Source: an uncultured Agathobaculum sp. (GTDB lineage Bacteria; Bacillota; Clostridia; Oscillospirales; Butyricicoccaceae). Taken from it: a stretch of DNA of 64,000 nucleotides. Shown here one piece after another: positions 1 to 64,000 of the stretch. A program made the translations under genes and the position numbers. The stretch is taken from the NCBI RefSeq assembly GCF_944380975.1, contig NZ_CALWJK010000001.1, forward strand, positions 86,249 to 150,248, given 5' to 3'. Below the pieces are notes generated by a model. The model saw nothing but the letters and a program-made list of their open reading frames with translations. It made no database searches and had not been told where the DNA came from. Every line of letters begins with the position of its first letter. Within the stretch, counting starts at the first letter, position 1.

Positions 1-1
1 C

Positions 2-940
2 ATGCCTAAAATTTCGATCGTCGTGCCCTGCTATAATGAGCAGGCCGCGCTGCCGCTTTTTTATCAAGAGATCACCCGCGTAGCGGGCGAGATGGACTAT
101 GCGGAATTTGAATTTGTGTTCATTGATGACGGCTCGAAAGACGACACGCTGCCCATGCTGCGCCGTTTGGCCGTAAAGGACAAGCGCGTGCGCTTTGTTT
201 CGCTTTCGCGCAATTTTGGCAAGGAGGCCGGCATGCTTGCCGGGCTCGAGGCCGCGACGGGCGACTTTGTCGCCACTATGGATGCCGACCTGCAAGACCC
301 ACCCGCGCTTTTGCCTGCTCTTTACAAAGCCGTGACCGAGGAGGGCTATGACTGTGCAGCAACCCGCCGCACCACGCGCGAGGGCGAACCGCCGGTTCGC
401 TCGTTCTTCGCGCACATGTTCTATAAGCTGATTAACCGAATCTCGGATGCCGACATCGTCGACGGCGCGCGCGACTATCGCCTGATGCGTCGCGCGATGG
501 TAGACGCCATTTTGTCCATGCGCGAATATAACCGTTTTTCCAAGGGTATTTTCGGTTGGGTTGGTTTCAAGACCAAATGGGTGCCGTTTGTCAATGTTGA
601 GCGCGTTGCAGGCGAGACAAAGTGGTCGTTTTGGAAGTTGTTCCTGTATTCGCTCGAGGGTATTATCGCGTTTTCTACCGCGCCGCTCGCGCTGGCGAGC
701 GTGCTGGGCGTTCTGATCTGTTTGATCGCGTTCGTGTTTGTTGTGGTCGTTCTGGTCAAGACGCTCGCCTTTGGAGACCCGGTCGGCGGCTGGCCGAGCA
801 TGATGTGCGTCGTGCTGTTCCTCGGCGGCGCGCAGCTGCTATGCATCGGTATTTCCGGACAGTATCTGGCCAAAACCTATCTGGAAGCCAAGCGCCGCCC
901 AGTCTATCTGGTGCGGGAGACCGAGGAGGGCGTGCGATGA
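2..940 (+). CDS. Family 2 glycosyltransferase, polyprenyl-phosphate sugar transferase (GtrB/DPM1-like)
   Basis: It probably transfers a sugar from a nucleotide sugar to undecaprenyl phosphate at the inner face of the membrane, making a lipid-linked sugar for wall or glycan decoration. The 312-residue protein opens with the typical GT-A start (ISIVVPCYNEQ), has a D-D-G motif near residue 42 and the metal-binding DADLQDP near residue 95. Two membrane segments follow at about 228-253 and 265-288, the usual GtrB/DPM1 layout. Its last codons overlap the GtrA-like gene by 4 bases, so the two are translationally coupled. The ATG lies at base 2 of the window, so the ribosome binding site cannot be seen, but the family normally begins at this point. 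The acceptor and the sugar are unknown. Confidence 0.9.
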   Translation: MPKISIVVPCYNEQAALPLFYQEITRVAGEMDYAEFEFVFIDDGSKDDTLPMLRRLAVKDKRVRFVSLSRNFGKEAGMLAGLEAATGDFVATMDADLQDPPALLPALYKAVTEEGYDCAATRRTTREGEPPVRSFFAHMFYKLINRISDADIVDGARDYRLMRRAMVDAILSMREYNRFSKGIFGWVGFKTKWVPFVNVERVAGETKWSFWKLFLYSLEGIIAFSTAPLALASVLGVLICLIAFVFVVVVLVKTLAFGDPVGGWPSMMCVVLFLGGAQLLCIGISGQYLAKTYLEAKRRPVYLVRETEEGVR

Positions 941-1350
941 ACAAGCTGCGCGGCCTGATCGACCGCAAATTCGCCAAATTTCTGCTGGTTGGCGCGATCA
1001 ATACGCTGGTCGGCACGGCGATCATGTTCGGGCTGTATAACCTCGCACATTGCACCTACTGGGTTTCGAGCGGGGTAAACTATATCCTGACCAGTATTCT
1101 GAGCTTTTTCTTGAACAAATACTTCACCTTCGGCAGCCGAGAGAAGAGTGCGGATGAGGTCGTGCGCTTTGCGGTCAACATCGCTGCGTGCTACCTGCTG
1201 GCCTACGGCATCGCTAAGCCGCTGTGCGTCGCGGTACTTGCGGGCGTATCGCCAGCCATACGGGATAACGTCTCAATGCTCTTCGGCATGTGTTTATTCA
1301 CCGTATTCAATTACCTTGGGCAACGCTTTTTCGCGTTCCATGTAAAATGA
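937..1350 (+). CDS. GtrA-like membrane protein
   Basis: Small integral membrane protein of 137 residues with four predicted helices (about 15-35, 43-63, 78-98 and 110-132). It fits the GtrA family, proposed to flip polyprenyl-linked sugars across the membrane. The motifs KFLLVGAINT near the start, LNKYFTF after helix 2 and the FNYLGQRFFAF end are typical. The ATG lies inside the stop of the upstream GT2 gene (ATGA overlap), so both products are likely made together as a GtrA/GtrB unit. No third, serotype-specific glucosyltransferase is visible downstream, so the final acceptor is not known. Confidence 0.85.
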   Translation: MNKLRGLIDRKFAKFLLVGAINTLVGTAIMFGLYNLAHCTYWVSSGVNYILTSILSFFLNKYFTFGSREKSADEVVRFAVNIAACYLLAYGIAKPLCVAVLAGVSPAIRDNVSMLFGMCLFTVFNYLGQRFFAFHVK

Positions 1351-1461
1351 AGTTTCCAATTTTTGTGTAATAGTAGGTTGAGTTGTTTCGACATTTTTCT
1401 CGAAAAAAATCTATTTGTGTGATAAACTATTCTTATTCAATCAGGAATGGAGCGTTTATCC

Positions 1462-1656
1462 ATGCAGATTCATCAGCTTACTTATTTTGTAACCGTTGCG
1501 GAACAAGGCAGCATCAACAAAGCAGCAGAAAAACTGTTTGTGACGCAGCCCAATCTGAGTAAAGCCATCAGCAATCTAGAGAACGAGTTAAAGGTACGAA
1601 TATTCAATCGCACGAACAAAGGCGTTGTGCTCACAGACGAAGGGAAAAAGCTTTAG
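1462..1656 (+). pseudogene. Truncated LysR-family regulator, N-terminal DNA-binding head only
   Basis: Codes for 64 residues that match only the winged helix-turn-helix of LysR regulators: MQIHQLTYFVTVAEQGS, then AAEKLFVTQPNLSKAI, then FNRTNKGVVLTDEGKKL. A complete LysR protein is about 300 residues and carries an effector-binding domain that is absent here. The frame stops exactly after GKKL, where the linker helix should begin, and in another frame the sequence becomes a histidine kinase. The break therefore lies near base 1650. The start at 1462 is preferred over the ATG at 1447 because it gives the family's normal first residues and has GGAG nine bases upstream. The short product might still bind DNA, but it is more likely a relic. 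Confidence 0.75.
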
Positions 1657-1685
1657 TCGTAAGTGCGTGGATCGCCCGCCCGCTG

Positions 1686-2522
1686 ATGGAGCTTTCGGTT
1701 GCGTCGGCTGTGCTTGCAGCAGGAGACCTTTCCAAACGCGTCAAAATAACAAATCGGCAGGACGAAGTGGGAAAGCTTTCACAGGACTTTAACCATATGG
1801 CCGATCAGCTGGAACAGCAAATGGAGCAGCTGGAACGCGCGTCAAAGCAGCAGGAGGCGTTCCTGCACAGCTTTGCGCATGAGACAAAGACGCCGCTGAC
1901 CTCTATTATTGGATATGCGGAACTGCTGTTGAGCCATACGGATTCCCCCGACATTGTCCGGGGAGGAGCAGGGTATATTTTTCGGGAAGGGCGCAGAATG
2001 GAGCGTCTTTCGCAGAAACTGATGGAGTGGATTGTGCTGGAAAAAAGTGCTTTTTCCATGCAAGAGGTCGAAATGGGGCAGTATCTTGCAGCAATTGCCT
2101 GTACAGTCGAACCAGCGATGAAAAAGAAGGAAATCACTCTATTGGTAGAGGCTGAACCAAGTCAGATTTGGCTGGAACCGGATTTGATAGAAACAGTCTG
2201 CATGAATCTGTTGGACAATGCTGCAAAATCTATCGAGGGAAAAGGGAAGATTTTGCTGAAAGGGTCCATGCTGCCGGAGGGCTATCAAATTGAAGTGACA
2301 GACAGCGGAAAGGGCATTCCGCAGGAGGAACTCGGCCGAATCACAGAGGCGTTTTATATGGTGGACAAGTCCAGAGCCAGAGCGCAGGGGAGCGCTGGTC
2401 TGGGGCTGTCCATTTGTCGAAAGATCATTGAACTGCATGGCGGAACACTTTCGTTTGAAAGTGAGATTGGAAAAGGCACGTCGGTATATGTTGTGCTGAA
2501 AGGGGGTGGACCGAATGCGTAA
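1686..2522 (+). CDS. Sensor histidine kinase lacking its sensor region (N-terminally truncated)
   Basis: Cytoplasmic half of a membrane histidine kinase. The 278 residues start inside a HAMP linker (residues 1-48), then a dimerisation helix with phospho-acceptor His65 (AHETKTPL), an N box (LLDNAAKS), a G1 box (DSGKGIP) and a G2 box (GLGLSICRKII). All catalytic motifs look intact. Open frame continues upstream of the ATG into the LysR fragment and reads as the end of a transmembrane helix (SAWIARPL), so the sensor domain and first helices have been lost by deletion. No response regulator gene is next to it. The following gene overlaps its end. The shortened protein may be soluble and unregulated, or not expressed at all. 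Confidence 0.7.
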   Translation: MELSVASAVLAAGDLSKRVKITNRQDEVGKLSQDFNHMADQLEQQMEQLERASKQQEAFLHSFAHETKTPLTSIIGYAELLLSHTDSPDIVRGGAGYIFREGRRMERLSQKLMEWIVLEKSAFSMQEVEMGQYLAAIACTVEPAMKKKEITLLVEAEPSQIWLEPDLIETVCMNLLDNAAKSIEGKGKILLKGSMLPEGYQIEVTDSGKGIPQEELGRITEAFYMVDKSRARAQGSAGLGLSICRKIIELHGGTLSFESEIGKGTSVYVVLKGGGPNA

Positions 2523-3276
2523 GCTGACTTATGCGGCAGTTCCGCTTGTGCTTTTGGTGGGTGCGCTTTTGGCAGCGGTCTTTTTACCGCAGCAGATATC
2601 GCTTTGGAAGGATCGGGAAGAGAGGAACATGATGTATGTCAAGGAGATTACGCCGGAGGAACGCAAAACGCTGGCCATAACCGAAAAAATGCGTCTGCTG
2701 TGGGATATGACATCGGTGCCGGATGCGTTGGGGAGAAAAGAAACGCACTCGATTTCGGATGAGGCTGACGATTCTCTTTCTGATGAGGTGGAAACGATGC
2801 TTCGTCAAGAGTTAAGCGCATGGCAGGACGGGGAGATTTTACCGGAAAGTGTGGATATTCAAGGCTTTTCCTGCTCGGAAGGGCGGATAATTCGGTATTA
2901 TGATACGGCAAATTGGCTGCAAATGACGACATACGACCTGTATGCAGAGGATGCGCAGGGCAATGCAGTCCGCATGGTGTTAGATGAAGACACAGGCAGA
3001 GGATTGCAGGCAGAGGTTCGCCTTGCACAGGAAAAATTTCTTGCGGAAACTTCGGAAGCGATAGGAGAGTGGTACTTCGATTCGCTGCGAGTCACCACAG
3101 TATTCAGACCGGCGAGCGAGGATACTGCTTGGTTTGCCATGGAAAACGAAAATCTGGTTTATCGGATCACGTTGGAAAGCGAAGGCCAGCAGATTTCGAT
3201 TGTCCCGGTGGGGCTGATGAGCCAGATATGGGATCAGAATGAAGATGATGCAACTTTGATGGGAAAAGGCGGTTGA
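2515..3276 (+). CDS. Membrane-anchored extracellular protein of unknown function
   Basis: I do not recognise this family. The 253-residue product has one N-terminal membrane helix (about residues 5-24, a signal anchor) followed by an acidic extracellular part rich in Glu, Asp and Ser. ATG 2515 is chosen because AGGGGG lies just upstream; a GTG at 2506 would add three residues. The start overlaps the end of the kinase gene by 8 bases, which ties the two in one transcript. A protein of this type next to a kinase could be a signal modulator, but that is inference from position only. Base use is more AT-rich than the glycosyltransferase genes to the left. Confidence 0.6.
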   Translation: MRKLTYAAVPLVLLVGALLAAVFLPQQISLWKDREERNMMYVKEITPEERKTLAITEKMRLLWDMTSVPDALGRKETHSISDEADDSLSDEVETMLRQELSAWQDGEILPESVDIQGFSCSEGRIIRYYDTANWLQMTTYDLYAEDAQGNAVRMVLDEDTGRGLQAEVRLAQEKFLAETSEAIGEWYFDSLRVTTVFRPASEDTAWFAMENENLVYRITLESEGQQISIVPVGLMSQIWDQNEDDATLMGKGG

Positions 3277-3353
3277 TTTGATGCAATTGCTTCGTATCAT
3301 CAAAATACAAAAAGGAAACCGCTATCCAATATATTTTGAAGGAGGTATGCATC

Positions 3354-3797
3354 ATGAAAAAGAGTAATGCGCTTGTTCTGGAGCTTCTGATTTGCATATG
3401 CGTCTTTGCACTGGTCGGCTGCAAAGCGAGTGCAGTGGTGGAGGGAACCACAAAAAAGCCGCTGCCCACAGAAACGCAGATAGAGCAGGAACAGACAGAT
3501 GAAACGTCTGAGCAGGTAGAGGAACTGACGCTGGAAGATTTGCTTGGTGAGGACTATATTGACCTCATCACTGAAACGATCACGATGAATATGGAAAACC
3601 GGATGGACAAAACACCGGAGGTACAGTACTACCCGATCGTGGAGCAGGCTCCCGTAACCGATTATGTGACCATTGATGCGGATTTGCCGTTTGAGATCAA
3701 TGAAAATGGCGATGTAGTGATTACGTTCGCGGCAGGGACACTAACAGACGAGGCCCACGGGGAGCAGCGCTTTATCCTGCCAAGGATGTACTATTAA
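3354..3797 (+). CDS. Small lipoprotein of unknown function
   Basis: 147-residue predicted lipoprotein. A hydrophobic signal peptide ends in the lipobox LVGC, with the lipidated Cys at residue 23. A low-complexity Thr/Glu/Gln stretch follows (about 32-56) as a spacer from the membrane. The C-terminal part (FEINENGDVVITFAAG, ending in RFILPRMYY) recalls the tail of RsiV/DUF3298-type extracytoplasmic domains, but the resemblance is too weak to name it. The start is fixed by a strong GGAGGT at 3341-3346, seven bases before the ATG. It sits 77 bases after the membrane-anchored gene and is followed by a clear terminator, so it closes the kinase transcript. Confidence 0.6.
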   Translation: MKKSNALVLELLICICVFALVGCKASAVVEGTTKKPLPTETQIEQEQTDETSEQVEELTLEDLLGEDYIDLITETITMNMENRMDKTPEVQYYPIVEQAPVTDYVTIDADLPFEINENGDVVITFAAGTLTDEAHGEQRFILPRMYY

Positions 3798-3870
3798 CAG
3801 TATGGGATCACATTTCTACACTTTGACCAACTTTCTTTTTGAATAAAACCATATCCAGCTTCTCCATATG

Positions 3871-3898
3871 AAAAACGCTGCCGAAAGGCAGCGTTTTT
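3871..3898 (+). terminator. Intrinsic terminator after the lipoprotein gene
   Basis: A perfect 12-base stem (AAAAACGCTGCC paired with GGCAGCGTTTTT) with a GAAA loop. The A and T runs at both ends would let it act in either direction. It ends the kinase/lipoprotein transcript 74 bases after the stop codon. Confidence 0.85.
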
Positions 3899-4081
3899 CG
3901 CTTTCATGCAGAAATGTCAGTGCTCATATTGTGTTTGATGGTTTCTAGGGATGCTTGAAGCGGCATCAAATTTTAGATGAGTGCATATTGGCAAACGGGA
4001 TACAACCATATAAACGCCGTTGCCCTTCTTGGCCTGTGGAAGAGCTGAGAAGATAATCAAAGCAAATTGAGCGGAAAAGTA

Positions 4082-4110
4082 TTGTCCTTTTGACGAAAAT
4101 ACGATATACT
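4082..4110 (+). promoter_or_regulatory. Sigma-A promoter upstream of the chemoreceptor leader
   Basis: TTGTCC at 4082-4087 and TATACT at 4105-4110 are separated by exactly 17 bases. Transcription would start near 4117, about 247 bases before the chemoreceptor ATG, and would cross the terminator at 4182-4205. Confidence 0.6.
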
Positions 4111-4116
4111 AAAAGC

Positions 4117-4205
4117 AAGAGAATTGTGCAAAATGGTGATATGATCCAGACAATGCGTTAAAAAGGAAGATGTTGGCTGAGACAGAGGTTAACTCTGTTT
4201 TTTTT
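4117..4205 (+). ncRNA. Possible short RNA or transcription attenuator ahead of the chemoreceptor
   Basis: From the predicted start near 4117 the transcript runs about 65 bases and meets a terminator: ACAGAG (4182-4187), loop GTTAA, CTCTGT (4193-4198), then eight T. It could be a small RNA of roughly 89 bases, or a leader whose terminator controls the chemoreceptor. No known riboswitch core is visible. A second paired element follows at 4233-4274 (AAAGAGG with CCTCTTT, enclosing CCCAATGGG). The rest of 3901-4363 holds no convincing gene. Confidence 0.4.
4182..4205 (+). terminator. Terminator hairpin inside the chemoreceptor leader
   Basis: Six-pair stem ACAGAG/CTCTGT with a five-base loop and an eight-T tail. 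It lies between the predicted promoter and the chemoreceptor gene, so read-through must be allowed or regulated. Confidence 0.65.
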
Positions 4206-4363
4206 CGTGCATTTGCAAACGCGTTGGCAATAAAAGAGGACTTTCCCAATGGGTGGTGTAGAGAGTGCCTCTTTGCTGGGTAGGGTCAAAGGAGGGAAAG
4301 GTTAGAGAATATGAAATACACAAATCCCGTTTCACAATTTGAGTAGAAGGGGGCAAAAATAGC

Positions 4364-6151
4364 ATGAAAAAGGCAGTTAAACAATCAACATTGCTAACCG
4401 CGTTGAATCTGGGAACTGTTGTATTGGTTATCATTTTGACAATCGCTTTCTTGCTGTCAGTGTCCATGAATAATCGTGCCATGGAAATGTACAGCAATGG
4501 GAATGAACTCACAGCGGCTGCGCAGCAATTTCTGGATGCATCCAGTTACTTAACCGAGCAGGCACGAGCCTGTGCTGCTACCGGCGAAAAAACATATCAC
4601 GACAACTATCAGAATGAAGTAAACAATTTGCAAAACCGTGAAATCGGCTACAGCAGAATGGAGCAGGTAGGTATTACGGAAGATGAGAAGGCTCTCATCA
4701 CCGAGATGTCGCAGATCTCCAACACCTTGGTTCCGTTGGAAGAAAGTGCAATGAATTCGGCAATGTCCGGCGATATTGATTCTGCACTGGATTATGTGTT
4801 CGGAAATCAATACAGCTCGGATTTGAGCCAAATTCAATATCTGCAAGATAAATTTGTTGAGACGTTTCAGGCACGTCTGGATTCAGAAATTGCGCAACAG
4901 AAAACCAATGTGTTCATCATGCAGATTGTGGTGATTATCCTTGTCTGTCTGATTATTGTATTCCAGATTTTCAGCACGCTGTTCACAAGGAAAAAAGTGA
5001 TTCGTCCGCTGAAGGTGATACAGGAAGAAATGATCGAGTTTTCCAAGGGCAACCTGTCGATTGAAGGGAAAATGCAGGAAGACACATCGGAATTGGGAAT
5101 GCTCGTCTATTCTGTGCACCAAATGCGTGGCCATCTGAAAGCATTTATCGAGGATATCCATGAGAAGCTGATGCAAATTTCTCAGGGCAATCTGGACATC
5201 AAGATGGATATCGCATACATTGGCGATTTTGCGGAAATTGAAACCTCGATGAAGCAAATCAGCGCATCGCTTAGCGACGCGTTCCGGGAAATCGACCTAG
5301 CAGCCAATCAGGTTGCATCGGGCGCGGATCAGGTATCCAACGGTGCGCAGGCGTTGAGCCAAGGCGCTACGGAACAGGCAAGCGCAGTCGAAGAACTGGC
5401 TGCGACGGTGCAGGAAATCAGTATGCGAATCAATCAGAATGCGAAGGATACGGATTCTGCAAATGAATTGACAACGGCTACCGGCGTCAAAGTCAATGAA
5501 AGCAAGCAGAAAATGCAGGAGCTTGTGTCTGCTATGGAGGAGATCAAGCAGACTTCGCAGCAGATTCAGGGCATCATCAAGACCATTGATGATATTGCCT
5601 TCCAGACCAATATTCTTGCATTGAATGCAGCAGTAGAAGCGGCCCGTGCAGGTGCGGCCGGTAAGGGCTTTGCGGTTGTGGCCGATGAGGTGAGAAGCCT
5701 TGCGGGCAAATCGGCGGAGGCGTCGAAGAATACGCAAGAGTTGATTCAAAACTCGATCTATGCGGTGGAAAACGGCAGTGCTTTGGCTGCGGATACAGCA
5801 AAGGTTTTGGAAGAAACCGTAGCAGGGGCCAACGAGGTTATGGAATCCATTAAACGAATTGCAACAGCGTCGGCAGAGCAGGCGCAGTCGGCTGACCAGA
5901 TTGCGCTGGGATTGGATCAGGTTTCCAGCGTGGTGCAGACCAACTCTGCAACGGCGGAGGAAAGTGCGGCAGCCAGCGAGGAACTGTCCGGTCAGGCAAG
6001 CATGCTGAAATCGCTGGTTGGCAAGTTCAAGTTTGCCGATACAGGTATGCCCCGCACCGATTATTTCGCACCAGAACCCACCGAGTATACCGCGCCGCAG
6101 CCCAGCATGCCGTCTGATACATCTGACGCATCATATTACGATAAGTATTGA
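4364..6151 (+). CDS. Methyl-accepting chemotaxis protein
   Basis: A 595-residue transmembrane chemoreceptor. Helix 1 (about 12-33) and helix 2 (about 184-206) flank an extracellular four-helix-type ligand domain of about 150 residues. HAMP follows at about 207-265, then a long cytoplasmic coiled coil whose hairpin tip ([20 protein letters not shown], then [21 protein letters not shown]) contacts CheA and CheW. The tail after about 560 is rich in Pro, Thr, Ser and Tyr and has no CheR-binding pentapeptide. No other che or flagellar gene lies in the window, so the receptor is an orphan here. The start has AAGGGGG about nine bases upstream. The ligand is unknown. Confidence 0.93.
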
Positions 6152-6189
6152 GCGAATGCTCAACATAGGACAATCAACCTTATGAAAAA

Positions 6190-6227
6190 CAGAGGGACTT
6201 CCCGATATACGGGAAGTCCCTCTGTTT
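6190..6227. terminator. Bidirectional terminator between the chemoreceptor and PTS IIA genes
   Basis: A 14-base perfect stem (CAGAGGGACTTCCC with GGGAAGTCCCTCTG), a seven-base loop and flanking A and T runs. It lies between two convergent genes and can serve both. Confidence 0.85.
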
Positions 6228-6278
6228 ATATTCAAGTATAGTATGCAGGCCTGTATGCAGAATACAAACGCATAGACG

Positions 6279-6605
6279 TTACTTCTGCAATCTGCGGTAG
6301 AGCTCTACGATCTGTTCGGAGAATAGACGCGAGGTTTCTGCCATGGCAAGCTGATCCTCTGCATGCACCAGAGTCAAGCGGGTCAAAAGTCCGTTTTCGC
6401 TGTTTACTTCCTCCTGAATCAGGTCAAAGTGTGCGTTGTGTGCTTGCAGATATTCCTCATTGCCACGTGCGATAGCAGCTTCCGCCTCGGTAAAATCACC
6501 GCTCTTAGCGTGTTCGATTGCTTCCAGATAGTCGCTCTTCGCCGCCCCGCTGAAGGAAATCAGCTGGAAGCAGGCTTGTTCCAGTTGTTCTTGCGTGATG
6601 GACAT
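6279..6605 (-). CDS. PTS lactose/cellobiose-type IIA component
   Basis: Cytoplasmic phosphocarrier of 108 residues, the usual length for Lac-family IIA. It takes phosphate from HPr on His81, in the conserved LVHAEDQL motif, and passes it to IIB. The all-helical N-terminal part, including the NAHFDLIQ helix, matches LacF/ChbA. It follows the IIB gene by two bases on the minus strand, so they are cotranscribed. The membrane component IIC is encoded separately and in the opposite direction at 9356-10657. The sugar specificity cannot be read from IIA. Confidence 0.92.
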   Translation of the reverse strand: MSITQEQLEQACFQLISFSGAAKSDYLEAIEHAKSGDFTEAEAAIARGNEEYLQAHNAHFDLIQEEVNSENGLLTRLTLVHAEDQLAMAETSRLFSEQIVELYRRLQK

Positions 6606-6607
6606 TG

Positions 6608-6907
6608 TTATACTCCCATGATCTTTTTAATATCGCCATAGACCTTTTTGCCGTCCATGGTGCCGTAAGCCATCATATCAATGACCTCTACCGGCTTGCC
6701 TTCCGCGATCTCCTCAATGCGCTTTTTGAGATAGCGGATCTGCGGCCCGAGCAGGATGATATCTGCGTTGCCGACATGCTCGCGCGCCTTGATTTCGCTG
6801 GCTGCCCATACGGTCATATCGCAGCCGTCCTCCTTGGCGGCGGCAGAAATTCGGTCACACAGCATGCCGGTGGACATGCCCTGCGAGCAAAGCAGTAATA
6901 CGTTCAT
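6608..6907 (-). CDS. PTS lactose/cellobiose-type IIB component
   Basis: Phosphocarrier of 99 residues with the Lac-family P-loop LLCSQGMSTGML; Cys7 is the phosphorylated residue that hands phosphate to the incoming sugar through IIC. Full length for the family (about 100 residues). AGGAGG precedes the start on the minus strand. It is the first gene of a two-gene minus-strand unit with IIA and is divergent from the RpiR-type regulator, so one short intergenic region (6908-6986) holds both promoters and probably the regulator's operator. Confidence 0.92.
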   Translation of the reverse strand: MNVLLLCSQGMSTGMLCDRISAAAKEDGCDMTVWAASEIKAREHVGNADIILLGPQIRYLKKRIEEIAEGKPVEVIDMMAYGTMDGKKVYGDIKKIMGV

Positions 6908-6924
6908 AACTGGAATGCCTCCTC

Positions 6925-6954
6925 TTGTGAATGATATAAAAAATATGATATACT
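6925..6954 (+). promoter_or_regulatory. Promoter of the RpiR-type regulator
   Basis: TTGTGA at 6925-6930, an 18-base spacer, and an extended -10 (TGATATACT, with TATACT at 6949-6954). It lies in the 79-base divergent gap with the IIB gene, a likely site of cross-regulation. Confidence 0.55.
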
Positions 6955-6986
6955 AACAGAAAAACAAATTCGGCGGGGGTAGAGCA

Positions 6987-7709
6987 ATGAATCTGATCGA
7001 TTTATCCAAACGGTATTTGCTCAATGAAACCGAACATCGGGTGTTGGAGTGTATTCTCCGCGCCGTGGAGCATGGGGATGCAAAAGTCAATATCCGCGCA
7101 ATTGCGCAGCAATCCTTTGTATCGACAACAACGGTGATCAAGCTGTCCAAAAAGCTGGGGTATCAGGGCTACAGCGATATGATGTATTCCCTGCGCCGTC
7201 ATTCCGAAGCAGAGCGGGATGCGGCGGCCGGAATTGACTTGACGAGCATTTTGGAAACCGTGGACACGGCTTGTATCGAAGCATTTGCTGACGAGCTGCT
7301 GCGTTGCCGAAATCGCTGCATATTTATTGTGGGTTTGGGCTTTTCCACGATTGCGTCCTCGTATTTTATGCGGCGTCTGGCGACACTCGGCATTCTGGCT
7401 TACGACGGAGCGCCAGTGGATATGATGCGGGGCGGCAACGAGCCAAGCCTGACCATCATTTTATCCAAAAGCGGTGAAACGCGTGATTTGGTCGATATCG
7501 CCCTGCATGCGCAGACGCTGCATCACAAGCTGTATACCATCACCGCACACGGGGACTCTACGCTGGCGCGCATGAGTGATAACCGCCTGGTGATCCGCAC
7601 AGGCGGTTCGGTTGCTTATAATGTGCCGGATTTCTTTATCGGCCGCACGATCATTCTGTTTGAGTATATCCTCTCCCGGCTGGTAGACCGGCTGCAACAG
7701 GAAAGCTGA
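6987..7709 (+). CDS. RpiR/MurR-family sugar-phosphate-sensing regulator
   Basis: A 240-residue transcription factor. The N-terminal RpiR helix-turn-helix (about 1-75) contains the recognition region FVSTTTVIKLSKKLGYQGYSD. The C-terminal SIS domain (about 95-225) contains IVGLGFSTIASSYF and ILSKSGETRDL, which bind a phosphosugar. It lies between the divergent IIB/IIA genes and the GH4/IIC genes, so it most likely senses the phosphorylated sugar and controls this PTS locus. Whether it activates or represses is not visible. AAGGxG-like spacing before ATG 6987 is acceptable (CGGGGGTAGAGCA). Confidence 0.9.
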   Translation: MNLIDLSKRYLLNETEHRVLECILRAVEHGDAKVNIRAIAQQSFVSTTTVIKLSKKLGYQGYSDMMYSLRRHSEAERDAAAGIDLTSILETVDTACIEAFADELLRCRNRCIFIVGLGFSTIASSYFMRRLATLGILAYDGAPVDMMRGGNEPSLTIILSKSGETRDLVDIALHAQTLHHKLYTITAHGDSTLARMSDNRLVIRTGGSVAYNVPDFFIGRTIILFEYILSRLVDRLQQES

Positions 7710-7823
7710 CCATGTGGCTATCTGCATTTTAGCATGCTGTGTGATTGGCCGCAACAGGTGCGGGAAAAACAGAAACATGTTTTTTATGCAGTTGACAAAT
7801 TTTTTATTCATCCAAAACGCTTG

Positions 7824-7884
7824 AAAAAACGTCTGCATTCTTTATGCTTATGATACAAGAGCAAGAGAATGCAGACGTTTTTTT
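7824..7884. terminator. 18-base perfect inverted repeat with A and T runs before the GH4 gene
   Basis: Left arm 7824-7841 and right arm 7866-7883 are perfect reverse complements (core ACGTCTGCATTCT), separated by a 24-base loop; seven T follow the right arm. As RNA it is a strong intrinsic terminator for the regulator gene or an attenuator. However, -10-like TATGCT (7843-7848) and TATGAT (7849-7854) lie in the loop. If transcription starts there, the repeat is instead a DNA operator around the promoter. It ends 19 bases before the GH4 ribosome binding site. Confidence 0.6.
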
Positions 7885-7918
7885 GCTGCCAAAAGAGGAT
7901 GCAAGGAGGAAATGCCGC

Positions 7919-9322
7919 ATGAAACAGTTTTCGATCGTAATTGCGGGCGGGGGAAGTACTTATACACCGGATATGCTGGAAATGCTTTGTCTGGTGCGGG
8001 AGCATTTTCCGCTGCGCCGTGTCGTTTTATACGACATTGATGCCGAACGGCAGGAGCATATCGGCCGCTTTGGCGAGATTTTGTTCCGGGAATACTATCC
8101 GGAGGTGGATTTTTCGTATACAACCTACGCGGAAACCGCGTTTACCGATATTGACTTTGCACTGGTGCAGATTCGACCGGGCGGTTTGAAAATGCGCGAA
8201 TTGGATGAAAAGATCCCGCTCAAGTATGGTGTGATTGGGCAGGAGACCTGCGGTCCCGGTGGCTTCGCCTACGGCATGCGTTCGGTGCCGGCGATGATCG
8301 ACTTGGTGCGCGCGATCCGCCGTTATTCGCCTGAAGCGTGGATTCTCAACTATTCCAACCCGGCGGCCATTGTGGCTGAGGCGACCAAGCGGGTGTTCCC
8401 GGATGATTATCGTCTCATCAATATCTGTGACATGCCAATTTCGATCATGGATATTTTCTGTCCGCTTGCAGGTGGCCGCAAACGCACGGATATCGAGCCG
8501 CGGTACTACGGCCTGAACCATTTCGGTTGGTTCACCGCGATGTACGATAAGAAAACCGGTGAGGATGTCCTGCCGGAGATTCTGGCGAAGCTCAAGCGCG
8601 GCAATTGCGACGATGAGCTGGGCTTCTCGGGCAAAAACGACGATTACTGGAATTTCACCTTCAAGCATCTCGAAAAGATGGTGCAGGATTTCCCGTTCTC
8701 GCTGCCTAATACTTATATGCAGTACTATCTGTATCCCAATACGATGGTTGCGCACACCGATCCCAACTACACCCGTGCCAACACGGTGATGGATGGACGC
8801 GAGAAGCGCGTCAAGGCGTATTGCGACGAGATTGTTGCGCTCGGCAAAATTCGCGGCACCAAATTCGATATGGATCGCAAATACAGCCAGGGTTCGCATA
8901 AAAATGCAGACGGTGAGTTTGAGTCGGCAACGATTGCGCACAACGATGCGCACGCAACCTACATCGTCGAGCTGGCCATGAGCATTGCCTACAATCAGGG
9001 CGAGATTTTCCTGCTGATGACCGAAAACAATGGTATTGTGCCAAACCTCTCGGATGGGATGATGCTTGAGGTTGCCTGCCGCGTCGGTGCGCGCGGAGCA
9101 GAGCCGCTGCGCATTGCGCCGGCTGGCACGTTTGAAAAGGGCCTGCTGGAAAGTCAGTATGCGTATGAGAAGCTGACCGTGGATGCGGCGCTTGAAGGCT
9201 CTTACCAGAAGGCGTTGCAGGCACTGGTCGTCAACCGCACGGTGGTGGATACCGATCTGGCTCGTAAGATTTTGGATGAATACATTGCGGTCAATGGGGA
9301 GCACTTCCCTGTCTTACAATAA
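7919..9322 (+). CDS. Glycoside hydrolase family 4, 6-phospho-glucosidase (alpha-type CDMP motif)
   Basis: NAD- and metal-dependent enzyme of 467 residues that hydrolyses the 6-phospho-disaccharide delivered by the PTS in the cytoplasm. The N-terminal nucleotide-binding motif is IVIAGGGSTYTP (7-17), followed by YSNPAA near 145, the metal Cys in CDMP (170-173) and His201 in GLNHFGW. In family 4 the CDMP motif marks 6-phospho-alpha-glucosidases (GlvA, MalH), whereas 6-phospho-beta-glucosidases usually carry CN(V/I)P. Start 7919 is set by AAGGAGGA at 7903-7910; an upstream in-frame ATG at 7844 lies in the inverted repeat and is unlikely. The PTS IIC gene follows by 33 bases, so they form an operon. 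Confidence 0.9.
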   Translation: MKQFSIVIAGGGSTYTPDMLEMLCLVREHFPLRRVVLYDIDAERQEHIGRFGEILFREYYPEVDFSYTTYAETAFTDIDFALVQIRPGGLKMRELDEKIPLKYGVIGQETCGPGGFAYGMRSVPAMIDLVRAIRRYSPEAWILNYSNPAAIVAEATKRVFPDDYRLINICDMPISIMDIFCPLAGGRKRTDIEPRYYGLNHFGWFTAMYDKKTGEDVLPEILAKLKRGNCDDELGFSGKNDDYWNFTFKHLEKMVQDFPFSLPNTYMQYYLYPNTMVAHTDPNYTRANTVMDGREKRVKAYCDEIVALGKIRGTKFDMDRKYSQGSHKNADGEFESATIAHNDAHATYIVELAMSIAYNQGEIFLLMTENNGIVPNLSDGMMLEVACRVGARGAEPLRIAPAGTFEKGLLESQYAYEKLTVDAALEGSYQKALQALVVNRTVVDTDLARKILDEYIAVNGEHFPVLQ

Positions 9323-9355
9323 GACCAAGGCAGTTTTCAGCAAGGGGGAAAGAAA

Positions 9356-10657
9356 ATGAACAAGATAACGGAATTTATGGAAACGCACCTGATGCCGCTG
9401 TCGCAGAAGCTGTCCAGCAATAAATATCTGGTTGCGCTGCGCGACGGTCTGATGCTGTCCATGCCGCTGCTGATTATCGGCTCAATTGCCATTGTTATCG
9501 GTGATTTCCCGGTGCAGGCATTCCATGACTTTATGACCTCGCTCGTGGGCGACGTCTGGGGCTCGTGGTGCTGGGATATGGTCAATCCGGCCACAATGGG
9601 ACTGGTTGCACTGTTTGCGGTGGTTGGCGTATCGCATTCGCTGGCGTCGGAAGAGGGGGTCGAACCGCTGCCCGCAGTCGCCATTTCCATTTCGGCCTAT
9701 TTCCTGCTGCTCCAGCAGATGGAAGAGGGCGGCTATGCTGCTTCCAGCTTTGAGGCGAGTGGTTTGTTTACCGCAATGCTGACCGCGCTGCTTGCAACCA
9801 AGCTGTATGCGGTTCTGCTCAAGAAAAACCTGAAGATCAAAATGCCGGAATCCGTACCGAGCTTTGTCTCGCGTCAGTTTGAAGCGCTCATTCCGGCAAC
9901 GATCATTGTGATTTTGTTCCTCGCGATCCGTTTGGTGTTTGCGGCAACGCCATTCGGCACGGTGACGAACTTCATCGTCACGGTGATTCAGATGCCGTTG
10001 ACCAACATCGGTACAACGCTCATCGGTACGTTGTTTATCACCATCCTCAACTCGATTTTGTGGTTCTTCGGTATTCATGGCACGGCGGTTATCGACTCGT
10101 TCATGGGCCCGCTGTGGTATGCGGCGCGTTTTGCCAATCTGGATGCATTCAATGTGGCGGCGGATGCAGTTCGTCCGTACATCGTCACGCAGGACTTTGC
10201 CAACCATATCATCTTCCTCGGTGGTACGGGCAATACGGTGTCGCTGGCGGCGATCATGGCGTTCCGCTGCCGCTCCAAGCGCATCAAGTCGCTGGGTAAG
10301 CTCGGCTTGCTGCCCGGTATCTTTAACGTCAACGAGCCGATCATCTTCGGCCTGCCGATGGTGCTCAATCCGATGATGGCGATTCCGTTCTTCATCGTTC
10401 CGCCGGTGACTGTGCTGATTTCGTTCTGCGCCATGTACTTCGGTCTGGTGCCTTATCCGACCGGCGTTACCGTTCCGTGGACTCTGCCCGCGCCGTTCGG
10501 CGGCTGGATGATGTGCGGCGACTGGCGCGGCGGCGTGCTGCAGCTGGTGGTAATCGTCATTGGCGGTTTGATCTATTATCCGTTTATTACCGCACTGGAT
10601 AAGCAGTATCTGGAGGAGGAACAAGCGGTTCCGGCAGAGATTGCGGTAGAATCATAA
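9356..10657 (+). CDS. PTS lactose/cellobiose-family IIC permease
   Basis: Integral membrane sugar channel of 433 residues with about ten helices. It starts with the CelB-type ALRDGLMLSMPLLIIGS and carries the conserved FGIHG near 236-240, and FNVNEPIIFGLPMVLNP near 323-339, which lines the sugar site. It imports the sugar while IIB phosphorylates it. IIA and IIB are encoded 2.5 kb away on the other strand. Operon partner of the GH4 enzyme upstream. GGGGGAAAG precedes the start. The length is normal for CelB/LacE-type IIC domains, with no fused IIB. Confidence 0.93.
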   Translation: MNKITEFMETHLMPLSQKLSSNKYLVALRDGLMLSMPLLIIGSIAIVIGDFPVQAFHDFMTSLVGDVWGSWCWDMVNPATMGLVALFAVVGVSHSLASEEGVEPLPAVAISISAYFLLLQQMEEGGYAASSFEASGLFTAMLTALLATKLYAVLLKKNLKIKMPESVPSFVSRQFEALIPATIIVILFLAIRLVFAATPFGTVTNFIVTVIQMPLTNIGTTLIGTLFITILNSILWFFGIHGTAVIDSFMGPLWYAARFANLDAFNVAADAVRPYIVTQDFANHIIFLGGTGNTVSLAAIMAFRCRSKRIKSLGKLGLLPGIFNVNEPIIFGLPMVLNPMMAIPFFIVPPVTVLISFCAMYFGLVPYPTGVTVPWTLPAPFGGWMMCGDWRGGVLQLVVIVIGGLIYYPFITALDKQYLEEEQAVPAEIAVES

Positions 10658-10705
10658 AAACAGGATGCCGGTAATATTATATACCGGTCAATCGGATGGA
10701 GTGGA

Positions 10706-11308
10706 ATGACATTGCAGAAAAAGAAAGAAATGAAGGGTAAAGGCATCCATCCGCTGCGCCGTTTGGCAGCATATGCGGTGGACTGGTATCTGGCAACAAT
10801 GGTGTGCGGTGCGCCGCTTCTGCTGGTCAACTCCATGCGTACGGGGATCGCTGCACTGGACACATCGCTGCCGCCAGATGGCGCGGGATGGCTCTGGGGA
10901 ACGGTTGCGATCTTGTTGGGTGTACTATATTACTGGCTGGTGCCGCTGCTCTGGAACGGCCAAACGCCGGGTAAGCGTCTGCTGCGGCTGAAAATCGTGC
11001 GCGCGGATAACGGCGAGCCAGTGTCTGCGGACAAACTGCTTCTTCGGCAGGTGGTCGGTCTGCTGGTGCTGGAAGGCGCGGTGGCATTCCCGAGCCAGCT
11101 ACTGCGCGAGCTGTTGGCCCGTGCGGCTGGTGAAGGCGCAGCGGATGCAGTGCGCATCGGTATGGTGGCAATCACCATCGTATCGGTGATGCTGGGCGTG
11201 TATACGCCGAGCAGACGCATGCTGCACGACCGGATTTCCGGCACCTGCGAGGTGCTTTTGCCGGAAACGTCCGCAGTTCACAACGAAAAATCAAACAGCA
11301 AGGCGTAA
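10706..11308 (+). CDS. RDD-family membrane protein
   Basis: A 200-residue protein with the RDD signature: RRLAAYAVDWYL at the first helix (Arg, then Asp in the membrane) and WNGQTPGKRLLRLKIV after the second. Three to four helices are predicted (about 22-42, 62-84, 110-128 and 150-172). RDD proteins are proposed transporters, and some act in sodium or small-solute export, but the substrate here is unknown. It begins 48 bases after the PTS IIC gene and may be read from the same transcript, although a sugar role is not implied by sequence. A terminator follows. Confidence 0.8.
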   Translation: MTLQKKKEMKGKGIHPLRRLAAYAVDWYLATMVCGAPLLLVNSMRTGIAALDTSLPPDGAGWLWGTVAILLGVLYYWLVPLLWNGQTPGKRLLRLKIVRADNGEPVSADKLLLRQVVGLLVLEGAVAFPSQLLRELLARAAGEGAADAVRIGMVAITIVSVMLGVYTPSRRMLHDRISGTCEVLLPETSAVHNEKSNSKA

Positions 11309-11314
11309 GTGAGA

Positions 11315-11349
11315 ACAGGCCGGTGTCAGGATAGACACCGGTCTGTTTT
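11315..11349 (+). terminator. Terminator after the RDD gene
   Basis: Stem AACAGGCCGGTGTC with GACACCGGTCTGTT (one G-U pair), loop of about seven bases, then a short T run. It ends the GH4-IIC-RDD transcript. Confidence 0.8.
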
Positions 11350-11401
11350 GTCTGGGAAAAATGGAAAATTCACAGTCTATTCAATTATTTTGGCGTGTGC
11401 G

Positions 11402-11410
11402 TGTTATACT
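11402..11410 (+). promoter_or_regulatory. Extended -10 promoter of the amidohydrolase gene
   Basis: TGTTATACT matches an extended -10 (TGn plus TATACT at 11405-11410). The -35 is weak (TTCAAT at 11380-11385). It gives a leader of about 28 bases. Confidence 0.5.
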
Positions 11411-11444
11411 GAAACCAAAGGCAACCGGAAAGAGGGAAATGGCT

Positions 11445-13028
11445 ATGAAGATGCTGTATTATGGCGGTACGATCCATACCATGGAAGAGAATGGGCAGGC
11501 GGAGGCACTGCTGGTGGAAAATGGCGTGATCGCTGCGGTAGGGGATTATGAGCGTTTACACGCACGCGCCAAAGATGCAGCAGAGATCAATCTGGACGGC
11601 CGCGTGCTGCTGCCAGCTTTTATTGACGCACATAGCCACTTTTCCGGTGCGGCTTATGCGATGCTGCAAGCGCCGCTCGGGGAAACGGTGAACTTTTCCG
11701 AAATTGAGGACGCGTTGACGCGCTTTATCGCGAATAATCATATCCCCGACGGGCAGTGGGTGGTCGGCAAGGGCTATGACCAGAACGCGCTTGCCGAGCA
11801 GCAGCATCCGACACGCGAGGTGCTGGATCGCGTATCCGCGCGCCACCCCATTATGCTGGTGCATCAGTCTGGACACATGGGCGTGTTTAACACGCTGGCG
11901 CTTGAGCTGCTCGGCGTCACGCCGGATACGCCCGCACCGGAGGGTGGGGCCATTGGCAAAGAAACCGGTCAGCTGACCGGTTATATGGAGGAAAACGCCT
12001 TTTTGCAGTACCAGCAGAAGGTTCCCGCACCCGATCTGGCGGATTTGCTGGATGCCTGCCGACGGGCGCAGCAGCTCTATGCTTCTTATGGTATCGCAAC
12101 TGTGCAGGAGGGCATGATGCCGGAAAGCCTGGTCGGGCTGTATCAGGCGCTGCTGGCGCACCGGCTGCTCGAACTTGACGTGATTGCCTATCCGGGCGTG
12201 GATGTGCTGGACGATATCTGCGACGCATTCCCGGAAGCGGTGCGGCGGTATGACCGGCATTTCAAGCTAGGCGGCTGCAAGATGTTTCTGGATGGATCGC
12301 CGCAGGGGCGCACGGCATGGATGCGCGCGCCCTATCAAGACGCGGCGGACGGCTACTGCGGCTATCCCACCATGACGGACGAAGCGTTGCGGCAGGCGCT
12401 GACGACGGCTTACCGGAGCGGTATGCAGCCGCTGGCGCACTGCAACGGGGATGCCGCCGCGGCACAGTATCTTGCTGCCATTGCAGCGGCAGAGAAGAAA
12501 CGTTCGGACTTTCGTGACTTGCGGCCGGTGATGATCCATGCGCAGCTATTGGCGCGCGATCAAATGGATGAAGTGGCGCGGCTGGGCGTGATCCCGTCGT
12601 TCTTTATCGCGCATATTCATCAGTGGGGTGATGTGCATATACGTAATTTTGGAATGGAGCGCGCCTCGCGCATCAGTGCGGCGGGTTCTGCGCTTGCGCG
12701 TGGTATCCCCTTTACGTTCCATCAGGATACGCCCGTCCTGCCGCCTGATATGCTGCACACGATCTGGTGCGCGGTGCAGCGCGAGACTAAAGACGGCGTG
12801 ACGTTGGGTGCGGATGAGCGTATTCCGGTTAAGGATGCGCTGCGCGCGGTGACGGTCAATGCGGCGCGGCAATATTTTGAGGAAGCGCGAAAAGGCTCGC
12901 TGCGGCCGGGCAAAACTGCCGATCTGGTGCTGCTGGACGCCGACCCGCTTACCGTGTCTGCTGACAAGCTGCGGGACATCCGCGTGCTCGAAACGGTCAA
13001 GGCAGGAGAAACCGTGTTCCGCGCATAA
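11445..13028 (+). CDS. Amidohydrolase family 3 (YtcJ-like) metal-dependent hydrolase
   Basis: Cytoplasmic hydrolase of 527 residues. The N-terminal beta-sandwich begins with MLYYGGTIHTM; the metal site motif FIDAHSHF is near 60; later motifs are KMFLDGSPQG near 285, HCNGDAAA near 333, a metal His in IHAQLL near 365, and FTFHQDTPV near 425. These are the marks of the YtcJ/LAF3 branch of amidohydrolases, which includes amide and urethane hydrolases; the true substrate cannot be told. AGAGGG at 11431-11436 is eight bases before ATG 11445 and only two before ATG 11439, so 11445 is chosen. It stands between a terminator and the DUF4317 gene's own promoter. Confidence 0.88.
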   Translation: MKMLYYGGTIHTMEENGQAEALLVENGVIAAVGDYERLHARAKDAAEINLDGRVLLPAFIDAHSHFSGAAYAMLQAPLGETVNFSEIEDALTRFIANNHIPDGQWVVGKGYDQNALAEQQHPTREVLDRVSARHPIMLVHQSGHMGVFNTLALELLGVTPDTPAPEGGAIGKETGQLTGYMEENAFLQYQQKVPAPDLADLLDACRRAQQLYASYGIATVQEGMMPESLVGLYQALLAHRLLELDVIAYPGVDVLDDICDAFPEAVRRYDRHFKLGGCKMFLDGSPQGRTAWMRAPYQDAADGYCGYPTMTDEALRQALTTAYRSGMQPLAHCNGDAAAAQYLAAIAAAEKKRSDFRDLRPVMIHAQLLARDQMDEVARLGVIPSFFIAHIHQWGDVHIRNFGMERASRISAAGSALARGIPFTFHQDTPVLPPDMLHTIWCAVQRETKDGVTLGADERIPVKDALRAVTVNAARQYFEEARKGSLRPGKTADLVLLDADPLTVSADKLRDIRVLETVKAGETVFRA

Positions 13029-13042
13029 GCGTCAAAAATCCC

Positions 13043-13072
13043 TTGCCTTTCGCCTGCGGGATGCCGTATACT
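13043..13072 (+). promoter_or_regulatory. Promoter of the DUF4317 gene
   Basis: TTGCCT at 13043-13048 and TATACT at 13067-13072 with an 18-base spacer, giving a leader of about 45 bases. Confidence 0.5.
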
Positions 13073-13123
13073 AAGACGGAAGATCATCGGCCCGCACAGG
13101 GCGCAGAACAGGAGAGAAGCAAC

Positions 13124-14374
13124 ATGAATATCACCAAGGGCGATGTGCTCGAGCTGCGCCGCCGCTTGAAAAAGACCGAATGCACCTTCGGACGCATGTG
13201 CGGCTGTTATGTCAACAGCGGCAAGCAGGTGGTGCTTAAATTCAGCGAATCCTTTTCCGAACTGGAAGAGGACGAGTTTTATAAATATCTGGAGATTGCT
13301 AAGAAAACGCTGTCCGGTACGCTGGGCAGCAATCTGCTCGAACTGGAGTTTGACCGCAGCGAATCTGCGGCAGAGCATCAGAAGTATCTGCTCGCGCTCA
13401 AAGAGAGCAAGTTGGGGAATGAGGAATTGCTTGATCGGCTGTACGAGCAGATCATCGCGGAGTATGCGTATCCGGGCAACTATCTGATTTTGGTATATCA
13501 TGATATTTACGATGTACCATCTAAGGCGACCTCAGGTGAGGAGCAGGACGAATCCGAGGAGATTTACGAGTACATACTTTGTGCCATCTGTCCGGTCGAG
13601 CTGTCCAAGCCTGCGCTTGGCTACCGTGAGGACGAAAACCGCATCGGCGCGCGCGTGCGCGACTGGGTGGTCGGTCTGCCTGATCTGGGCTTTGTTTATC
13701 CGGCGTTTGCAAACCGCGGCAGCGATGTCAACGCTGTGATGTATTATGTCAAAACCGGCAAAAGCTCACACCCGGAACTGGTCGAGCAGGTGCTCGGCTG
13801 CGTGCCGCAGCGTACGGCGGCGGAGGACAAGCAGGCATTCCGGAGCGTGGTGCTGGACGCCTTCGGAGAGGATGAGGAGCAGGCGGATGCCGCCTTTTTC
13901 CAGATCCAGAAAACCATCAGCGGTATGGTGGCCGAGCGGGAAGAGGACGAGTCCCTGCCGCCGGTCAGCCTGACGGCGGAAACGCTGTCCGGTCTCGCCA
14001 CCGAAGCGGAGGTGCCGGAAAAGGTGCGCGAATTGATGGAAAAAAGCTATACGCATGTGTTCGGCGATACGCCGCCGGTGGCGGATAATGTGCTGGACAG
14101 TAAACTGGTCGAGGAAGGCACAGCCCGTGCCCATACCGCGGCGCTCGAGCAGAAGGTAGCGGTTTTGCAGCAGGAGCTGGCCGCGCAGGCGGCGCAGCGT
14201 GTCGATGCGGAGGATGATGCGCCGTGGCGCGAGGATGCAGAAATCGAGCTGCATGTGCCGCAGGAACGCGCAAGCCGCATCCGTGCGGACGTGGTGGATG
14301 GGCAGAAGTGTCTGCTCATTCCGCTTGAGGAAGGCGAGCATGCCCGCATCAACGGTGTGGAGCAGCCGCTGTAA
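13124..14374 (+). CDS. DUF4317 family protein
   Basis: A 416-residue soluble, acidic protein. The N-terminus (MNITKGDVLELRRRLKK, then CTFGRMCGCYVN) is typical of DUF4317 proteins, which occur widely in Clostridia and have no established function. There is no signal peptide or membrane helix. A Gln/Ala/Glu-rich helix near 345-375 looks like a coiled coil. ATG 13124 is chosen because GGAGAG lies about ten bases upstream and it gives the family start. The gene is bounded by its own promoter and a terminator, so it is monocistronic and its neighbours give no clue to its job. Confidence 0.8.
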   Translation: MNITKGDVLELRRRLKKTECTFGRMCGCYVNSGKQVVLKFSESFSELEEDEFYKYLEIAKKTLSGTLGSNLLELEFDRSESAAEHQKYLLALKESKLGNEELLDRLYEQIIAEYAYPGNYLILVYHDIYDVPSKATSGEEQDESEEIYEYILCAICPVELSKPALGYREDENRIGARVRDWVVGLPDLGFVYPAFANRGSDVNAVMYYVKTGKSSHPELVEQVLGCVPQRTAAEDKQAFRSVVLDAFGEDEEQADAAFFQIQKTISGMVAEREEDESLPPVSLTAETLSGLATEAEVPEKVRELMEKSYTHVFGDTPPVADNVLDSKLVEEGTARAHTAALEQKVAVLQQELAAQAAQRVDAEDDAPWREDAEIELHVPQERASRIRADVVDGQKCLLIPLEEGEHARINGVEQPL

Positions 14375-14394
14375 TTTTCCCAAAATGCACAGAG

Positions 14395-14419
14395 GACGGG
14401 GTGAAGACCCCGTCTTTTT
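14395..14419 (+). terminator. Terminator after the DUF4317 gene
   Basis: Seven-pair stem GACGGGG/CCCCGTC with loop TGAAGA and a five-T tail. Confidence 0.85.
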
Positions 14420-14471
14420 GCATATAAATGGGAAAAAGAAGGCACATTTTCCGTTTTTTAAGCGGATAACA

Positions 14472-14501
14472 TTGAATGTGGTGGGGAAAGTGTGCTATAA
14501 T
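14472..14501 (+). promoter_or_regulatory. Promoter of the rRNA methyltransferase gene
   Basis: TTGAAT at 14472-14477, an 18-base spacer, and extended -10 TGCTATAAT (TATAAT at 14496-14501). Confidence 0.65.
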
Positions 14502-14534
14502 GCCAATATCTAAGGTTTTTTGGAGCGTAGGAAT

Positions 14535-15308
14535 ATGGCTGATATAAAAAACAAACGCCGTCCCCCGCGGGAGGACGACGGTACGCTGATCGAGGGCCGC
14601 AATGCGGTGCTGGAAACGCTGCGCGCGGGGCGTGCGGTGGACAAGGTTTTTGTGGCTGAGGGTGCGCGCATTGGTGATGTGGCAGCGGAAGCGCGGCGAC
14701 ATGGCGTGCCGGTGGTCACCTGTGACCGCCGCAAGCTCGATCACATGAGCCCGACCGGCAACCACCAAGGTGTGATCGCACAGGCGGCAGCACAGGAATA
14801 CGTTTCGCTCGACGATATTTTCCGCGTGGCGGAAGAGCGCGGTGAGGTGCCGCTGATTGTGGTATGTGACGGTATCGAAGATCCGCATAATCTGGGCGCG
14901 ATCATCCGCTCGGCGGAAACGGCAGGCGCGCATGGTGTGATTATCCCCAAGCGCCGCGCGGTCGGTCTGACAGCGGCGGTAGCGCGTGCGGCGGCAGGCG
15001 CGTTGGCCTATGTAGGCGTGCACAAGGCGAACAACCTTGCCGCCACGCTTGACGAGATGAAGGAGCGCGGCGTATGGCTATTCGGTGCGGAGGCCGATGG
15101 TACGGTTGGGCTGTATGAGGCGGCGTTTGACCGTCCCACAGCGATCGTGATCGGTTCGGAAGGACAGGGCCTCAGCCGTCTGACGAGAGACAAATGTGAT
15201 TACATTGTCAGCATTCCGATGCGCGGCCGGGTCAATTCGCTGAATGCATCCAATGCGGCGGCAGTGCTGCTGTTTGAAGCGGTGCGCCGTCGGACGCAGG
15301 CCGATTAA
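14535..15308 (+). CDS. rlmB: 23S rRNA 2'-O-ribose methyltransferase RlmB (SpoU/TrmH family)
   Basis: Methylates the ribose of a guanosine in 23S rRNA (G2251 in E. coli numbering) using S-adenosylmethionine. The 257-residue protein has the N-terminal RNA-binding domain of RlmB (IEGRNAVLETL). The knotted SPOUT fold carries motif 1 (DPHNLGAIIRSAETAGAHGV), motif 2 (IGSEGQGLS) and motif 3 (IPMRGRVNSLNASNAAAVLL). GGAG lies nine bases before ATG 14535; a TTG at 14520 would add five residues and is less likely. A second, shorter SpoU methylase is encoded at 36154. It probably shares its transcript with the large membrane protein that starts 21 bases later. Confidence 0.88.
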   Translation: MADIKNKRRPPREDDGTLIEGRNAVLETLRAGRAVDKVFVAEGARIGDVAAEARRHGVPVVTCDRRKLDHMSPTGNHQGVIAQAAAQEYVSLDDIFRVAEERGEVPLIVVCDGIEDPHNLGAIIRSAETAGAHGVIIPKRRAVGLTAAVARAAAGALAYVGVHKANNLAATLDEMKERGVWLFGAEADGTVGLYEAAFDRPTAIVIGSEGQGLSRLTRDKCDYIVSIPMRGRVNSLNASNAAAVLLFEAVRRRTQAD

Positions 15309-15329
15309 AGGAGGCAAACGGATAAGGAT

Positions 15330-17654
15330 ATGGACAGAAAAGACGAAACCATGAATCTGGAAGCGATCAAGGCAATGCTCAGTGACGTACCGGATGGGGA
15401 TGAGTTCGATCTGGATTCGATTATCGCTGAGGTAGAGGGCGGCACGCCGGCGCCATCGCGCCATGTGCCCCGCTCTGAGCCAGTGACTTTCCGAGCGGCA
15501 CCGGAGCAACCGGCACCCAAAGCAGAGCCACCTAAGGCAGCGCCGCGGGTACATGTGCCGGAGCCGGAAGTGCCGAAGGCAGTGCCGGTACAGGCGGCAG
15601 CGGCTGCACCGCAGACGGCGCCGCGTACCGCACCGAAAAAGCGTGCGCCGCGCAGGGGCGAATCCGAAGAGGAGCAAATTCCCGATCTGACCGCTTTTGA
15701 GGAAACGGAGCAGGATGAGCGCGCGGCGCGCATTGCAGCGCGCGAAGCCAAAGCAGCCGCTCGTCAGGAAAAAGCAGCTGCCAAGGCAGCAGCCCGGCAG
15801 GCGAAGCGAGAAGCAAAGCTGGCAGCCAAGCAGGCTGCGGAAGCCGAAGAGGAATTTGATGATATTCCGGATCTGCCGGAGGAAGATATACCCGAGGAGA
15901 CGGCTTCTTCCAAGCATGCAGGGCGCGGCGTGAAAATGACGCGCAAGGAAGCCCGCGCGGCGCGCATTGCGGCCGAGCAGGCGGAAGAGGAAGAGGAAAT
16001 CCAATTGCGAGATCCGGCGCAGGCGCAGCGTGCATTCAAGCGGCGCGCGCAGGGCTTATCCGCGCGTTCGATCGTCGTGCTGATCCTTGCGATTGCTGCG
16101 ACATATCTCAGTCTTGCGCCCAGCATTGAAGTGCTGCCGATTCCGGTGGCGATTGATGTCGTGGAAAATCCGACGATTGGCATCGGCATCTTGCTGCTGC
16201 TGCAATTCATCGCACTGTTTGTCGGCATTGATGTGTTCGGCATGGGTTTTTACAATTTGCTGCACGGTATGCCGGACCGCGCTTCGCTGGTGTCGTTTGC
16301 CATCCTTGCAGCGTTGCTGCACGGGGCGTCTATCATCGTATTTGACAACCAGTCCGGTGTGCAGATACCGTATCTGGCGGTCAGCATTTTGCTGTTGTAT
16401 GCGGCCATGCGAGAGGAACGCGGTCGATTTGCCGCGCGTGCCCGCGCGTATCAGGCGATTTGCTCGGCGGAGCAGCCCGCGGCGATTTACAGCCATTATG
16501 ATGCGGAGGACGATGCCTGCCGTGCAGTTAAGGGACCGCTGCATGCGGAAAAAGCATTTCTGACCGAAATGGAGCGTCCTGACACTGTGGACCGCTTCTC
16601 CATGATCTATGTACCGGTTGCGCTGGCGGCTTCGATCATTTTTGCCTTGCTGGCTTCGGTTGGACGTGGGGAGCCGGTGCGTTTCTTCTGGGCGTTTTCC
16701 GCTATATTGTCGGTTTCTGCGCCGCTCGGCCTGATTTGTGCATTTGGCGCAAGCTATAAAAATGTATCCCGCCGTTTGCTGGCTTCTGGCGCGGCGATTG
16801 CGGGTGCGCGGCAGGCCAATCTGCTGCGCGGCACAGAAGAAGTCGTGCTGACTGAGAACGATCTGTTCCCGTCCGGCTCGATCAGTCTGGAATCGTTGCA
16901 GAACATGGGGCGCTTGTCGGATGATAAGGTGCTTGCCTGTGCGGCAGCGCTGGCGGATGCGGCCGGTTTGGAGCTGGGCCGTGTGCTGACGGATGCCACG
17001 CGCGAGCGCTACGGCGTGACGCTGGCGGCACGCAACGTGCAGGAAGTGGAAGGCGGCCTGACGGGCGACATCGGCACCAGCCGCGTGGTACTGGGTACGG
17101 CGGCGCTGATGGTCAAAATGGGTATTCGCATCCCGTCCGGTCAGGGTGAGCAGGTCTGCTCGTATCTGGTAGTGGATAACGCACTGGCGGGTGTGCTCAC
17201 GCTGCGCTATCAACCGACCAAGCATACTTACCGCGCTATGCGCATGATACGCCGTATGCATATGAATGCGGTGTTGGCGGTGCGGGACTTCAATATCTCT
17301 CCCGCGATGGTAGAGACAGAGTTCGATTTGCGTCGCGGCTTTGCTGACCAGCCTGAGCCGGCTGGCGTGACGCGGCTGCTCGATCCGAACTACTCCAATG
17401 GAGATGCACCCGCTGCTATTCTGACGCGCGAAGGAGCGGGGGCGTTTGTGCAGGTGCTGCGCTGTGCAGACAAGCTGGCTGGTGCGGTGCGCTCCGCATT
17501 GACGCTGGGTGCATTCGCAGGTGTTTGCGGTATGCTGATCGTTGCGTATCTGGTATCACAGAATGCAGCGGACGCACTGCCGGTGACAAATTTGTTGCTG
17601 TATTTGCTGTTGTGGTATATTCCTGTATTCATTATCACACAGCAAACGCATTAA
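15330..17654 (+). CDS. Large membrane protein resembling a catalytically dead P-type ATPase
   Basis: A 774-residue protein. Residues 1-240 are a low-complexity cytoplasmic region: Pro/Ala-rich to about 105, then Lys/Ala/Arg/Glu-rich with coiled-coil character. Helices follow near 244-264, 282-302, 316-336, 346-360, 424-444 and 452-472. From 424 the order matches P1-type ATPases: DRFSMIYVPV, then SAPLGL where metal pumps have a Cys-Pro-Cys helix, then a segment like GARRGILIKGGEALE. The phosphorylation motif DKTGT is replaced by TENDLFPSG (508-516); VEGGLTGDIG and VVDNALAGVL resemble the N and P domains, and VRDFN replaces TGD. The actuator TGES loop is missing. Two C-terminal helices close it. 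It is therefore unlikely to hydrolyse ATP in the normal way. Confidence 0.65.
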   Translation: MDRKDETMNLEAIKAMLSDVPDGDEFDLDSIIAEVEGGTPAPSRHVPRSEPVTFRAAPEQPAPKAEPPKAAPRVHVPEPEVPKAVPVQAAAAAPQTAPRTAPKKRAPRRGESEEEQIPDLTAFEETEQDERAARIAAREAKAAARQEKAAAKAAARQAKREAKLAAKQAAEAEEEFDDIPDLPEEDIPEETASSKHAGRGVKMTRKEARAARIAAEQAEEEEEIQLRDPAQAQRAFKRRAQGLSARSIVVLILAIAATYLSLAPSIEVLPIPVAIDVVENPTIGIGILLLLQFIALFVGIDVFGMGFYNLLHGMPDRASLVSFAILAALLHGASIIVFDNQSGVQIPYLAVSILLLYAAMREERGRFAARARAYQAICSAEQPAAIYSHYDAEDDACRAVKGPLHAEKAFLTEMERPDTVDRFSMIYVPVALAASIIFALLASVGRGEPVRFFWAFSAILSVSAPLGLICAFGASYKNVSRRLLASGAAIAGARQANLLRGTEEVVLTENDLFPSGSISLESLQNMGRLSDDKVLACAAALADAAGLELGRVLTDATRERYGVTLAARNVQEVEGGLTGDIGTSRVVLGTAALMVKMGIRIPSGQGEQVCSYLVVDNALAGVLTLRYQPTKHTYRAMRMIRRMHMNAVLAVRDFNISPAMVETEFDLRRGFADQPEPAGVTRLLDPNYSNGDAPAAILTREGAGAFVQVLRCADKLAGAVRSALTLGAFAGVCGMLIVAYLVSQNAADALPVTNLLLYLLLWYIPVFIITQQTH

Positions 17655-17660
17655 AACATA

Positions 17661-17699
17661 AAAAAGCAGGTCTGGATTTTCATCCAGACCTGCTTTTTT
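17661..17699. terminator. Bidirectional terminator after the pseudo-ATPase gene
   Basis: A 16-base stem (AAAAAGCAGGTCTGGA with TCCAGACCTGCTTTTT) with a short loop and T runs on both strands. It can end the gene to the left and the minus-strand peptide gene to the right. Confidence 0.88.
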
Positions 17700-17758
17700 G
17701 CCATACATGGCAATGGGGGAACGTAGGCCGCCTGAGGCGGCAAAAAGAGAGAGAAGAA

Positions 17759-17845
17759 TTATATAGGCAGGACGGAGGCCATCGAAAAAACGGCAAGCGC
17801 AATCGCCAGCACAGCGGCTGCGGTAGCAAGATAGGCTCGTGTCAT
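17759..17845 (-). CDS. 28-residue single-helix membrane peptide
   Basis: On the minus strand a strong AAGGAGGGGG (17851-17860) precedes an ATG at 17845 and a 28-residue frame: MTRAYLATAAAVLAIALAVF, then SMASVLPI. Two polar residues and an Arg are followed by one hydrophobic helix, so it should insert in the membrane as a small single-pass peptide. A GCCGCC/GGCGGC hairpin (17727-17741) and the bidirectional terminator at 17661-17699 lie behind it. No promoter could be fixed with confidence, but the upstream 17861-17930 is very AT-rich. I know no family. It could be a small regulator of a membrane complex, a leader peptide or a type I toxin-like peptide; this is inference. Confidence 0.6.
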   Translation of the reverse strand: MTRAYLATAAAVLAIALAVFSMASVLPI

Positions 17846-18005
17846 GGGAACCCCCTCCTTAGATGTGTTAAAAACTTTATACTATATAAACGTATGATAC
17901 GCCGATTTTGTGACACAAAAAATGTAAAAATTAAAAAATTTTTGTCAGGCAGAGTTTGACATGGGGAAAATGAAAATGGGGAGTAAAAAATGCACAAAAA
18001 ACAGC

Positions 18006-18034
18006 TTGCATACATACGTGCAATAGTGTATAAT
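18006..18034 (+). promoter_or_regulatory. Promoter of the EF-G-like gene
   Basis: TTGCAT at 18006-18011, a 17-base spacer and perfect TATAAT at 18029-18034. Transcription would start near 18041, giving a leader of about 68 bases that contains GGGAG/TCCC-type pairing. Confidence 0.7.
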
Positions 18035-18108
18035 TACAAATAAGGGAGTCGTTCCCGCTAACAAAGCGCCCGCATAATAAGGCTCGGGCAGGGGAGTGTT
18101 TATCAAAT

Positions 18109-20193
18109 ATGGCCAATTACCCGGTTAATAAGATTCGTAACGTATGTCTGATGGGACACGGCGGCGACGGCAAGACCTCGCTCGTCGAAAGTATGCTGTA
18201 TATCGCCGGTGTAACCGATCGTGTCGGCAAGATCACGGACGGCAACACGGTTTGCGATTTTGACCCCGAAGAAATTAAGCGTCAGTTTTCGATTTCTACG
18301 GCTGTCGCACCGATCGAGTGGAACGGCTGTAAGATCAATTTGCTGGATACGCCGGGCTTCTTTGATTTTGAAAGTGAAGTCAATTGCGCCCTGCGTGTAG
18401 CGGAATCCGCACTGATTATCGCCACCGGCAAGTCCGGCCCGGGTGTTGGCACGGAAAAAGCGTGGGAGCGCTGCGAGGCGCGCGCGATGCCGCGTATGTT
18501 CTACATCTCCAAGATCGATGAGGAAAACTCGGATTACTATACCTCGCTGCATAAGCTGCAAAAGCAGTTCGGCGTATCGGTTGCGCCGATCGTGGTGCCA
18601 ATTTTCGAAGGCAACCGCGATACTGTCGGCATTGTGGACTGCGTGATCCGCAAGGCATACCGCATGGAAGGCAACAAGCGCGTTGAGATCCCGATTCCGG
18701 ACGATATGAAGGAGCGTATCGACCAGCACCGTGCAGCGCTGTGTGAAAACGTAGCAGAACTTTCCGAAGAGCTGATGGAGCGTTATTTCGCAGGCGAGGA
18801 GTTCTCGGATGAAGAGCTGATCGCCGGCATCCGTCAGGGCGTTAAGGATTTGGTCATCGCGCCGGTATTCTGCGGCACTGCGGCAACCGGCATCGGTTCC
18901 TATGCACTCTTGAAGGGCATTGCAGACTACATGCCGTCCCCGGATGAAAAGCCGGTCGAGATCTGCGAGGATGAAAAGGGTGAGCTGATCGAGATCAACT
19001 GCACGCCCAACGGTTCGACCTGTGCATTTGTATTTAAGACGGTCGCTGACCAGTACGGTCGCTTCTCGTATTTCAAGGTCATGTCGGGCGAAGTTAAGCA
19101 GGATATGACGCTGGTTAACAAGCGCGCAGATGCTAACGAGAAGATGGGCCACATCTACACGGTCTGCGGCAAAAAGACCACCGAGGTTCCGGTGGTTGGC
19201 TGCGGCGACATCGGTGCGGTTTCCAAGCTGGTCACCACCAAGACCGGCGATACGCTCTCCATGAGCGTGCGTAAGGTGGAGCTCGAGCCGATCGAGTTTG
19301 CGCCACCGGGATATACGAACGGCAGTGCACCTAAGGTCAAGGGTGCGGAAGAAAAAATCTCTGCTGGTCTGGCGCGTCTGCATGACGAGGACCCGTCCTT
19401 CGAGACTGAGTTCAATCCGGAAACCAAGCAGCATACCATTTCGGGTGCAGGCGACATTCATCTGGATGTCCTGTGCGCCAAGCTCAAGGATAAGTTCGGC
19501 GTTGAGGTGCAGCTGACTGCGCCGATCGTACCGTACCGCGAGAAGATCCGCAAGCCGGTGACGGTCGAAGGCAAGCATAAGAAGCAGTCCGGCGGCCATG
19601 GACAGTATGGTCATGTTAAGATGGAGTTTGCTCCGTATCCGGAAGGCGATTACCTGTTTGAGGAGAAGATTTTCGGCGGTTCTGTTCCGAAGAACTTCCA
19701 TCCGGCGGTTGATAAGGGTATCCGTGAGGCGATGGAGCATGGCGTGCTGGCAGGTTATCCGATGGTTGGCCTGCGTGCAACCCTGCTCGACGGCTCTTAC
19801 CATGATGTCGACTCCAACGAATTGTCCTTTAAGATGGCAGCGCGTCTGGCGTATAAGGCGGGTATTCCGCAGGCAAGCCCGGTGCTGCTCGAGCCGGTCT
19901 GCTCGATGAAGGTTGTCATTCCGGATGCGTACATGGGTGATGTAATCGGCGATCTGAACAAGCGCCGTGGCCGCATTATGGGTATGAACCCGATCGAAGG
20001 CGGCAAGCAGGAGATTCTGGCAGAGTGCCCGATGGCAGAGCTGGCTGACTACGCGATCACGCTGCGTTCGATGACGCAGGGCCGTGGTTCGTTCGTTTCC
20101 AACTTTGAGCGTTACGACGAAGCGCCCGCACAGGTGCAGGAAAAGGTCATCGCGGAGAACAAGGCGAGACTGGAAGCTCTCAATAAGGAATAA
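18109..20193 (+). CDS. EF-G-like translational GTPase (EF-G2 type paralogue)
   Basis: A 694-residue homologue of elongation factor G with all five domains, but with altered GTPase motifs. G1 is GHGGDGKT (16-23) instead of GHIDAGKT. G3 is DTPGFFDF (80-87), so the catalytic His of DTPGHVDF is replaced by Phe84. G4 is SKID (134-137) in place of NKMD. Later domains are recognisable (GAGDIHLDVL near 446; GGHGQYGHVKMEF near 493). These changes fit the EF-G-like group (EF-G2), not the housekeeping FusA, which normally sits in the rpsL-rpsG operon. Its exact role is unsettled. It is alone between its own promoter and terminator. The start follows AGGGGAG with about 11 bases of spacing. Confidence 0.88.
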   Translation: MANYPVNKIRNVCLMGHGGDGKTSLVESMLYIAGVTDRVGKITDGNTVCDFDPEEIKRQFSISTAVAPIEWNGCKINLLDTPGFFDFESEVNCALRVAESALIIATGKSGPGVGTEKAWERCEARAMPRMFYISKIDEENSDYYTSLHKLQKQFGVSVAPIVVPIFEGNRDTVGIVDCVIRKAYRMEGNKRVEIPIPDDMKERIDQHRAALCENVAELSEELMERYFAGEEFSDEELIAGIRQGVKDLVIAPVFCGTAATGIGSYALLKGIADYMPSPDEKPVEICEDEKGELIEINCTPNGSTCAFVFKTVADQYGRFSYFKVMSGEVKQDMTLVNKRADANEKMGHIYTVCGKKTTEVPVVGCGDIGAVSKLVTTKTGDTLSMSVRKVELEPIEFAPPGYTNGSAPKVKGAEEKISAGLARLHDEDPSFETEFNPETKQHTISGAGDIHLDVLCAKLKDKFGVEVQLTAPIVPYREKIRKPVTVEGKHKKQSGGHGQYGHVKMEFAPYPEGDYLFEEKIFGGSVPKNFHPAVDKGIREAMEHGVLAGYPMVGLRATLLDGSYHDVDSNELSFKMAARLAYKAGIPQASPVLLEPVCSMKVVIPDAYMGDVIGDLNKRRGRIMGMNPIEGGKQEILAECPMAELADYAITLRSMTQGRGSFVSNFERYDEAPAQVQEKVIAENKARLEALNKE

Positions 20194-20208
20194 AACATTG
20201 ATTTTGTC

Positions 20209-20240
20209 AAAAACCGGCTGTTTCGGCAGCCGGTTTTTTG
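20209..20240 (+). terminator. Terminator after the EF-G-like gene
   Basis: Stem AAAACCGGCTG with CAGCCGGTTTT, loop TTTCGG-like, followed by a T run. Confidence 0.88.
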
Positions 20241-20263
20241 TTGGTGTGAGCGGCGCAGCAGGG

Positions 20264-20292
20264 TAGACGAAAAAAGGAATTTGTGATATAAT
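20264..20292 (+). promoter_or_regulatory. Promoter of the flavodiiron gene
   Basis: TAGACG at 20264-20269, a 17-base spacer and extended -10 TGATATAAT (TATAAT at 20287-20292). Confidence 0.65.
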
Positions 20293-20327
20293 TTTAACAA
20301 ATTATGAAAATACGGAGGTTTCTTGCG

Positions 20328-21533
20328 ATGCACACAATCCGAAAGATCCAGGATGATCTCGTTTATGTTGGCGGAAGCGATCGCCGCCTGAGCCGATTTG
20401 AAAATCTGTTCCCGATCCCGCGCGGTGTTTCCTATAACAGCTATCTGCTGCTGGATGAAAAAACCGTGCTGTTTGATACGGTGGACGATTCCATCAGCCG
20501 TCAGTTTTATGAAAATGTCTCTGCCGCGTTGGCAGGCCGTCCGCTTGACTATCTGGTGGTTCACCATATGGAGCCGGACCATTGCAGCATGATCGTTGCG
20601 CTGCTGCACCGCTATCCCGAAGCAAAGATTGTTTGCAGCGCTAAAGCGCTGGTTATGCTCGCGCAGTTCTATGCAGAGGATATGAAGGAGCGTGCACTGG
20701 TGGTCGCGGAAGGGGACAAGCTCTCTACCGGCCGCCATACGCTGCATTTTGTCATGGCACCGATGGTACACTGGCCGGAAGTTATGGTTACCTATGACGA
20801 GCCGAGCAAAACCCTGTTCTCGGCGGATGCATTCGGCACATTTGGCGCACTGGCAGGCAATATCTTTGATGATGAACTCGTGTTTGACAGCGTTTGGCTG
20901 AACGATGCCCGCCGGTACTATACCAACATCGTGGGCAAGTATGGTGCGCAGGTACAGGCGCTGCTGAAGAAGGCGGCTGCACTGGACATTGAGATGATCT
21001 GCCCGTTGCATGGTCCGATTTGGCGCGGCAATCTGGAGACGATGCTGGAAAAATACCAGAAGTGGAGCGCTTACGAGCCGGAGGACAAGGGCGTTATGAT
21101 CGCCTACGCCACGATGTATGGCAACACGGAGAATGCTGCCAATGTTCTGGCTGGCATGCTGGCTGACAAGGGCGTGCATAATATTGCGATGTACGACGTA
21201 TCCGGCACGGATGTTTCTGAACTGGTGGCCGAAAGCTTCCGGTGCAGCCATCTGGTTTTGGCTGCGCCGACCTACAACGGTGGCTTGCAGCCGCGCATGG
21301 AGGCCTTCCTGCATGATCTCAAAGCGCTGAACCTGCAAAACCGCACGGTAGCGCTGCTTGAGAACGGTACATGGGCGCCGGTTTCCGGCCGTCACATGAA
21401 GGCCATTCTGGAGGGCATGAAAAACATGACCGTATTGGAAAATACGATCGCCCTCAAGTCCACGCTGGCGGATAGCCAGTATGGTGCGCTCGAAGAGCTG
21501 GCAGATACGCTGGCAGCACAGATTCTGGCGTAA
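20328..21533 (+). CDS. Flavodiiron protein (FprA family A-type flavoprotein)
   Basis: A 401-residue cytoplasmic enzyme that reduces oxygen to water, or nitric oxide, and so protects anaerobes. The N-terminal metallo-beta-lactamase domain carries the di-iron ligand set HxExDH (His80, Glu82, Asp84, His85 in HHMEPDH), His in VHWPE, Asp in FSADAFG and His in CPLHGPIW. The C-terminal flavodoxin domain starts near 258 and binds FMN through YATMYGNTENAA. No rubredoxin is fused, so a separate electron donor is needed and none is adjacent. GGAGGT eight bases before ATG 20328 fixes the start, excluding the ATG at 20304. It is a single-gene unit with its own promoter and terminator. Confidence 0.93.
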   Translation: MHTIRKIQDDLVYVGGSDRRLSRFENLFPIPRGVSYNSYLLLDEKTVLFDTVDDSISRQFYENVSAALAGRPLDYLVVHHMEPDHCSMIVALLHRYPEAKIVCSAKALVMLAQFYAEDMKERALVVAEGDKLSTGRHTLHFVMAPMVHWPEVMVTYDEPSKTLFSADAFGTFGALAGNIFDDELVFDSVWLNDARRYYTNIVGKYGAQVQALLKKAAALDIEMICPLHGPIWRGNLETMLEKYQKWSAYEPEDKGVMIAYATMYGNTENAANVLAGMLADKGVHNIAMYDVSGTDVSELVAESFRCSHLVLAAPTYNGGLQPRMEAFLHDLKALNLQNRTVALLENGTWAPVSGRHMKAILEGMKNMTVLENTIALKSTLADSQYGALEELADTLAAQILA

Positions 21534-21556
21534 TTGTTCGAATAGAAAGAATGAAG

Positions 21557-21601
21557 AACACCGCCCGATGGAAGCAAGAGCTTCTGCCGGGCGGTGTTTT
21601 G
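21557..21601 (+). terminator. Terminator after the flavodiiron gene
   Basis: Stem AACACCGCCCG with CGGGCGGTGTT enclosing a smaller GAAGC/GCTTC hairpin, then a T run. Confidence 0.85.
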
Positions 21602-21659
21602 TTGTTCTGCTTTGCGGTTTGTCTGCATAGGATAAAGCAAAAGCAGGAGGGGCGATAGC

Positions 21660-22160
21660 ATGATTGTTTTTGCAGCCAAGGTATCGGTAAAAAAAGTGGT
21701 GGCAGGCGTACTGGCGGTGAGTGCTGTGGTTTTGGGTGTTACGCTGCTCGCGCCGGCAGCGGAGACAATGCATGCGCAGACCGTGTCGGGCGAAATAGAT
21801 TTGGACAGCAAGCTGAAAAACAATGAGCAGCGCGTTGCGTTGCTCGAAAGCTATGGCTGGAAGGTGAACCCGGAACCGCGCAGTGAGCGTGAAGTGCAGA
21901 TTCCCAAAACTTTTGATGACACCTATCAGGCATATAACGCCATTCAACTGGGGCAAGGGCTGGACCTTACGCCGTATCAGGGCAAACGGGCAACGCTGTA
22001 TACGTATGAGCTGACCGAGTATCCGACTGGAGAAGAGGGCGTGATCGCCAACTTACTCATTCGCCGCAATCAGCTGATTGCTGCGGATATCAGTTCCGCG
22101 GAGACGGATGGCTTTGTGCATGGCATTACGGAAATGCCGGAAACCGATTCGGCAGAATAG
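21660..22160 (+). CDS. DUF4830-domain exported protein
   Basis: A 166-residue protein with an N-terminal membrane helix (about 12-33) that acts as a signal anchor or signal peptide. The rest has the DUF4830 pattern: RVALLESYGWKVNPEP, then QIPKTFDDTYQAYN, then DLTPYQGKRATLYTYEL, and ANLLIRRNQLIAADI with a C-terminal GFVHGI. This extracytoplasmic domain is common in gut Clostridia and has no known function. AGGAGGGG lies about seven bases before the ATG. It has no clear partner: a terminator precedes it and a promoter for the next gene follows. Confidence 0.75.
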   Translation: MIVFAAKVSVKKVVAGVLAVSAVVLGVTLLAPAAETMHAQTVSGEIDLDSKLKNNEQRVALLESYGWKVNPEPRSEREVQIPKTFDDTYQAYNAIQLGQGLDLTPYQGKRATLYTYELTEYPTGEEGVIANLLIRRNQLIAADISSAETDGFVHGITEMPETDSAE

Positions 22161-22251
22161 AGGTAATGCATACAATACATGATATGTATGCGGCTGACTG
22201 TGCAAATATACAAAAATCAGGGCTTAGATTGTTGTATCCGCAAACGAAATT

Positions 22252-22282
22252 TAGGGAATTGCACTTTTTCTGCAATTCCCTA
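22252..22282. repeat. 12-base perfect inverted repeat without a T tail
   Basis: TAGGGAATTGCA (22252-22263) and TGCAATTCCCTA (22271-22282) are perfect reverse complements with a CTTTTTC loop. The run after the right arm (TTGTGC) is not a terminator tail but the predicted -35 of the next promoter, so this may be an operator or a weak terminator of the DUF4830 gene. Confidence 0.5.
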
Positions 22283-22311
22283 TTGTGCAATTTGCAAAAA
22301 AGTGGTATGCT
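22283..22311 (+). promoter_or_regulatory. Promoter of the pseudouridine synthase gene
   Basis: TTGTGC at 22283-22288, 17-base spacer, extended -10 TGGTATGCT (TATGCT at 22306-22311). It directly abuts the inverted repeat at 22252-22282. Confidence 0.5.
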
Positions 22312-22343
22312 ATTAACAGGAATGAATTGTCGGGGGAGACAAA

Positions 22344-23075
22344 ATGCCACGGATGCGATTGGACAAGCTGCTGGCGCATTTGAATTGCGGCAGCCGAAAG
22401 GAAGTACAAGCTATGATTCGCGCGGGCCGCGTGCAGGTTGACGGCGCAACAGAGCGCGATCCCGCGGCAAAAGTGGAGTCAGACACTGCACAGGTTGTAC
22501 TGGATGGACAGACGCAGCAGTATCAGGCGCAGCGGTACTATATGCTCAATAAGCCGGCCGGGGTGATCACCGCGAGCCGGGATGCGCGGCATTCTACCGT
22601 GCTCGACCTGTTTCCAGAGGAAATCCGGCGCGGTTTGTTTGCAGTTGGACGGCTGGATAAGGATACCGAGGGACTGCTCATCGTGACCGATGACGGCGCG
22701 CTCAGCCATGCGCTGATGAGCCCGTCGCGTCATGTAGAAAAGGTGTATGAGGCCACGGTGGAAGGGGAACTGCTGCCGGATGCGGAAATACGCTTTGAAA
22801 AAGGGCTGACGCTCAAGGACGGTACGGTTTGCCTGCCCGCCCGTCTGGAACGACTGACAGGGGATGGTGCACAGCGTGTGCGGGTCATTCTGCGGGAAGG
22901 AAAATATCACCAGGTCAAACGCATGGTCGCAGCGGTAGGCGGCGTTGTTGTGCAGCTGCGCCGCGTGCAACTAGGCGGTTTACGGCTCGATCCGGCCTTA
23001 GCAGAAGGTGCGTTTCGTGCCTTGACCGATCAGGAGCTGACGATGCTTCAAAAGCCGGCATCGGAGAGTATCTAA
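22344..23075 (+). CDS. RsuA-type rRNA pseudouridine synthase
   Basis: A 243-residue enzyme that isomerises a uridine in rRNA. An N-terminal S4 RNA-binding domain (RLDKLLAHLNCGSRKEVQAM) is followed by the catalytic domain with Asp in GRLDKDTEGLLIVTDDG near 100, and the end motif GKYHQVKRMVAAVG. Length and layout match RsuA (16S rRNA position 516) and its RluB/RluE relatives; the exact target cannot be fixed by eye. GGGGGAG is about seven bases before ATG 22344. It is separated from the PucR-type gene by a new promoter. Confidence 0.9.
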   Translation: MPRMRLDKLLAHLNCGSRKEVQAMIRAGRVQVDGATERDPAAKVESDTAQVVLDGQTQQYQAQRYYMLNKPAGVITASRDARHSTVLDLFPEEIRRGLFAVGRLDKDTEGLLIVTDDGALSHALMSPSRHVEKVYEATVEGELLPDAEIRFEKGLTLKDGTVCLPARLERLTGDGAQRVRVILREGKYHQVKRMVAAVGGVVVQLRRVQLGGLRLDPALAEGAFRALTDQELTMLQKPASESI

Positions 23076-23123
23076 AAATCGCCAAAAAAAATAAAAATTT
23101 TTGTACAAAAATGTAGAAGACTA

Positions 23124-23132
23124 TGATATAAT
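23124..23132 (+). promoter_or_regulatory. Extended -10 promoter of the PucR-type regulator
   Basis: TGATATAAT with perfect TATAAT at 23127-23132; TTGTAC at 23101-23106 is 20 bases away, so the extended -10 probably dominates. The leader is about 130 bases and contains a GGGAACC/GGTTC hairpin near 23148-23166. Confidence 0.55.
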
Positions 23133-23267
23133 GTCTTAAAATGCACAGGGAACCTCGAGGGTTCTTGTGAACAATGTCAGGAATACGGCAGTTTTTGTGG
23201 CCGGGGCAGCGTTGGCATAGCGTGAAAGCGCACAAGACAAGAGGGAAATACGGGAAAGGTGATGGAA

Positions 23268-24359
23268 ATGGCTTCAAGATTGTTCCAGTCGATTGTTTTG
23301 CAGATGAAGGACACGGTAGAACGTACCATTGGTATCGTGGATGCGAGCGGTGCGGTCGTGGCGTGTACCGATCTGCCCCGTATTGGTGAAATGCGGGAAG
23401 AGGCAATCACCGAGCTTGGCTTTGCCGGTGAGATTGTCCGTTTTGGTGGCTATACCTACCATACCACAGGCGATCGGGCTAGTCGGCTGGAATACGCTGT
23501 TTTCGTGCAGGGAGAGGACGAGCTCGCGCGCAGCATTTGCTCGCTGGTAGCGGTTGCGATCAACAACATCAAGACGCTCTATGATGAAAAGCACGATAAG
23601 GCAACGTTTGTCAAAAACATCATTCTGGATAACATTCTGCCGGGCGATATCTACATCAAATCCCGTGAACTGCATTTCGGCAACGATGTGCCGCGCGTGG
23701 TTTTCTTGGTTCGCCAGCAGATGCCGGCGGACGTTGCGGCAATCGATGTCGTGACCGGCATGTTCCCGGACAAGCAGAAGGACTTTGTGCTGCATATTTC
23801 CGAGACCGATATCGTGGTCGTTAAGGAAGTCAAGGCGGGCAGCGATGTCAAGGATCTGGCAAAGATCGCCGCTTCGATTGAAGAAGCGCTGCTCAGCGAG
23901 CTGTCGGTCAAGTGTCTGATCGGCATCGGTTCCGTGTCCTCGCAGATGAAGGATATTGCCAAATCCTTTAAGGAAGCACAGACTGCCATCGAGGTTGGCG
24001 CGGTGTTTGACACGGAAAAGAATATCATCAGCTTTGAAAATCTCGGCATTGGCCGTCTGATTTATCAGCTGCCGATCACGCTGTGCGAAATGTTCCTCAG
24101 TGAGGTGTTCAAAAAGGGTTCGATCGATTCGCTCGATCAGGAAACGCTGTTTACCATCCAGAAGTTCTTTGAAAACAACCTGAACGTTTCGGAAACCTCG
24201 CGTAAGCTGTTTGTACATCGCAATACTTTGGTGTACCGCTTGGAAAAGATCAAAAAGCTGACCGGCCTCGATCTGCGTGAATTTGACCATGCAATCGTGT
24301 TCAAAGTGGCGCTGATGGTGCGCAAATATCTGGCCAGCCGTGAGGAAAACGTGCGCTGA
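23268..24359 (+). CDS. PucR/CdaR-family transcriptional regulator
   Basis: A 363-residue regulator. The N-terminal part (1-110) looks like a small ligand-sensing fold (GIVDASGAVVACTDLP). The middle resembles the GGDEF-like CdaR region, and the C-terminus is the PucR helix-turn-helix (NNLNVSETSRKLFVHRNTLVYRLEKIKKLTGLD, given here in parts: NVSETSRKLF and HRNTLVYRLEKI). The effector and targets are unknown; relatives respond to purines, sugar acids or amino acids. AAAGG eight bases before ATG 23268 favours this start over the GTG at 23259. It is monocistronic and ends at the terminator overlapping the ftsE promoter. Confidence 0.82.
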   Translation: MASRLFQSIVLQMKDTVERTIGIVDASGAVVACTDLPRIGEMREEAITELGFAGEIVRFGGYTYHTTGDRASRLEYAVFVQGEDELARSICSLVAVAINNIKTLYDEKHDKATFVKNIILDNILPGDIYIKSRELHFGNDVPRVVFLVRQQMPADVAAIDVVTGMFPDKQKDFVLHISETDIVVVKEVKAGSDVKDLAKIAASIEEALLSELSVKCLIGIGSVSSQMKDIAKSFKEAQTAIEVGAVFDTEKNIISFENLGIGRLIYQLPITLCEMFLSEVFKKGSIDSLDQETLFTIQKFFENNLNVSETSRKLFVHRNTLVYRLEKIKKLTGLDLREFDHAIVFKVALMVRKYLASREENVR

Positions 24360-24427
24360 GGGCGGATTGTTCACAAAATCTTCACGCAAAAATATGGTCA
24401 TGCAGGGAAATGGCAGGGATTGTCGTC

Positions 24428-24456
24428 TTGCGTCGGCTAAGAAAATCTGTTATAAT
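24428..24456 (+). promoter_or_regulatory. Promoter of the ftsEX operon, embedded in a terminator
   Basis: TTGCGT at 24428-24433, 17-base spacer, extended -10 TGTTATAAT (TATAAT at 24451-24456). The start of transcription, near 24463, falls inside the left arm of the terminator hairpin that begins at 24457. Confidence 0.65.
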
Positions 24457-24495
24457 AGGCAAAGGTGTATGATCGACATGCACCTTTGCCTTTTT
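24457..24495 (+). terminator. Terminator of the PucR-type gene
   Basis: AGGCAAAGGTG (24457-24467) pairs perfectly with CACCTTTGCCT (24481-24491), followed by TTTT. RNA begun at the ftsE promoter would lack most of the left arm, so only upstream transcripts should stop here. Confidence 0.75.
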
Positions 24496-24527
24496 GGTAT
24501 TTAGTTTGGCTCCGAGGAGGAATGCCT

Positions 24528-25208
24528 GTGATACGGATGAACGATGTCACCATGGTGTACGATAACGGTACCCGTGCGGTGAACAAAGCGAACCTGCGCG
24601 TGGATGAAGGGGAATTTGTGTTCCTCGTCGGTGCGTCCGGCTCTGGTAAAACGACGATCATTAAGCTGCTGACCGCAGAGGTCCGTCCGACCGAAGGACG
24701 AGTGCTGGTCAACAATTATAATGTGGGCGAGATGAAAAAACGGCAGATCCCTTATTTGCGCCGTACTTTAGGCGTGGTCTATCAGGATTTCCGTTTGATC
24801 AAGAATAAAACGGTTTATGAAAACGTTGCATTTGCGATGCGCACCATCGGCGCAAAGGGCAAGGCGATTAAGGAACGCGTGCCGTATGTGCTCGAGCTGG
24901 TTGGCTTGGCGGACAAGGCGCAGATCAAGCCGATGAACCTTTCCGGCGGCGAGCAGCAGCGTGTTGCCATTGCACGTGCACTGGTCAACAATCCGCGGCT
25001 GATCATCGCGGACGAGCCGACCGGCAACCTTGATCCCGCGCGTTCGCTTGAACTGATGACCCTGTTTGAAAAAATCAATGAATTGGGCACCACCGTGCTG
25101 ATCGTGACACACGAAAAGGGCCTGGTGGACGAGTTTGAAAAACGCGTTGTTATGATTGACAAGGGCGAGGTCGTCAGCGACCAGACAGGCGGGTACTATC
25201 AGTTATGA
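24528..25208 (+). CDS. ftsE: Cell division ATP-binding protein FtsE
   Basis: A 226-residue ABC ATPase that works with FtsX to switch on peptidoglycan hydrolases at the cell wall. Walker A is GASGSGKTT near 37, the signature is [15 protein letters not shown], and Walker B is [12 protein letters not shown]. The start is probably GTG 24528: GAGGAGG ends seven bases before it but only one base before the ATG at 24522, and the GTG gives the family start [14 protein letters not shown]. The stop overlaps ftsX by 4 bases. The M23 hydrolase gene follows ftsX, which fits the known FtsEX-hydrolase pathway. Confidence 0.93.
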
Positions 25209-26089
25209 GAAGTTTTGGTTACTATTGGAAGGAAGGCTTCCGCAATATATTCAAGCATGGGTTTATGTCGATTGCGGCGGTGCTCATTATGATCGCCTGC
25301 CTGCTTTTGACAGGAACCGTGACGCTGATCGCGTATAATATTGATTTGAGCATTGAGGAATTGCAGCAATCCAACGAGATTGTGGTATTCATTGATGAAA
25401 GTCTGACCACACGCGAGGCGAGAGCTTTGGGGTCGGAATTCAATAAGATCGACAATATTGCAACGGTCGAGTTTGAGGACCGCGATGTGGCGCTTGAGAA
25501 ATACCGCGAGGAACTCGGTGAGGACGCGGTGATTCTGGAAAACTATAATTCTGCGAACAACCCATTGCGCAACAGCTTCATCTTCACTTTGAAGGATCCG
25601 ACGCTGGCGGAAGAGACGATCGAGCAGATCGACGCAGTGGAAGGGACGGATTATATCCGCGCGGATGAGGATGTTATTTCGAAGCTGATCCAGATTCAGC
25701 GTGTGTTCAACATCATTGCGCTGGCCATGGTGGTCGGTTTGGCGGTTATCTCGATTTTCATTATTGCCAACACGGTAAAGCTGGCCATGTTTGCGCGCCG
25801 CGAGGAAATTTCCATCCAGAAGATGGTCGGCGCGACCAACTGGTTCATCCGCTGGCCGTTCGTGATCGAGGGCATGGTGCTTGGCCTGTTGGCAGGCGGC
25901 TTGGCATTCCTTGCCGAGTGGGGCCTGTACAGTGAGCTTTCCAATATCGCAAGCGGTGTGATTCCGTATTTCCACATTGTTCCGTTTGACGGATTGCGCT
26001 GGCTGGTGCTGGGCGTATACTTGGGTGCGGGCGTGCTGTTCGGTATCGGCGGTTCGGTGACCAGCATTCGTAAGTTTATGAATGTGTGA
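25205..26089 (+). CDS. ftsX: Cell division membrane protein FtsX
   Basis: A 294-residue integral membrane partner of FtsE. Helix 1 (about 20-42) is followed by an extracellular loop of about 130 residues that contacts hydrolases, then helices 2-4 (about 172-194, 219-240 and 263-285). The first cytoplasmic residues ([19 protein letters not shown]) and the loop motif RREEISIQKMVGATNWFIRWPF are family hallmarks. ATGA overlap with ftsE. It is an atypical FtsX in that it transports nothing and transmits ATP hydrolysis to the wall hydrolase encoded next. Confidence 0.93.
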   Translation: MRSFGYYWKEGFRNIFKHGFMSIAAVLIMIACLLLTGTVTLIAYNIDLSIEELQQSNEIVVFIDESLTTREARALGSEFNKIDNIATVEFEDRDVALEKYREELGEDAVILENYNSANNPLRNSFIFTLKDPTLAEETIEQIDAVEGTDYIRADEDVISKLIQIQRVFNIIALAMVVGLAVISIFIIANTVKLAMFARREEISIQKMVGATNWFIRWPFVIEGMVLGLLAGGLAFLAEWGLYSELSNIASGVIPYFHIVPFDGLRWLVLGVYLGAGVLFGIGGSVTSIRKFMNV

Positions 26090-26123
26090 GGCAATGGCGA
26101 CAGACAAAGGAGCGAATACCATT

Positions 26124-27308
26124 ATGATGAAGAAACGCACGACGCGGCTGATTTCCTGCATTATTGCCGGTATCCTTGTGATCGCGCTGCTGGCTTCCAT
26201 GCTGGCAACCGGTATCACCTTTGCAGGCGCTGCGGAGGATGCAGACGAGCTGCAGGATAAGCTGTCCTCGCTGGAAGATGAAAAGGCGGCAGTTAAGGAG
26301 CGTATCGCGGAGCTGACTAAGCAGGCCAGCGACGTAGAGGCTACCCGCGCTGCGCTGCAAAGTGAGATCGACCTGACCAAGGAAGAGATCGAAACAGTAG
26401 AGGCGTATATCGAGCGTCTGCAGGATCAGATCGACGTTAAGACTACGGAACTGGCTGCGGCGGAGGAAGCGCTGGAACAGAAGGAAGAGGAATTTGCACT
26501 TACCGTGCGCACCACCTATGAGCAGGGCGACACCAGCTATCTGGAGGTACTGCTCAATTCCACCAGCTTTGCCGATCTGCTGTCCCGTATGGAAATCATT
26601 ACGGCGATCATGAACGACAACAAGAAGATCGTTGCCGAGTATACCGCGGCAAAGGAAGACATTGAGCAGAAGAAGCAGGAGCTCGAGGATACGCAGGCTT
26701 CTCAGAAGGAATATCAGGAAAACCTGAGCTATAAGGTGGATGAATTGGCTGCGAGCGAGGCTGAGCAGGCCGCGCTGGCAGAGAGCATTGAGGCATACAA
26801 GGCGGAAAGCGAAGCAGAGTACGACCGTATTTCCAGCGAGATGCAGGATGTCAGCAACCAGATTGCAGCGTTGTCTGCGCAGTCGGCGGCTTCCGGTGGT
26901 GTGCCGTACAGCGGCACCTTCGTCTGGCCGACGCCGAGCTGCACGACGACGTCCAGCGTATACGGCTACCGCGTGCATCCGATTTACGGCACGGTCAAGT
27001 TCCATGCGGGTGAGGATATTCCTGCAAGCTATGGCGCAGAGATCCTGGCGGCGGCATCCGGTACGGTTACGACCGCGGGCTGGGTTTCCGGTTACGGCAA
27101 CTACACAGTTATTGACCATGGCGGCGGCACGATGACTGCTTACGGCCATCAGTCCACCATTCTTGTTTCGGTTGGTCAGTATGTTGAGCAGGGACAGGTC
27201 ATCGGTTACGTCGGCTCCACCGGCAACTCGACCGGTCCGCACCTGCACTTCGAAGTGTATCAGAACGGCTCGACGGTTGACCCCAAGAGTTTCTTCAGCT
27301 TTACTTAA
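26124..27308 (+). CDS. M23 peptidoglycan endopeptidase with coiled coil (FtsEX-linked)
   Basis: A 394-residue secreted or membrane-anchored wall hydrolase or hydrolase activator. Signal helix at about 8-32, then a long coiled coil (about 40-255, rich in Glu, Lys and Gln) of the EnvC/PcsB type that docks on FtsX. The C-terminal LytM domain has zinc ligands in FHAGEDI, with HLHFEV near the end, so it looks catalytically intact. It directly follows ftsX, and AAAGGAG lies ten bases before ATG 26124; an in-frame ATG at 26082 overlaps ftsX and lacks such a site. A weak hairpin (27324-27349, AGGGGAG/CTCCCCT) separates it from the S41 protease. Confidence 0.9.
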   Translation: MMKKRTTRLISCIIAGILVIALLASMLATGITFAGAAEDADELQDKLSSLEDEKAAVKERIAELTKQASDVEATRAALQSEIDLTKEEIETVEAYIERLQDQIDVKTTELAAAEEALEQKEEEFALTVRTTYEQGDTSYLEVLLNSTSFADLLSRMEIITAIMNDNKKIVAEYTAAKEDIEQKKQELEDTQASQKEYQENLSYKVDELAASEAEQAALAESIEAYKAESEAEYDRISSEMQDVSNQIAALSAQSAASGGVPYSGTFVWPTPSCTTTSSVYGYRVHPIYGTVKFHAGEDIPASYGAEILAAASGTVTTAGWVSGYGNYTVIDHGGGTMTAYGHQSTILVSVGQYVEQGQVIGYVGSTGNSTGPHLHFEVYQNGSTVDPKSFFSFT

Positions 27309-27368
27309 TGCAATCGTGAATCAAAGGGGAGGGCACTTGCTCTCCCCTTGTTGTTTGGAGGGAATCGA

Positions 27369-28535
27369 ATGTTTGAATGGCGGGAAAATAAAGTCTCGGT
27401 CACAACGGCGCTGTTCCTTTGCGTGACCACGGCGGCAGTATCCGTTTTGGGCTGCTATGCGGCAACGGGCTGGCGCACGTCTGCGGTGGAGGATAAGCTG
27501 CGCGAAATTGACCGCATCGCGGCTGAGCAGTATGTAGGTGAGTTCGACGAGGAAAAAGTCGCGGATTATGCTGCGGTCGGTTATGTCACCGGACTGGAGG
27601 ATCAGTGGTCAACTTACATCCCGGCAGATCAGTATGAAGCCTATCGGCTGAGCAGCGAGGGCAAGGGTTGCGGCATCGGTGTTTCGGTTATTTCCGGAGA
27701 TGACAGTGTGCGGGTTTATCTGGTATATGAGGATTCGCCCGCTGCACAAGCCGGAATCGAAAAAGGCGACTATATTGTCGGCGCGGAAGGCTTGACAGTC
27801 GAGCAAGACGGCGCGGATGCCGTAATTGATGCGATTCAGGGCGAGGAAGGCACCGAGGTCACTGTGTCATTTAGCAAAGAAAAGGACGGTGCTGTGCAGG
27901 AAGCGACCATGCAGCGCGCGATGGTGACGCAGAAGATGGCTTGGGGGCAGATGCTGGATGGGAATATCGGCTATATCCGCATCGAAAATTTCCATGTTGG
28001 TTCGGCGGAGCAATTCCAACAGGTGCTGGACGAACTGCTGGCGGATGGCGCGCAGTCGCTGGTGCTCGATGTACGGCATAACGGCGGCGGGCGCGTCAAA
28101 GAGATGAGCGAGATGCTCGACCCTCTGCTGCCCGAAGGCACGATCATGACGCTGCGCACCAAAAGTGGCAGCGAGACCGTGTATGAGTCGGATGCGGAGA
28201 TGATTGACCAGCCGATTGTGGTGCTGGTGGATGACCAGAGTATTTCGGCAGCTGAGTTTTTTGCTGCAGCCTTGCAGGAATATGACCGTGCGACACTGGT
28301 CGGCACGCATACCACGGGCAAGGGACGGGCGCAGCAGACCTTTGAGCTGTCCGATGGGTCGGCGCTCAACCTGTCGGTGGAGGAGTATTTCACCCCGCAG
28401 GGGAATAATCTGGCAGGCGTGGGCATCGCGCCTGATGTCGAGGTTGCGTTGACCGATGCGCAGTCGGCGAACTTTTATTTCCTTTCGCCGGAGGAGGACC
28501 CGCAATTGCAAAAAGCAGTCGAAATTCTGGGATAA
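27369..28535 (+). CDS. S41 family carboxyl-terminal processing protease
   Basis: A 388-residue exported serine protease with an N-terminal membrane helix (about 10-32). A PDZ domain follows at about 95-185 (GIGVSVISG, then SPAAQAGIEKGDYIVGA). The protease core has the catalytic Ser in DDQSISAAEFFAAAL and the catalytic Lys in THTTGKGRAQ, the Ser/Lys dyad of CtpA. In many Firmicutes a CtpA-type protease gene follows ftsEX and an M23 gene, as here; it could trim or turn over the hydrolase. GGAGGGA is about six bases before ATG 27369. Confidence 0.9.
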   Translation: MFEWRENKVSVTTALFLCVTTAAVSVLGCYAATGWRTSAVEDKLREIDRIAAEQYVGEFDEEKVADYAAVGYVTGLEDQWSTYIPADQYEAYRLSSEGKGCGIGVSVISGDDSVRVYLVYEDSPAAQAGIEKGDYIVGAEGLTVEQDGADAVIDAIQGEEGTEVTVSFSKEKDGAVQEATMQRAMVTQKMAWGQMLDGNIGYIRIENFHVGSAEQFQQVLDELLADGAQSLVLDVRHNGGGRVKEMSEMLDPLLPEGTIMTLRTKSGSETVYESDAEMIDQPIVVLVDDQSISAAEFFAAALQEYDRATLVGTHTTGKGRAQQTFELSDGSALNLSVEEYFTPQGNNLAGVGIAPDVEVALTDAQSANFYFLSPEEDPQLQKAVEILG

Positions 28536-28580
28536 TTCTATGCCGTATCGGTCAAAATGCGCAAAAATACACTTGCTCGC

Positions 28581-28610
28581 TTGACAGTGCGGCGAATGTT
28601 ACCGTATAAT
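28581..28610 (+). promoter_or_regulatory. Strong sigma-A promoter of greA-lysS
   Basis: Perfect TTGACA at 28581-28586 and perfect TATAAT at 28605-28610 with an 18-base spacer. The leader is about 57 bases and contains a GGCGGCG/CGCCGCC-type hairpin (28625-28648). Confidence 0.85.
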
Positions 28611-28673
28611 AAGGAGTACTGTACGGCGGCGCGCGATGCCGCCGAACCTATGAAATAAGAAGGGTTTGCAATC

Positions 28674-29147
28674 ATGGCAAAAGAAATCAAACTGACCCAG
28701 GAGAGCCTGGACGCTTATAAGGAAGAACTGGAATACCTGAAAACCACCCGTGCGGACGAGGTGGCTGAGCAGCTGAAGGAAGCGCGTTCTTTCGGCGACT
28801 TGTCCGAGAACGCCGAGTATGACGAGGCGAAGAATGAGCAGGGCAAGCTGTACTCCCGCATCGCGGAGCTGGAGGAAATCATCAAGCTGGCGGTCGTCGT
28901 GACCGGCGACACCTATGCGGCGGATGAGATCTCTCCCGGCTGCCGTTTTGTGGTTAAGGACCTTGAGCTGGACGAGGAGGAGGAATACCACTTCGTTGGT
29001 TCGCAGGAGGCCGACCCGATGGAGGGCAAGATTTCGGATGAATCCCCCTTCGGCAAAGCGATGTTGGGTAAAAAGATCGGCACGATCGTCGAGGTTGAAG
29101 CGCCGATCGGCGTAGTCAAGTATCAGGTAATGGATATCAAGAAATAA
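28674..29147 (+). CDS. greA: Transcription elongation factor GreA
   Basis: A 157-residue factor that rescues backtracked RNA polymerase by stimulating transcript cleavage. The N-terminal antiparallel coiled coil carries the acidic tip (ARSFGDLSENAEYDEAK) that enters the polymerase channel, and the C-terminal FKBP-like domain ends in GVVKYQVMDIKK. Full length. It starts after a strong promoter and is followed by lysS 21 bases later, the usual greA-lysS pairing in Firmicutes. Confidence 0.96.
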   Translation: MAKEIKLTQESLDAYKEELEYLKTTRADEVAEQLKEARSFGDLSENAEYDEAKNEQGKLYSRIAELEEIIKLAVVVTGDTYAADEISPGCRFVVKDLELDEEEEYHFVGSQEADPMEGKISDESPFGKAMLGKKIGTIVEVEAPIGVVKYQVMDIKK

Positions 29148-29168
29148 AAGAAGAAAGACGGGGAAACT

Positions 29169-30677
29169 ATGGCAGAACAGCATCAGGCGCAGGAACAGCA
29201 CGAGCAGACCGCAGAAGAACTGCATGAGCTCAAGCGTATCCGCCGTGAAAAGCTGGCGGAGCTGCAGGCGGCGGGCGCAGACCCGTATCAGCAGGTACGC
29301 TTTGAGCGCGATCATCACACAGTCGATATTCATGAGCATTTCGAGGAGCTGGAGGGCAAAACCGTCCGTCTGGCTGGTCGCATGATGAGCAAGCGCATCA
29401 TGGGCAAGGCATCCTTTTCCGACCTTTCCGACCGTTACGGTCGTTTGCAGCTTTATATCAAGCGCGATAACGTGGGCGACGAGGTCTACAAGGGCTATAA
29501 AAAGTTTGATATCGGTGATCTCATCGGCGTTTCGGGCGAAGTGTTCCGCACCCAGAAGGGCGAAATTTCGGTTGCGGTGCATGAACTGACGCTGCTGAGT
29601 AAAAACCTCGCGCCGTTGCCCGAAAAGTGGCACGGCCTGAAGGATACCGATATGCGTTACCGCCAGCGGTATGTTGACCTCATCGTCAACCCTGAGGTGC
29701 GCGACACCTTTGAGAAGCGCTCGGCGATTGTGCGTGAGATCCGCAACTTTATGGATGCGCGCGGCTTTATGGAGGTCGAGACCCCCTGCCTGAATACCAT
29801 TCCGGGCGGCGCAGCAGCGCGTCCGTTCATCACGCACCACAATGCGCTGGACATTGATATGTATATGCGCATTGCAACCGAGCTGCACCTCAAGCGACTG
29901 ATCGTCGGCGGCTTTGAGCAGGTGTATGAGATCGGCCGTATCTTCCGCAACGAGGGTATGGACACCAAGCATAACCCGGAGTTTACCACCATTGAGCTGT
30001 ATCAGGCGTATACCGATTACAACGGCATGATGGATATTACCGAGGACATGGTCGTGCATGTGTGCGAAAAGGTTCTGGGCACGACTAAGGTGACCTATCA
30101 GGGCACGGAGATCGACTTTGCCAAGGGCTGGCGTCGCATGACCATGGCGGACGCGGTCAAGGAGTATTCCGGTCTGGACTTCATGGCGATGGACGGCGAC
30201 GAGGCGCTTGCCGCGGTCAAGGCCAAGGGCGTCGAGATCGAAAAGGGCAAGGAGAGCTGGGGCGATCTGCTGGCGCTGTGCTACGACGAGTTCGTCGAGG
30301 AGCATTTGATCCAGCCGACCTTCATCACGGATTATCCGGTGGAGGTATCTCCGCTTGCTAAGCGCAAGGCATCCGACCCGCGTCTGACCGAGCGCTTTGA
30401 GTGCTTTGTGGTCGGCCGTGAGCTGTGCAATGCATTCTCCGAGCTGAACGACCCGATCGACCAGCGCGAGCGCTTCGAGCGTCAGGTTGCGCTGCGTGCG
30501 GCGGGCGACGATGAAGCCAGCATGATGGATGACGATTTTGTCAATGCGCTGGAATACGGTATGCCTCCCACGGGCGGCATGGGCATGGGCATCGACCGTT
30601 TGGTTATGCTGCTGACCGATTCCGCGTCCATCCGTGACGTGCTTCTGTTCCCGACGATGAAGCCGCTGGAAAACTGA
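29169..30677 (+). CDS. lysS: Lysyl-tRNA synthetase, class II
   Basis: A 502-residue enzyme that charges tRNA-Lys. The N-terminal anticodon-binding OB fold ([19 protein letters not shown]) is followed by the class II core: motif 2 in [18 protein letters not shown] and motif 3 in [14 protein letters not shown]. Preceded by a Gln/Glu/His-rich first 15 residues. Cotranscribed with greA; ACGGGGAAA stands before the ATG. A hairpin at 30701-30732 follows. Confidence 0.96.
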
Positions 30678-30700
30678 AACCGAGAATCATGATAAGAACA

Positions 30701-30732
30701 AACAGGACTGCCGGAAGATCGGCGGTCCTGTT
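30701..30732 (+). terminator. Hairpin after lysS, weak terminator
   Basis: AACAGGACTGCCG pairs with CGGCGGTCCTGTT (one G-U pair) around a six-base loop; the T run after it is short and interrupted, so termination may be partial. Confidence 0.55.
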
Positions 30733-30767
30733 CGTCTATCGACGCGGAAAGTAAGGTGAGAAAGCAT

Positions 30768-31532
30768 ATGCGGATCATCATTTCACCGGCAAAGAAAATG
30801 AATACCGACACGGATGCGCTTGCATGGCGCGATATTCCATGCTTTATCGATAAGGCAGAAGTGCTGTATGACAAACTCCGGTCCATGTCATATGAGGAAC
30901 TGAAAAAACTCTGGAAGTGCAACGACGCTATCGCTGCGCAGAATGTAGAGCGGCTGCAAAGCACGGATTTGCACACGCGCCTGACCCCGGCGATTTTGTC
31001 TTATGAGGGCATCCAATACCGCTATATGGCGCCCGGTGTGTTCACTGAGGAACAACTCGCCTATGTGCAGGAACATTTGCGCATTCTGTCTGGACTGTAT
31101 GGTGTATTGCGACCCTTTGACGGGGTGACGCCTTACCGGTTGGAAATGCAGGCCAAGCTGCAAGTCGGCGGGACGAAAGACCTGTACGCATATTGGGGCA
31201 GTGCGATTGCAGAAAAGCTGTATCAGGAAACCGACTGTATCATAAACCTCGCTTCTAAAGAGTACAGCGCCTGCGTCTCCCGATATCAGAAGCCGGGGAC
31301 AAAACTGATCACCTGTGTGTTTGGAGAGGAGATAAACGGCAAAATCGTGGAAAAGGGGACACTGTGCAAGATGGCGCGCGGAGAGATGGTGCGTCATTTG
31401 GCGGAGACGCGCGCGGAAAGCCCCGAGGCGCTTCAATCGTTTGCCTGTTTGCAGTATGCCTTTTCTCCAGCGCACTCGGATGAGAATACCTATGTATTTT
31501 TGCTGAGAAAGTCGCAGGAACACGGAGTGTAG
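30768..31532 (+). CDS. yaaA: Peroxide stress protein YaaA (DUF328)
   Basis: A 254-residue protein of the YaaA family, about the length of the E. coli protein, which lowers free iron and protects against hydrogen peroxide. It begins with MRIIISPAKKM and contains the conserved LYGVLRPFDGVTPYRLEM and the Ser/Glu stretch in NLASKEYS. AAGGTGAG lies about ten bases before ATG 30768; the GTG at 30756 is part of that site and is rejected as start. The helicase gene follows after one base, so they are coexpressed. No membrane or signal segments. Confidence 0.9.
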   Translation: MRIIISPAKKMNTDTDALAWRDIPCFIDKAEVLYDKLRSMSYEELKKLWKCNDAIAAQNVERLQSTDLHTRLTPAILSYEGIQYRYMAPGVFTEEQLAYVQEHLRILSGLYGVLRPFDGVTPYRLEMQAKLQVGGTKDLYAYWGSAIAEKLYQETDCIINLASKEYSACVSRYQKPGTKLITCVFGEEINGKIVEKGTLCKMARGEMVRHLAETRAESPEALQSFACLQYAFSPAHSDENTYVFLLRKSQEHGV

Positions 31533-31533
31533 C

Positions 31534-33633
31534 ATGGATTTTTCCCAATTCAAAACAAAATATGGTCTACGCTTGGATACACAGCAGGAAGCTGCGGTGC
31601 AGACGGTGGACGGACCGGTACTGTTGCTGGCAGTGCCGGGCAGCGGCAAGACCACTGTGCTGGTGACCCGGCTGGGGTATATGCGCTATGTGCGGGAAAT
31701 CCCGCCTGAACGCATCCTCACGATGACATACACGGTGGCGGCTGCGCGGGATATGCAGGCGCGTTATGCCGCCTTCTTTGGTGGGGAAGAAGCGCAGCGT
31801 CTGGAATTTCGCACCATAAACGGGGTATGCAGCCGGATCATTCGTTATTACGAGCGGACATTTGGCCGCACGGCGTTTCGACTGCTGGAGGATGGCGCGC
31901 AGAAAAGCGCGCTGATCGGTGAATTATACCGGATGCAGAGTAAAGAATTTGCCGCGGAAAGCACGATAAAAGCCCTTCAGACTGCGCTCACCTATGCCAA
32001 AAACCAGATGCTCAAGGGTGAAGCGCTGGCTGCAATTGAGGTGGAAGGGGTCGACTTTGTTGCGTTCTTTACGGCCTATGACAAAGCACTACGCGAACGG
32101 CAGTTGATGGATTATGACGATCAAATGGTCTACGCGCTGCGTATTTTGCGCCAATATCCTGCCATTCTGCGTGATTTTCAGGCGCGTTACCGGTATTTTT
32201 GCGTGGATGAAGCGCAGGACACTTCGAAAATTCAGCATACCATCATTCGGCTGCTGGCGGGACGAAGCGGTAATCTGTTTATGGTCGGTGACGAGGATCA
32301 GAGCATTTACGGCTTCCGGGCGGCTTACCCGCAGGCACTAACCGAGTTTGACGCGGTTTATCCGAGCGCCAAGGTGCTGTATATGGAGCAGAATTACCGC
32401 TCCACCCGGCAAATCGTCGCGGCAGCGGATCGGTTCATTCAGAAAAACCAAAACCGCCATCCCAAGCATATGAAGGTCACACAGGGCAGCGGTCCGGATG
32501 TGCGCGAATGCTCGGTTTATGACCGGCAGGCACAGTACGCCTATCTCTGCAAGCTGGCGGAGAACTGCACCGTGGAAACTGCCGTTTTATATCGGGACAA
32601 CGACAGTGCGCTGCCGCTCATCGACCGGATGGACCGCGCGGGCATTCCGTATCGCTGCCGGCAGGTGGAAAGCCTGTTTTTTACGGGGCGCGTGGTGCGC
32701 GATATCACGGATATCATCCGTTTCGCGCAGAATCCTTATGATGGTGAGCTGTTTCTGAGCCTGTACTACAAACTGGGGGCGGGCATCAGTAAGGTCGTGG
32801 CGCAGGTCGCAGCGGATCGTGCCGAAGCGGAAGGGGAGTCCATTCTGTCGTATATTGCCGCTTCTTCCGCGGCTTCTCCGTGGACGCAGAAGCAATGTAA
32901 GGCATTGCAAACGCATCTGAACAATCTGCTGCGCGAGCGCGCGGATAAGGCGGTTTACCGCATTGTAAATTTTATGGGCTATGGGGCCTACCTCAAAGAA
33001 CGTGGTGGCGACATGACCAAGGTGGATATTTTGGAAGCGTTGGGGGCGTCCGAACCTACACCGGAACGGCTGCTCGACCGATTGGAAGAACTGCGCGAGG
33101 TGGTGCAGCGGGGCGGCACGGACGCAGACTGTCCCTTTGTGCTTTCCACCATTCATTCCAGCAAGGGACTGGAATACGAACGGGTGATTCTGATGGATGT
33201 AGCGGACGGGCTGCTGCCCAAGGCGCTGCCCGGAGCAAATGCGGAACAGGAGGAACTCGACGCTTACGAAGAAGAGCGGCGGCTGTTTTATGTTGGGCTG
33301 ACACGTGCAAAGCGAGGGCTGAGTATCATCACCTTTCGTAAGGTGGGCTTGGAATCGGCGTTTGCGCGGGAGATCTTTCCGCCAGCAACCGTCAAAACGG
33401 CGCAATCGACGGCAGTCAGAAAGCCTGCCGCCCGGCAAGAACCGGATGCTGCCCGCGTTGCGGCGCTGGCAAAGGACTATATTCCCGGTATTCGCTTGAT
33501 GCATCAGACCTTCGGGCCGGGAACGCTGGTCAGCCGCAGCGGGGATATCGGTGTGATCGCTTTTGACAGCGGCGAGACGAAAAAGATCGCGGTTTCGGTG
33601 GCGCTGCGGGTTGGTCAGCTGCGCCGGGTTTGA
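31534..33633 (+). CDS. UvrD/PcrA-type superfamily 1 DNA helicase
   Basis: A 699-residue ATP-dependent 3'-5' DNA helicase. Walker A AVPGSGKTT near 33; motif II DEAQDTSKIQ near 225; motif III EDQSIYGFRAAYP near 250; motif V STIHSSKGLEYERVILMD near 540; motif VI RRLFYVGLTRAKRGLS near 585. A C-terminal extension (about 610-699) holds a Tudor-like segment (GTLVSRSGDIGVIAFDSGETKKI), like that of PcrA-related proteins. It is shorter in the 2B domain than UvrD. It starts one base after yaaA. A role in repair or removal of protein blocks is likely; the exact subfamily is not certain. Confidence 0.9.
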   Translation: MDFSQFKTKYGLRLDTQQEAAVQTVDGPVLLLAVPGSGKTTVLVTRLGYMRYVREIPPERILTMTYTVAAARDMQARYAAFFGGEEAQRLEFRTINGVCSRIIRYYERTFGRTAFRLLEDGAQKSALIGELYRMQSKEFAAESTIKALQTALTYAKNQMLKGEALAAIEVEGVDFVAFFTAYDKALRERQLMDYDDQMVYALRILRQYPAILRDFQARYRYFCVDEAQDTSKIQHTIIRLLAGRSGNLFMVGDEDQSIYGFRAAYPQALTEFDAVYPSAKVLYMEQNYRSTRQIVAAADRFIQKNQNRHPKHMKVTQGSGPDVRECSVYDRQAQYAYLCKLAENCTVETAVLYRDNDSALPLIDRMDRAGIPYRCRQVESLFFTGRVVRDITDIIRFAQNPYDGELFLSLYYKLGAGISKVVAQVAADRAEAEGESILSYIAASSAASPWTQKQCKALQTHLNNLLRERADKAVYRIVNFMGYGAYLKERGGDMTKVDILEALGASEPTPERLLDRLEELREVVQRGGTDADCPFVLSTIHSSKGLEYERVILMDVADGLLPKALPGANAEQEELDAYEEERRLFYVGLTRAKRGLSIITFRKVGLESAFAREIFPPATVKTAQSTAVRKPAARQEPDAARVAALAKDYIPGIRLMHQTFGPGTLVSRSGDIGVIAFDSGETKKIAVSVALRVGQLRRV

Positions 33634-34056
33634 AGCCGGATACCGCTGCATAGTGAAAACGGATACCGGAAAAGGGGCAAAATGCGGAGATTGCATCGTC
33701 TGATACAATTTTAATAACTGTCTTGAAAATGGGAAACAGCTATGATAAACTTAATTGGTCGTAGCATTGGATTCAATTGGAAAAAGCATCGTTTGGCCTG
33801 CAAAGAGAGAGAATCACAAGGGCAGACGGCTTTGACTGCCGGAATTGCAAGCAATGATGGTGTGTATGAAAATTGGGTGGAAGGGTTTCAAAATGTGTGG
33901 GGATATCAAATTGCTGCCAGAGAGCAAGATCATTTTTGATGCTTGGTCCGGTTTTCCCGCAACGAAGCCGCTCAGCACGAAGCTTTAAAACGCTTGACAA
34001 AGCCTAGACGGTGTGTTCAGGCTTTTGGCATTTCAAATAAAAGGGAAGGAACCAAA
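33634..34056. other. Gene-poor AT-rich stretch before ktrB
   Basis: 423 bases with no gene I can support. An open frame at 33742-33939 (65 codons, starting MINLIGRSIG) lacks a good ribosome binding site and matches nothing known. The stretch holds a GGCAGACGGC/GCCGG-type hairpin near 33816-33840 and a hairpin with T tail at 34000-34026 (AAGCCT and AGGCTT around a 13-base loop). TTGACA stands at 33994-33999 but no matching -10 is seen. It may be a regulated leader of ktrB, a gene often under c-di-AMP control, but no such riboswitch core is recognisable. Confidence 0.4.
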
Positions 34057-35433
34057 ATGAACCGCGTGAGATATTTGGGGCGGAGAAAAGGCCGCCGTCC
34101 TGCTATGCATGCCGCGATGGTAGTTGCATTGGGCTTTCTAATCATTATTCTGACCGGCGCGGTGCTGCTGACACTGCCCATATCCGCCCGGAGCGGCGAG
34201 CCGACGGATTTTCTGGACGCTCTGTTTACCGCGACCTCTGCCACCTGCGTGACAGGACTGGTTACAGTCGGCACGGCGACACATTGGTCCGGCTTTGGAC
34301 AGGCCGTGATCCTGCTGCTCATCCAGATCGGTGGCTTGGGCTTCATGTCGCTGGCGTCGATCGCGTCCTTTCTCACCCGCCGCACTATTACGCTGCGTGA
34401 GCGCATGGTGATGAGCGCAGGGCTGAATTTGACGGAAAACGCTGGTATCGTCCGACTGACCCGGCGTGTGCTGCTGGGTACGCTTGCATTTGAAGGTGCA
34501 GGCGCGGTACTGCTTGCGACGCGGTTTGTCCCGCGTGTGGGCTTGTGGCAAGGCATTAAAATGGGTGTGTTCCATTCAGTGTCCGCTTTTTGCAACGCAG
34601 GCTTTGACCTAATCGGTACGCCGGATAATCCGTTTGCTTCGCTGACCGGTTACGCGGACGATGTGCTGGTCAACCTGACGATTATGGCGCTGATCGTAAT
34701 CGGCGGTCTGGGCTTTTTCGTTTGGGGTGATATTTGGGACAAACGCCGTTTTCGCCGTCTGCGTCTGCACACCAAGCTGGTGCTGATTACGACTGCACTG
34801 CTGCTCTGCGCAGGTTTTGTACTCACGCTGCTCTTTGAGTGGGGCAATCCGCAGACGCTGGGAGAGATGCCGGTGCAGGATAAATTGCTTGCGGCGGCGT
34901 TCCAATCGGTTACGCTGCGTACTGCGGGCTTCAATACCATCGATCAGGCGGCGCTCACCGGCCCGTCACAGGCGGTCGCCTGTCTGCTGATGATGATCGG
35001 CGGTTCGCCCGGTTCGACGGCGGGTGGTATTAAAACCGTGACGGCGGCGGTGCTGGTGCTCAGCGCGATCTCTGCGCTGCGCGGCCGCACGACCGTATCG
35101 GCTTTCGGGCGAACGATCATTTCGCGCAGCATCATGAATGCAGTCGCGATGATGATCGTGGGCGGCACGCTCAGCCTGACGGGTGCATGTGTGATTTCCT
35201 ATGTGGAGAGCGCATCGTTCGGCGCGTGTCTGTTCGAAGCGGTGTCGGCGTTTGCAACAGTCGGCCTTTCTATGGGACTGACACCGACGCTCAGCGCGGT
35301 TTCTCGACTGATTTTGATCTTGTTGATGTATTTGGGGCGCGTTGGCGTTCTGACGCTGGGGGTTGCGGTGCTGATGCGGCATCGGGAACCGCCCAAAATG
35401 CAGTACCCAGATGGGGATGTTATGGTAGGATAA
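34057..35433 (+). CDS. ktrB: Potassium uptake channel subunit KtrB (TrkH family)
   Basis: A 458-residue membrane protein that forms the K+ pathway. Four pseudo-repeats with selectivity-filter loops are visible: TSATCVTGL near 63, FCNAGFDL near 180, TLRTAGFNT near 290 and FATVGLSMG near 400. About ten helices; the helix with IGGSPGSTAGGIKT carries the gating loop region. AAGGGAAGGA precedes ATG 34057, and upstream in-frame codons from 33943 are unlike the family. KtrA, the regulatory subunit, is encoded 67 bases downstream. Confidence 0.94.
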   Translation: MNRVRYLGRRKGRRPAMHAAMVVALGFLIIILTGAVLLTLPISARSGEPTDFLDALFTATSATCVTGLVTVGTATHWSGFGQAVILLLIQIGGLGFMSLASIASFLTRRTITLRERMVMSAGLNLTENAGIVRLTRRVLLGTLAFEGAGAVLLATRFVPRVGLWQGIKMGVFHSVSAFCNAGFDLIGTPDNPFASLTGYADDVLVNLTIMALIVIGGLGFFVWGDIWDKRRFRRLRLHTKLVLITTALLLCAGFVLTLLFEWGNPQTLGEMPVQDKLLAAAFQSVTLRTAGFNTIDQAALTGPSQAVACLLMMIGGSPGSTAGGIKTVTAAVLVLSAISALRGRTTVSAFGRTIISRSIMNAVAMMIVGGTLSLTGACVISYVESASFGACLFEAVSAFATVGLSMGLTPTLSAVSRLILILLMYLGRVGVLTLGVAVLMRHREPPKMQYPDGDVMVG

Positions 35434-35500
35434 ACGATTTTGCGCAGTATCCATAAAAGGGTACAGCGGCAATGGAATCAATTGAAGGAGAATTTGAATC

Positions 35501-36157
35501 ATGCGATCCTTTTTGGTGATCGGCTTGGGTCGATTTGGCTCGGCTGTGGCGCGGGAACTGGCTTCGTTGGGGCAAGAGGTACTTGCGCTGGACGAAGATG
35601 ATGAAAATGTACAGCATATTGCGGACGATGTGACGCAGGCGATTTGCGGAGACGCGCAGGACGAAGCGGTGCTGCGCTCGGTCGGCGCGCGCAATTTCGA
35701 TTGCTGCATCGTCGCCGTGGGTACGGATATGGAAGCAAGCATTCTGATTACCGTGATGCTCAAGGAACTGGGCGCGAAATATGTGGTAGCCAAGGCGCAA
35801 AGTCCGGTGCATGCTCGTGTGCTCGAGCGTGTGGGCGCGGATCGCGTTGTCCTGCCGGAAACTGAGATGGGACAGCGCTTGGCGCAGCGTTTGGTGCGCA
35901 CCAATGTGGTCGACTATATCGGCGTATCCGAGAACTTCTCCATTTTGGAGATTCATCCGCCCAAGAGCTGGGTCGGCCGCTCGCTCGGGCAGCTGGGGGT
36001 ACGCGCGCATTACCAGGTGAATGTGCTGGCGATCCGCCATGGAGAGGGCGGAAACGTGGACGTTACGCCGCAGGCCAATCAAGTGATCGGGGCTGACGAT
36101 CTGCTGATCGTGATTGGCACAAACGAAAACGTGGATAAGCTGGTGGAGCTGCATTGA
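35501..36157 (+). CDS. ktrA: Potassium uptake regulatory subunit KtrA
   Basis: A 218-residue cytoplasmic gating ring subunit for KtrB. The N-terminal RCK/TrkA-N Rossmann domain has GLGRFG near 8 and an acidic residue (LDEDDEN) for nucleotide binding. The C-terminal TrkA-C domain (about 135-218, FSILEIHPPKSWVGRSL) is where c-di-AMP binds in relatives. GAAGGAG precedes the ATG. Its TGA overlaps the TTG start of the next gene, so a SpoU methylase is coupled to K+ uptake in the same transcript by position only. Confidence 0.94.
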   Translation: MRSFLVIGLGRFGSAVARELASLGQEVLALDEDDENVQHIADDVTQAICGDAQDEAVLRSVGARNFDCCIVAVGTDMEASILITVMLKELGAKYVVAKAQSPVHARVLERVGADRVVLPETEMGQRLAQRLVRTNVVDYIGVSENFSILEIHPPKSWVGRSLGQLGVRAHYQVNVLAIRHGEGGNVDVTPQANQVIGADDLLIVIGTNENVDKLVELH

Positions 36158-36933
36158 TTACGATAGAGAGCCGCCAGAACAGCGCGCTGCGGCATCTGGC
36201 GCGGCTGGGACGGGAGCGGAAATACCGCCGCAGCACGGAGGAAATGTTGTGTGAGGGCGAGAAGATGCTCGAGGAGGCGCTGCGTTCGGGTGCGCAGCCC
36301 GGCGTGCTGCTGGTGCGCGAGCGGGCAAAGGACAGCCTGCCAGACGGTCTGTTGGAACGCGCCGCGCAGGCGGGCGCCGCGCTTTACTGCGCGCCGGACG
36401 CGCTGTTCGAACTTGCCAGTGATGTGGAAACACCGCAAAACGTGATTTTCTCCTGCAAGCAGCCGTGCTGGATGGCAGATGCACTGGACGGCAAAGCACA
36501 GGTGCTGCTGCTGGACGGTTTACAGGACCCGGGCAACCTTGGCACGATTTTACGCACCGCGGAAGCGTTCGCGCTCGGTGCCGTTGTATTGTGCGAGGGC
36601 TGCGCCGATCCGTTTGCCCCCAAGGTCGTGCGCTCGACCATGGGCGCGGTGTTCCGCCTGCCATGCGTGCGGCTGCCGCTGCAAGAGGCCGTCGACCGAC
36701 TGCACGCGCAGGGCTTGCCGGTTTATGCAACCGCGCTGCATGCGGACAGTGTGCCGCTGGGTACGGTGCCGCTGGACCGTGCGGCGGTCATCATCGGCAG
36801 CGAAGGCCGCGGCGTGACGCCGCAGGCGATCGAAATGAGCGATCAGCGTGTCATAATCCCGATGCATGGGCGCGCGGAATCGCTCAATGCAGGCGTCGCA
36901 GCGGCGATTGTGATTTATGAAATGACCAAGTGA
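36154..36933 (+). CDS. TrmH/SpoU family RNA 2'-O-methyltransferase
   Basis: A 259-residue SAM-dependent RNA ribose methyltransferase. N-terminal RNA-binding domain (ITIESRQNSALRHLARL), then SPOUT motifs: GLQDPGNLGTILRTAEAFAL, IIGSEGRGVTPQAIE, and IPMHGRAESLNAGVAAAIV. The start is a TTG inside the ktrA stop (TTGA), with GGAG six bases upstream; no later ATG gives the conserved first residues. The exact RNA target is unknown; it is a paralogue of the RlmB-like gene at 14535. Followed by dprA 13 bases later. Confidence 0.88.
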   Translation: MITIESRQNSALRHLARLGRERKYRRSTEEMLCEGEKMLEEALRSGAQPGVLLVRERAKDSLPDGLLERAAQAGAALYCAPDALFELASDVETPQNVIFSCKQPCWMADALDGKAQVLLLDGLQDPGNLGTILRTAEAFALGAVVLCEGCADPFAPKVVRSTMGAVFRLPCVRLPLQEAVDRLHAQGLPVYATALHADSVPLGTVPLDRAAVIIGSEGRGVTPQAIEMSDQRVIIPMHGRAESLNAGVAAAIVIYEMTK

Positions 36934-36946
36934 GGAGGCGTGCAGT

Positions 36947-38137
36947 ATGTCCTCAAGGCTGAGTTATGTGTGGCTTGCCACCCGGCGCGGCGTGAGCGCG
37001 GGGACGGCGGCGAGCTTGCTGCGCGCGTTCGGATCGCCTGAAGCGGTCTTTGCAGCCGACCGAGCGGCATTGACTACAGCAAGGGATTGCCCGCTGCGCA
37101 AGGTACAGGTGGATGCGCTGTGCGACAAAAATACGGAGGAAGCCGAGCGCATTTTGGCGCAGTGCGCAAAAGACGGCATCCAGATCATCACACTTGGCGA
37201 CAGCGCTTACCCCGATCGGCTGCGTGCGATTGAAAACCCGCCGATCGTGCTGTATGTACGCGGCAAATGGCCGGACTTTGATGTAATGCCCGGTATTGCT
37301 GTTGTGGGTACCCGCGAGGCGACGCCTTACGGTCTGAAAACTGCAGAACACATCGGCAGTGTGCTGGCACGAGCCGGATTTATCACGGTCAGCGGTATGG
37401 CACTGGGTAACGACGGTGCGGCGCACCGCGGTGCGCTGCGGGCCGGCGGTCTGACGGTCGCTGTGCTGGCTGGCGGCGTGGATGTGTGTTATCCGCCGCA
37501 GCACCGCAGCCTGATGGGCGATATTCTGCTGTCCGGCGCGATCATCAGCGAATACCCGCCCGGCACCGAGCCGCGCGGCGAGCATTACCACGCTCGCAAT
37601 CGCATCATCAGCGGCCTTTCGGTTGCGACAGTGATCGTGGAAGCGCCGGGCTACCGTTCTGGTGCGCTCATTACCGCGCGGGCGGCGCTCGATCAGGGAC
37701 GCGATGTGTACGCCGTACCCGGCGCGCTGGACGCGCCGCAGTCGGCAGCCTGCAATGAACTGATCGAAAAGGGCGAAGCGGCGTTGCTGCGCAGTCCGGA
37801 AGCATTGGTGCGGACATACAGCGGACTGCTGCCGACGGCGCATAGCGAGTACCGTGCGCCGCGAACTGTGCGAGTGCCCAAAAAGACACAAGCAGCACGC
37901 CCGGCACCGCAGAAAATCGAAAAAAAGATTGCATCATCATCCGGTATTCTGCCGGACAGTCTGAGCGGCGATGAGCGCCGCATCGCGGAGCTGGTGCAGC
38001 AGGGCGTGGGCACACCGGAGGATTTGATCGAGCGCTGCGGCCTGCCCGCGCCGCGCGTGATGAGCCTGATCACCATGCTCGAGATGGATGGTATTCTGCG
38101 CCGTGAAAAGGGCAGACTGGTGTTGGGCTGTCAGTAA
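36947..38137 (+). CDS. dprA: DNA processing protein DprA
   Basis: A 396-residue protein that loads RecA on incoming single-stranded DNA in transformation. Rossmann-like core: GTREATPYGLKTAEH, AVLAGGVDVCYPPQHRSL, ISEYPPGTEPRGEHYHARNRIISGLS, GALITARAALDQGRDVYAVPG. The usual SGLARGIDAAAH motif reads SGMALGNDGAAH here, so the conserved Arg and Ile are changed. The C-terminus (about 335-396) is a winged helix as in DprA DML1-like tails. GAGGAGG precedes the ATG. It lies between the SpoU methylase and topA, the standard Firmicute order. Confidence 0.92.
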   Translation: MSSRLSYVWLATRRGVSAGTAASLLRAFGSPEAVFAADRAALTTARDCPLRKVQVDALCDKNTEEAERILAQCAKDGIQIITLGDSAYPDRLRAIENPPIVLYVRGKWPDFDVMPGIAVVGTREATPYGLKTAEHIGSVLARAGFITVSGMALGNDGAAHRGALRAGGLTVAVLAGGVDVCYPPQHRSLMGDILLSGAIISEYPPGTEPRGEHYHARNRIISGLSVATVIVEAPGYRSGALITARAALDQGRDVYAVPGALDAPQSAACNELIEKGEAALLRSPEALVRTYSGLLPTAHSEYRAPRTVRVPKKTQAARPAPQKIEKKIASSSGILPDSLSGDERRIAELVQQGVGTPEDLIERCGLPAPRVMSLITMLEMDGILRREKGRLVLGCQ

Positions 38138-38180
38138 ATGAACCTCGGCTGCGTTCGGTGGCTGTTAACGGAGGAAATAT

Positions 38181-40661
38181 ATGTCGAAATTAGTCATCGT
38201 GGAGTCGCCTGCCAAGGCAAAAACCATTGGCAAGTATCTGGGGTCGGACTATGTGGTCAAGGCCTCGATGGGGCATCTGCGCGATTTGCCGAAAAAGAAA
38301 ATGAGCGTCGATATCGAGCACGATTTCAAGCCGGAATATGTGCCGATCGAGGGAAAAGATAAAATCATCAAAGAAATTCGCAGCGAAATCCGCAAAAGCG
38401 ATTTCGTCTATCTCGCAACTGACCCTGACCGCGAGGGAGAAGCCATTTCGTGGCATATCAAAGAACTGTTCAAGCTCGGGGACAAGAATTCCAAGCGCGT
38501 CACCTTCAATGAGATCACCAAGCAGGCGGTCAAATACGGCATTGACAACCCGCGCGACATTGACATTGATCTGGTCAATGCGCAGCAGGCGCGCCGTATC
38601 CTTGACCGTATCGTGGGCTATGAGCTTTCGCCCTTCCTGTGGCGTAAGGTCAAGCGCGGCCTGAGTGCGGGACGCGTGCAGAGCGTCGCGACCCGTCTGG
38701 TTGTAGACCGCGAAAATGAGATCCGTGCGTTTGTTCCTGAGGAATACTGGACGATCGAAGCGCTGCTGCAAACCGCGGATGGTGGTCAGTTCACCGCACG
38801 ATATTACGGCGATGCGTCGGGCAAGGTTGAGCTGAAAAACGAGGAACAGGCACAGACGGTGGTCAGCGCCGTGACCGGCAAGCCCTTTGTCGTGGGCGAT
38901 ATCAAGCGCGGTAAGAAGAAACGCAGCCCTGCGCCGCCGTTTATTACCTCGACCCTCCAGCAGGAAGCCAGCCGCAAGCTCAATATGACACCGCGCCGCA
39001 CGATGAGCATTGCGCAGGAGCTATACGAAGGTATCGAACTGGGCGAGTACGGTTTGACAGGTCTGATTACCTATATGCGTACCGACTCGCTGCGTCTGGC
39101 AGATGAAGCGACGGCTGCCGCTGCGGGCTTTATCCGTGGACGTTACGGTGACCAGTATTACCCCGGCAAGCCGCGCGTGTTTAAGACCAAGGGCAATGCG
39201 CAGGACGCGCACGAAGCGATTCGCCCGTCGGATGTGAAGCTGCTGCCGGATGAGATTCGCCAGTATCTGACGCCCGACCAGTATAAGCTGTATAAGCTGA
39301 TCTGGTCGCGCTTTGTCGCCTGCCAGATGGCGGACGCGCTGCTGGACACGGTTTCAGCGGATATCGTGTCCGAGGGTCAGGTGTTCCGCGCATCCGGCCA
39401 CACGGTTGCGTTCCCGGGCTTCACTGCCGTTTACGAGGAAGGCACGGACGACGAAAAGAAAGGCGACGCGGGCAAGCCGCTGCCGCGCTTTGATCAGGGC
39501 GATAAGCTGACGGTCGAAAAGCTCGACCCCGCGCAGCACTTCACGCAGCCGCCCGCGCGCTACACCGAAGCATCGCTCATCCGTGCGATGGAGGAACGCG
39601 GCATTGGTCGTCCGTCGACCTATGCGCCGACCATTTCGACCATTCTGGACCGCGACTATGTAACCAAGGAAAACCGCGCGCTGCGTCCGACGCCGCTGGG
39701 TGAGGGCGTGACCGGCCTGCTGGTCGACGAGTTTAAGTCGGTTGCGGACTATGAGTTCACCGCCAACATGGAGGAGCAGCTCGACGAAGTCGAAGCGGGC
39801 AAGCTGGACTATATTCAGCTGCTGCACACCTTCTATGACGGCTTTGAAAAAGCGCTGGGACAGGCGGAAATCGACCTTGAGGGCAAGCACATCAAAATTC
39901 AGGACGAGGTCACGGACGTGATCTGCGAAAAGTGCGGCCGCAACATGGTCATCAAGTCGGGTCGCTTTGGCAAGTTCCTGGCCTGCCCGGGTTTCCCGGA
40001 ATGTACAAACACCAAGCCGATTACCGAGGACACGGGCGCAGCCTGCCCGGTGTGCGGCGCAAAGGTGGTCAAGAAGAAGTCTGCGCGCGGCTATGTGTAT
40101 TACAGCTGCGACACTTATCCGACCTGTCAGTTTATGACGTGGGATAAGCCGCTCAAGACCAAGTGCCCGCAGTGTGATTCCTCGCTCTTCCGCCATACCG
40201 ACCGCGATTCCAAGGAAGTCACCGACGTGTGCCTGCGCGAGGGCTGCGGTTACAAGGAACTCGTCAAGGAGGGCTTGTCGCCCGAGGAGACCGAGAAGAA
40301 CCGCCAACGCCGTGAGGCGCGCGCCGCAAAGGCGGCTGAGCGCGCGGCGGCCAAGGCTGCGGCGGAGGCCGCGGGTGAAACCGAGGAAAAGCCCAAAAAG
40401 ATAACGAAAAAGGCCACGACCACCAAAAAGACGGCGGCAAAGAAGTCTGCCGCCAAAAAACAGGTGCCGTGGATGACCAAGACCACCAACCGCTTTAAGA
40501 AACTCAAGGACGAGGATGTGCAGGCGCTGACCAAAACCCAGCAGGCACAGTATGCCAAGGCGCTGGAGAAGTATGAGGCTGAAAAGGCAGCGGAGAAGGC
40601 GGCAAAGGCGAAGAAGCCGACCCGCAAGAGCGCAAAAGCGAAGGAGGCCGCGGATGAATAA
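38181..40661 (+). CDS. topA: DNA topoisomerase I with histone H1-like tail
   Basis: An 826-residue type IA topoisomerase that relaxes negative supercoils. The Toprim domain has VESPAKAKTIGKYLG and the acidic triad in ATDPDREGEAISWH. The catalytic residue is Tyr298 (GLITYMRTDS). From about 575 there are Cys4 zinc ribbons (CEKCGRNM with CPGFPEC; CPVCGAKV with CDTYPTC; CPQCDSSL with CLREGC). Beyond about 705 the protein is Lys/Ala-rich (repeats such as KKTAAKKSAAKK), like the C-terminal tail of histone H1, which should add DNA affinity. GGAGGA is seven bases before the ATG. Its end overlaps trmFO by eight bases. Confidence 0.95.
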   Translation: MSKLVIVESPAKAKTIGKYLGSDYVVKASMGHLRDLPKKKMSVDIEHDFKPEYVPIEGKDKIIKEIRSEIRKSDFVYLATDPDREGEAISWHIKELFKLGDKNSKRVTFNEITKQAVKYGIDNPRDIDIDLVNAQQARRILDRIVGYELSPFLWRKVKRGLSAGRVQSVATRLVVDRENEIRAFVPEEYWTIEALLQTADGGQFTARYYGDASGKVELKNEEQAQTVVSAVTGKPFVVGDIKRGKKKRSPAPPFITSTLQQEASRKLNMTPRRTMSIAQELYEGIELGEYGLTGLITYMRTDSLRLADEATAAAAGFIRGRYGDQYYPGKPRVFKTKGNAQDAHEAIRPSDVKLLPDEIRQYLTPDQYKLYKLIWSRFVACQMADALLDTVSADIVSEGQVFRASGHTVAFPGFTAVYEEGTDDEKKGDAGKPLPRFDQGDKLTVEKLDPAQHFTQPPARYTEASLIRAMEERGIGRPSTYAPTISTILDRDYVTKENRALRPTPLGEGVTGLLVDEFKSVADYEFTANMEEQLDEVEAGKLDYIQLLHTFYDGFEKALGQAEIDLEGKHIKIQDEVTDVICEKCGRNMVIKSGRFGKFLACPGFPECTNTKPITEDTGAACPVCGAKVVKKKSARGYVYYSCDTYPTCQFMTWDKPLKTKCPQCDSSLFRHTDRDSKEVTDVCLREGCGYKELVKEGLSPEETEKNRQRREARAAKAAERAAAKAAAEAAGETEEKPKKITKKATTTKKTAAKKSAAKKQVPWMTKTTNRFKKLKDEDVQALTKTQQAQYAKALEKYEAEKAAEKAAKAKKPTRKSAKAKEAADE

Positions 40662-41958
40662 TCAGGTAACGGTGGTTGGTGCGGGCCTTGCAGGCTGTGA
40701 AGCCGCGTGGCAGCTGGCGCAGCGCGGTATTTCGGTTCGGCTGCATGAAATGAAGCCGCAGCAGCATACACCCGCGCATCATTCCGACGATTTTGCGGAG
40801 CTTGTGTGTTCCAACTCGCTGCGCTCGGATGAACTGTCGAATGCGGCGGGGCTGCTTAAAGAGGAACTGCGCCGTCTGGACAGTTTGATCCTTTCCTGTG
40901 CGGATGAAAACCGCGTTGAGGCAGGCGGTGCGCTTGCGGTCGATCGTGAGGCGTTTGCGCGCGCGGTGACCGAGAAAATCAAGAACCATCCGAACATCGA
41001 AATTGTATACGGCGAAGTGACCGATATTCCCGAGGGTAAAGTGATTATTGCGTCCGGTCCGCTGACCTCGGATACCCTGTTTGATGCAATTCATCGCAAG
41101 GTGGGCGGTGAGTTCCTGCATTTCTATGATGCGGCGGCTCCCATCGTGACTGCGGAGAGCATCGACATGGATTCTGCCTATATTGCGTCTCGTTACGGAA
41201 AGGGCACGGCGGATTACATTAACTGTCCCTTTACCAAGGAGGAATACGACGCGTTCTGGAACGCGCTGACCACGGCGGAGGAAGCGCCCGTGCACGGGTT
41301 TGAAGATTCTAAGGTGTTTGAGGGCTGCATGCCGATCGAGGTCAATGCGCGGCGTGGGTATGATACGATGCGCTTTGGCATTCTGAAACCCATTGGCCTG
41401 CCCGATCCCAAAACGGGCAAAGACCCGTATGCGGTGTTGCAGCTGCGGCGTGATAACGCGCAGGGCACGCTGTACAATCTGGTCGGCTGCCAGACCCACC
41501 TCAAATGGGGAGAGCAGAAGCGCGTGTTTTCCATGATCCCGGCGCTGCGCAATGCCGAGTTTGTGCGCTATGGCGTGATGCACCGCAATACGTTTCTGGA
41601 TTCGCCGCGCCTGCTCGACGCGACCTATGCGCTCAAGACCGACCCGCGTATCCGCTTTGCGGGGCAGATGACCGGCGTGGAGGGCTATGTGGAGTCCACC
41701 TCGTCCGGCTGGGTCGCGGGCGTGGCGACTGCGCTCGAGATGCAGGACAAAACCATGCCGACACTCGACCGCCAGACCGCGACAGGCGCGCTCGCGTGTT
41801 ATATTTCCGATCATACGGTGGCGAAATTCCAGCCGATGAACATCAATTTCGGCATTCTCGACCCGCTGGGCTATAAGATCAAGGGAAAGCGGGAGAAAAA
41901 TACAAAAATATCCGAGCGGGCGCTCGAAAAGATCGACAGTCTGGAAGGGGAGCTTTGA
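40654..41958 (+). CDS. trmFO: tRNA uridine-54 C5-methyltransferase TrmFO
   Basis: A 434-residue FAD enzyme that methylates U54 of tRNA using methylene-tetrahydrofolate. FAD-binding motif VVGAGLAGCEAAWQLAQRG near the start; further family motifs SNSLRSDELSNAAGLLKEE, GCMPIEVNARRGYDTMRFG and FAGQMTGVEGYVES are intact. AAGGAGG at 40640-40647 lies within the end of topA and fixes ATG 40654, eight bases inside topA. plsX follows after one base. Confidence 0.95.
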   Translation: MNNQVTVVGAGLAGCEAAWQLAQRGISVRLHEMKPQQHTPAHHSDDFAELVCSNSLRSDELSNAAGLLKEELRRLDSLILSCADENRVEAGGALAVDREAFARAVTEKIKNHPNIEIVYGEVTDIPEGKVIIASGPLTSDTLFDAIHRKVGGEFLHFYDAAAPIVTAESIDMDSAYIASRYGKGTADYINCPFTKEEYDAFWNALTTAEEAPVHGFEDSKVFEGCMPIEVNARRGYDTMRFGILKPIGLPDPKTGKDPYAVLQLRRDNAQGTLYNLVGCQTHLKWGEQKRVFSMIPALRNAEFVRYGVMHRNTFLDSPRLLDATYALKTDPRIRFAGQMTGVEGYVESTSSGWVAGVATALEMQDKTMPTLDRQTATGALACYISDHTVAKFQPMNINFGILDPLGYKIKGKREKNTKISERALEKIDSLEGEL

Positions 41959-41959
41959 T

Positions 41960-42973
41960 ATGAGGATCATCGTGGACGCAATGGGCGGCGACAACGCGCC
42001 GGAATCCGCTGTTATCGGCGGTGCGCTGGCGGCGAAGGAATACGGCGAGCAGGTGATGCTGGTCGGCCAGCCGGATACCGTGGCGGAGATCCTGAAAAAG
42101 CGCGGCATGCAGGACACAAACGGTCTGACTATTATGCCGGCCTCTGATCTGGTTGATATGCATGACGACCCGGCGACGGTTTTGCGCAAAAAGCCGGATT
42201 CCTCCATGGCGGTGGCATTCAAGCTGCTCAAGGCAGGCGAGGGCGATGCACTCGTTTCCGCAGGCAATACGGGCGCGCTGTTGACCGGTGCGACGCTGTT
42301 TGGCGGCCGCATCAAGGGCATCCGCCGCGGTGCGCTTGCGCCTGTCATGCCGTGCAGCGGTGGACAGGTTATGCTGTGTGACGCGGGTGCGAATACTGAG
42401 TGCACAGCGGAAATGCTGCTGCAATTTGCGTTCCTTGGCTCGCTGTATGCGGAGAAGATCAACGGTGTTGTGAAGCCGCGCGTCGGTTTGGTGAACAACG
42501 GTACGGAGGATACGAAAGGCGATCCGCTGCGCAAGGAGGCTTATGCGCTGCTGAAAAAGGCGGGCGACGAAGGCCGGTTGAATTTTGTCGGCAATGTCGA
42601 GGGCAGCATGGTGCCGCTCGGCGCGTGCGATGTAGCGGTATGCGACGGCTTTACCGGCAACGTTATGCTCAAGACGATTGAGGGTGTTGCCAAGTTCATG
42701 GCCGGACAGATCAAGGGTGTTTTCATGCGCAATACCGCGACCAAGCTGGGATATCTCGCCTGCAAAAAGGGAATGGATGAGTTTCGTGATCTGTTTAATC
42801 AGGATAAGATTGGCGGCGCACCTTTCCTCGGCATCGCAAAGCCGGTCGTCAAGGCGCATGGCTCGTCCAACGAGATCGCGGTGATGAATGCGGTGCGGCA
42901 GGCGATTGCTTACACCAAGTCGGGCATGATCCACGAAGTGGAGCAGAACATACAGTACATGACGGTGGAATAA
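41960..42973 (+). CDS. plsX: Phosphate acyltransferase PlsX
   Basis: A 337-residue enzyme that makes acyl-phosphate from acyl-ACP, the first step of phospholipid synthesis with PlsY. Starts with IIVDAMGGDNAPE; contains the conserved DALVSAGNTGALLTG, LCDAGANTECTAEML and GFTGNVMLKTIEG. Full length. Close behind trmFO. In most Firmicutes plsX is followed by fabD/fabG/acpP or at least acpP before rnc; here rnc comes next, so acyl carrier protein is encoded elsewhere. Confidence 0.95.
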   Translation: MRIIVDAMGGDNAPESAVIGGALAAKEYGEQVMLVGQPDTVAEILKKRGMQDTNGLTIMPASDLVDMHDDPATVLRKKPDSSMAVAFKLLKAGEGDALVSAGNTGALLTGATLFGGRIKGIRRGALAPVMPCSGGQVMLCDAGANTECTAEMLLQFAFLGSLYAEKINGVVKPRVGLVNNGTEDTKGDPLRKEAYALLKKAGDEGRLNFVGNVEGSMVPLGACDVAVCDGFTGNVMLKTIEGVAKFMAGQIKGVFMRNTATKLGYLACKKGMDEFRDLFNQDKIGGAPFLGIAKPVVKAHGSSNEIAVMNAVRQAIAYTKSGMIHEVEQNIQYMTVE

Positions 42974-43036
42974 CTGTAGCAAACGCTGCAGTGCCGTCCA
43001 TGCCTGCGCCGTAAGGCGCACGCGGGAGGTGAAAAC

Positions 43037-43708
43037 ATGCTGAAAATTGACTATCAATTCAAAAATACCGCGCTGCTGGAAACCGCGATGACGCATACAT
43101 CTTATGCGAACGAGCACCGGGGGAATCATCTGCACCATAACGAGCGATTGGAGTTTCTGGGCGATTCGGTTCTGGGCTTTGTCACGGCGGATTATTTGTT
43201 CACGCACTATCCGGAGCTGCCGGAGGGCGACCTGACCAAGCTGCGCGCAGCGGTGGTCTGCGAGGGTGCGCTGTGCGAGATCGCACATGAGCTGGGCATT
43301 CCGGATGAAATCCGGCTCGGTCACGGTGAGGAAACCGGCGGCGGGCGCGAGCGTCCGAGCATTCTGGCGGATGCGACCGAGGCGCTGCTGGGCGCAATCT
43401 ACCTTGACGGCGGCATCGAACCCGCCCGCGCGTTTGTGCTGCGGTTTATTCCGCATAAGGTGGATGTGGCGATTGCAGGCGGTGCGTTCAAGGATTATAA
43501 GACCATGCTGCAGGAAATCGTGCAGAAAAACAAGCAGGAAACGCTGGAATACCGTCTGGCGGGTCAGTCTGGCCCGGATCACGACAAGCGTTTTACCATG
43601 GAGCTGCTTCTAAACTCCAATGTGTTTGCGTCTGGCACGGGACGGAGCAAAAAAGAGGCGGAGCAGATGGCGGCCAAACAGGCGCTGGCTTCAATGGGCG
43701 TAAAATAG
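43037..43708 (+). CDS. rnc: Ribonuclease III
   Basis: A 223-residue double-strand-specific endoribonuclease that matures rRNA and turns over structured mRNAs. Catalytic domain with HNERLEFLGDSVLG near 38 and DATEALLGAIYLDGG near 113, where the metal-binding acids lie. The C-terminal double-stranded RNA-binding domain (about 152-223) ends in GRSKKEAEQMAAKQAL. GGGAGGTG precedes ATG 43037. It is the last gene of the ktrB-rnc run and is followed by a terminator. Confidence 0.95.
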   Translation: MLKIDYQFKNTALLETAMTHTSYANEHRGNHLHHNERLEFLGDSVLGFVTADYLFTHYPELPEGDLTKLRAAVVCEGALCEIAHELGIPDEIRLGHGEETGGGRERPSILADATEALLGAIYLDGGIEPARAFVLRFIPHKVDVAIAGGAFKDYKTMLQEIVQKNKQETLEYRLAGQSGPDHDKRFTMELLLNSNVFASGTGRSKKEAEQMAAKQALASMGVK

Positions 43709-43712
43709 CAAG

Positions 43713-43748
43713 AAAAAGGCTTCGAAAGAAACACTTTCGGAGCCTTTT
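43713..43748 (+). terminator. Terminator after rnc
   Basis: AAAAGGCTTCGAAAG pairs with CTTTCGGAGCCTTTT (G-U and one mismatch tolerated) around a short AAACA loop. It separates the ktrB-rnc transcript from smc. Confidence 0.8.
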
Positions 43749-43809
43749 GCCATATTTGGAAGAGACAAGGATGCAAGGTGTGAACAGGACGTAAATTCTG
43801 CTTTTCGCA

Positions 43810-43838
43810 TTGAAAACCGACGTGTCAAGTGGTAAAAT
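43810..43838 (+). promoter_or_regulatory. Promoter of smc
   Basis: TTGAAA at 43810-43815 and TAAAAT at 43833-43838 with a 17-base spacer. The leader is only about 22 bases. Confidence 0.65.
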
Positions 43839-43866
43839 AATACCATATATATGTTCGAGGTGTCAC

Positions 43867-46800
43867 ATGGTATTAAAGAGCCTGATTCTACAAGGCTTTA
43901 AGTCGTTTCCGGACAAGACCGAGATTCAGTTTCTCGGCGGCATGACGGCAATCGTCGGGCCGAACGGTTCGGGAAAATCGAATATTTCGGATGCGATTCG
44001 CTGGGTGCTGGGGGAGCAGTCCTCGCGTTCGCTGCGCGGCGCGAAGATGGAGGATGTCATCTTTGGCGGCACGGCCAAGCGCGGGCCGGTCGGCTTTGCT
44101 GAAGTTTCTTTGATTTTGGATAATTCCAGTGGTGTGTTCCGTTCGGAATTTACCGAGATTATGGTTACACGCCGCTATTATCGCTCTGGGGAGAGCGAGT
44201 ATTTTCTCAATAAAAAGCATTGCCGTCTGCGCGATATCCATGAATTGTTTATGGATACCGGCCTTGGGCGTGATGGTTATTCCATCATCGGACAGGGTCG
44301 CATCGACGAGATTTTGTCTCTGAAGAGCGAGGACCGGCGTGAGATCTTCGAGGAAGCGGCTGGTATCACCAAATTTCGCTATCGCAAGGAGGAGGCGGAG
44401 CGTAAGCTTGCCGCCACCGAGGAAAACCTGACCCGTATCCGCGACCTGTATGACGAACTGGAACGGCAGATTGGTCCGTTGGAAAAGCAGGCGGACAAGG
44501 CAAAACAATACTGGCTGTTGCGTGATGAGCTGCGCGTGATGGAGATTTCGCTCTGGCTGCTTTCGCTGGACCGCATCAAGGCAGATGCCGCCAAGCTGGA
44601 GAAGGACACGGCGACCTGTTCCGGTCAACTGGCACAGGCTAAGCAGGCGCAGGAGACGTTATATGCGCAGTCTGAGCAGTTGTCCGAGGATATGCGCGCG
44701 ATCGACCGCGAAGCCGATCATATGCGGCAGCAGCTGCGCGAGACCGAGCAGCGCGCCGCCGACCAAGCGAGCCGTGCGGCGGTACTGCGTGCCAATATTC
44801 AGAATAACCGGGAAAATATTGACCGCGCACGGCGTGAAAGTCAGCAGCGCAGCGAACAGGCGCACAATCTGGGGACACAGCTGTCGGAGCGGCGCGCACG
44901 AATCGAATTGCTCGATACCCGCCATGCGGGATTGACGGCACAGCTGGCCGATTTGGAAAAGCAGATCGCTGCGCAGGATGCAGGACGCACGCAGGCGGAA
45001 CAGGCGCTGCGGCAGGCACAGCAAGTCCGCGACATGCGGCAGAACGAGCTGCATGTGCTGGCGCTTGACCGAACGGCGGCAGAAACCAGCCTTGCCGGAA
45101 TGGATGGGCGGCGCGACACGATCGCGGCAGATATTGATGCGGCAAGCAAACGGCTGCAACAGGAAAAACAGGCGCAGGACGAGTTGGAGACACGTATGCG
45201 TGCGTGTCTGGACACGCTTGCGGGTGCGAAGAATAAAGTGCAGGGTATCGCGTTGAAGGCGGACAGCCGCCGCAAAAAGGTGGAAGCCTTGCAGAGTGAG
45301 CTGACGAAAGCGCAGGCGGCGCTGACCGACGCCAAAAACCGCGTCAAGATGCTGAGCGATATGCAGCGGGACTATGAGGGCTTTTCACGGTCGGTCAAGT
45401 CCATTATGCAGCAGGTTGAGCGCGGCGCGATGCGCGGTGTACATGGACCGGTGTCGTCTTTGATTGCGACGGATGACCGTTTTGTCACGGCGATCGACAC
45501 GGCGCTCGGCGCGTCGGCGTCCTCGATCGTGGTGGATACCGCAGCCGATGGAAAACGCTGTATCGAGTTCCTGCGGCGCACGGACAGTGGCCGCGCGACC
45601 TTCCTGCCAATCGACACGATTCGTCCCGCAACGCTGCGGGAAAGCGGATTTGAGACGCAAAACGGCTGCTTTGGCACCGCTGACCGACTGGTCACTTTTG
45701 ATAAACGCTATACCGCCATCGTGCAGAACTTACTGGCGCGCACGGTGGTTTCCGAGAATATGGATACCGCTCTGGCGCTCGCGCGCGCCTATGGGCACCG
45801 CTTCCGCATCGTTACGCTGGATGGACAAATCATTCAGGCGGGCGGCGCGATGACCGGCGGCTCGGCATCGCGCGGCACGGGCGCATTGGCCCGCGCAGGA
45901 CGGCTCAAGGCGGCGCAGGAGCAGGTCAAACAGTTGGAGGAAGCGTGGGCGCAGGCCGATCGCGCGTTCCACGAGGCAAAGGAAGAGTACGCGGCGCTGG
46001 AGTACGATCTCAAGGCGATCGAAGCGGAGCGCATCCGCGCCGAGCAGGACGAGGCGGGTCTGCGCGCATCGGTATCGCAGCACCGTGTGCTGCTCGACAG
46101 CTTGCAGCATCAGTATGATGGTCTGGTGCTCGAGCGGGATAACCTCGCCGAGGCCAAGCAGCAGTATGAGGATGCGATCACGCAGTGCGATGAGAAGCAG
46201 GCGGGCGCGCAGAGGGCGCTGGATGACGCGGAACGCGAGGTCGAGCGCTGCCGCGCTGCGTTGGATGAGCAAGGTGCACAGGCTACCGAAAACGCGTCAC
46301 GCATGACGGCGATGCAGACCGAGTTGGCGCAGAACCGTTCGGAAGCTGCGAGTGAAGCGCGTGCGCTCGTCGATCTGGAACAGCTCAAGGCTGAACTGGA
46401 TGCCGGAGTTTCCGGTACCGCAGACACGATTGCAGGCTTCGAAGCGGAGATTCGCCGTTTGACAGACGAACTGACACAGACCGAGCAAGCAGGTAAGGAG
46501 ACCGCTGCGGCGGAGGCACGGCTGCATGAGACGTTAGATGCGCAGATGCAGCAGCGGGAACGGGTCGAGGGCGAACGCGCCCGGGTAGACCGTGAAGCGC
46601 AAAGCAAAAACGAAGAAATTCTAAACCTCGAACGCGAGTCTGCGCGGCTGGAAAACCGCGCGGGACAACTCAAAACCGAGGAAACGCAGATTTTGGATAA
46701 AATGTGGGAAAACTATGAGTTGACGCCCACGCCTGCGGCGGAGGTTGCGCGTCCTCTGGAGGATGTCTCTGCTGCCAAGGAACAGGCGCAGGGCATCCGC

Positions 46801-47442
46801 ATGAAAATGCGCTCGCTTGGCAACGTCAATCTGGACGCGGTAGAAGAATATCAGAAGGCGCTCGAGCGGTATACTTTCATGGGTGAGCAGAAGGATGATC
46901 TGGAAAAGGCACAGCATGAGCTGTATAAGGTCATCGAACAGCTGACGGTCAGCATGAAGGAGATTTTTGCTTCCGAGTTTGCCAAACTCAACGCTTATTT
47001 CGGTGAGACCTTCCGCGAGATTTTCGGCGGTGGCCATGCGGAATTGCAGCTTGCCGACACCTCGGATATCCTGAATTGCGGCATTGATATCCGCGTTTCC
47101 CCACCGGGCAAAGCGGTCAAAACGTTGACGCTGCTTTCGGGTGGAGAAAAGGCGTTCGTGGCGATTGCGCTGTATTTTGCTATTTTGAAGTTGCGGCCGA
47201 CGCCGTTCTGTGTGCTCGACGAGATTGAAGCGGCACTGGACGATGTAAACGTCGCGCGGTTTGCGCAGTATATCCGGCGCCTGACCAATGCGACGCAGTT
47301 CATCGTCATCACGCATCGCCGCGGCACGATGGAGGAAGCCGATATGCTCTATGGCGTGACCATGCAGGAGCAGGGCGTTTCCAAAATGCTGATGCTCAAC
47401 CTTGCGGAAGCGGAAAAGCAGCTGGGGAATACCATTCGGTAA
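43867..47442 (+). CDS. smc: Chromosome segregation and condensation ATPase SMC
   Basis: A 1191-residue SMC protein, normal length. N-terminal Walker A is GPNGSGKSN at 31-39. Two long coiled coils (about 170-500 and 670-1010) flank the hinge (about 515-660, GVHGPVSSLI with GGAMTGGSASR). The C-terminal head has the signature LSGGEKAFVAIAL and Walker B PFCVLDEIEAALDD. It loads on the chromosome with ScpA and ScpB, which are not in this window. GAGG is six bases before ATG 43867; in-frame codons upstream overlap the promoter. ftsY follows, as in B. subtilis. Confidence 0.96.
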   Translation: MVLKSLILQGFKSFPDKTEIQFLGGMTAIVGPNGSGKSNISDAIRWVLGEQSSRSLRGAKMEDVIFGGTAKRGPVGFAEVSLILDNSSGVFRSEFTEIMVTRRYYRSGESEYFLNKKHCRLRDIHELFMDTGLGRDGYSIIGQGRIDEILSLKSEDRREIFEEAAGITKFRYRKEEAERKLAATEENLTRIRDLYDELERQIGPLEKQADKAKQYWLLRDELRVMEISLWLLSLDRIKADAAKLEKDTATCSGQLAQAKQAQETLYAQSEQLSEDMRAIDREADHMRQQLRETEQRAADQASRAAVLRANIQNNRENIDRARRESQQRSEQAHNLGTQLSERRARIELLDTRHAGLTAQLADLEKQIAAQDAGRTQAEQALRQAQQVRDMRQNELHVLALDRTAAETSLAGMDGRRDTIAADIDAASKRLQQEKQAQDELETRMRACLDTLAGAKNKVQGIALKADSRRKKVEALQSELTKAQAALTDAKNRVKMLSDMQRDYEGFSRSVKSIMQQVERGAMRGVHGPVSSLIATDDRFVTAIDTALGASASSIVVDTAADGKRCIEFLRRTDSGRATFLPIDTIRPATLRESGFETQNGCFGTADRLVTFDKRYTAIVQNLLARTVVSENMDTALALARAYGHRFRIVTLDGQIIQAGGAMTGGSASRGTGALARAGRLKAAQEQVKQLEEAWAQADRAFHEAKEEYAALEYDLKAIEAERIRAEQDEAGLRASVSQHRVLLDSLQHQYDGLVLERDNLAEAKQQYEDAITQCDEKQAGAQRALDDAEREVERCRAALDEQGAQATENASRMTAMQTELAQNRSEAASEARALVDLEQLKAELDAGVSGTADTIAGFEAEIRRLTDELTQTEQAGKETAAAEARLHETLDAQMQQRERVEGERARVDREAQSKNEEILNLERESARLENRAGQLKTEETQILDKMWENYELTPTPAAEVARPLEDVSAAKEQAQGIRMKMRSLGNVNLDAVEEYQKALERYTFMGEQKDDLEKAQHELYKVIEQLTVSMKEIFASEFAKLNAYFGETFREIFGGGHAELQLADTSDILNCGIDIRVSPPGKAVKTLTLLSGGEKAFVAIALYFAILKLRPTPFCVLDEIEAALDDVNVARFAQYIRRLTNATQFIVITHRRGTMEEADMLYGVTMQEQGVSKMLMLNLAEAEKQLGNTIR

Positions 47443-47468
47443 AAGAAATCACAATTTGAGGAGTTATT

Positions 47469-48395
47469 ATGGGATTTTTTGATAAGATCAAACAGGGCTT
47501 GCAGAAAACCAGCGACGCGGTAGGCCGTTCGCTGGACAATGTGTTCGCAGCGTTTGTCAAGATCGACGCAGACCTGCTGGAAGAGTTGGAAGAAGCTCTG
47601 ATTTTGTCCGACGTGGGCGCAGAAACCTCGATGAAGATCGTCTCCGAGGTGGAAAAACGCGCGAAACTCAAAAAGATTACGACCGCACCCGAACTGCGCG
47701 ATCTGCTGCGTGAGGTACTGACCGACAACATGCTGGAAAACCAGCCGCTCGATGTTTCGGGCAAGCCTGCGGTCATTCTGGTGATTGGTGTCAACGGCGT
47801 GGGCAAGACCACGTCGATCGGCAAGCTGGCTGCCCGCTATGTGAATGAGGGGAAAAAGGTCATGCTGTCCGCGGCGGACACGTTCCGTGCGGCGGCAGCT
47901 GACCAGCTGGAGATCTGGGCTAAGCGCGCGGGCGCGGATATTGTGCGCCATGGCGAGGGTGCAGACCCGGCGGCAGTTGTGTTTGACTCGATCGCGGCGG
48001 CAAAGGCGCGCGGCAGCGATATCATTATTGTAGACACCGCGGGCCGCCTGCACAACAAGGCGAACCTGATGAACGAACTTGCCAAGATCGACCGTGTCAT
48101 TTCCCGCGAGTTGCCGGATGTGTCGCGCGAGACGCTGCTGGTACTGGATGCCACGACCGGGCAGAATGCGGTGCATCAGGCGGAGGAATTCAACAAGGCT
48201 GCGCACCTGACCGGTATCGTGCTGACCAAGTTGGACGGCACGGCCAAAGGCGGCATTGTGATCGCCATTTCGGCAGGACTGGGTGTTCCGGTCAAGCTGG
48301 TCGGTGTGGGCGAAGGCATTGACGATTTGATTGATTTTGACCGCGTGGCATTCCTGGAAGCCATTTTGCCGCCTGTGGAAGGAGAAAACGCATAA
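47469..48395 (+). CDS. ftsY: Signal recognition particle receptor FtsY
   Basis: A 308-residue GTPase that receives SRP-ribosome complexes at the membrane. It has a short N domain without the long acidic A domain of E. coli. G1 is [15 protein letters not shown], then [27 protein letters not shown] and [16 protein letters not shown] precedes ATG 47469. The stop overlaps the rph start by one base, so smc-ftsY-rph form one transcript. Confidence 0.96.
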
Positions 48396-49120
48396 TGCAA
48401 CGACCTGACGGAAGAACGCCTGACGCGCTGCGTCCGGTGAAAATTACGAAAGATTATACGATGTATGCCGAAGGCTCGGTGCTCGTGGAAATGGGCAACA
48501 CAAAGGTGATTTGCACCGCTTCGGTTGAAGATAAGGTGCCGCCCTTTCTGGAGGGCAAGGGCCTTGGCTGGGTGACGGCGGAATATGCCATGCTGCCGCG
48601 CGCGACCAATACGCGCAAAAAGCGTGATATCAAGAGCCTCAAGCTGGATGGTCGCTCGAGCGAGATCCAGCGGCTGATTGGTCGTTCGCTGCGCGCGGTG
48701 GTCGATCGCGAAGCGCTCGGTGAACGTCAGATCACGGTCGACTGTGATGTGATTCAGGCAGACGGCGGCACGCGGTGCGCCTCTATCACGGGTGGATTTG
48801 TTGCTCTGTGGCTGGCCTGCAAAAAGCTGCTGGACGAAGGCGTGATTGAAAAGATGCCGCTTTCCGCGCAGGTGGCGGCGGTTTCGGTCGGCATTTTTGA
48901 GGATGAGGCCATCCTTGACCTCAATTATGCCGAGGACAGCCATGCAATCGTGGACTGCAACGTGGTTATGACCTCGGCAGGCGAGTTTATCGAGGTGCAG
49001 GGTACGGGCGAAGGCCGTCCGTTTTCGGACACCGAACTGCAAAAACTGCTGGCGCTGGGCAAAGCGGGCTGTCTGCGTCTGTGCGAAGAGCAGAGCCGCG
49101 TGATGGGGGAGAGCCTGTAA
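48395..49120 (+). CDS. rph: Ribonuclease PH
   Basis: A 241-residue phosphorolytic 3' exoribonuclease that trims tRNA precursors. Starts with [16 protein letters not shown]; contains [19 protein letters not shown] and the phosphate-site region RSLRAVVD near 90. Later [19 protein letters not shown] and [16 protein letters not shown] are intact. TAATG overlaps on both sides couple it to ftsY and to the NTP pyrophosphatase. Confidence 0.95.
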
Positions 49121-49692
49121 TGCAATTTGTGCTTGCCTCCCACAACCAGAAAAAAATAAAAGAAATGGCGGAAATTTTGGGCGAACTCGGCATCGAAGTG
49201 TTGCCGCTGCCCGAAAATGCGCCTGAACCGGAGGAAAACGGCGCTACGTTTGAGGAAAACGCCCTCATCAAGGCGAAAAGCGCAGCGGATTTTACCGGCT
49301 TGCCCGCAATTGCAGACGACAGCGGACTGTGCGTGGACGCACTGGACGGTGCGCCGGGTATCTATTCCGCGCGCTACTGCGAGGGAACCGATTCAGATCG
49401 CAATACGTTTTTATTAGAGAATATGCGGGACAAGGAGGAACGTGCCTGTCGCTTTGTGTGCGCGATTGCGTGCATCCTACCGGATGGGCAGCAGCTTACC
49501 GTGCGCGGTGAGTGCGAGGGCGAGCTGCTCCGCGAGAGCCGCGGTGTAGGCGGCTTCGGGTACGACCCGTTATTCTTCGTGCCTGCGTATGGCTGCACGT
49601 TCGGGGAACTGCCGGGGGAGGTCAAAAACCAGATCTCGCACCGCGGCCGTGCGCTGCGCGCGCTGAAAGAGGCGCTCAAAACCCGCATTTGA
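49120..49692 (+). CDS. rdgB: XTP/dITP pyrophosphatase (RdgB/HAM1 family)
   Basis: A 190-residue house-cleaning enzyme that hydrolyses deaminated purine nucleotides such as dITP and XTP to monophosphates. Motifs: ASHNQKKIKEMAEIL at the start, TFEENALIKAKSAA, ADDSGLCVDALDGAPGIYSARY, GFGYDPLFFVP and the final SHRGRALRAL. The TAATG overlap with rph fixes the start; rph-rdgB is a common pair. Confidence 0.94.
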   Translation: MQFVLASHNQKKIKEMAEILGELGIEVLPLPENAPEPEENGATFEENALIKAKSAADFTGLPAIADDSGLCVDALDGAPGIYSARYCEGTDSDRNTFLLENMRDKEERACRFVCAIACILPDGQQLTVRGECEGELLRESRGVGGFGYDPLFFVPAYGCTFGELPGEVKNQISHRGRALRALKEALKTRI

Positions 49693-49718
49693 AACCAAAA
49701 GACAGGAGAAAATTATTT

Positions 49719-50018
49719 ATGCTGACAACCAAACAGCGCGCGCAGCTGCGCGCTTTGGCAAATCCCTTGGCTGATACGCTTATCATCGGCAAGGAAGGCG
49801 TGACCGACGCGGTTGAGCGTCAGCTCGATCAGCTGCTAGAAGCGCATGAGCTGGTCAAGGGGAAGGTGCTCGAAAATGCCATGCTCACCCCGCGCACGGT
49901 GTCCGAGGCGCTATGTGAAGCAACCGGCGCCGAGCCGGTGCAGTGCATCGGTTCCAAATTCATTGTATATCGGCAGGCGCGGGACAAGGATAAGAGAAAG
50001 ATCGTGCTGGTCAAATGA
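49719..50018 (+). CDS. yhbY: YhbY-type CRM RNA-binding protein
   Basis: A 99-residue protein with a single CRM domain (LTTKQRAQLRALANPL, then IGKEGVTDAV, then the GxxG-like loop in QCIGSKFIVYR). Relatives bind the 50S precursor and help ribosome assembly. AGGAGAAAA lies about nine bases before ATG 49719. The last codons overlap nadD by four bases (ATGA). Basic C-terminus KDKRKIVLVK. Confidence 0.92.
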   Translation: MLTTKQRAQLRALANPLADTLIIGKEGVTDAVERQLDQLLEAHELVKGKVLENAMLTPRTVSEALCEATGAEPVQCIGSKFIVYRQARDKDKRKIVLVK

Positions 50019-50608
50019 GGACGGGTATCCTCGGCGGTACATTCAACCCGCCGCATCATGGGCATCTGCGCGCCGCGGAGCTGGCACACGATGCGCTGGG
50101 CCTTGACCGGGTGCTGTTTATCCCAACCAATATTCCGCCGCACAAGGCGCTGCCCGAACACACAGCAACGGCAGCCGACCGCTGCGAGATGGTACGTCTT
50201 TTGACCAAGGATACGCCGTGGGCGCAGCTGGATACCATGGAGATCGACCGCGGCGGGGCGAGCTACACGGTGGATACGCTGCGCGCGCTGCACGCGCGGG
50301 GCGAAACCGACCTGTATCTGATCGTCGGCACGGACATGCTGCTATCGTTTGACCGTATCTGGCGCGCGCCAGAGGAAATTGTACAGTTGTGTACACTGGC
50401 GGTCTGCGCCCGCACGCAGGACGATTGGGCAAGGCTGCGGCGAAAGGCGGTCCTGCTGCACCGTAGTATGCATGCGCATATCGAGCTGGTGCAGGGGCCG
50501 AGTATTACCATTTCATCGACCGAGCTGCGGCAGGGCGGCGCGCTGCGCCGCTATACCGCGCCCGCGGTCGCGGATTATATCGAGCGAAATCACCTTTACG
50601 GTTATTGA
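50015..50608 (+). CDS. nadD: Nicotinate-nucleotide adenylyltransferase
   Basis: A 197-residue enzyme making NaAD from NaMN and ATP in NAD synthesis. GILGGTFNPPHHGHL holds the nucleotidyltransferase HxGH motif; later LYLIVGTDMLLSFDRIW and the ISSTELRQGG motif are intact. ATGA overlap with yhbY and close spacing to yqeK, the classical yhbY-nadD-yqeK-rsfS cluster. Confidence 0.95.
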   Translation: MRTGILGGTFNPPHHGHLRAAELAHDALGLDRVLFIPTNIPPHKALPEHTATAADRCEMVRLLTKDTPWAQLDTMEIDRGGASYTVDTLRALHARGETDLYLIVGTDMLLSFDRIWRAPEEIVQLCTLAVCARTQDDWARLRRKAVLLHRSMHAHIELVQGPSITISSTELRQGGALRRYTAPAVADYIERNHLYGY

Positions 50609-50647
50609 CAACAAGCGATATAAAATTCAGAAAGGCGGGGAAAAGTT

Positions 50648-51229
50648 ATGTTGTGTAACGATGAAATGAGGCAAGGGATTCTGGCGCGATTGCACGGATA
50701 CCGGTATGAGCACACGCTGGGGTGTGAGCGGGCTGCCAGGAAGCTGGCAGAGCGCTTCGGCGGCGATCCGGAAAAGGCAGGGGTGGCCGCGATCCTACAC
50801 GACATAACAAAGCATCTTTCTCCGCAGGAACAGTTGAATTTATGTGAGAAATACGGTATAATACCCTGTACCGTTGAAAAAAGCGAGCCGAAAATGCTGC
50901 ACGGGAAAACGGCAGCAGCCATTGCGCGCGAGGAATACGACATGCCCGAAGACATCTGCGACGCAATCGCCTGCCATACGACCGGCAAGTACGGTATGAC
51001 CTTGCTGGATAAGATTCTTTATCTGGCCGATTACATCGAGGATACGCGCGACTTTCCAGGCGTGGAAAAGGCGCGTGAGCTGGCGCGCAAAAGCATTGAC
51101 CGTGCGCTGCTCTATTGTTATGACCAAACGCTGACCGAATTGGTTCAGCGTGGCAAACTGATACACAGCGATACAATCGCGGCATATAATGATATGATTC
51201 GACATGGTATTCGCTGGCGTGACGAATAG
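50648..51229 (+). CDS. yqeK: HD-domain hydrolase YqeK (symmetrical diadenosine tetraphosphatase)
   Basis: A 193-residue metal-dependent phosphohydrolase; characterised YqeK proteins split Ap4A into two ADP. HD ligands are His23 (YEHTLGCE), the pair in AILHDITKH near 50, further His in LHGKTAAAI and CHTTGKYGM, and Asp in LYLADYIED. AAAGGCGGGG precedes the ATG. It is followed by the LCP protein gene 24 bases later. Confidence 0.92.
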   Translation: MLCNDEMRQGILARLHGYRYEHTLGCERAARKLAERFGGDPEKAGVAAILHDITKHLSPQEQLNLCEKYGIIPCTVEKSEPKMLHGKTAAAIAREEYDMPEDICDAIACHTTGKYGMTLLDKILYLADYIEDTRDFPGVEKARELARKSIDRALLYCYDQTLTELVQRGKLIHSDTIAAYNDMIRHGIRWRDE

Positions 51230-51253
51230 GACAATACTGGAGGCAGGAATCGT

Positions 51254-52945
51254 TTGAAACTTTTTGGAGGCAGCGGAGGCCACAGCGGCCGCACAAACCG
51301 CACGCAAAAGCAAAGCGCGCCGCGGCAGGCCGCGGGCAAAACCAATCAAAAGCCGATGCCTACGGCGCAGAGAGCGCCGCAGTCCGCGTCAAAGCCTATG
51401 GCGCAGCGAGCGCCGCAGTCTGCGCCGAAATCGGCAGGGAAAAAGGGCGCGAAGGTAAAAAAACAGCCGACCAAGAGCCAGAAACGCAGGCGCATTATTA
51501 TTATCACGGCGGTTGTACTTGCGTTGCTGCTTTGCGTTGCGGCTGCCGCAGTGATTTTTATCCGTCCGCCGCAGGCCAATGATCCAACCATCAAGGATAA
51601 GGAAAACGGAGATAAGATCGACGTCAACAGCATGCTCAATTCGGGCACGCGCATTGATGATGTGTTTACCTTTGTGGTCGGCGCGGTTGACGAGGATGAA
51701 ACCAGAACCGACGCATTGATGGTCGCCACGATGGACGTTAATAAAAAGACCATCAATATTATGAACATTCCGCGCGACACGATGTGCAACAACGGTCTGA
51801 GTGGTGCAAGCCGAAAGATCAATGCCGCTTATGGCATGAGCAAGGGCATTGAGCAGACGAAGATCGAGATCGAACGTCTGATGGGCTTCAAGCCGGATAA
51901 GTATGTTATCGTCAATTTCGACGGCATTGCGGCGATTGTAGATGCAATCGGCGGCATTGATTACGAAATTCCGTTCCGCATGGAATATGATGATCCGTCG
52001 CAGGATCTGCACATCGACCTGTATGCCGGTATGCAGCATCTGGACGGCAAGCAGACGGTAGAATTCCTGCGCTGGCGTCATAATAATGACTATTCCGTAC
52101 AGTATCCGAATGGCGACGAGGGCCGCGTGGAGAACCAGCAGAAGTTCCTCAAGGCGCTTGCAGCGGAAGTATTCCAGCTCAAAAACATCACCAAGGTTCC
52201 GGATATTGCCGATGCGGTATTCCAGAATGTCAAGACCGATTTGACCGCAGGTGAGCTGCTCTGGATGGGCATGCAGGCCTTGCAGATCAAAAACGAGAAT
52301 ATTCAGTTCTTTACGCTCCCCGGTTACGGCGCTATGAGCTATGCCGGCAGCGATCCGTACCAGTATTCGTTCTTCTTCCCGTATTATCAGGAGACGCTTG
52401 ACCTGGTCAACAAGTACTTTAACCCGTATGAGGAGCCGATCACGACGCTTGATATGGTGAGCGGACCGGAAAGCGGCAGCTCTTCGAGTTGGAGCGGCGG
52501 CGTCAGCTCGGGCGAGGATAATTATGTCTGGGGCGACACCTCCGAAAATGATTATAGTGATGATACCGGTTCGTCCAGCGGCGGCAGTTCGTCAGGTGGA
52601 GACACTTCAAGCGGCGGCAGCACAGACCCTGAAGCTGGCGGAGACACGTCGGGTGGCGGAGATACAACCGGCGGTGGTACGTCAGGTGGTGGAGACACCT
52701 CAGGCGGCGGCTCGACTAGCGGTGGAGACACCTCAGGCGGTAGCAGCACTGGCGGCGGAGACACCTCCGGCGGCGGTAGTACCGGCGGCGGAGACGCTTC
52801 TGGCGGCTCGACTGGCGGAGGAGACACTTCGGGCGGCGGCTCGACCGGCGGTGGAGACACCTCGGGCGGCGGCTCGACCGGCGGCGACACCTCCAGCGGT
52901 GGAGATACTTCGGGCGGCGGTGCTGTTGTAGACCCGGAAGCATGA
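51254..52945 (+). CDS. LytR-CpsA-Psr (LCP) family wall glycopolymer transferase with Gly/Ser/Thr repeat tail
   Basis: A 563-residue membrane enzyme that attaches teichoic acid or other polyprenyl-linked glycopolymers to peptidoglycan. The first 80 residues are basic and Gln/Ala/Pro-rich, with an imperfect repeat around QRAPQSA. One helix follows at about 81-103, then the LCP domain (about 140-340) with DALMVATMDV, IPRDTMC, KINAAYGMSKG and the terminal arginines in FLRWRHNND. From about 420 it is Ser/Gly-rich, and from about 455 a repeat of GGGDTSGGGST type runs to the end. The start is TTG 51254 with GGAGG about ten bases upstream; no ATG fits. Confidence 0.9.
   Translation: MKLFGGSGGHSGRTNRTQKQSAPRQAAGKTNQKPMPTAQRAPQSASKPMAQRAPQSAPKSAGKKGAKVKKQPTKSQKRRRIIIITAVVLALLLCVAAAAVIFIRPPQANDPTIKDKENGDKIDVNSMLNSGTRIDDVFTFVVGAVDEDETRTDALMVATMDVNKKTINIMNIPRDTMCNNGLSGASRKINAAYGMSKGIEQTKIEIERLMGFKPDKYVIVNFDGIAAIVDAIGGIDYEIPFRMEYDDPSQDLHIDLYAGMQHLDGKQTVEFLRWRHNNDYSVQYPNGDEGRVENQQKFLKALAAEVFQLKNITKVPDIADAVFQNVKTDLTAGELLWMGMQALQIKNENIQFFTLPGYGAMSYAGSDPYQYSFFFPYYQETLDLVNKYFNPYEEPITTLDMVSGPESGSSSSWSGGVSSGEDNYVWGDTSENDYSDDTGSSSGGSSSGGDTSSGGSTDPEAGGDTSGGGDTTGGGTSGGGDTSGGGSTSGGDTSGGSSTGGGDTSGGGSTGGGDASGGSTGGGDTSGGGSTGGGDTSGGGSTGGDTSSGGDTSGGGAVVDPEA
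52598..52922 (+). repeat. GC-rich direct repeats coding the Gly/Ser/Thr/Asp tail of the LCP protein
   Basis: Imperfect tandem units of about 24-33 bases, each close to GGCGGCGGCTCGACC plus GGCGGTGGAGACACC, repeat about ten times and code for GGGDTSGGGST-like blocks. Synonymous differences between units show that the array has drifted, yet the frame is kept. Such arrays gain and lose units by slippage. Confidence 0.8.
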
Positions 52946-52967
52946 TAATAAAGAAGGAGTTTGAAAA

Positions 52968-53333
52968 TTGACTGCAAAAGATACCGTAAAAGCGATTTGT
53001 GAAGCGCTGATAGAGAAAAAGGCGCAGGAAATCGAAGTGCTGCAGGTAGAACGCCTGACCGAGCTGACCGAGTATTTCGTCATCTGTTCGGCTTCTTCGA
53101 CCACGCAGGTCAAGGCGCTGGCTGATAACGTGGAGTGGCGTCTGAAATACGACCATGAAACGCTGGTGCATCACACCGAGGGTTATGAATCTGCGCAGTG
53201 GATGCTGCTGGATTATGGCTGCGTGGTGCTGCATGTGTTCATGCCGGAGGCTCGCAAGTTCTACAATCTGGAGAACCTGTGGAAGGACGGAACGCCTGTG
53301 GCGCTGTCCGAGCTTGGCATTGCAGAAAAATAA
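52968..53333 (+). CDS. rsfS: Ribosomal silencing factor RsfS
   Basis: A 121-residue factor that binds L14 on the large subunit and blocks subunit joining when nutrients fall. Family motifs: DIVVLQVE-like EIEVLQVERLTELTEYFVICSA (shown in part), then VEWRLKYDHE, EGYESAQWMLLDYGCVVLHVF and RKFYNLENLW. TTG 52968 is the start: AAGGAG lies eight bases upstream and no ATG is in frame nearby. It lies after the LCP gene and before leuS in the usual cluster. Confidence 0.93.
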   Translation: MTAKDTVKAICEALIEKKAQEIEVLQVERLTELTEYFVICSASSTTQVKALADNVEWRLKYDHETLVHHTEGYESAQWMLLDYGCVVLHVFMPEARKFYNLENLWKDGTPVALSELGIAEK

Positions 53334-53341
53334 AACGGGAT

Positions 53342-53370
53342 GCGGCGGATGCAGAAAGTGTGTCCGCCGC
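53342..53370. repeat. Hairpin between rsfS and leuS
   Basis: GCGGCGGA (53342-53349) pairs with TCCGCCGC (53363-53370) around a 13-base loop. No T run follows, so it is not a clear terminator. The gap is too short for a T-box. Confidence 0.45.
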
Positions 53371-53415
53371 GTTACCGCGCCTAAAATAAACCATTCACTT
53401 TAGGGGGAAATACCG

Positions 53416-55824
53416 TTGAAGTACGATCACAAACTGGTTGAAAAAAAGTGGCAGGACATCTGGGATGAGGCGCATTGCTTCGAAGCGGAAAACGGCGGCG
53501 ATAAAGAAAAATTCTATGCGCTGGTTGAGTTCCCGTATCCGTCCGGCCAGGGTCTGCACGTAGGTCACCCGCGTTCTTACACTGCGCTGGATATTGTTGC
53601 GCGTAAAAAGCGCATGCAGGGCTATAATGTGCTGTATCCGATGGGGTGGGATGCCTTTGGTCTGCCGACCGAGAACTTTGCCATCAAGAACCACATCCAT
53701 CCGGCCGAAGTAACCAAGAAGAACGTTGCGCGCTTTAAGAGCCAGCTCAAGTCGCTCGGTTTGTCGTTCGACTGGTCGCGTGAGATCAACACGACCGACC
53801 CGAACTACTACAAGTGGACGCAGTGGATTTTCTTGCAGCTGTTTAAGAAGGGCCTTGCCTATAAGAAGGAAATGAGCGTCAACTGGTGCACCTCCTGTAA
53901 GTGCGTGCTGGCAAACGAAGAGGTTGTCAACGGCGTATGCGAGCGCTGCGGCAGCGAGGTTGTGCACAAGACCAAGAGCCAGTGGATGCTGGCAATTACC
54001 AAGTACGCGCAGCGTCTGATCGACGATCTGGATGAGGTGGACTTCATTGAGCGCATCAAGGTGCAGCAGCGCAACTGGATCGGCCGCTCGACCGGCGCAG
54101 AGGTCGATTTTAAGACCACCGAGGGTGATACGCTGACCGTTTACACTACCCGTCCGGATACGCTGTTCGGCGCGACCTATATGGTCATCTCGCCTGAGCA
54201 TCCGTCAGTCGAGAAGTGGGCGGACAAGCTGAAGAATATTGACGCGGTACGCGCGTACCGTGAGGAAGCCGCCCGCAAGTCGGATTTCGAGCGCACCGAG
54301 CTGAACAAGGACAAGACCGGCGTTAAGCTGGACGGCGTGGCAGCCATCAATCCGGTCAATGGACGTGAGATTCCGATTTTCGTGTCTGACTACGTTCTGA
54401 TGGGTTATGGCACGGGTGCGATCATGGCCGTTCCGGCACATGATGACCGTGACTGGGAGTTTGCCAAGAAGTTCGGCTGCGAGATCATCGAAGTCGTTTC
54501 TGGCGGCGAGGATGTACAGAAGGCTGCGTTCACGGCCAAGGATGAGACTGGCATTCTGGTCAACTCGGATTTCCTCAACGGCAAGACGGTCAAGGACGCG
54601 ATTCCGGCGATGATTGCATGGCTGGAGGAGAAGGGTATCGGCCACGCCAAGGTACAGTATAAGCTGCGCGACTGGGTATTCTCCCGCCAGCGCTACTGGG
54701 GCGAACCCATTCCGCTGGTGCACTGCGAGAAGTGCGGCTGGGTGCCGATTCCGGAGGAGCAGCTGCCGTTGACCTTGCCAGACGTGGAGAGCTACGAGCC
54801 CACCGAAAACGGCGAAAGTCCGCTTGCCAAGATGACCGACTGGGTCAACACTACTTGTCCGTGCTGTGGCGGCCCTGCCAAGCGCGAGACCGACACCATG
54901 CCCCAGTGGGCTGGTTCTTCGTGGTATTTCCTGCGCTATATGGACCCGCACAACGACAAGGCGCTTGCCTCTAAGGAAGCGCTCGAATACTGGTCGCCGG
55001 TCGACTGGTACAACGGCGGCATGGAGCATACCACGCTGCATCTGCTGTACAGCCGTTTCTGGCACAAGTTCCTGTATGACATTGGTGTTGTGCCGACCAA
55101 GGAGCCGTATGCCCGCCGTACGAGCCACGGCATGATTCTGGGCGAGAACGGCGAGAAGATGTCCAAGAGTCGCGGTAATGTGGTCAATCCGGACGAAATC
55201 GTTGATACCTACGGCGCGGATACCATGCGTCTGTACGAAATGTTCATTGGCGACTTTGAGAAGGCTGCGCCGTGGAGCCCGAAGTCCATTAAGGGCTGCC
55301 GCCGCTTCCTTGAGCGTGTATGGGGTCTGGCCGAAAAGGTGCAGGAGGGCGACGCATACTCCAAGCAGCACGAAGTGCTCATGCACCGCACGATCAAGAA
55401 GGTTGGCGAAGACGCGGACAACCTCAAGGCGAATACCGCGATCGCAGCGCTGATGACCATGCTCAACGAGTTTTATGATAAGGGCGTCAACAAGGCCGAG
55501 TATATGACCTTCCTGACGATGCTCAACCCGTTTGCACCGCACATCACCGAAGAACTGTGGCAGCAGATGGGCGGCGAAGGCTTGCTGTCTGTTGCACCGT
55601 GGCCGGTATATGAAGAAGCCAAGACGGTCGAGGATACCGTAGAAGTGGCAGTACAGGTCAACGGCAAGCTCAAGTGCACGATCAAGCTGCCGGCGGATTG
55701 CGATAAGCAGGTGGCCATTGACACCGCGCTTGCAGAGGAGAAGGTGCAGAACGCGATTGCGGGCAAGGAAATGATCAAGCAGATCGTCGTACCTGGTAAA
55801 ATTGTCAATCTGGTCGTTCGTTAA
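53416..55824 (+). CDS. leuS: Leucyl-tRNA synthetase
   Basis: An 802-residue class I enzyme charging tRNA-Leu. HIGH-type motif in [17 protein letters not shown], zinc-binding Cys residues in [14 protein letters not shown] with CERCGSEV, the editing domain (about 220-410, with [12 protein letters not shown] and [14 protein letters not shown]), KMSKS in [14 protein letters not shown], and the anticodon-binding end. The start is TTG 53416 (first residues [12 protein letters not shown]), with TAGGGGGAAA upstream. It is the last gene of the long smc-leuS run. No terminator is seen before the rpsU promoter. Confidence 0.96.
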
Positions 55825-55833
55825 ACTTTCTTA

Positions 55834-55862
55834 TTGACACGGACGGTAAAAACAGATATAAT
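55834..55862 (+). promoter_or_regulatory. Consensus sigma-A promoter of rpsU
   Basis: Perfect TTGACA (55834-55839), 17-base spacer, perfect TATAAT (55857-55862). The leader of about 77 bases contains GC-rich hairpins (for example CGGCCGTG and CACGGTG near 55880-55901), a possible site of control of S21 synthesis. Confidence 0.9.
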
Positions 55863-55945
55863 ATTCTTACGGTTTTGTGTGCCACGGTGCATGCGGCCGT
55901 GCAAAGTGTTCCTCCAGAGGGGAACGCGCGGAGGGAGGGAAAACA

Positions 55946-56128
55946 GTGTCGGAGATCCGCATCAAAGAAAATGAATCTATTGACAGCGCGCTGCGCCGTT
56001 TCAAGCGTTCGTGCGCCAAGGCGGGTACGCTTTCCGAGCTCCGCAAGCGTGAGCATTATGAAAGCCCGAGCGTCAAGCGCCGCAAGAAGTCTGAGGCAGC
56101 GCGCGCGAAGAAGAAAAAGTTTCGCTAA
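55946..56128 (+). CDS. rpsU: 30S ribosomal protein S21
   Basis: A 60-residue basic ribosomal protein of the small subunit, near the anti-Shine-Dalgarno end of 16S r[23 protein letters not shown] at the start and the Arg/Lys-rich [21 protein letters not shown] end are typical. The start is GTG 55946 behind GGAGGGA; in-frame codons upstream from 55877 belong to the leader. It is a single-gene unit between a consensus promoter and a strong terminator. Confidence 0.95.
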
Positions 56129-56135
56129 TTGACTG

Positions 56136-56170
56136 AAAAAGAGCAGATGCTTTTGCATCTGCTCTTTTTT
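56136..56170 (+). terminator. Terminator after rpsU
   Basis: Stem AAAAAGAGCAGATGC with GCATCTGCTCTTTTTT, loop TTTT. Confidence 0.9.
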
Positions 56171-56243
56171 CGTCTGCTATGAAAAATGATAAAAACGGTC
56201 ATTTCGGCAGTGTTTACACTTCTTTCAAATTTTCTACAAACTT

Positions 56244-56271
56244 TAGACATATGGGTACGGTATAGTATAAC
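56244..56271 (+). promoter_or_regulatory. Promoter of a probable non-coding RNA
   Basis: TAGACA at 56244-56249, 16-base spacer, TATAAC at 56266-56271. Predicted start near 56278, just before AAGGGAACAACCCC. Confidence 0.55.
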
Positions 56272-56277
56272 CACAGC

Positions 56278-56445
56278 AAGGGAACAACCCCTTTTGATAT
56301 AAACTTCTTCATGGGAAGACGATAAAAATCTGTTCGGCCCTGTGGGACGGAATACCGCGCAGGCTCCCGGACAGTCCAAAGACAAGAGGCGCAAACGCCC
56401 ATTATTATAGAAAGCGCGCACTGCATCAGGCAGCGCGCGTTTTTT
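56278..56445 (+). ncRNA. Probable structured non-coding RNA of about 168 bases, family unknown
   Basis: No open frame with a ribosome binding site is present, yet the stretch lies between a promoter and a strong terminator and is full of pairing. Seen: GGG/CCC hairpin at the 5' end (56280-56291); CTTC/GAAG (56304-56318); a long arm CTGTTCGG (56330-56337) with CCGGACAG (56367-56374) that encloses CCTGTG with CGCAGG; a GGCG-CAAA-CGCC hairpin near 56388-56399; and the terminator at 56414-56445. I checked it by eye against SRP RNA, 6S RNA, tmRNA, RNase P and common riboswitches without a match. It could also be a leader of the topoisomerase genes, but those have their own promoter at 56485. Confidence 0.5.
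56414..56445 (+). terminator. Terminator of the probable non-coding RNA
   Basis: GCGCG plus CTGC (two-base bulge) pairs with GCAG plus CGCGC around a five-base loop, followed by six T. Confidence 0.8.
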
Positions 56446-56484
56446 GTCGAAAAACTGATTTTGCGTATATACATCGGAAAATGA

Positions 56485-56513
56485 TTGAAAAATAAAGCAA
56501 AACAGCGTATAAT
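56485..56513 (+). promoter_or_regulatory. Promoter of the topoisomerase pair
   Basis: TTGAAA at 56485-56490, 17-base spacer, perfect TATAAT at 56508-56513; leader of about 43 bases. Confidence 0.75.
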
Positions 56514-56562
56514 ATGATAGTTATGGATTTGAGAACTGCGGAAACAGGGAGTTAAGGACGAT

Positions 56563-58557
56563 ATGAGCAAAGCAAAACCGTCATACGGCAACGAGAGCAT
56601 CTCCTCGCTCAAAGGTGCGGACCGTGTGCGCAAACGCCCGGGTGTTATCTTTGGCTCGGACGGGCTGGAAGGCTGCGAGCACGCAGTGTTTGAAATCTTA
56701 TCCAACTCGATCGACGAAGCGCGTGAGGGCTTTGGTACGGAAATTGTCACCACCCGTTATGAGGATGGCTCGATCGAGGTAGCCGACCGTGGTCGTGGTG
56801 TGCCGATCGAGTGGAACGAAAACGAGCAGCGTTATAACTGGGAGCTGGTGTTCTGTGAGCTGTATGCGGGCGGCAAGTATAAAAACGATACCGGTGAAAA
56901 CTATGAGTTCTCTTTGGGTCTGAACGGACTAGGCACCTGTGCGACTCAGTATTCTTCGGAATACATGGATGTAACAGTGGTGCGCGACGGGTTCGAGTAT
57001 CGTTTGCACTTTGAAAAGGGCGAGAACAGGACCGATGCCAAGGAGGGCTTTATCAAAAAGCCCACGACGGCGAAAAAAACCGGCACGACCATTCGCTGGA
57101 AGCCCGATCTGGAAGTGTTTACGGATATCAACATTCCGGTGGACTATTATCTGGACACGCTTAAGCGGCAGGCCGTTGTCAACAGCCATATCAAATTCGT
57201 GCTGCGCAATCAGGTCGGCGGCATGTTTGAAACGACAGAGTTCCTCTATCAAAACGGAATTGTGGATTATGTCACCGAGCTTGTGGGTGAAAACCCGTTG
57301 ACCACGGTGCAGTTTCTGGAAGGCGAGCGTCGTGGCCGCGATCGTGCGGACAAGCCCGAATACAAGGTAAAGCTGTCCTGCGCGTTCTGTTTTTCCTCTG
57401 CTGTATCGCGCATCGAATATTATCACAACTCTTCGTGGCTGGAGCACGGCGGCGCGCCGGACAAGGCGGTGCGTTCAGCGTTTGTTTCGGCGCTGGATGC
57501 GTACCTCAAGCAGAACGGAAAATATACCAAGAACGAAAGTAAGGTCACGTTTCAGGACGTGATGGATAGTCTGGTGCTCGTGACCAACTGCTTTTCCACC
57601 CAGACCTCGTATGAAAACCAAACCAAAAAGGCCATCACCAACAAGTTCATCCAAGAGGCGATGACCGATTTCCTCAAGCAGGGGTTGGAAATATACTTCA
57701 TCGAGAACAAGGCCGAGGCGGATAAGATTGCCGAGCAGATCCTCATCAATAAGCGCAGCCGCGAGCAGGCGGAAAAGGCGCGCTTGAACATCAAAAAGAA
57801 GCTGTCCGGCGGCATTGACCTTGCCAACCGCGTGCAGAAGTTTGTCGATTGCCGCACCAAGGATGTCACGCGGCGCGAACTGTATATCGTGGAGGGTGAT
57901 TCCGCGCTCGGTTCGGTCAAACAGGGACGTGACAGCGAGTTTCAGGCGATCATGCCGGTGCGCGGTAAGATTCTCAACTGTCTGAAAGCAGATTACGGCA
58001 AGATTTTTAAGAATGATATCATCACTGACCTGCTGAAGGTGCTCGGCTGCGGAGTCGAGGTGCGCGGCAAGGCTGCAAAAGATTTGTCCGCGTTTGATTT
58101 GGAAGCACTCCGCTGGCGGCGCATCATTATCTGCACCGATGCCGACGTAGACGGCTTCCAGATTCGCACGCTGATTCTGACCATGCTGTACCGGCTGGTG
58201 CCGACGCTGATCGAGAAAGGGTATGTGTATATCGCGGAGTCGCCGCTTTATGAGATCACCTACCGGGACAAGAACTATTTCGCGTTCGATGAGGGCGAAA
58301 AGGTCGCGATCCTGCAAAAGCTGGAGGGCAAAAAGGTGCTGATCCAGCGCTCCAAGGGTCTGGGTGAGAATGAAGCGGATATGATGTGGGAGACTACGAT
58401 GAATCCCGAGACCCGCCGCCTGATTCGCATTCAGCCGGAGGACGCCAAGGCGACCAGTGAAATGTTTGACCTGCTGCTGGGTGATAATTTGTCCGGCCGC
58501 AAGGAATATATCGCGGAAAACGGCGCGCAGTATTTGGATTTGGCGGATATATCCTGA
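56563..58557 (+). CDS. Divergent type IIA topoisomerase ATPase subunit (GyrB/ParE family)
   Basis: A 664-residue ATPase and Toprim subunit, the length of ParE. GHKL ATP-binding motifs are present but altered: FEILSNSIDEA near 43 (usual YEIVDNSIDEA) and SLGLNGLGTCATQ near 117 (usual SGGLHGVGASVVN). The Toprim motifs read VEGDSALGSVKQGRD (usual SAGG) and CTDADVDGFQIRTL (usual DGAHIRTL), with the acidic residues kept. So it is probably active but clearly not the housekeeping GyrB. It precedes the A subunit by 17 bases. AGGGAGTTAAGG lies before ATG 56563. I call it a topoisomerase IV-like paralogue; which reaction it prefers cannot be told from sequence. Confidence 0.88.
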   Translation: MSKAKPSYGNESISSLKGADRVRKRPGVIFGSDGLEGCEHAVFEILSNSIDEAREGFGTEIVTTRYEDGSIEVADRGRGVPIEWNENEQRYNWELVFCELYAGGKYKNDTGENYEFSLGLNGLGTCATQYSSEYMDVTVVRDGFEYRLHFEKGENRTDAKEGFIKKPTTAKKTGTTIRWKPDLEVFTDINIPVDYYLDTLKRQAVVNSHIKFVLRNQVGGMFETTEFLYQNGIVDYVTELVGENPLTTVQFLEGERRGRDRADKPEYKVKLSCAFCFSSAVSRIEYYHNSSWLEHGGAPDKAVRSAFVSALDAYLKQNGKYTKNESKVTFQDVMDSLVLVTNCFSTQTSYENQTKKAITNKFIQEAMTDFLKQGLEIYFIENKAEADKIAEQILINKRSREQAEKARLNIKKKLSGGIDLANRVQKFVDCRTKDVTRRELYIVEGDSALGSVKQGRDSEFQAIMPVRGKILNCLKADYGKIFKNDIITDLLKVLGCGVEVRGKAAKDLSAFDLEALRWRRIIICTDADVDGFQIRTLILTMLYRLVPTLIEKGYVYIAESPLYEITYRDKNYFAFDEGEKVAILQKLEGKKVLIQRSKGLGENEADMMWETTMNPETRRLIRIQPEDAKATSEMFDLLLGDNLSGRKEYIAENGAQYLDLADIS

Positions 58558-58574
58558 CAAGGAGTTAAATTCGG

Positions 58575-60791
58575 ATGGCAAAAAAGAAAAACGACGAGCC
58601 AAAAGTATATAAGGAGCATCCTTCAGTCGATCAGCGCATCACGGATACGCTGCGTGAGAACTATATGCCGTATGCGATGAGCGTCATTGTTTCGCGTGCG
58701 ATTCCGGAGATCGACGGCTTCAAGCCGTCGCACCGCAAGCTGCTGTACACGATGTACAAGATGGGGTTGCTGAACGGAAACCGCACCAAGTCGGCCAATA
58801 TCGTCGGTTCAACGATGAAGCTGAACCCGCACGGTGATGCGGCAATTTATGAGACGATGGTGCGTCTGACACGCGGCAACGAGGCGCTGCTGATGCCGTT
58901 TGTCGATTCCAAGGGCAACTTCGGCAAGGTGTATTCGCGCGATATGGCGTATGCTGCGCCGCGTTACACTGAGGCGAAGCTAGATGCGTTTTGTGCGGAA
59001 CTGTTCCGCGATATCGACGCAGATGCGATCGACTTTGTGGACAACTACGACGGCACAATGAAAGAGCCGACGCTGCTGCCGACGACCTTCCCGAATATTC
59101 TGGTATCGGCTAATACCGGCATCGCGGTCGGTATGGCGTCCAACTTCTGCGGCTTCAATCTCGAAGAGGTGTGCCGCACAACGATCGAATGGATCAAAAA
59201 TCCGGAGCACGATCTGCTCACGACCCTGCCCGCGCCGGACTTTACGACCGGCGGAGAGCTGATTTACGATGAGGATGAGATGCGCGCGATTTATGAGACC
59301 GGCCGCGGTTCGTTCAAAGTGCGCGCAAAGTGGACATTTGACAAAAAGGAAAATCTAATCGAAATCACAGAGATTCCGTATACAACCACGATCGAAGCGA
59401 TTATTGACAAGATTGCAGAATTGGTCAAGAGCGGCAAGGTGCGCGAGATCGCGGATGTGCGCGATGAAACCGATCTGTCTGGTTTGAAGATTGCCATTGA
59501 CCTCAAGCGTGGCACCGATCCGGAAAAGCTGATGGCAAAGCTGATGAAGATGACGCCGCTGATGGACAGCTTTTCCTGCAACTTCAATGTGCTGATTGCA
59601 GGTATGCCACGCGTATTGGGCGTGCGCGAGCTGCTCGATGAGTGGACCGCATGGCGTACCGAGTGTGTTCGCCGCCGTGTGTTCTTTGATCTGAACAAGA
59701 AGAAGGACAAGCTGCATTTGCTGCACGGCCTGGCTAAAATCCTGCTGGATATCGATAAGGCAATTCGTATCATCCGTGAGACAGAGGAGGATGCCGAGGT
59801 TATCCCCAATCTGATGATTGGCTTCGGCATCGACCAGATTCAGGCGGAGTTCATTGCAGATATTCGTCTGCGCAACATCAACAAGGAATATATCCTCAAG
59901 CGCACACAGGAGACCGAAGCACTTGAAAAGGAGATCGCCAAACTCGAAGAGATCGTCAAATCCAAGGCGAAAATCCGGAATATCATCATCAAAGAGTTGG
60001 AGCAGGTCATCAAGAAATATCCGTCGCCACGCCGCACCCGTCTGGTAACTGCCGGAGCGGTGCCGGAGTTTGATGAGGAGGATCACATCGAAGATTACGC
60101 GGTGCTGCTGTTCTTGACGCGTGAAGGCTATTTCAAGAAGATCACGCCGCAGTCGTGGCGCATGTCGCAGGAGCATAAGCTCAAGGATGGTGACGAGGTC
60201 ATTTGGCAGACCGAGACGACGAATAAGGCGGAGATCATTTTCTTCACCAATATGCAGCAGGCCTATAAAGCACATCTATATGATTTTGACGATTGCAAGG
60301 CATCCGTGCTGGGTGATTATCTGGCAAGCAAGCTGGGGATGGACGAGGGCGAAATGCCGGTCTATGCCATGCTGCCGGGCGATTATAAGGGCAACATGGT
60401 CATCGTGTTCCAGAACGGCAAGGCCGCGCGGTTTTCGCTCGAAAGCTTTGAGACCAAGACCAACCGCCGCCGCCTGACCGGCGCGTATTCGGCCAAGTCG
60501 CCCGCGGTGGCGTTCTTCCATCCGGTCGATGAGGAAACCGAGATCACCATGTTCTCGACGGCGAACCGCGCTCTGACCTTCCGTGCGAATATGCTGGATA
60601 TCAAGGCCAGCCGCTCGACGCAGGGCGTGCAGGCCATGGTACTGCGCGGCAAGCACACGATCACGCATGCCTGCCGCATGGAGGATGCAGGGCTGTCGGA
60701 TAACGGTCGTTACCGTTGCCGCAGCATTCCGTCGATCGGCGCATTGTTGACCGATGAGGACCTGCCGGAAAAGCAGATCAAGTTCGAATAA
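58575..60791 (+). CDS. Divergent type IIA topoisomerase cleavage subunit (GyrA/ParC family)
   Basis: A 738-residue DNA breakage-reunion subunit. The active Tyr is Tyr131 in AAPRYTEAKL, with the preceding Arg. The quinolone-site helix reads NPHGDAAIYETMV (84-96): positions equal to E. coli GyrA Ser83 and Asp87 are Ala89 and Glu93, and the segment before is one residue shorter than in GyrA. The coiled coil and dimer gate span about 360-470, and a short C-terminal beta domain (about 505-735) lacks the GyrA box QRRGGKG, which argues for a topoisomerase IV-like rather than gyrase activity. AAGGAG precedes the ATG. Followed by a strong terminator. Confidence 0.88.
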   Translation: MAKKKNDEPKVYKEHPSVDQRITDTLRENYMPYAMSVIVSRAIPEIDGFKPSHRKLLYTMYKMGLLNGNRTKSANIVGSTMKLNPHGDAAIYETMVRLTRGNEALLMPFVDSKGNFGKVYSRDMAYAAPRYTEAKLDAFCAELFRDIDADAIDFVDNYDGTMKEPTLLPTTFPNILVSANTGIAVGMASNFCGFNLEEVCRTTIEWIKNPEHDLLTTLPAPDFTTGGELIYDEDEMRAIYETGRGSFKVRAKWTFDKKENLIEITEIPYTTTIEAIIDKIAELVKSGKVREIADVRDETDLSGLKIAIDLKRGTDPEKLMAKLMKMTPLMDSFSCNFNVLIAGMPRVLGVRELLDEWTAWRTECVRRRVFFDLNKKKDKLHLLHGLAKILLDIDKAIRIIRETEEDAEVIPNLMIGFGIDQIQAEFIADIRLRNINKEYILKRTQETEALEKEIAKLEEIVKSKAKIRNIIIKELEQVIKKYPSPRRTRLVTAGAVPEFDEEDHIEDYAVLLFLTREGYFKKITPQSWRMSQEHKLKDGDEVIWQTETTNKAEIIFFTNMQQAYKAHLYDFDDCKASVLGDYLASKLGMDEGEMPVYAMLPGDYKGNMVIVFQNGKAARFSLESFETKTNRRRLTGAYSAKSPAVAFFHPVDEETEITMFSTANRALTFRANMLDIKASRSTQGVQAMVLRGKHTITHACRMEDAGLSDNGRYRCRSIPSIGALLTDEDLPEKQIKFE

Positions 60792-60801
60792 GCGTAAAAG
60801 T

Positions 60802-60840
60802 AAGCCCGCCGCACGGAAAACCGTGCGGCGGGCTTTTTCT
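60802..60840 (+). terminator. Terminator after the topoisomerase pair
   Basis: A 15-base perfect stem AAGCCCGCCGCACGG / CCGTGCGGCGGGCTT with an AAAA loop and a T run that runs into the -35 of the next promoter. Confidence 0.92.
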
Positions 60841-60868
60841 TGCGTGTGCTTTTGCGCTGTGCTATAAT
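60840..60868 (+). promoter_or_regulatory. Promoter of the aminotransferase gene
   Basis: TTGCGT at 60840-60845, 17-base spacer, extended -10 TGCTATAAT (TATAAT at 60863-60868). The -35 starts at the last base of the preceding terminator. Confidence 0.7.
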
Positions 60869-60896
60869 AAACTCCATAAGAAAGGGGCGATTTGAC

Positions 60897-62087
60897 ATGC
60901 TCAATCAGCAGATGGCCGCGCTGGGGAACAACCGTTCCACCATCCGCGAGCTTTTTGAATACGGCAATCAGCGCGCAGCGGTGGTGGGCCGGGAAAATGT
61001 ATTTGATTTCTCCATCGGCAATCCGAATGTGCCTGCACCGGATGCGGTGCGTGAGGCGATTCTGGCCGAGGCCGCAGGCGATCCAGTTGCGTTGCACGGC
61101 TATACTTCTGCGCAGGGCGCGGCTGACGTGCGTAAAACATTGGCGGACGATCTGAACCGTCGATTCGGCACCGATTACACGGGCGATAGCCTGTACTTGA
61201 CTGCGGGTGCGGCGGCAGCCTTGTCCTGCGCCTTCAAGGCGATTGCGTGTCCGGGGGATGAGTTTGTTGTGCTGGCACCGTACTTCCCGGAATATCTGAT
61301 GTTCATTGAACGCGGCGCAGGCGCGAAAGCGGTCATCGTGCCGCCGTCTATTACGGATTTCCAGATCGACTTTGATGCGTTGGAACAGGCGCTGAACGAG
61401 CACACCAAGGCGGTCGTGATCAATTCTCCGAACAATCCGTCTGGCGCGGTTTATTCCGAGCAGACCATCAAGCAATTGGCCGCGTTGCTGTGCGAAAAGG
61501 AAAAGCAGTATGGGCATCCGATCTATCTGGTGTCGGATGAACCTTACCGGGAAATTGTCTATGACGGTGTCAATGTGCCGTTTGTGCCGAATTACTATGA
61601 TGACACCATCGTTTGCTATTCCTATTCCAAGTCGCTTTCGTTGCCGGGCGAGCGTATTGGCTATGTTCTGGTGCCGCCGCAGGCGGCCGACAGCGCTGAT
61701 CTGTATGCGGCGGTCTGCGGTGCGGGGCGCGCGCTGGGGTATGTATGCGCGCCGAGCATGTTCCAGCGAGTGACGGCACGCTGCGCGGGTCAGACGAGTG
61801 ATATTTCGATTTACCAGACCAATCGCGATTTGCTGTATGATGGATTGACGGGTATGGGGTATTCCTGTGTTAAACCGGCGGGTGCGTTTTATCTGTTTCC
61901 GCAGACGTTGGAACCGGATGACCGCGCGTTCTGCGAACGCGCGAAGAAATACGACCTGCTGGTTGTGCCGGGTGCGGATTTCGGCGCGCCGGGACATATG
62001 CGTATTTCTTATTGCGTGCAGACCGAAACCATTCGTCGCGCGCTGCCGCTCTTTGCAGAATTGGCAAAAGAATATGGAAAAGGTTAA
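60897..62087 (+). CDS. Class I/II PLP-dependent aminotransferase
   Basis: A 396-residue fold-type I aminotransferase. Lys245 in YSYSKSLSLPGERIGY should form the aldimine with pyridoxal phosphate; NSPNNPSG (176-183) and SDEPYREI (Asp214) contact the cofactor; HMRISYC near the end holds the substrate-binding Arg. Starts MLNQQMAALG, with AAGGGGCGA about seven bases upstream. It resembles aspartate/aromatic-type enzymes of Clostridia, but the amino acid cannot be named. It is a single-gene unit. Confidence 0.9.
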   Translation: MLNQQMAALGNNRSTIRELFEYGNQRAAVVGRENVFDFSIGNPNVPAPDAVREAILAEAAGDPVALHGYTSAQGAADVRKTLADDLNRRFGTDYTGDSLYLTAGAAAALSCAFKAIACPGDEFVVLAPYFPEYLMFIERGAGAKAVIVPPSITDFQIDFDALEQALNEHTKAVVINSPNNPSGAVYSEQTIKQLAALLCEKEKQYGHPIYLVSDEPYREIVYDGVNVPFVPNYYDDTIVCYSYSKSLSLPGERIGYVLVPPQAADSADLYAAVCGAGRALGYVCAPSMFQRVTARCAGQTSDISIYQTNRDLLYDGLTGMGYSCVKPAGAFYLFPQTLEPDDRAFCERAKKYDLLVVPGADFGAPGHMRISYCVQTETIRRALPLFAELAKEYGKG

Positions 62088-62229
62088 GTTATTGAAAACT
62101 ACCAATTAAGTTCTGCAAAATGTGTACAAAATGTTAACGTGCATAGGTAATGTTGCATAAAAATAAATGTCGTTAGTTGTGTGATATTCATAAAACATGC
62201 CGCTTGCTTTTCTGACGCGCTCCGTGTAT

Positions 62230-62235
62230 TATAAT
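62230..62235 (+). promoter_or_regulatory. -10 element of the 34-residue peptide gene
   Basis: Perfect TATAAT at 62230-62235; the -35 is weak (TTGCTT at 62204-62209 is 20 bases away). The leader includes a GAGATCG/CGGTCTC hairpin (62240-62258). Confidence 0.5.
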
Positions 62236-62292
62236 AGCAGAGATCGGGAAACGGTCTCAGAAACATTACAGAAAAAGGAGCGTGACGAAATC

Positions 62293-62397
62293 ATGATGAA
62301 GGGTTTCTTCAATGATCTGGTCGCAGCGCGTATGCTGGATCTGGACCAGAACCGCGTCAAGTCGATGTCTCGCAAGGCGCGTCACACCGCCAAGTAA
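62293..62397 (+). CDS. 34-residue basic peptide of unknown function
   Basis: A short frame behind AAAAAGGAG (62272-62280): MMKGFFNDLVAARMLDLDQ, then NRVKSMSRKARHTAK. The first half is an amphipathic helix (FFNDLVAARMLDLD) and the second is strongly basic (RVKSMSRKARHTAK), which suggests binding to nucleic acid, ribosome or a membrane surface. Spacing from the binding site to ATG 62293 is 12 bases, a little long; ATG 62296 is the alternative. A TATAAT box and a leader hairpin precede it, and a strong terminator lies at 62471-62506, so it is an independent transcript. I do not recognise a family. Confidence 0.6.
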   Translation: MMKGFFNDLVAARMLDLDQNRVKSMSRKARHTAK

Positions 62398-62470
62398 TGT
62401 GAAATCATTACGGTGGCTGCTGTGGCTGCCTTGAGGAGTCAGAAATGAAATGACAAATGAAAACGGCATG

Positions 62471-62506
62471 TAAAAGACCTTCCGGAATGGTTCGGAAGGT
62501 CTTTTA
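62471..62506. terminator. Bidirectional terminator between convergent small genes
   Basis: A 14-base perfect stem TAAAAGACCTTCCG / CGGAAGGTCTTTTA with an eight-base loop; A and T runs on both strands serve the + strand peptide gene and the - strand zinc-ribbon gene. Confidence 0.85.
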
Positions 62507-62514
62507 CTGTGCGC

Positions 62515-62688
62515 TCAGCCAGAACGGCGGCGTCGGACGAGGGCGGCGGTGTGCCGGTGAAAGAATTCGGCACGTTCCGCTGCGGTTGCCGGACGGATCT
62601 GCTGCTTTCCGCAGTCTGGACAGGTGTGCTGCTGCTCACTGCCAAGAAAAACATAGTGACAGCATTTGGTTTGACAGCTGTAAATCAT
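62515..62688 (-). CDS. 57-residue putative zinc-ribbon protein
   Basis: On the minus strand GAGGAGG lies eight bases before ATG 62688. The product begins MIYSCQTKCCHYVFLGSEQQ and continues HTCPDCGKQQIRPAT; Cys5, Cys9 or Cys10, Cys23 and Cys26 form a likely Cys4 zinc ribbon. The C-terminus is basic (VRRRRSG). It stops just beside the bidirectional terminator. The open frame extends further upstream to 63012, but that part overlaps the divergent transporter gene and lacks a start signal. Small rubredoxin-like zinc ribbons of this kind are common in gut Clostridia; the role is unknown. Confidence 0.65.
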   Translation of the reverse strand: MIYSCQTKCCHYVFLGSEQQHTCPDCGKQQIRPATAAERAEFFHRHTAALVRRRRSG

Positions 62689-62747
62689 GCCGTTCACCTC
62701 CTCTGATAATAGAATAGCAGAGAGTGTGTCCGATAAATCTCCCTTGC

Positions 62748-62776
62748 TTGCGCATGAAGGGGGGAAATGGTATACT
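62748..62776 (+). promoter_or_regulatory. Promoter of the DMT transporter gene
   Basis: TTGCGC at 62748-62753, 17-base spacer, extended -10 TGGTATACT (TATACT at 62771-62776). Confidence 0.6.
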
Positions 62777-62806
62777 GGCTTCACGTCAGAAAAAGGGGAA
62801 AGAAAA

Positions 62807-63736
62807 ATGCAGGAACAAAAAAACGGGTTGGTTCGTCGATTATATATGCCTGCGGTATTGTGTACCGCACTGTGGGGCAGTGCAGCTCCCTGCATCAAAA
62901 AAGGATATGAGTGGTTTGCTATTGCGTCGGATGCACCATTCTCCCAGCTGTTTTTTGCAGGCTGGCGGTTTGCGCTGGCAGGCTTGCTGGTATTGCTGGT
63001 GGCGCGCATCAAGGGACACCGTATCGTTCCGGTGCGCAGTGAGTGGAAGCCGATTTTCTGGATCTGCCTGTTTCAGAGCATGATTCAGTATGTGTGCTAC
63101 TACATCGGGTTGTCTGGCACCACCGGAACCAAGGGTGCGGTATTGTCCGGCACGCAGACCTTTTTTGCGCTGATTTTTGCACATCTGTTTTTGAAAAACG
63201 ATAAGATGAATCGGCAAAAGGTGATTGGCTGCCTGTGCGGCTTTGCGGGTGTTCTGGCACTCGGTTTGGGCGGTCTTAACGGCTTCAATCTGCACGGCGA
63301 CGGCTTGGTGTTGCTGTCGGCGGTGTCTGCCGGTGCGGGTGCGCTGGTTTCCCGCATCTATACGCCGGGACGTGACCCGATGTTGCTGACTGGCTGGCAG
63401 CTTTTGCTGGGCGGAGCGTTTTTGCTGGTTGTCGGGTGGATCGGCGGGGGCCGGTTGGGAGCAGTCACGCCGGCTGGTGTGCTGCTGCTGGCATACATGG
63501 TGGTGCTGTCCGCCGCGGCGTTCACGATCTGGACGGCACTTCTGGGAAAATTCCCAGTGGGCAAGGTCAGCCTGTTCTGCTTTTTGATTCCTGTGTTCGG
63601 CGCGCTGATCTCTGCAATCGTGCTGGGAGAACAGCTTCTGACTTTGCGCAATCTGAGCGCATTGGTGCTGGTCAGCGGCGGCATTGCAATTGCAAACTAT
63701 GTGCGGGAGACTAAAGTGCAAAGCGAGCAGGCATAA
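62807..63736 (+). CDS. DMT/EamA family transporter
   Basis: A 309-residue membrane protein with ten predicted helices in two EamA repeats. The first repeat has LWGSAAPCIKKGYEWF and FAGWRFALAGLLVLLVA; the second has TGWQLLLGGAFLLVVGW and ends in SALVLVSGGIAIANYV. Members export amino acids or other metabolites; the substrate is unknown. AAAAGGGGAAAG lies before ATG 62807, which gives the normal first helix; codons upstream in frame are not family-like. The MBOAT gene begins 25 bases after. Confidence 0.88.
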   Translation: MQEQKNGLVRRLYMPAVLCTALWGSAAPCIKKGYEWFAIASDAPFSQLFFAGWRFALAGLLVLLVARIKGHRIVPVRSEWKPIFWICLFQSMIQYVCYYIGLSGTTGTKGAVLSGTQTFFALIFAHLFLKNDKMNRQKVIGCLCGFAGVLALGLGGLNGFNLHGDGLVLLSAVSAGAGALVSRIYTPGRDPMLLTGWQLLLGGAFLLVVGWIGGGRLGAVTPAGVLLLAYMVVLSAAAFTIWTALLGKFPVGKVSLFCFLIPVFGALISAIVLGEQLLTLRNLSALVLVSGGIAIANYVRETKVQSEQA

Positions 63737-63760
63737 TAAAGAGAAAAAGGAAAAAACAAC

Positions 63761-64000
63761 ATGGTTTTCAGTTCGGCGATTTTTCTATTCGTTTTCCTGC
63801 CGGTCGTGTTCGTGCTGGATCGTCTGCTGCGCGGCATACGGGCAAAAAATATTCTGCTGCTGGTTGCCAGCCTGATTTTTTATTCTTTTGGGCAACCGGT
63901 CTATTTGCCGCTATTGCTGCTCAGTGTAGCGCTTAATTATGGCTGCGGTCTGCTGGCGGCGGGCAAATATCAGAAATTGGGAGACGGGATCGCGGGCGTA
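63761..64000 (+). CDS. MBOAT family O-acyltransferase, N-terminal part (cut by window end)
   Basis: The first 80 residues of a membrane-bound O-acyltransferase of the AlgI/DltB type. It begins MVFSSAIFLFVFLPVVF, then NILLLVASLIFYSFGQP, then LLLLSVALNYGCGLLAA, three hydrophobic helices in the pattern typical of AlgI-like proteins. These enzymes acetylate secreted polysaccharides. The active His lies beyond the window. AAAAAGG precedes the ATG. Confidence 0.85.
   Translation, partial: MVFSSAIFLFVFLPVVFVLDRLLRGIRAKNILLLVASLIFYSFGQPVYLPLLLLSVALNYGCGLLAAGKYQKLGDGIAGV

Follow-up and report, generated by a model that had tools for sequence, protein, structure and literature searches.

The window, by which we mean the whole 64,000-nucleotide stretch of DNA that was analyzed, contains on its forward strand an open reading frame (ORF) of 774 codons (15330 to 17654) with an ATG start and no internal stop. 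Named relatives, the closest at 97% identity, place the host genome in or near Agathobaculum (NCBI family Butyricicoccaceae), and the order, which our comparison reports just as “same order,” is one that we take to be Oscillospirales in GTDB naming. The ORF begins 21 bases past the stop codon of rlmB (14520 to 15308, forward strand), the gene for the 23S rRNA G2251 2′-O-methyltransferase (TIGR00186, E = 5.7e-66, above cut-off). A consensus scan placed a candidate promoter upstream of rlmB (14472 to 14501, forward strand; TTGAAT-18-TATAAT with a TG before the second hexamer, 10/12). Directly after the stop codon of the ORF lies a strong hairpin of 18 pairs whose stem contains runs of A and T (17660 to 17699). 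It is listed on the reverse strand only; given a T ending on the forward strand, read from the stem sequence, it is probably a terminator. The stretch holds seven promoter-like and nine terminator-like sites, compared with 1.8 and 3.7 in shuffled sequence. Between the hairpin and an EF-G-like gene (18109 to 20193) are about 400 bases with no evident gene, and a DUF4317 protein is encoded upstream of rlmB (13043 to 14374; Pfam E = 9.9e-120).

When the ORF was searched alone, the heavy-metal P-type ATPase model TIGR01525 matched residues 418 to 649 with an E value of 4.5e-9, at a score of 35.7 bits that is far below the membership level set by the model cut-off of 346. The Pfam model E1-E2_ATPase reached an E value of 0.008, below its cut-off, and a search of the PDB with the single ORF sequence returned no ATPase, the best match (E = 0.0083) being a fimbrial subunit that we took as chance. 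Among 33 family members, 21 reached TIGR01525 at an E value of 0.01 or better. We built a profile of the family from 33 relatives (A2), whose rows were picked after DKTGT-bearing matches had been set aside and which is therefore possibly circular with respect to motif loss. Compared with the PDB, A2 matched Legionella CopA (LpCopA, 3rfu) with an E value of 8e-30 in three colinear blocks: profile positions 18 to 152 with CopA 80 to 217, 194 to 465 with 335 to 613, and 476 to 547 with 656 to 727. The significance comes from the middle block, comprising M3-M4 and the P/N head, and the flanking blocks have independent E values of 1.1 and 110. The part of CopA between the first two blocks (218 to 334) is presumably the actuator domain, and that between the second and third (614 to 655) includes GDGxND. 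Aligned by hhalign with six genuine pumps, A2 gave a probability of 99.7 across its columns 196 to 522. The initial annotation, made from the DNA alone, had called the locus a pseudo-P-type ATPase and had proposed a comparison with CopA; the reading frame is real, the likeness to P1B pumps lies above chance in both the TIGR01525 and the 3rfu matches, and the comparison with CopA holds at the level of the profile.

Hydropathy analysis indicated eight transmembrane helices, at approximately residues 240 to 271, 277 to 308, 317 to 340, 342 to 360, 422 to 448, 451 to 476, 719 to 747, and 749 to 773, with overlapping windows split by eye. Their order is four, two, the head, and two, as in P1B ATPases, as read from hydropathy and block order rather than from a confident structural model. 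Helices 1 to 4 (residues 240 to 360; 16047 to 16409, forward strand) correspond to MA, MB, M1, and M2 according to hydropathy, the weak block to 3rfu 80 to 217, and a second profile described below; helices 5 and 6 (residues 420 to 476; 16587 to 16757, forward strand) correspond to M3 and M4 in the 3rfu block, the joint alignment, and hydropathy; and helices 7 and 8 (residues 719 to 773; 17484 to 17648, forward strand) correspond to M5 and M6 by hydropathy and the third, weak block to 3rfu 656 to 727. The second profile (A6), restricted to helices 1 to 4 and the loop after them, was meant to be family specific. It also retrieved genuine pumps in many genomes, at lower scores than family members, indicating that the first half of the protein is pump derived too; members and pumps were separated in A6 searches by coverage of the end of the profile. 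The likeness to a pump, first placed from residue 424 onward, thus begins near residue 240, where the first four helices resemble MA, MB, M1, and M2. From these sequence comparisons, we conclude that the protein is descended from P1B heavy-metal ATPases.

AlphaFold, run on 18 same-genus sequences, modeled the core with a mean pLDDT of 47 and a pTM of 0.28 and the head alone with a mean pLDDT of 53 and a pTM of 0.42. Block means above 70 were confined to the N-domain (residues 531 to 625; 16920 to 17204, forward strand), the best-modeled part, with block means of 50 to 81 overall and of 71 to 81 over residues 534 to 593. Since the models were poor overall, the membrane fold rests on sequence. 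A Foldseek search with the head model (mean pLDDT, 53) gave eight matches with E values of 0.001 or lower, all of them P1B ATPases or domains thereof, and ranks 1 to 34 of the best 50 listed were all P-type ATPases (best E = 4.1e-5). As modeled, the N-domain fold is P-type-like. A preserved fold had been proposed for the whole protein; this applies to the N-domain, but the aligned members have lost both the actuator domain and the GDGxND strand, and little else exceeds a pLDDT of 70.

We next considered the catalytic elements across the family. In total, 92 rows scoring above 200 bits corresponded to 69 distinct sequences and 67 genes, matched by their C-terminal 200 residues, and none of the 69 distinct sequences carried DKTGT, TGE[SPT], or GDGxND. 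Of 26 rows below 200 bits, 23 had both DKTGT and GDGxND and were pumps (one a fragment), and three were pieces of family genes: the second piece of L071, a piece of L048 at a contig end, and the first piece of L066. The lowest-scoring member reached 230.3 bits and the best nonmember 190.0, a gap that was not imposed by the choice of rows. We then aligned 46 members jointly with 22 pumps. Because DKTGT, GDGxND, and a CPx motif were the criteria for picking the pumps, these three are not independent in the contrast between the two groups, whereas TGES and SEHP are. The actuator segment had a median length of 36 residues (29 to 56) in members versus 109 (109 to 110) in pumps; in the window gene, its place is taken by a short cytoplasmic loop (residues 361 to 419; 16410 to 16586, forward strand), and the TGES loop, previously noted as gone, has no counterpart in the ORF. 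The GDG region had a median of 23 residues (17 to 25) in members versus 55 (55 to 59) in pumps, and the GDGxND columns were gapped in all 46 members. The His of the N-domain SEHP motif was found in none of the 46 members and in 22/22 pumps.

Other sites are substituted. SAPLGL (residues 463 to 468; 16716 to 16733, forward strand) lies at the CPC metal-binding columns of M4, where 34 of the 46 members keep the Pro, three have Cys at the first position, none has it at the second, and most substitutes are hydrophobic or small. TENDLFPSG (residues 508 to 516; 16851 to 16877, forward strand) occupies the DKTGTxTxG phosphorylation site. The commonest letters on the DKTGT columns are T, D, N or S, D, L, and then F and P; [DE]x[DE] occurs in 33/46 members, [FY]P in 40/46, and both together in 27/46. 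An Asp stands on the DKTGT Asp column in 11 of the 46, so that loss there is not uniform, and eight of those 11 have no acidic residue after it. VEGGLTGDIG (residues 573 to 582) is the N-domain GxG region, of which the second Gly is present in 45/46 members and the first in 13/46. All three assignments, which the initial annotation had made, fell on the matching alignment columns. It had also read VRDFN (17280 to 17294, forward strand) as a replacement of TGD; the motif is indeed changed at the place of TGDN, but its Asp is retained (D653), as it is in 42/46 members. The missing motifs, the missing N-domain His, and the lack of any intact CPC in the columns counted make a strong case that phosphorylation and transport have been lost, as proposed, and the protein would be expected neither to form a phosphoenzyme nor to pump. 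We accordingly rejected an active pump on account of the missing elements (actuator domain, DKTGT, GDGxND, CPC, and the SEHP His).

The N-terminal tail (residues 37 to 239; 15438 to 16046, forward strand) is of low complexity and highly charged: A, E, K, R, P, D, and Q make up 80% of residues 41 to 240, and 38% of these residues are charged. It had been described as 240 residues of charged repeat, which is correct for its composition (residues 41 to 240), but a tandem-repeat structure was rejected because Tandem Repeats Finder reported no arrays; Pfam reported no heavy-metal-binding domain in the tail. In the first gene part of L066, a distant relative, the tail contains near-perfect AKAAAE repeats. 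Ahead of the tail is a short motif, FDLDSIIAEV (residues 26 to 35; 15405 to 15434, forward strand), with the family form [FY]x[LIVT][DE]xI[ILM]xE[VFIYLA]. This strict form was present in 39 of the 59 members with an available N terminus and absent from 20, some of which show looser forms, such as MSVDDILEEL, as judged by eye. Among 2,577 mechanically called ORFs from the window and the loci, the motif occurred at the N termini of family members or their pieces only.

Comparison of the window gene with nine relatives gave whole-gene dN/dS ratios of 0.04 to 0.19 (nine pairs), indicating purifying selection, although dS exceeded 1 in several pairs and the ratios of distant pairs are therefore rough. 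The ratios were 0.00 to 0.06 for helices 5 and 6 and 0.02 to 0.21 for the P/N head. Residues 1 to 40, including the short motif, gave 0.00 to 0.09 (seven computable pairs) versus 0.11 to 0.35 for residues 41 to 225 (nine pairs); the former were below the latter in all seven pairs with both values, and residues 41 to 225 were the region of highest dN/dS in 9/9 pairs, in two of which residues 1 to 40 were not computable.

The family gene was detected in 70 of the 73 sampled genomes of the order: the host genome itself (1/1), 23/24 of the same genus, 12/12 of the same family, 22/23 of a first sample of the order, and 12/13 order members in a sample of the class. Two members of that first sample (G046 and G059) were found by profile only. 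Two other genomes, G014 (90% complete) and G389 (99% complete), had neither the family gene nor an RlmB-grade match (best, 3.0e-17 and 2.8e-19), which an assembly gap and joint loss fit equally; in G040 (55% complete), just 226 bases separate the end of rlmB from the first base of the contig, on the side where the family gene would come next. Two distantly related genomes have the gene broken into two reading frames (L066:4164-6560 and L071:5221-7448). In 373 genomes of the class outside the order, no full-length match was seen, the best reaching 1.0e-54 (G304) versus 5.2e-78 for the weakest member in the same search; this holds among the matches listed and the best few candidates scored per genome, so that highly divergent members outside the order may have escaped notice. 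The 13 best class matches from outside the order (L101 to L113) all had DKTGT, TGE, and GDGxND. With A6, 17 of the 18 genomes that the class sample contains from the order matched at 8.5e-33 or better up to profile position 192 to 194, and among the matches listed from outside the order, none extended beyond position 180 or was better than 3.0e-26. In a sample of 348 genomes of the phylum, just the five members of the order reached the end of A6 among the matches listed. Viral contigs yielded 6 and 5 pattern matches and no relative.

A quick tree of 68 rows had a branch with an SH-aLRT support of 100 that set all 46 members apart from the 22 pumps, subject to a long-branch warning and with one member (L076) joining next to the pumps. 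A single origin of the family is therefore not rejected by the sequences, nor is it proved, because the root of the tree is unplaced; we infer one loss event, ancestral to the order. The initial annotation had held that relatives with an intact DKTGT would mark this copy as mere decay. That objection fails. Sequences with DKTGT exist, but none of them exceeds 190 bits while every member reaches 230 or more, the branch between them has a support of 100, and purifying selection acts on the gene.

The initial annotation had also suggested looking for conserved homologues beside rlmB, and their presence was confirmed. We examined 67 distinct loci, 11 of which could not be judged for want of upstream sequence. 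In 54 of the 56 testable loci, rlmB was on the same strand and no more than 250 bases upstream (55 when counting L066, where it is 1,107 bases away with the first of the two gene fragments in between). The one exception to the pairing is L061 (from G037), with no rlmB within 5 kb upstream; the family gene stands behind an Obg-type GTPase gene, and a different contig carries rlmB. The commonest coordinate difference between rlmB and the family gene was 22, equal to 21 bases from stop to start, as in the window; the few negative distances result from mechanical start choice. Beyond these 67 loci, the G046 and G059 genes are also beside rlmB by coordinates. Outside L061, the pairing could be inherited gene order. 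While rlmB is the steady neighbor across loci, the downstream gene varies and includes EF-G-like, Era-like with RecO, YebC, radical SAM, SpoIID-domain, isopropylmalate-type dehydrogenase, family 3 glycosidase, and nitroreductase genes, among others. The EF-G-like gene, a second translation-related neighbor besides rlmB, is downstream in many, not all, relatives, and of the 17 loci from the same genus or near it that have about 4 kb or more of upstream sequence, 14 carry a DUF4317 gene ahead of rlmB. A metal operon context was rejected, since the downstream gene varies and none of 20 annotated neighbors (four without a Pfam match) was a metal-transport gene; FeoB_N matches among neighbors were GTPase-domain overlaps in Era- and Obg-type proteins.

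Based on these results, we favor, with a probability of roughly 0.55, the reading that this is a nonpumping family derived from P1B ATPases that now serves as a membrane scaffold or receptor. The new role that the initial annotation had suggested, such as a membrane scaffold or sensor, is thus plausible. Here, the former pump core would form a membrane platform, the flexible tail would recruit a soluble partner through the N-terminal motif, and the N/P head, in which an acidic loop closing with [FY]P has taken the place of DKTGT, would act as a ligand- or protein-binding module. Because the gene is paired with rlmB, a ribosome- or RNA-related partner would be the first candidate. A bolder version, which we regard as a long shot, is that, in the order's ancestor, an ancient metal pump was emptied of its catalytic parts in a single event and became a noncatalytic membrane receptor whose tail docks ribosomes or the RNA-modification machinery encoded on a transcript shared with RlmB, while its head senses a ligand; if true, this hollowed-out receptor would tie translation to the membrane.

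An unlikely competitor to the scaffold or receptor reading is a regulatory pseudo-subunit that pairs with, or titrates, genuine P1B pumps of the same cell. Its core helices are homologous to those of pumps, and 25 of 26 tested order genomes, drawn from the 70 with the family gene, hold a P1B pump above the TIGR01525 cut-off (the exception, G031, shows partial matches in an assembly that is 76% complete). The same was true, however, of 13/14 control genomes, so that co-occurrence is uninformative, neither for nor against, and the lack of metal-transport genes among the annotated neighbors weighs against pairing. The host genome itself has five P-type ATPase matches above the Pfam cut-off in all, and two genuine ones lie about 3 kb apart (G000:C20:31958-35915). 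It is improbable that the old pump helices form a passive or secondary-coupled path for an ion or metabolite without ATP drive: purifying selection on the helix regions is compatible with such a path, but the CPC site has given way mostly to hydrophobic or small residues, and the tail and head would be left unexplained.

Phosphotransfer may instead have been kept or regained, with [DE]x[DE] serving as a DxD like that of HAD phosphatases in a membrane phosphatase or minimal switch. The frequency of this acidic pair, the 11 members with an Asp on the DKTGT Asp column, and the widely retained TGD Asp speak for this idea. The gapped GDGxND columns, the missing TGES, and the missing SEHP His speak against it, as does the first acid, which is Glu rather than Asp among the same-genus loci listed, and we consider it very improbable. 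Simple decay of a pump gene, to which the lost catalytic motifs and the split genes in L066 and L071 might point, is hardly credible given the low dN/dS, the window gene free of internal stops, and the near-universal presence in the order; selection, spread, and clade together rule out a decaying gene.

Few membrane machines have been studied as well as P-type ATPases, and the surprise is a widely conserved, constrained branch of them without an actuator domain, phosphorylation site, or metal site. In the literature searched, which mostly excluded subscription papers, we found neither an order-wide bacterial P-type ATPase pseudoenzyme nor a paper on this family. Because it occurs in nearly all order genomes sampled and behind rlmB in nearly all testable loci, the gene is credibly a core gene of the order, and it cautions against naming such proteins ATPases on partial similarity.

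Among known systems, the family is most directly compared with the P1B ATPases (CopA and ZntA/CadA; 3rfu), with which it shares the helix order, the colinearity of M3-M4 and the P/N head, the N-domain fold, and, in most members, the TGD Asp and the metal-site Pro of M4. It differs from them in lacking the actuator domain, DKTGT, GDGxND, CPC, and SEHP, in having a low-complexity tail in place of metal-binding domains, and in its partner gene, rlmB. With the HAD superfamily it has in common the descent of its P-domain and an acidic loop resembling what we take to be motif I, whereas the strand of motif IV, as we number it, is deleted and the nucleophile column holds an Asp in just the minority of members noted above. 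Pseudoenzymes in general include pseudokinases and pseudophosphatases, and like these, the family has lost its catalytic residues while remaining otherwise conserved and constrained.
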